Positions 1 to 7,872 of a DNA stretch of 7,872 nt are shown here, in pieces. This DNA comes from Bdellovibrionales bacterium. Lineage in GTDB: Bacteria; Bdellovibrionota; Bdellovibrionia; Bdellovibrionales; UBA1609. Position 1 is the stretch's first letter. Every line of letters begins with the position of its first letter. The stretch is from positions 1-7,872 of the forward strand of contig JAGRAB010000414.1 in NCBI GenBank assembly GCA_020435085.1, in the 5' to 3' direction. Made by a program: the position numbers and the translations under genes. Below the pieces are notes generated by a model. That model was not told where the DNA came from, made no database searches, and was given only the letters and a program-made list of their open reading frames with translations.

Positions 1-2
1 TT

Positions 3-371
3 TCTGTTGAGGCTGATAGGAAATTAAAAGATATAAGAAAGAAAATTAATGATGGAAGCTTTAAGCCGAGCTATAGTGAAAGAGAGATTATTTCAGTAGC
101 TCTAATGGAATTTCCCGTTCACTTAATTGAAGTGCTGAAATCCAAAAGAGTATCTGGCAAAGATTTTGTAATGCTTGAGATTAAAGAGAATTATCAAGAG
201 TATCTTAACGGTGGAGGTACACTTGATTTTAATTCGTATTTAAAAAAAGAAATAGTTCCTATCCTTGAAACGCAAAGAAAGAAAAAGTCCAAGTCAGTCA
301 AGGTAAAGCAGCATTCAAGTAAAAATACAAAACAAGGAGGCCAAAATGACAAAGTCTCTTATGTTTTTTAA
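3..371 (+). CDS. Unidentified element-borne protein, 5'-truncated by the window edge
   Basis: The frame is open from the first bases, so the gene starts upstream; the ATG at 105 is probably internal. There is no convincing Shine-Dalgarno sequence before 105, and the codons before it read as ordinary protein (SVEADRKLKDIRKKINDG). The visible 122 residues are rich in Lys, Glu and Ser. A mainly helical segment comes first (about residues 1-95), then a strongly basic, Ser/Lys/Gln-rich and probably disordered tail that includes RKKKSKSVKVKQ and ends in VSYVF. No transmembrane segment or known catalytic motif is visible. The basic tail could bind nucleic acid, but that is only a guess. Its last 26 bp overlap the next gene, and that gene's AGGAGG lies inside this one, so the two are probably translated from one message. 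Family not recognised. Confidence 0.65.
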   Translation, partial: SVEADRKLKDIRKKINDGSFKPSYSEREIISVALMEFPVHLIEVLKSKRVSGKDFVMLEIKENYQEYLNGGGTLDFNSYLKKEIVPILETQRKKKSKSVKVKQHSSKNTKQGGQNDKVSYVF

Positions 372-636
372 TATATTCTTTCTTTTGATTGCTTTTAGTG
401 GACTTGTAGGTTGTGCAATGGTTTGTAAAAAAATACGCCACATTAGCAAAGTTACAAGAAATCAAAACAAAGTTCTAATAGCGATTAAAAATGAAAGATC
501 AGAGGATGAAAAGTTAAAAGAACTGATTAATAAGTTCACATACGCTAAGGAAAGAGAGCAAAGACTGATGCTCTCCCTTGATAAGCTAATTGATTCAAAC
601 GAAAAAGTTCTAAATGCCATTAAAGGCGAAAGGTAG
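346..636 (+). CDS. Small predicted lipoprotein or membrane-anchored helical protein with an internal repeat
   Basis: This 96-aa protein starts at ATG 346 behind a consensus AGGAGG at 335-340 with 5-nt spacing. Residues 5-26 are hydrophobic and end in LVGC at 20-23, which fits a lipobox with Cys23 as the lipidated residue. There is no strongly charged n-region beyond Lys3, so a simple N-terminal membrane anchor is the alternative. The remainder is highly charged and probably helical or coiled-coil. Residues 41-51 (NKVLIAIKNER) recur as 86-96 (EKVLNAIKGER), with 8 of 11 identical, so the protein carries a short duplication. It overlaps the preceding gene by 26 bp and is followed after 7 nt by the next, so the three look like one operon. 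Phage or conjugation accessory proteins can look like this, but no family was recognised. Confidence 0.7.
   Translation: MTKSLMFFNIFFLLIAFSGLVGCAMVCKKIRHISKVTRNQNKVLIAIKNERSEDEKLKELINKFTYAKEREQRLMLSLDKLIDSNEKVLNAIKGER
466..633 (+). repeat. Degenerate 33-bp intragenic direct repeat (466-498 and 601-633)
   Basis: The two units are exactly 135 bp apart, in the same frame of the 96-aa protein gene. They agree at about 24 of 33 bases and 8 of 11 encoded residues. The second unit forms the extreme C-terminus, ending just before the TAG. This is a real sequence similarity; that it arose by duplication is inferred. Confidence 0.6.
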
Positions 637-643
637 GTTCGGG

Positions 644-808
644 ATGAGTGAAGAAGAAAAAGCAGACATATTAATGAGGGCTATTGGTTCTCTTGAAGAA
701 TCCTCTGAGGAGCTTGAAGAGGTGGCCGAGGAGTGTGAGGAGCAAGAAGAGGCCGCCATAGGCTTTCTGATGTGGCTGGGTCACATCTTAAAGAAAGTAA
801 TAGGTTAA
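644..808 (+). CDS. Very acidic 54-aa small protein with hydrophobic C-terminal helix
   Basis: The start is placed at ATG 644 rather than the upstream in-frame ATG at 614. The latter lies inside the preceding gene with no ribosome site, whereas AGGTAGG at 631-637 sits 6 nt before 644. The protein has 15 Glu and 1 Asp, with six Glu-Glu pairs spaced every 3-4 residues between 18 and 36, which in a helix gives an almost fully acidic surface. Residues 37-54 switch to AAIGFLMWLGHILKKVIG, hydrophobic with two lysines, probably an amphipathic or membrane-associating helix. It follows the 96-aa protein gene by 7 nt and is likely co-transcribed. No family recognised. A membrane-binding peptide, a partner of the lysine-rich neighbours, or a DNA-mimic-like protein are all possible, and none is shown. 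Confidence 0.55.
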   Translation: MSEEEKADILMRAIGSLEESSEELEEVAEECEEQEEAAIGFLMWLGHILKKVIG

Positions 809-844
809 TAAAAACAAATAGTTATGTGTGTATGAATATAAAAC

Positions 845-861
845 ATTGTTATAATAACAAT
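845..861 (+). promoter_or_regulatory. Extended -10 promoter overlapped by a perfect 17-bp palindrome (putative operator)
   Basis: ATTGTTATAATAACAAT is a perfect inverted repeat with 8-bp arms around a single central base (853). Its middle contains TATAAT at 850-855, preceded by TGT at 847-849, so it also reads as an extended -10 element. No good -35 hexamer is seen, as is common for extended -10 promoters. Transcription would start near 862, just before GGAGG at 864-868 and the ATG at 879, giving a very short leader. A dimeric repressor bound here would block RNA polymerase directly. The winged-helix protein of the downstream pair is the obvious candidate, by inference. Confidence 0.6.
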
Positions 862-878
862 ATGGAGGTATAATTATT

Positions 879-1442
879 ATGATGATTGATGAAAAGAATA
901 TTTTAAAAGTTTTTAAAGAATTAGATCAAATAATGGAGGAGCGTTGTCGTCAAGAAAAGCTGTTTATTTTTGGAAGCGCGGCTCTCATTTCAATGGGTTT
1001 TGTAGGTAAAGATCGAATGACAGAAGATGTGGATGTTGTGAAGCCTTTATTTGACAAAGAAATGATTGAGGTTGTTGCACATGTGGGTCAAAAGTTTGGA
1101 TTAAAAACTCGGTGGCTTAATAGCGATGGAGGTAAAGTTTTTTTGAAAGATATTCCTCTTGGATGGGAAGCAAGAGTGGTTGAGGTCTATAAAGGAACTT
1201 CACTGAATATTTTCTCTCTAGGAAGAACTGATTTAATTTGCACAAAACTTGATGCCTTTTGTGATAGGCAGTTAATGACTGACCAGCAAGATTTATTGGC
1301 GCTTAAACCCAGTACAGAGGAAATAGAGCATGCCTCTCAGTGGATTCTTTCAAGAGGTCATATAGCGGAAGAAGTCATTAAAGACGTAAAATTAGAAATT
1401 GGGAAATTGATAAAAAATAGAGGTCGTGGTTTTGAGCGTTAG
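879..1442 (+). CDS. Nucleotidyltransferase-fold protein, DUF6036 / AbiEii-like (putative toxin)
   Basis: This 187-aa protein starts at ATG 879, 10 nt after GGAGG at 864-868 (a second ATG follows at 882). It shows the signature of minimal nucleotidyltransferases of the DUF6036/AbiEii type. FGSAAL at 31-36 provides the Gly-Ser loop, and RMTEDVDVV at 46-54 provides the paired metal-binding acids (Asp50 and Asp52). C-terminal elements also typical of the family follow: TDLICTKLDAFCDR at 117-130 with Lys123, and the DQQDLLALKP segment at 135-144. In AbiE-type systems the nucleotidyltransferase is the toxin and modifies RNA (for example tRNA 3' ends in the MenT group). That activity is not established for DUF6036 proteins in general. 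Its 3' end overlaps the wHTH gene, indicating translational coupling. Antibiotic-type nucleotidyltransferase is a less likely alternative. The fold call is fairly sure; toxin is inference. Confidence 0.75.
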   Translation: MMIDEKNILKVFKELDQIMEERCRQEKLFIFGSAALISMGFVGKDRMTEDVDVVKPLFDKEMIEVVAHVGQKFGLKTRWLNSDGGKVFLKDIPLGWEARVVEVYKGTSLNIFSLGRTDLICTKLDAFCDRQLMTDQQDLLALKPSTEEIEHASQWILSRGHIAEEVIKDVKLEIGKLIKNRGRGFER

Positions 1443-2124
1443 AAATTGGGTTGAAGTCATTCCAGGGCTGACGTCCTTGGGAGCAGCTTATTACTACGAT
1501 GGAAAAATAACGATTGAGGAATCTGATCCTGAATTAGTTATTTTGAAGTCGTTAAAATATTACTGGAATGAAAATGATGTGTTTTTTATGCTCTATGATT
1601 TACTTATGTTGAGGATTGCTCCATTAGTTCATGTGGAAAGACTCGTAAAAATGGCAAAGACAGGTTTGCTTAGTCAAGATGAGTTAATTTTGCTTATTGT
1701 TGTGGCCGACAAGCTTGTTGCTAAAGGTGAGCATCGTTTCAAGATGGTTAGAAAGAAGCTTTATAAAAAAGGTATGAAGATTCAAAAACTCCCTCGATTA
1801 CATAGTCGTCCTAGTTTTGTAAAGCATCATGGAGCGGAAGAAGCTTTTCTGGAGTTTGGAGCAAGTGTCAGAAAGTTTTTAGCTCCTAGCGACAAAAAAC
1901 TTCTAACTTTGAAAGCCATTCTTAAAAGGAATGGCTGGTTAAAGCTCAGGGCTCTGATGGGGCCAAATTATCGAGCAGACGTTATTTATTTGAGAAGTTC
2001 TGGTGCAGCTAAGAATGTTTCTGAAGCTGCTAGAATGGCATTATGTGATTATACAGCAACTTATAGGATTCTTAAATATTCAGAAGAGCTTGAGCATTTA
2101 GAAAAAGTGCTTGGAGTAAGTTAA
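1432..2124 (+). CDS. Winged-HTH partner protein of the nucleotidyltransferase (putative antitoxin/autorepressor)
   Basis: Two start codons are possible: GTG 1426 (232 aa) and TTG 1432 (230 aa). TTG is preferred because AGAGG at 1419-1423 is 8 nt away from it but only 2 nt from the GTG. Either way the gene begins inside the nucleotidyltransferase gene, in another frame, a layout that favours fixed-ratio synthesis. Counting from the GTG, residues 1-165 form a helical region without a motif I recognise. Residues about 171-226, beginning LKLRALMGPNYRADVIYL and followed by a second helix with NVSEAARMA, resemble the ArsR-like winged helix found in proteins paired with such nucleotidyltransferases. 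AbiEi antitoxins likewise combine a wHTH domain with another domain and repress their own promoter, though with the wHTH at the N-terminus. The palindrome at 845-861 is a plausible target. Antitoxin role is inferred. Confidence 0.65.
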   Translation: MSVRNWVEVIPGLTSLGAAYYYDGKITIEESDPELVILKSLKYYWNENDVFFMLYDLLMLRIAPLVHVERLVKMAKTGLLSQDELILLIVVADKLVAKGEHRFKMVRKKLYKKGMKIQKLPRLHSRPSFVKHHGAEEAFLEFGASVRKFLAPSDKKLLTLKAILKRNGWLKLRALMGPNYRADVIYLRSSGAAKNVSEAARMALCDYTATYRILKYSEELEHLEKVLGVS

Positions 2125-2154
2125 TTTATTTTTGAAAATTTGAGGAGAAATGAT

Positions 2155-2382
2155 ATGAATAATAAAGACTCAGGAGGAGTCTTCGTTGAAAAAAAGAAGG
2201 ATTCTAGGCTCTTTGATAATCGAATATGGAATATAAAAGATGTATCAAGTTATACAGGGTATGCTGTTGGAACTCTATATAATTTAGCATCTAAAAATTT
2301 AATTCCCTATATTAAGAAACGGGGAAAGCTCTATTTCATACCTTGCCAAATCCAAAACTGGATTGAAGAAGGAGATTTATGA
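2155..2382 (+). CDS. Excisionase-like small HTH protein (HTH_17 / MerR-type fold)
   Basis: The start is set at ATG 2155, giving 75 aa, because AGGAG at 2143-2147 stands 7 nt upstream; the upstream TTG at 2140 would place the ribosome site inside the gene. After a polar N-terminal arm, residues 25-70 form a classic small winged helix. IKDVSSYTGYAVGTLYNLA (27-45) is the helix-turn-helix. Next comes the wing, KKRGKLYFIP (54-63), and a final QNWIEEG helix. Such proteins act as recombination directionality factors (Xis) or as AlpA-type regulators of integrase. Its stop (2380-2382) is one base before the integrase ATG, the usual xis-int pairing. It probably bends DNA at the att site to favour excision. 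A purely transcriptional role cannot be excluded. Confidence 0.75.
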   Translation: MNNKDSGGVFVEKKKDSRLFDNRIWNIKDVSSYTGYAVGTLYNLASKNLIPYIKKRGKLYFIPCQIQNWIEEGDL

Positions 2383-2383
2383 A

Positions 2384-3631
2384 ATGAGTAAAAAAAAGTA
2401 TGTGAATGTACCGAAGCACCCAGGAATTAGAAAAAATCTAATCACTGGGAAGTATTTAGTAGCAAAAAGAATTAAAGGAAAACAGTTTTCAGAGACTTTT
2501 GATTCTTTGAGAAAAGCTCAACATTGGAAAAATACATTTGACGGTCAAAAAGTTAAGAGAGTTGAGGCCACTACATCGACTTTAGGAGAAGTGTGGGAAG
2601 CTATGAAGCATTTACACTTTCCTGGCCTAGAGAAAAGCACCCAAGACATTTGGGAAAGGCGATGGAAACATCTTTCAGATTTAAAAGACTATCACATGGA
2701 AGAAATTACTTCTTCTGTAATCAATGATTGGATTGAGCGCAAGAAGAAGTGGTTTGAGTCAGATGAATATGACTCATTAGGAAGAGGTTATGCGGGTAGG
2801 TGTAACCTAAATAATGAGTTAAATTTATTTACGACAATTTTCAATTGGTATAAAGCCGAAGATGAGTTTGAAGCGGAGTCAGCTTTAATTCCGTCGCCAA
2901 TTCGCAGAAGACACAAGAAAATGTCTTTTTTTCGTGATACACCAAAAAATCCCGAAGATAAGAAAATTCCTGTTGAAGCTGCGTTTGAGTTTTTCTCATA
3001 TCTTCCTGAGCTATATTCAGATTTAGCAATGACACAATATTTTTGTGCAGGAAGAATTGGCGAAACAGCAGGAATCCAAATATCAAACATTTATCTGGAT
3101 CAAGATAAATTAGTTATCAAAGATTCCTGCGTATGGGGTGGTCCAAGTAAAATGTTTCAATACTTGAAGCCATATCCTAAAAATAAGGAACCCAGAACTG
3201 TTTTTCTTCATCCGTGGCTAAGAAAAATTATAGAAAGGCGTCTGGCTTTAAAAGCGCCTAACTGCGATTTTTTATTCCATGTGAAAGGTCGTCCATTGAA
3301 CTATTGCACTATCCAAAGTAATTACAGACAGGCCCAGACGAAATCTGGGATTCCTTATACAGGAACCCACTGTTTGAGACATGGAATGGCTACTTTAGCG
3401 AGAAGGGTAGGAGGAATGGGACTAGATTCAGTTATTGCTATGACCGGACATAAAGACTTAAAGCTAGCAGATCACTATTCTAAGATTGATAGTGAGGTGC
3501 AGAAGGAAACTTCAACTCGAATTGTTGAGCATATAAGTGAAGTTCTAGGTCTTAGTGGGAATGGGTCTGAAAGTAGTTCTGAAAAGGGTAAAATGAGAAG
3601 TAATGTAGTGCAATTGAGGAGGGTAAAATGA
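2384..3631 (+). CDS. int: Tyrosine recombinase (integrase) of the element
   Basis: ATG 2384 is chosen (415 aa), 9 nt after AAGGAG at 2369-2374; an in-frame TTG at 2363 has no ribosome site. Residues about 14-52 resemble an arm-type DNA-binding domain (KYLVAKRIKGKQFSETF, then a helix). A core-binding helical domain spans about 65-160, and the catalytic domain runs from about 195 to 385. The catalytic set is complete: Arg224 in CAGRIGE, a lysine around 266-268 before the RTVFL strand, His329 and Arg332 in THCLRHG, His356 in TGHKD, and nucleophile Tyr365 in ADHYSKI. It would integrate and excise the element through a covalent 3'-phosphotyrosine intermediate. About 50 polar residues follow the tyrosine. 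The enzyme looks functional. Its gene ends 76 bp from mutM, so the att site should be there. Confidence 0.93.
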   Translation: MSKKKYVNVPKHPGIRKNLITGKYLVAKRIKGKQFSETFDSLRKAQHWKNTFDGQKVKRVEATTSTLGEVWEAMKHLHFPGLEKSTQDIWERRWKHLSDLKDYHMEEITSSVINDWIERKKKWFESDEYDSLGRGYAGRCNLNNELNLFTTIFNWYKAEDEFEAESALIPSPIRRRHKKMSFFRDTPKNPEDKKIPVEAAFEFFSYLPELYSDLAMTQYFCAGRIGETAGIQISNIYLDQDKLVIKDSCVWGGPSKMFQYLKPYPKNKEPRTVFLHPWLRKIIERRLALKAPNCDFLFHVKGRPLNYCTIQSNYRQAQTKSGIPYTGTHCLRHGMATLARRVGGMGLDSVIAMTGHKDLKLADHYSKIDSEVQKETSTRIVEHISEVLGLSGNGSESSSEKGKMRSNVVQLRRVK

Positions 3632-3708
3632 TAAATGTGCTGACCTGTGCTGACCTAGCAAGATGTGCATTAAAAAAAGTTAATAAAATTAATAGGTTAG
3701 GTCGATAA
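3616..3708 (+). CDS. Possible 26-codon leader ORF linking integrase and mutM
   Basis: The ribosome site GAGGAGGG (3616-3623), inside the last codons of the integrase, is stronger than any other in this region and lies 5 nt before ATG 3628. That ATG overlaps the integrase stop as ATGA. The frame runs 26 codons to TAA 3706-3708, whose last base is the first base of the mutM ATG (TAATG). The ORF itself is 3628-3708. Its peptide begins MINVLTCADLARCALKK, and its sequence is shaped by the tandem repeat. It may not make a useful peptide. Its likelier role would be to carry ribosomes to the mutM start, which has only a poor ribosome site of its own. It could equally be chance. Confidence 0.3.
   Translation, partial: EEGKMINVLTCADLARCALKKVNKINRLGR
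3632..3707. other. Probable attachment-site (attL/attR) region at the element end
   Basis: This 76-bp gap between integrase and mutM contains the tandem 10-bp repeat and an A/T-rich tract at about 3669-3694, and ends where base composition changes. Integrases normally sit beside their att site, so the crossover probably lies here or just within the first codons of mutM. The exact core cannot be defined with only one end visible. No tRNA or tmRNA is present, so this would be a protein-gene-adjacent target. Confidence 0.5.
3636..3655 (+). repeat. Perfect tandem duplication of a 10-bp unit in the integrase-mutM gap
   Basis: TGTGCTGACC occurs twice without interruption. The unit is about one helical turn, so two proteins would bind on the same DNA face. 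Its position, just after the integrase gene, suits arm-type integrase or excisionase binding sites; this is inferred. GACCTA at 3652-3657 is also matched by an inverted TAGGTC at 3698-3703. Confidence 0.6.
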
Positions 3709-4532
3709 TGCCAGAACTGCCTGAAGTCGAAACGGTTCGCCGTGGTCTTAACGACATTTTGCCAAAACCAGTGACCATAGTGAAGGTAAAGTTGGGTCAC
3801 AAAGGTCTGCGTTATCCTTTTCGTCGGTCAGCCATATTGAAAAGTTGCGGTCAAAAAATTCTTGGGGTGGAAAGAAGAGCTAAGTATCTGTTGTTTCGCC
3901 TGGAAAAGGCCTATTTGCTCTCCCATTTGGGTATGACAGGGAGTTGGCGTTTAGGTGACGGGAATTCTGATCCCCACGATCATGTAGTTTTAACACTTTC
4001 TGATGGTCGGCAATTGATTTATCGCGATCCCAGGCGCTTCGGGCAGTTTGACTACATTAGTGAATTGAATTTCGATGGTGACCCTCGCTTTTCTCATTTG
4101 GGACCAGATCCCCTTGAGGAAGACGCTTTTTCCTACCCCTATTTCAAAGAAAAATTAAAAGGACGATCGTCCTCCATCAAAAGTTTAATTATGAATCAAG
4201 GGATTGTTGTCGGGGTGGGAAATATTTATGCCAGTGAGAGTCTCTATTTGGCGGGCATCCATCCTTTGCGTTCAGGATCCCATTTGCAGAATTCAGAAAT
4301 TAAAATCTTACGCGAAGCGATTGCGCACACACTGTGGGATGCTATTGCTTGCGGGGGTACGACCATCAGTGACTTTCGTCAGGCAGGCGGGTCTTCGGGT
4401 TACTTCCAAAACCTTCTTTTCGTCTATGGTCGAGCTGGAGAGCCTTGCCCACTCTGTAATACGACTATCGAAAGTCAAGTGATAGTCGGGCGGAACAGTT
4501 TTTGGTGTCCTCAATGCCAACCTTTGTCTTAA
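3708..4532 (+). CDS. mutM: Formamidopyrimidine-DNA glycosylase (Fpg/MutM)
   Basis: This enzyme removes 8-oxoguanine and formamidopyrimidines from DNA and cleaves the abasic site (beta,delta-lyase) in base-excision repair. The 274-aa protein is full length for the family. It begins MPELPEVETV, giving the catalytic N-terminal Pro after Met removal and Glu3. Lys59 is in RRAKYLLF. The void-filling residues are Met76 (LGMTGSW) and Arg109/Phe111 (DPRRFG). The H2TH motif is followed by VGVGNIYASESL with Asn172. The zinc finger has Cys247-x2-Cys250 and Cys267-x2-Cys270, with Arg262 in VGRNSFW. All key residues are present, so the gene appears intact although the element ends at its start codon. No strong ribosome site precedes it, only AGG-containing sequence at 3694-3701, and no convincing promoter is visible in the gap. 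Expression may depend on transcription or ribosomes from the element. The next gene follows by 32 bp. Confidence 0.97.
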   Translation: MPELPEVETVRRGLNDILPKPVTIVKVKLGHKGLRYPFRRSAILKSCGQKILGVERRAKYLLFRLEKAYLLSHLGMTGSWRLGDGNSDPHDHVVLTLSDGRQLIYRDPRRFGQFDYISELNFDGDPRFSHLGPDPLEEDAFSYPYFKEKLKGRSSSIKSLIMNQGIVVGVGNIYASESLYLAGIHPLRSGSHLQNSEIKILREAIAHTLWDAIACGGTTISDFRQAGGSSGYFQNLLFVYGRAGEPCPLCNTTIESQVIVGRNSFWCPQCQPLS

Positions 4533-4564
4533 AATAAAAGCTAGTCTGCTGAGGAGTTTCTGCT

Positions 4565-5608
4565 GTGTACAAGGTGCTGGAAAAGCGTCTTCCTGAACTG
4601 ATTGAATTAGAATCCTTGATTGAAAAAGTGAGCAATCGAGCCCGGGTGCGAGTGCTGACCGAAGTCAGCCACGATGATCATATTTTTCCGGTTTACTCTA
4701 TAGAAATTGGAAGCGAAGACCCTACCTCTCCTTGTTTTATGATGGTGGGTGGTGTGCACGGATTGGAGCGCATTGGTTCTTTAGTGTGTTTATCAACCTT
4801 GCGGACAGTGATCGAGCTTCTCGCTTGGGATCACACTCATAAGGCGAGACTTAATGAATCTCGACTGATTTTTGTGCCACTGCTCAATCCGGTGGGTATG
4901 TTCCGTCGCTCCCGCTCCAATGGGAACAACGTAGATCTCATGCGAAACGCTCCGGTGTACTCTGAAGAAGCTACTCGTTTTTTATATGGTGGTCATCGCA
5001 TATCTCCCAAAATTCCATTTTACCGAGGAGCCCTTGCTGATGGCCTAGAAAAGGAAAATAAAGCGCTGTGCGATTTTATCGAAGAAAGAGTGTTCCCTGC
5101 AAAAACCGCGATTTGTCTTGATGTTCACTCTGGTTTTGGTGCAACCGATAGGTTGTGGTTTCCTTATGCGCGAACAAAAAAGCCCTTTCCTTATTTTGTG
5201 GAAGCTTATGCTTTTCGTGAATTGCTAAACAATGCATACCCTCACCATCTCTACTCCGTTGAGCCTCAGTCCATTCAATACACGACCCATGGAGATTTAT
5301 GGGACTACCTGTTTGACATGCATTATCGCGATAAAAAAGATCAATTCTTTTTGCCGCTGACTTTGGAGTTGGGTTCCTGGAAATGGGTCAGGAAAAACCC
5401 CAAACAGATTTTTGATTTGCTAGGAGTTTGGAACCCTATCCTGCCCCATAGAAGAGCACGAGTGTTGAGAGATCATAAAACCTTTGTGGACTTTTTGCAT
5501 CGAGCCGTACTCTCTAGAGATTGGATCGATCTTCCCGAGGACAAACGGCAAATTTGGCGATTCGAAGCCTTGAACCTTTGGTATGGTGGCGATGATGGAA
5601 CAAATTGA
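4565..5608 (+). CDS. M14-family metallopeptidase-like protein
   Basis: GTG 4565 is the start, 8 nt after GAGGAG at 4551-4556, giving 347 aa. The order of motifs fits zinc carboxypeptidases of the M14 or succinylglutamate desuccinylase/aspartoacylase type. VGGVHGLERIG holds His65 and Glu68 as zinc ligands. NNVDLMRN at 121-128 corresponds to the usual GVDLNRN substrate-binding motif. His188 in LDVHSGFG is the third zinc ligand, and Glu268 in LTLELGSW is the general base. There is no signal peptide, so it is probably cytoplasmic. The substrate is unknown: trimming of peptides, peptidoglycan fragments or N-acyl amino acids is possible. The asparagine expected before Arg127 is replaced by Met126. 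It lies between mutM and a hydrolase gene that overlaps its 3' end by 26 bp, so the three are probably one transcript. Confidence 0.8.
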   Translation: MYKVLEKRLPELIELESLIEKVSNRARVRVLTEVSHDDHIFPVYSIEIGSEDPTSPCFMMVGGVHGLERIGSLVCLSTLRTVIELLAWDHTHKARLNESRLIFVPLLNPVGMFRRSRSNGNNVDLMRNAPVYSEEATRFLYGGHRISPKIPFYRGALADGLEKENKALCDFIEERVFPAKTAICLDVHSGFGATDRLWFPYARTKKPFPYFVEAYAFRELLNNAYPHHLYSVEPQSIQYTTHGDLWDYLFDMHYRDKKDQFFLPLTLELGSWKWVRKNPKQIFDLLGVWNPILPHRRARVLRDHKTFVDFLHRAVLSRDWIDLPEDKRQIWRFEALNLWYGGDDGTN

Positions 5609-6353
5609 TTTTGTTCTGTTGCGAGGGCTCGCACGGGAAGCTGGGCATTGGGGAAACTTCGTTGATCGCGTAGAGTCCCAAGATTTTTGTCAAAGTGCCT
5701 ATGCTCTTGATTTGCCGGGTATGGGCCGCTTTCATAAAATCTCTAGCCCTCTCAGTGTCGGGGAGATGGCCGAGTTTATCATGGCCGAGATTGAGCAACT
5801 GCCCCGAAATCCAAGGGCACCTTTGGTCCTTCTTTCAGTTTCATTAGGATCTATGGTGGCCATTGAATTAGCCCATCGCTATCCGCAAAAGTTTAGTAAA
5901 ATTATTCTAATGAATGTCAGCGTGGCGAGTCTCTCGCCGATTCATCATCGACTGATGCTTTCGGCTTGGAAATCCATGGTTAAAATTATGGCGCAGAAAT
6001 CCCCACGAGCCAGGGAACAGGCCGTGTTACAGATGGTGAGTAACAATGCAGAGGCGCAAGGGCGAGTGCTCTCGCAGTGGGAGGAGATCGCTAAAAAGCG
6101 TTCGCCAAAGCCAGCCAATGTCCTTCGCCAATTGATTGCGGCAGCAGCCTTTCGTTTGCCGAAGCAACGCCCTCTGTGCCCCATGGTCATTTTTGCTTCG
6201 GAGTCTGACCGCATGGTCGATGTGAGGTGTTCTAAAAAGTTAGCCCAACATTGGCAAATCCCCATTCATACCCACCCTTCGGCGGGACATGAGTTGGCTC
6301 TAGATGCCCCGGAATGGGTGATCGAAAAAGTCGCGGAGAGCCTTTCTCTTTGA
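5583..6353 (+). CDS. Alpha/beta-fold hydrolase with atypical nucleophile elbow
   Basis: A 256-aa protein if started at ATG 5583; ATG 5592 or 5595 are equally possible (253 or 252 aa), with GGTGG at 5585-5589 as a weak ribosome site for the latter. Counting from 5583, residues 11-26 (VLLRGLAREAGHWGNF) form the first strand and oxyanion region. YALDLPGMGRF (40-50) is the second characteristic turn. LLSVSLGSMVAIELA (83-97) is the nucleophile elbow with Ser87. Asp209 (FASESDRMVD) and His236 (SAGHELALD) complete a Ser-Asp-His triad. The usual Gly-x-Ser-x-Gly is Ser-x-Ser-x-Gly here. A helical cap lies around 118-190. No signal peptide, so cytoplasmic. Substrate unknown: an esterase- or lipase-like role is typical for this fold. 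It overlaps the M14-like gene, implying translational coupling. Confidence 0.85.
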   Translation: MVAMMEQIDFVLLRGLAREAGHWGNFVDRVESQDFCQSAYALDLPGMGRFHKISSPLSVGEMAEFIMAEIEQLPRNPRAPLVLLSVSLGSMVAIELAHRYPQKFSKIILMNVSVASLSPIHHRLMLSAWKSMVKIMAQKSPRAREQAVLQMVSNNAEAQGRVLSQWEEIAKKRSPKPANVLRQLIAAAAFRLPKQRPLCPMVIFASESDRMVDVRCSKKLAQHWQIPIHTHPSAGHELALDAPEWVIEKVAESLSL

Positions 6354-6394
6354 GTTGAAGTCGATTTTTCTGCAATGGTCCCTATAGAAATTAC

Positions 6395-6412
6395 AGGCTT
6401 AAGGAAAAGCCT
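6395..6412 (+). terminator. Small hairpin after the hydrolase gene (weak terminator candidate)
   Basis: AGGCTT (6395-6400) and AAGCCT (6407-6412) can pair as a 6-bp stem with a 6-nt loop, followed by TAATTCTCCTCC rather than a run of T. It lies 41 bp past the hydrolase stop, at the likely end of the mutM operon. The stem is short and the tail is poor, so intrinsic termination is doubtful. A TATTAT at 6433-6438 could be a -10 for the next gene, but no -35 matches. Confidence 0.25.
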
Positions 6413-6468
6413 TAATTCTCCTCCTATATCAATATTATCGTCTCAACACTTCAGAGAAGGGGGTTTTT

Positions 6469-7872
6469 CTGAGGCTGTTTTTAGGTGTATTTATCATAGG
6501 TTGGTTGTTGGGATGTTCGTCCTCGCAGCCCACTGATCCAAACTCTGCCGTCGGCAACAAGTCGGACTGTTTTTTTCGATTTTTCGATGAACAGTTTGCC
6601 TATTTTCTGAAGGCCGAGAACCAAGATCATGCTCTGCAGAGCAGTCAATGCGTGGCTCAGGGTTTGGCGCTGGCTGAAGCGAGCTTGCAAGAGCAACCTT
6701 CGCTAGGGTCCTCAGAAAATTTTTTGAGTTGGCTCAATCAAAATTTTTTACAAAAAGATCCGCTCAGTCTTGAGCATCTCAGTTTGTGGTTGAACCTCAA
6801 AGTTTGGCTTGTGGGTGGGGATCCGCAAAAACTCACAGCACAAGAATTGCGATCCTTGCGCACGATGATTTCTGCCTGGCAAATATTTTTACAATCCTCC
6901 CGGGAACATTTATCAAGTCTGCTCGTGACAGATAGGGCTACCTCCAGCCAGAATTTAAAACGGGCTTACCAAAACTTGAAACCACAAGTGGCCCGCTTGC
7001 TACAATCTTATCCTCATCTCATTAATAACTTTGATTTTAAAGCCTTTGTAAATCTTAATTACCAAAATAAATCGTATCATAATATTTCGAACGAAGCTTT
7101 TGATACCTCTCTGATGGGCGCACTGGTTTGGTTTGCCAACGGTAACTCTGAGACTTTGATATTTAAGAAAACCACAGAATTTATGTTGGACTCAATATAC
7201 CAATATAAAAAATTTCAAGTGGAGGTAGGAACAAGCTTACCGGAAGTTCTTTTTTCTGGTCATCGACTTTTTGCATACTTTGATGAGCTTGCTGAAATGG
7301 TGGATCCTTGGATGGAGGAATTGGGTGTTTTGCCCCTGACAGGATTTGATTATCTTGCCGATTATATTTCTCAAAATTATTTTTCTGGAGAAGTGGATCC
7401 AGATGACATTCATCGCTTTATGGAAACCATGGTGACCACTTACCTGAGTGAACCCGGTGACCCCTATGTGGAAGGGATCGGTATTAACCAATGGCTACTC
7501 GTAAAAAAACAGATGTCCATTCTTTCCACTCAAATGTCTCGCCTGCAATCCGTGGCCTTGCCAATATCCTCTTTAGATCCGGATCTATCTTGGCTTGAAT
7601 CCATGATGAGTCCATTCAGTTTATTTCGTATTGATTTGCAGTCCAATTTGCAAATTAGCCTACTTGAAGAGGGGCCATCCTCGGTTGAGGCTTACAAAGC
7701 GATGTTACTGCTCACTTACCCTGTACGTTTAGCCATCCAGGTGCGCGGTCGCCATTTTTTAAATCAGTTAACTCGTGAAGAATTTGATCAAGTCCTTAGT
7801 GACTTTTCTTTGTTTCAACGGTTTTGGCAGATGGATGTAGTAGCAGAAGGTGTTGCTGTAGATAATTTTGCC
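6469..7872 (+). CDS. Large predicted outer-membrane lipoprotein, 3'-truncated by window edge, apparent CTG start
   Basis: The frame is open from 6403 to the window end, with 468 codons visible from 6469. No ATG, GTG or TTG lies upstream of the signal-peptide region. CTG 6469 stands 5 nt after AAGGGGG (6457-6463) and yields MRLFLGVFIIGWLLGC, a textbook lipoprotein signal with lipobox LLGC and Cys16. Ser17 at +2 favours outer-membrane sorting by the enterobacterial rule. A second CTG at 6475 would shorten the n-region and remove Arg2. The mature part is mostly helical, rich in Leu, Gln and Ser, without recognisable catalytic motifs. Segments such as PLTGFDYLADYI and FMETMVTTYLSEPGDPY are notable but unassigned. 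Long lipoproteins without known homologues are common in Bdellovibrionota-type genomes. Function unknown. The gap from the hydrolase (115 bp) suggests a separate transcript. Confidence 0.8.
   Translation, partial: MRLFLGVFIIGWLLGCSSSQPTDPNSAVGNKSDCFFRFFDEQFAYFLKAENQDHALQSSQCVAQGLALAEASLQEQPSLGSSENFLSWLNQNFLQKDPLSLEHLSLWLNLKVWLVGGDPQKLTAQELRSLRTMISAWQIFLQSSREHLSSLLVTDRATSSQNLKRAYQNLKPQVARLLQSYPHLINNFDFKAFVNLNYQNKSYHNISNEAFDTSLMGALVWFANGNSETLIFKKTTEFMLDSIYQYKKFQVEVGTSLPEVLFSGHRLFAYFDELAEMVDPWMEELGVLPLTGFDYLADYISQNYFSGEVDPDDIHRFMETMVTTYLSEPGDPYVEGIGINQWLLVKKQMSILSTQMSRLQSVALPISSLDPDLSWLESMMSPFSLFRIDLQSNLQISLLEEGPSSVEAYKAMLLLTYPVRLAIQVRGRHFLNQLTREEFDQVLSDFSLFQRFWQMDVVAEGVAVDNFA

Follow-up and report, generated by a model that had tools for sequence, protein, structure and literature searches.

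Two overlapping genes in a 7872-base stretch of DNA (termed the window) most likely form, judging from sequence and predicted structure, a toxin-antitoxin module of the MenAT/AbiE kind with a mirrored antitoxin. The window is a single contig from the draft genome (61.85% complete) of an uncultured bacterium related to predatory ones. The gene for a nucleotidyltransferase (NT) comes first and overlaps that of its partner, the NT carries seven active-site residues of MenT1, a perfect palindrome precedes its gene, and homologues of the two genes are paired and co-inherited. By profile comparison, the domain order of the partner is swapped relative to that of partners encoded ahead of related NTs. 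On balance we favour the view that the pair acts as a self-repressing toxin-antitoxin module, in which an NT with MenT1 residues is combined with a domain-swapped partner.

The NT gene (positions 879-1442, forward strand) is preceded on the same strand by GGAGG, which resembles a ribosome binding site, at 864-868. Pfam and alignment identify its 187 aa product as a DUF6036 protein (E 9.5e-10; 39 bits, cut-off 23.6), in keeping with the original prediction of a DUF6036 NT with intact GS and DxD motifs. The key residues are R46, T48, D50xD52, K123, R130, D135 and D138. Motifs I and II (hG[GS]...DhD and the motif II arginine) are represented by G32-S33, D50xD52 and R46, and in an alignment of 148 NTs G32 is kept in 144, R46 in 81, D50 in 146 and D52 in 143. 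Motif III, a lysine with an arginine seven residues on, is seen as K123...R130 in KLDAFCDR, with the lysine present in all 148 NTs and the arginine in 142. In the motif IV region D135xxD138 is found, and the preceding residue is T134 instead of lysine or arginine. The window NT stays below the cut-off of the AbiEii family PF08843 (E 0.13, 12.6 bits versus 22.5), which matches 13 of 76 family members at E ≤ 0.01.

A profile of the NT family matches MenT1 (PDB 8an4) with E 3.9e-4 in two weak stretches. Seven MenT1 active-site residues are present in the window NT, where R46, T48, D50, D52, K123, D135 and D138 correspond to R37, T39, D41, D43, K137, D149 and D152 of MenT1, and the spacing is identical inside both blocks. 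The protein thus carries a MenT-type active site of the form R-x-T/S-x-D-x-D plus K-x11-D-x2-D. T48, which is near-invariant in the family, occupies the position of the MenT1 phosphoacceptor T39. MenT1 adds nucleotides to tRNA 3′ ends, and its antitoxin MenA1 sequesters the enzyme and drives phosphorylation of T39 (PMC10435456, PMC11375011).

For the partner, the most likely start is TTG at 1432, giving a protein of 230 aa (1432-2124, forward strand) that overlaps the NT gene by 11 nt; this start is preferred because the database gene call and the homologues begin there. The overlap itself had been predicted correctly, although from a GTG start at 1426 that does not hold. The same 11-nt overlap is seen in loci L003 and L013. 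The partner has no match in Pfam or PADLOC, and its matches in NCBIfam (E 0.16) and PHROG (E 0.22) are at chance level. A profile search from 17 seeds yielded 128 relatives, and no Pfam domain appears among the 120 relatives listed. The AlphaFold2 (AF2) model, built with 125 sequences, has a pLDDT of 94.8 and a pTM of 0.91 and is helical throughout. It consists of a predicted N-terminal helical domain (approximately residues 1-145; 1435-1869, forward strand), also delimited by profile comparison, and a C-terminal helix-turn-helix (HTH) region (1969-2082, forward strand), to which structure and profile comparison likewise point. In the model the C-terminal end is a three-helix, HTH-like unit with helices at 179-188, 195-202 and 206-216, and no strands follow the recognition helix. 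The C-terminal winged HTH that had been proposed therefore survives as an HTH-like end without a wing. Foldseek and VIA-align returned no good match to the model as a whole, and several weak matches at the C-terminus were to DNA-binding HTH proteins. The partner profile retrieved no PDB sequence at E ≤ 1, and therefore no AbiEi match among them.

A genome-neighbourhood survey had been suggested to establish whether homologues stay paired in this order, and it was conducted on 290 genomes of the phylum Bdellovibrionota. The partner profile matches 76 places in 56 genomes (the window and genome G028, which are the same DNA, being counted as two), and PF19502 (DUF6036) matches at least 150 places in 114 genomes. 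By listed coordinates alone an NT lies upstream at 52 of the 76 partner places and downstream at none, with none listed at 24, and the genome-level PF19502 search overlooks even the window's own NT. When the DNA of all 76 places was read, a same-strand NT or NT fragment was found upstream at 65 and no NT within 300 nt downstream at any. The distance is 60 nt or less in 62 of the 65 cases and 122-152 nt in the other three (L161, L164 and L169), where the NTs are broken. The 11 places without an upstream NT comprise three contig edges, three weak partial partner matches and five that have no NT, at one of which the partner is cut off by the contig end. Distances among NTs and among their partners are correlated (Mantel r 0.75 for 42 pairs of the window's type, type A, and 0.78 for 29 pairs of type B, described below), and in neither case did any of 2000 permutations equal the observed value. 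On a quick tree of 113 NTs, in which 40 of 109 inner branches are weak, the four partner types require 4 changes versus 54.9 expected if shuffled, and gene order requires 3. The NT and its partner are a paired, co-inherited module.

Reading the neighbours of 98 listed NTs that have no listed type A partner extended this picture. The 129 adjacent partner open reading frames (ORFs) fall into a cluster of 91 (83 downstream and 8 upstream of the NT), a cluster of 30 (29 upstream) and 8 singletons. At E < 1e-6 the larger cluster splits into type A, with 50 downstream partners that include the window and the near-copies L142 and L143, and a second group, in which type B accounts for 33 downstream partners and type C for 8 upstream ones. 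Type C pairs (L044-L047, L049, L054 and L121) share with the window pair a DUF6036 NT and a partner that combines an HTH with a similar helical domain, but they are its mirror image: the partner gene lies 5′ of the NT gene, its HTH is N-terminal (with Pfam matches below cut-off in the four proteins scanned) and its helical part is C-terminal.

The swap was examined with hhalign, using 49 window-family and 7 type C sequences after removal of the doubtful L168. Window-family residues 1-145 align with the C-terminal part of type C (probability 91.6, E 8.1e-7). For the C-terminal part of the window family the match is to the type C N-terminal HTH (probability 88.1, E 3e-6). The crossed comparisons gave E values of 0.31 and 0.46. 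The best E values in 150 column shuffles of each were 0.052 (helical) and 0.12 (HTH). An alignment of database relatives (A4), a partly overlapping set, repeats the swap with E 1.2e-5 and 3.9e-5. By these comparisons NT-[helical-HTH] and its mirror [HTH-helical]-NT coexist in one phylum, and the helical domain adjoins the NT gene in both layouts. The first ~165 residues of the partner had been said to match nothing recognizable; approximately the first 145 do find a counterpart, the helical domain of HTH-first partners, in swapped order.

Type B pairs (for example L057, L062 and L069) are NT-first like the window pair, and their helical part aligns with that of the window family (hhalign E 1.4e-4, probability 53). 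They differ in that their NTs form a separate group on the tree and their C-terminal part, judged to be an HTH by inspection only, has no profile match to the window HTH (E 0.079). A single phmmer match links type B residues 18-157 to type C residues 154-288 (i-E 4e-7), and by profile the two types match weakly (E 0.0028). A third kind of partner, type E (L087-L154), is a set of 29 small proteins encoded upstream, in many of which the N-terminus looks by eye like an XRE-type HTH; on the tree the corresponding NTs fall into two supported groups, with one stray entry. At L101 (1530-2594) a natural single ORF joins a type B NT, lacking its last part, to its partner; this is likely a decayed locus.

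The perfect palindrome that had been noted on the putative promoter is indeed present. A sequence scan places this 17-nt candidate operator at 845-861, where it reads ATTGTTAT-A-ATAACAAT and has no strand. Its centre, TGTTATAAT (847-855), is what we take to be an extended -10-like box. It is the only perfect palindrome in the window with arms of at least 8 nt and a loop of 0-1 (0.43 expected from 30 shuffles), and it was equalled in 12 of 1000 dinucleotide shuffles of 809-878. The scanner also listed a -10-like hexamer at 869-874, but its place between GGAGG and the start codon makes it unlikely to be a real -10 element. Of 58 type A NTs, whose starts are estimated, 10 have a perfect palindrome with arms of at least 8 nt in the preceding 90 nt, where 0.55 are expected and at most 3 were seen in 100 shuffles. 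Palindromes in front of type A NTs exceed chance. Type B has 1 such case among 32 NTs, and type E has 5 among 28. None was found upstream of 129 other ORFs of at least 150 aa in the same loci, a control from which 53 regions overlapping an NT upstream region were dropped and which is less AT-rich (0.60 versus 0.69) and does not consist entirely of promoters. TATAAT spans the palindrome centre in five of the ten type A cases (the window, L024, L064, L167 and L190). The nearest relative, L003, has no such palindrome upstream of its NT. Very long perfect palindromes are found at L024 and L187, with arms of 14 and 20 nt, and they stop 14 and 8 nt short of the estimated start of the NT.

Decay among the 76 places is one-sided. 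Away from contig edges, the NT is broken or truncated at 10 of the 76 places; nine of these keep the partner (at L160 the partner match starts at model position 25), and at L164 both genes are broken. At four more places (L027, L037, L038 and L165) the partner is present and the NT missing, and no intact NT lies beside a broken partner at any of the 76, which gives 13 losses of the NT with the partner kept to none of the reverse. The genome-level profile search flagged in-frame stops in five partner matches. In L035, L179, L183 and L162 the flagged stop is read as the natural end, because the match runs as one stretch to the end of the model (ORFs of 216-254 codons), and the fifth, L168, is a fragment. 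At L192 the partner match reaches only position 183 in an ORF of 233 codons. Profiles of the NT groups A, B, C and E were used to score 13 NTs that were odd or had no assigned partner. Group A gave the clearly best score for L074 and L076 alone, and their contigs stop 8 and 124 nt past the NT; the L155 NT gave an A/B tie at 18 bits. The decay pattern fits an NT that is the harmful component, subject to the limits of draft genomes and of a sample of loci drawn through the partner.

The pair had also been taken for cargo of an integrative element, and its neighbours agree. Directly 3′ of the pair, Pfam and family searches identify an excisionase-like HTH_17 gene (2140-2382, forward strand) and a tyrosine integrase gene (2363-3631, forward strand), followed by mutM and other ordinary genes. 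The best NCBIfam match of the excisionase-like protein is MAD1, a component of a methylation-associated defence system, but at 28.8 bits against a cut-off of 80 it is not a member. In the nearest genome of the same genus (L003, 5448-8745) two similar genes again come after the pair, a weak HTH_17-like one (E 0.049) and one for a tyrosine integrase. Because this integrase has no tblastn match to that of the window, we suggest that the two pairs were captured separately by integrative elements. Near two other type A loci are ATPase ORFs (L015, 3100-4242; L016, 3120-4358), presumably of the AAA_14/DUF4143 kind. The partner is absent from the phage and plasmid records searched and the NT from the plasmid records searched, and four scans of viral contigs gave no confirmed relative. 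Part of a 33-kb contig of the metagenome-assembled genome HKST-UBA04 (L002, L012) is 99.96% identical to the entire window (1-7872). HKST-UBA04 is assigned to the same order as the window genome and to another family; one of the two may be mis-binned, which leaves the true host unsure.

Among known systems, AbiE (COG5340-COG2253) and MenAT1 are the closest in character. In the description of Dy et al. (PMC3985639) the regulator gene lies 5′ of the NTase gene in both AbiE-type pair families, AbiEi has an N-terminal winged HTH and a palindrome or inverted repeat precedes the first gene, in agreement with the order and architecture attributed to AbiE in the original prediction; the discussion in PMC11375011 gives the gene order the other way round, and the printed sources thus differ. 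The window pair shares with AbiE a two-gene layout, an NT of the pol-beta type that has motifs I-III and most of motif IV, a two-domain HTH partner and an inverted repeat before the first gene. It differs in that the NT comes first in 65 of 65 pairs, the HTH is predicted to be C-terminal and wingless, and no AbiEi match was found for the partner. Without the gene order and antitoxin architecture of AbiE, the pair is a variant and not a member, as the proposal of a distinct relative with both features reversed had held. Its likeness to MenAT1 lies in the NT active-site residues, the profile match to 8an4 and the position of T48, but its 230 aa partner has an HTH and is encoded downstream, whereas MenA1 is described as a 68 aa protein in which no DNA-binding domain is apparent, and in 15 of 21 cases the menA1 gene is located upstream of a menT-like one (PMC10435456). 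Reversed toxin-antitoxin gene order has precedents in hipAB/hipEB (PMC8262856), where the toxin is a kinase and the account describes no domain swap within the antitoxin, and in the putative GacTA (PMC6929052). In the open-access literature searched we found no paper naming DUF6036 or PF19502, and no description of the mirrored partner among the listed titles and opening abstract lines on reversed AbiE-type order and COG4849/COG4861 pairs. The pair is apparently a recurrent but unstudied type of module.

If the pair works as we propose, the NT would add nucleotides to cellular RNA, most likely to tRNA 3′ ends like MenT1, and so stop growth. The helical domain of the partner would bind and silence the NT, perhaps through phosphorylation of T48, and the C-terminal HTH of the partner, by binding to the palindrome at 845-861, would turn the promoter off. 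Translation coupled across the 11-nt overlap could tie the supply of partner to that of NT despite the NT-first order. On a mobile element, such a module might help the element to persist in its host cell, or it might block phage.

Three other readings are less likely. The NT might modify a small molecule or a regulatory protein, with the HTH partner an ordinary regulator and no toxin-antitoxin module involved; we judge this rather unlikely, since K123, D135 and D138 with R46 and T48 follow the DUF1814/MenT pattern, the NT is co-inherited with an overlapping partner gene, the distribution is patchy (56 of 290 genomes) and the partner is retained where the NT is broken. It seems improbable that the roles are reversed as in HEPN/MNT, where the NT would be an antitoxin modifying a toxic helical partner. 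The HEPN motif is Rx4-6H, and the window partner does hold R61-x5-H67, but the aligned arginine is found in only 13 and the histidine in 15 of 125 relatives. An all-helical partner beside an NT resembles HEPN/MNT (PMC7641770), yet this partner has an HTH-like end, its NT resembles MenT/AbiEii, and a toxic partner would lead one to expect the reverse of the 13-to-0 loss of NTs.

A plain AbiE (type IV) system in which merely the gene order was rearranged would explain NT motifs I-III, the motif IV DxxD and the palindrome, which lies ahead of the first gene in AbiE as well (PMC3985639). We consider it very improbable, because the partner pairs an all-helical body with a C-terminal HTH, its profile finds no PDB sequence, and hence no AbiEi, at E ≤ 1, and the invariant NT-first order stands against it.

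Taking the pair as a MenAT/AbiE-like module with a mirrored antitoxin, we tentatively raise a broader possibility, which we hold with more doubt than conviction: a mirror rule for DUF6036 systems. Under this rule an inverted gene order would go with an inverted order of the antitoxin domains, which would keep the coding region of the neutralising domain adjacent to the toxin gene. Phosphorylation of T48 would serve as a built-in off switch, and the toxin-antitoxin superfamily concerned would be a large one that is missing from defence catalogues. Such a rule, if true, would point to assembly of toxin and antitoxin during synthesis from one message, or alternatively to an ancestral fusion that was later split. 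If the NT is toxic, tRNA-modifying toxins of the MenT/AbiE type would extend to a large group that has no papers in the open-access literature searched. The natural mirror pairs would allow a direct test of whether neutralisation depends on where an antitoxin domain lies with respect to the toxin gene.
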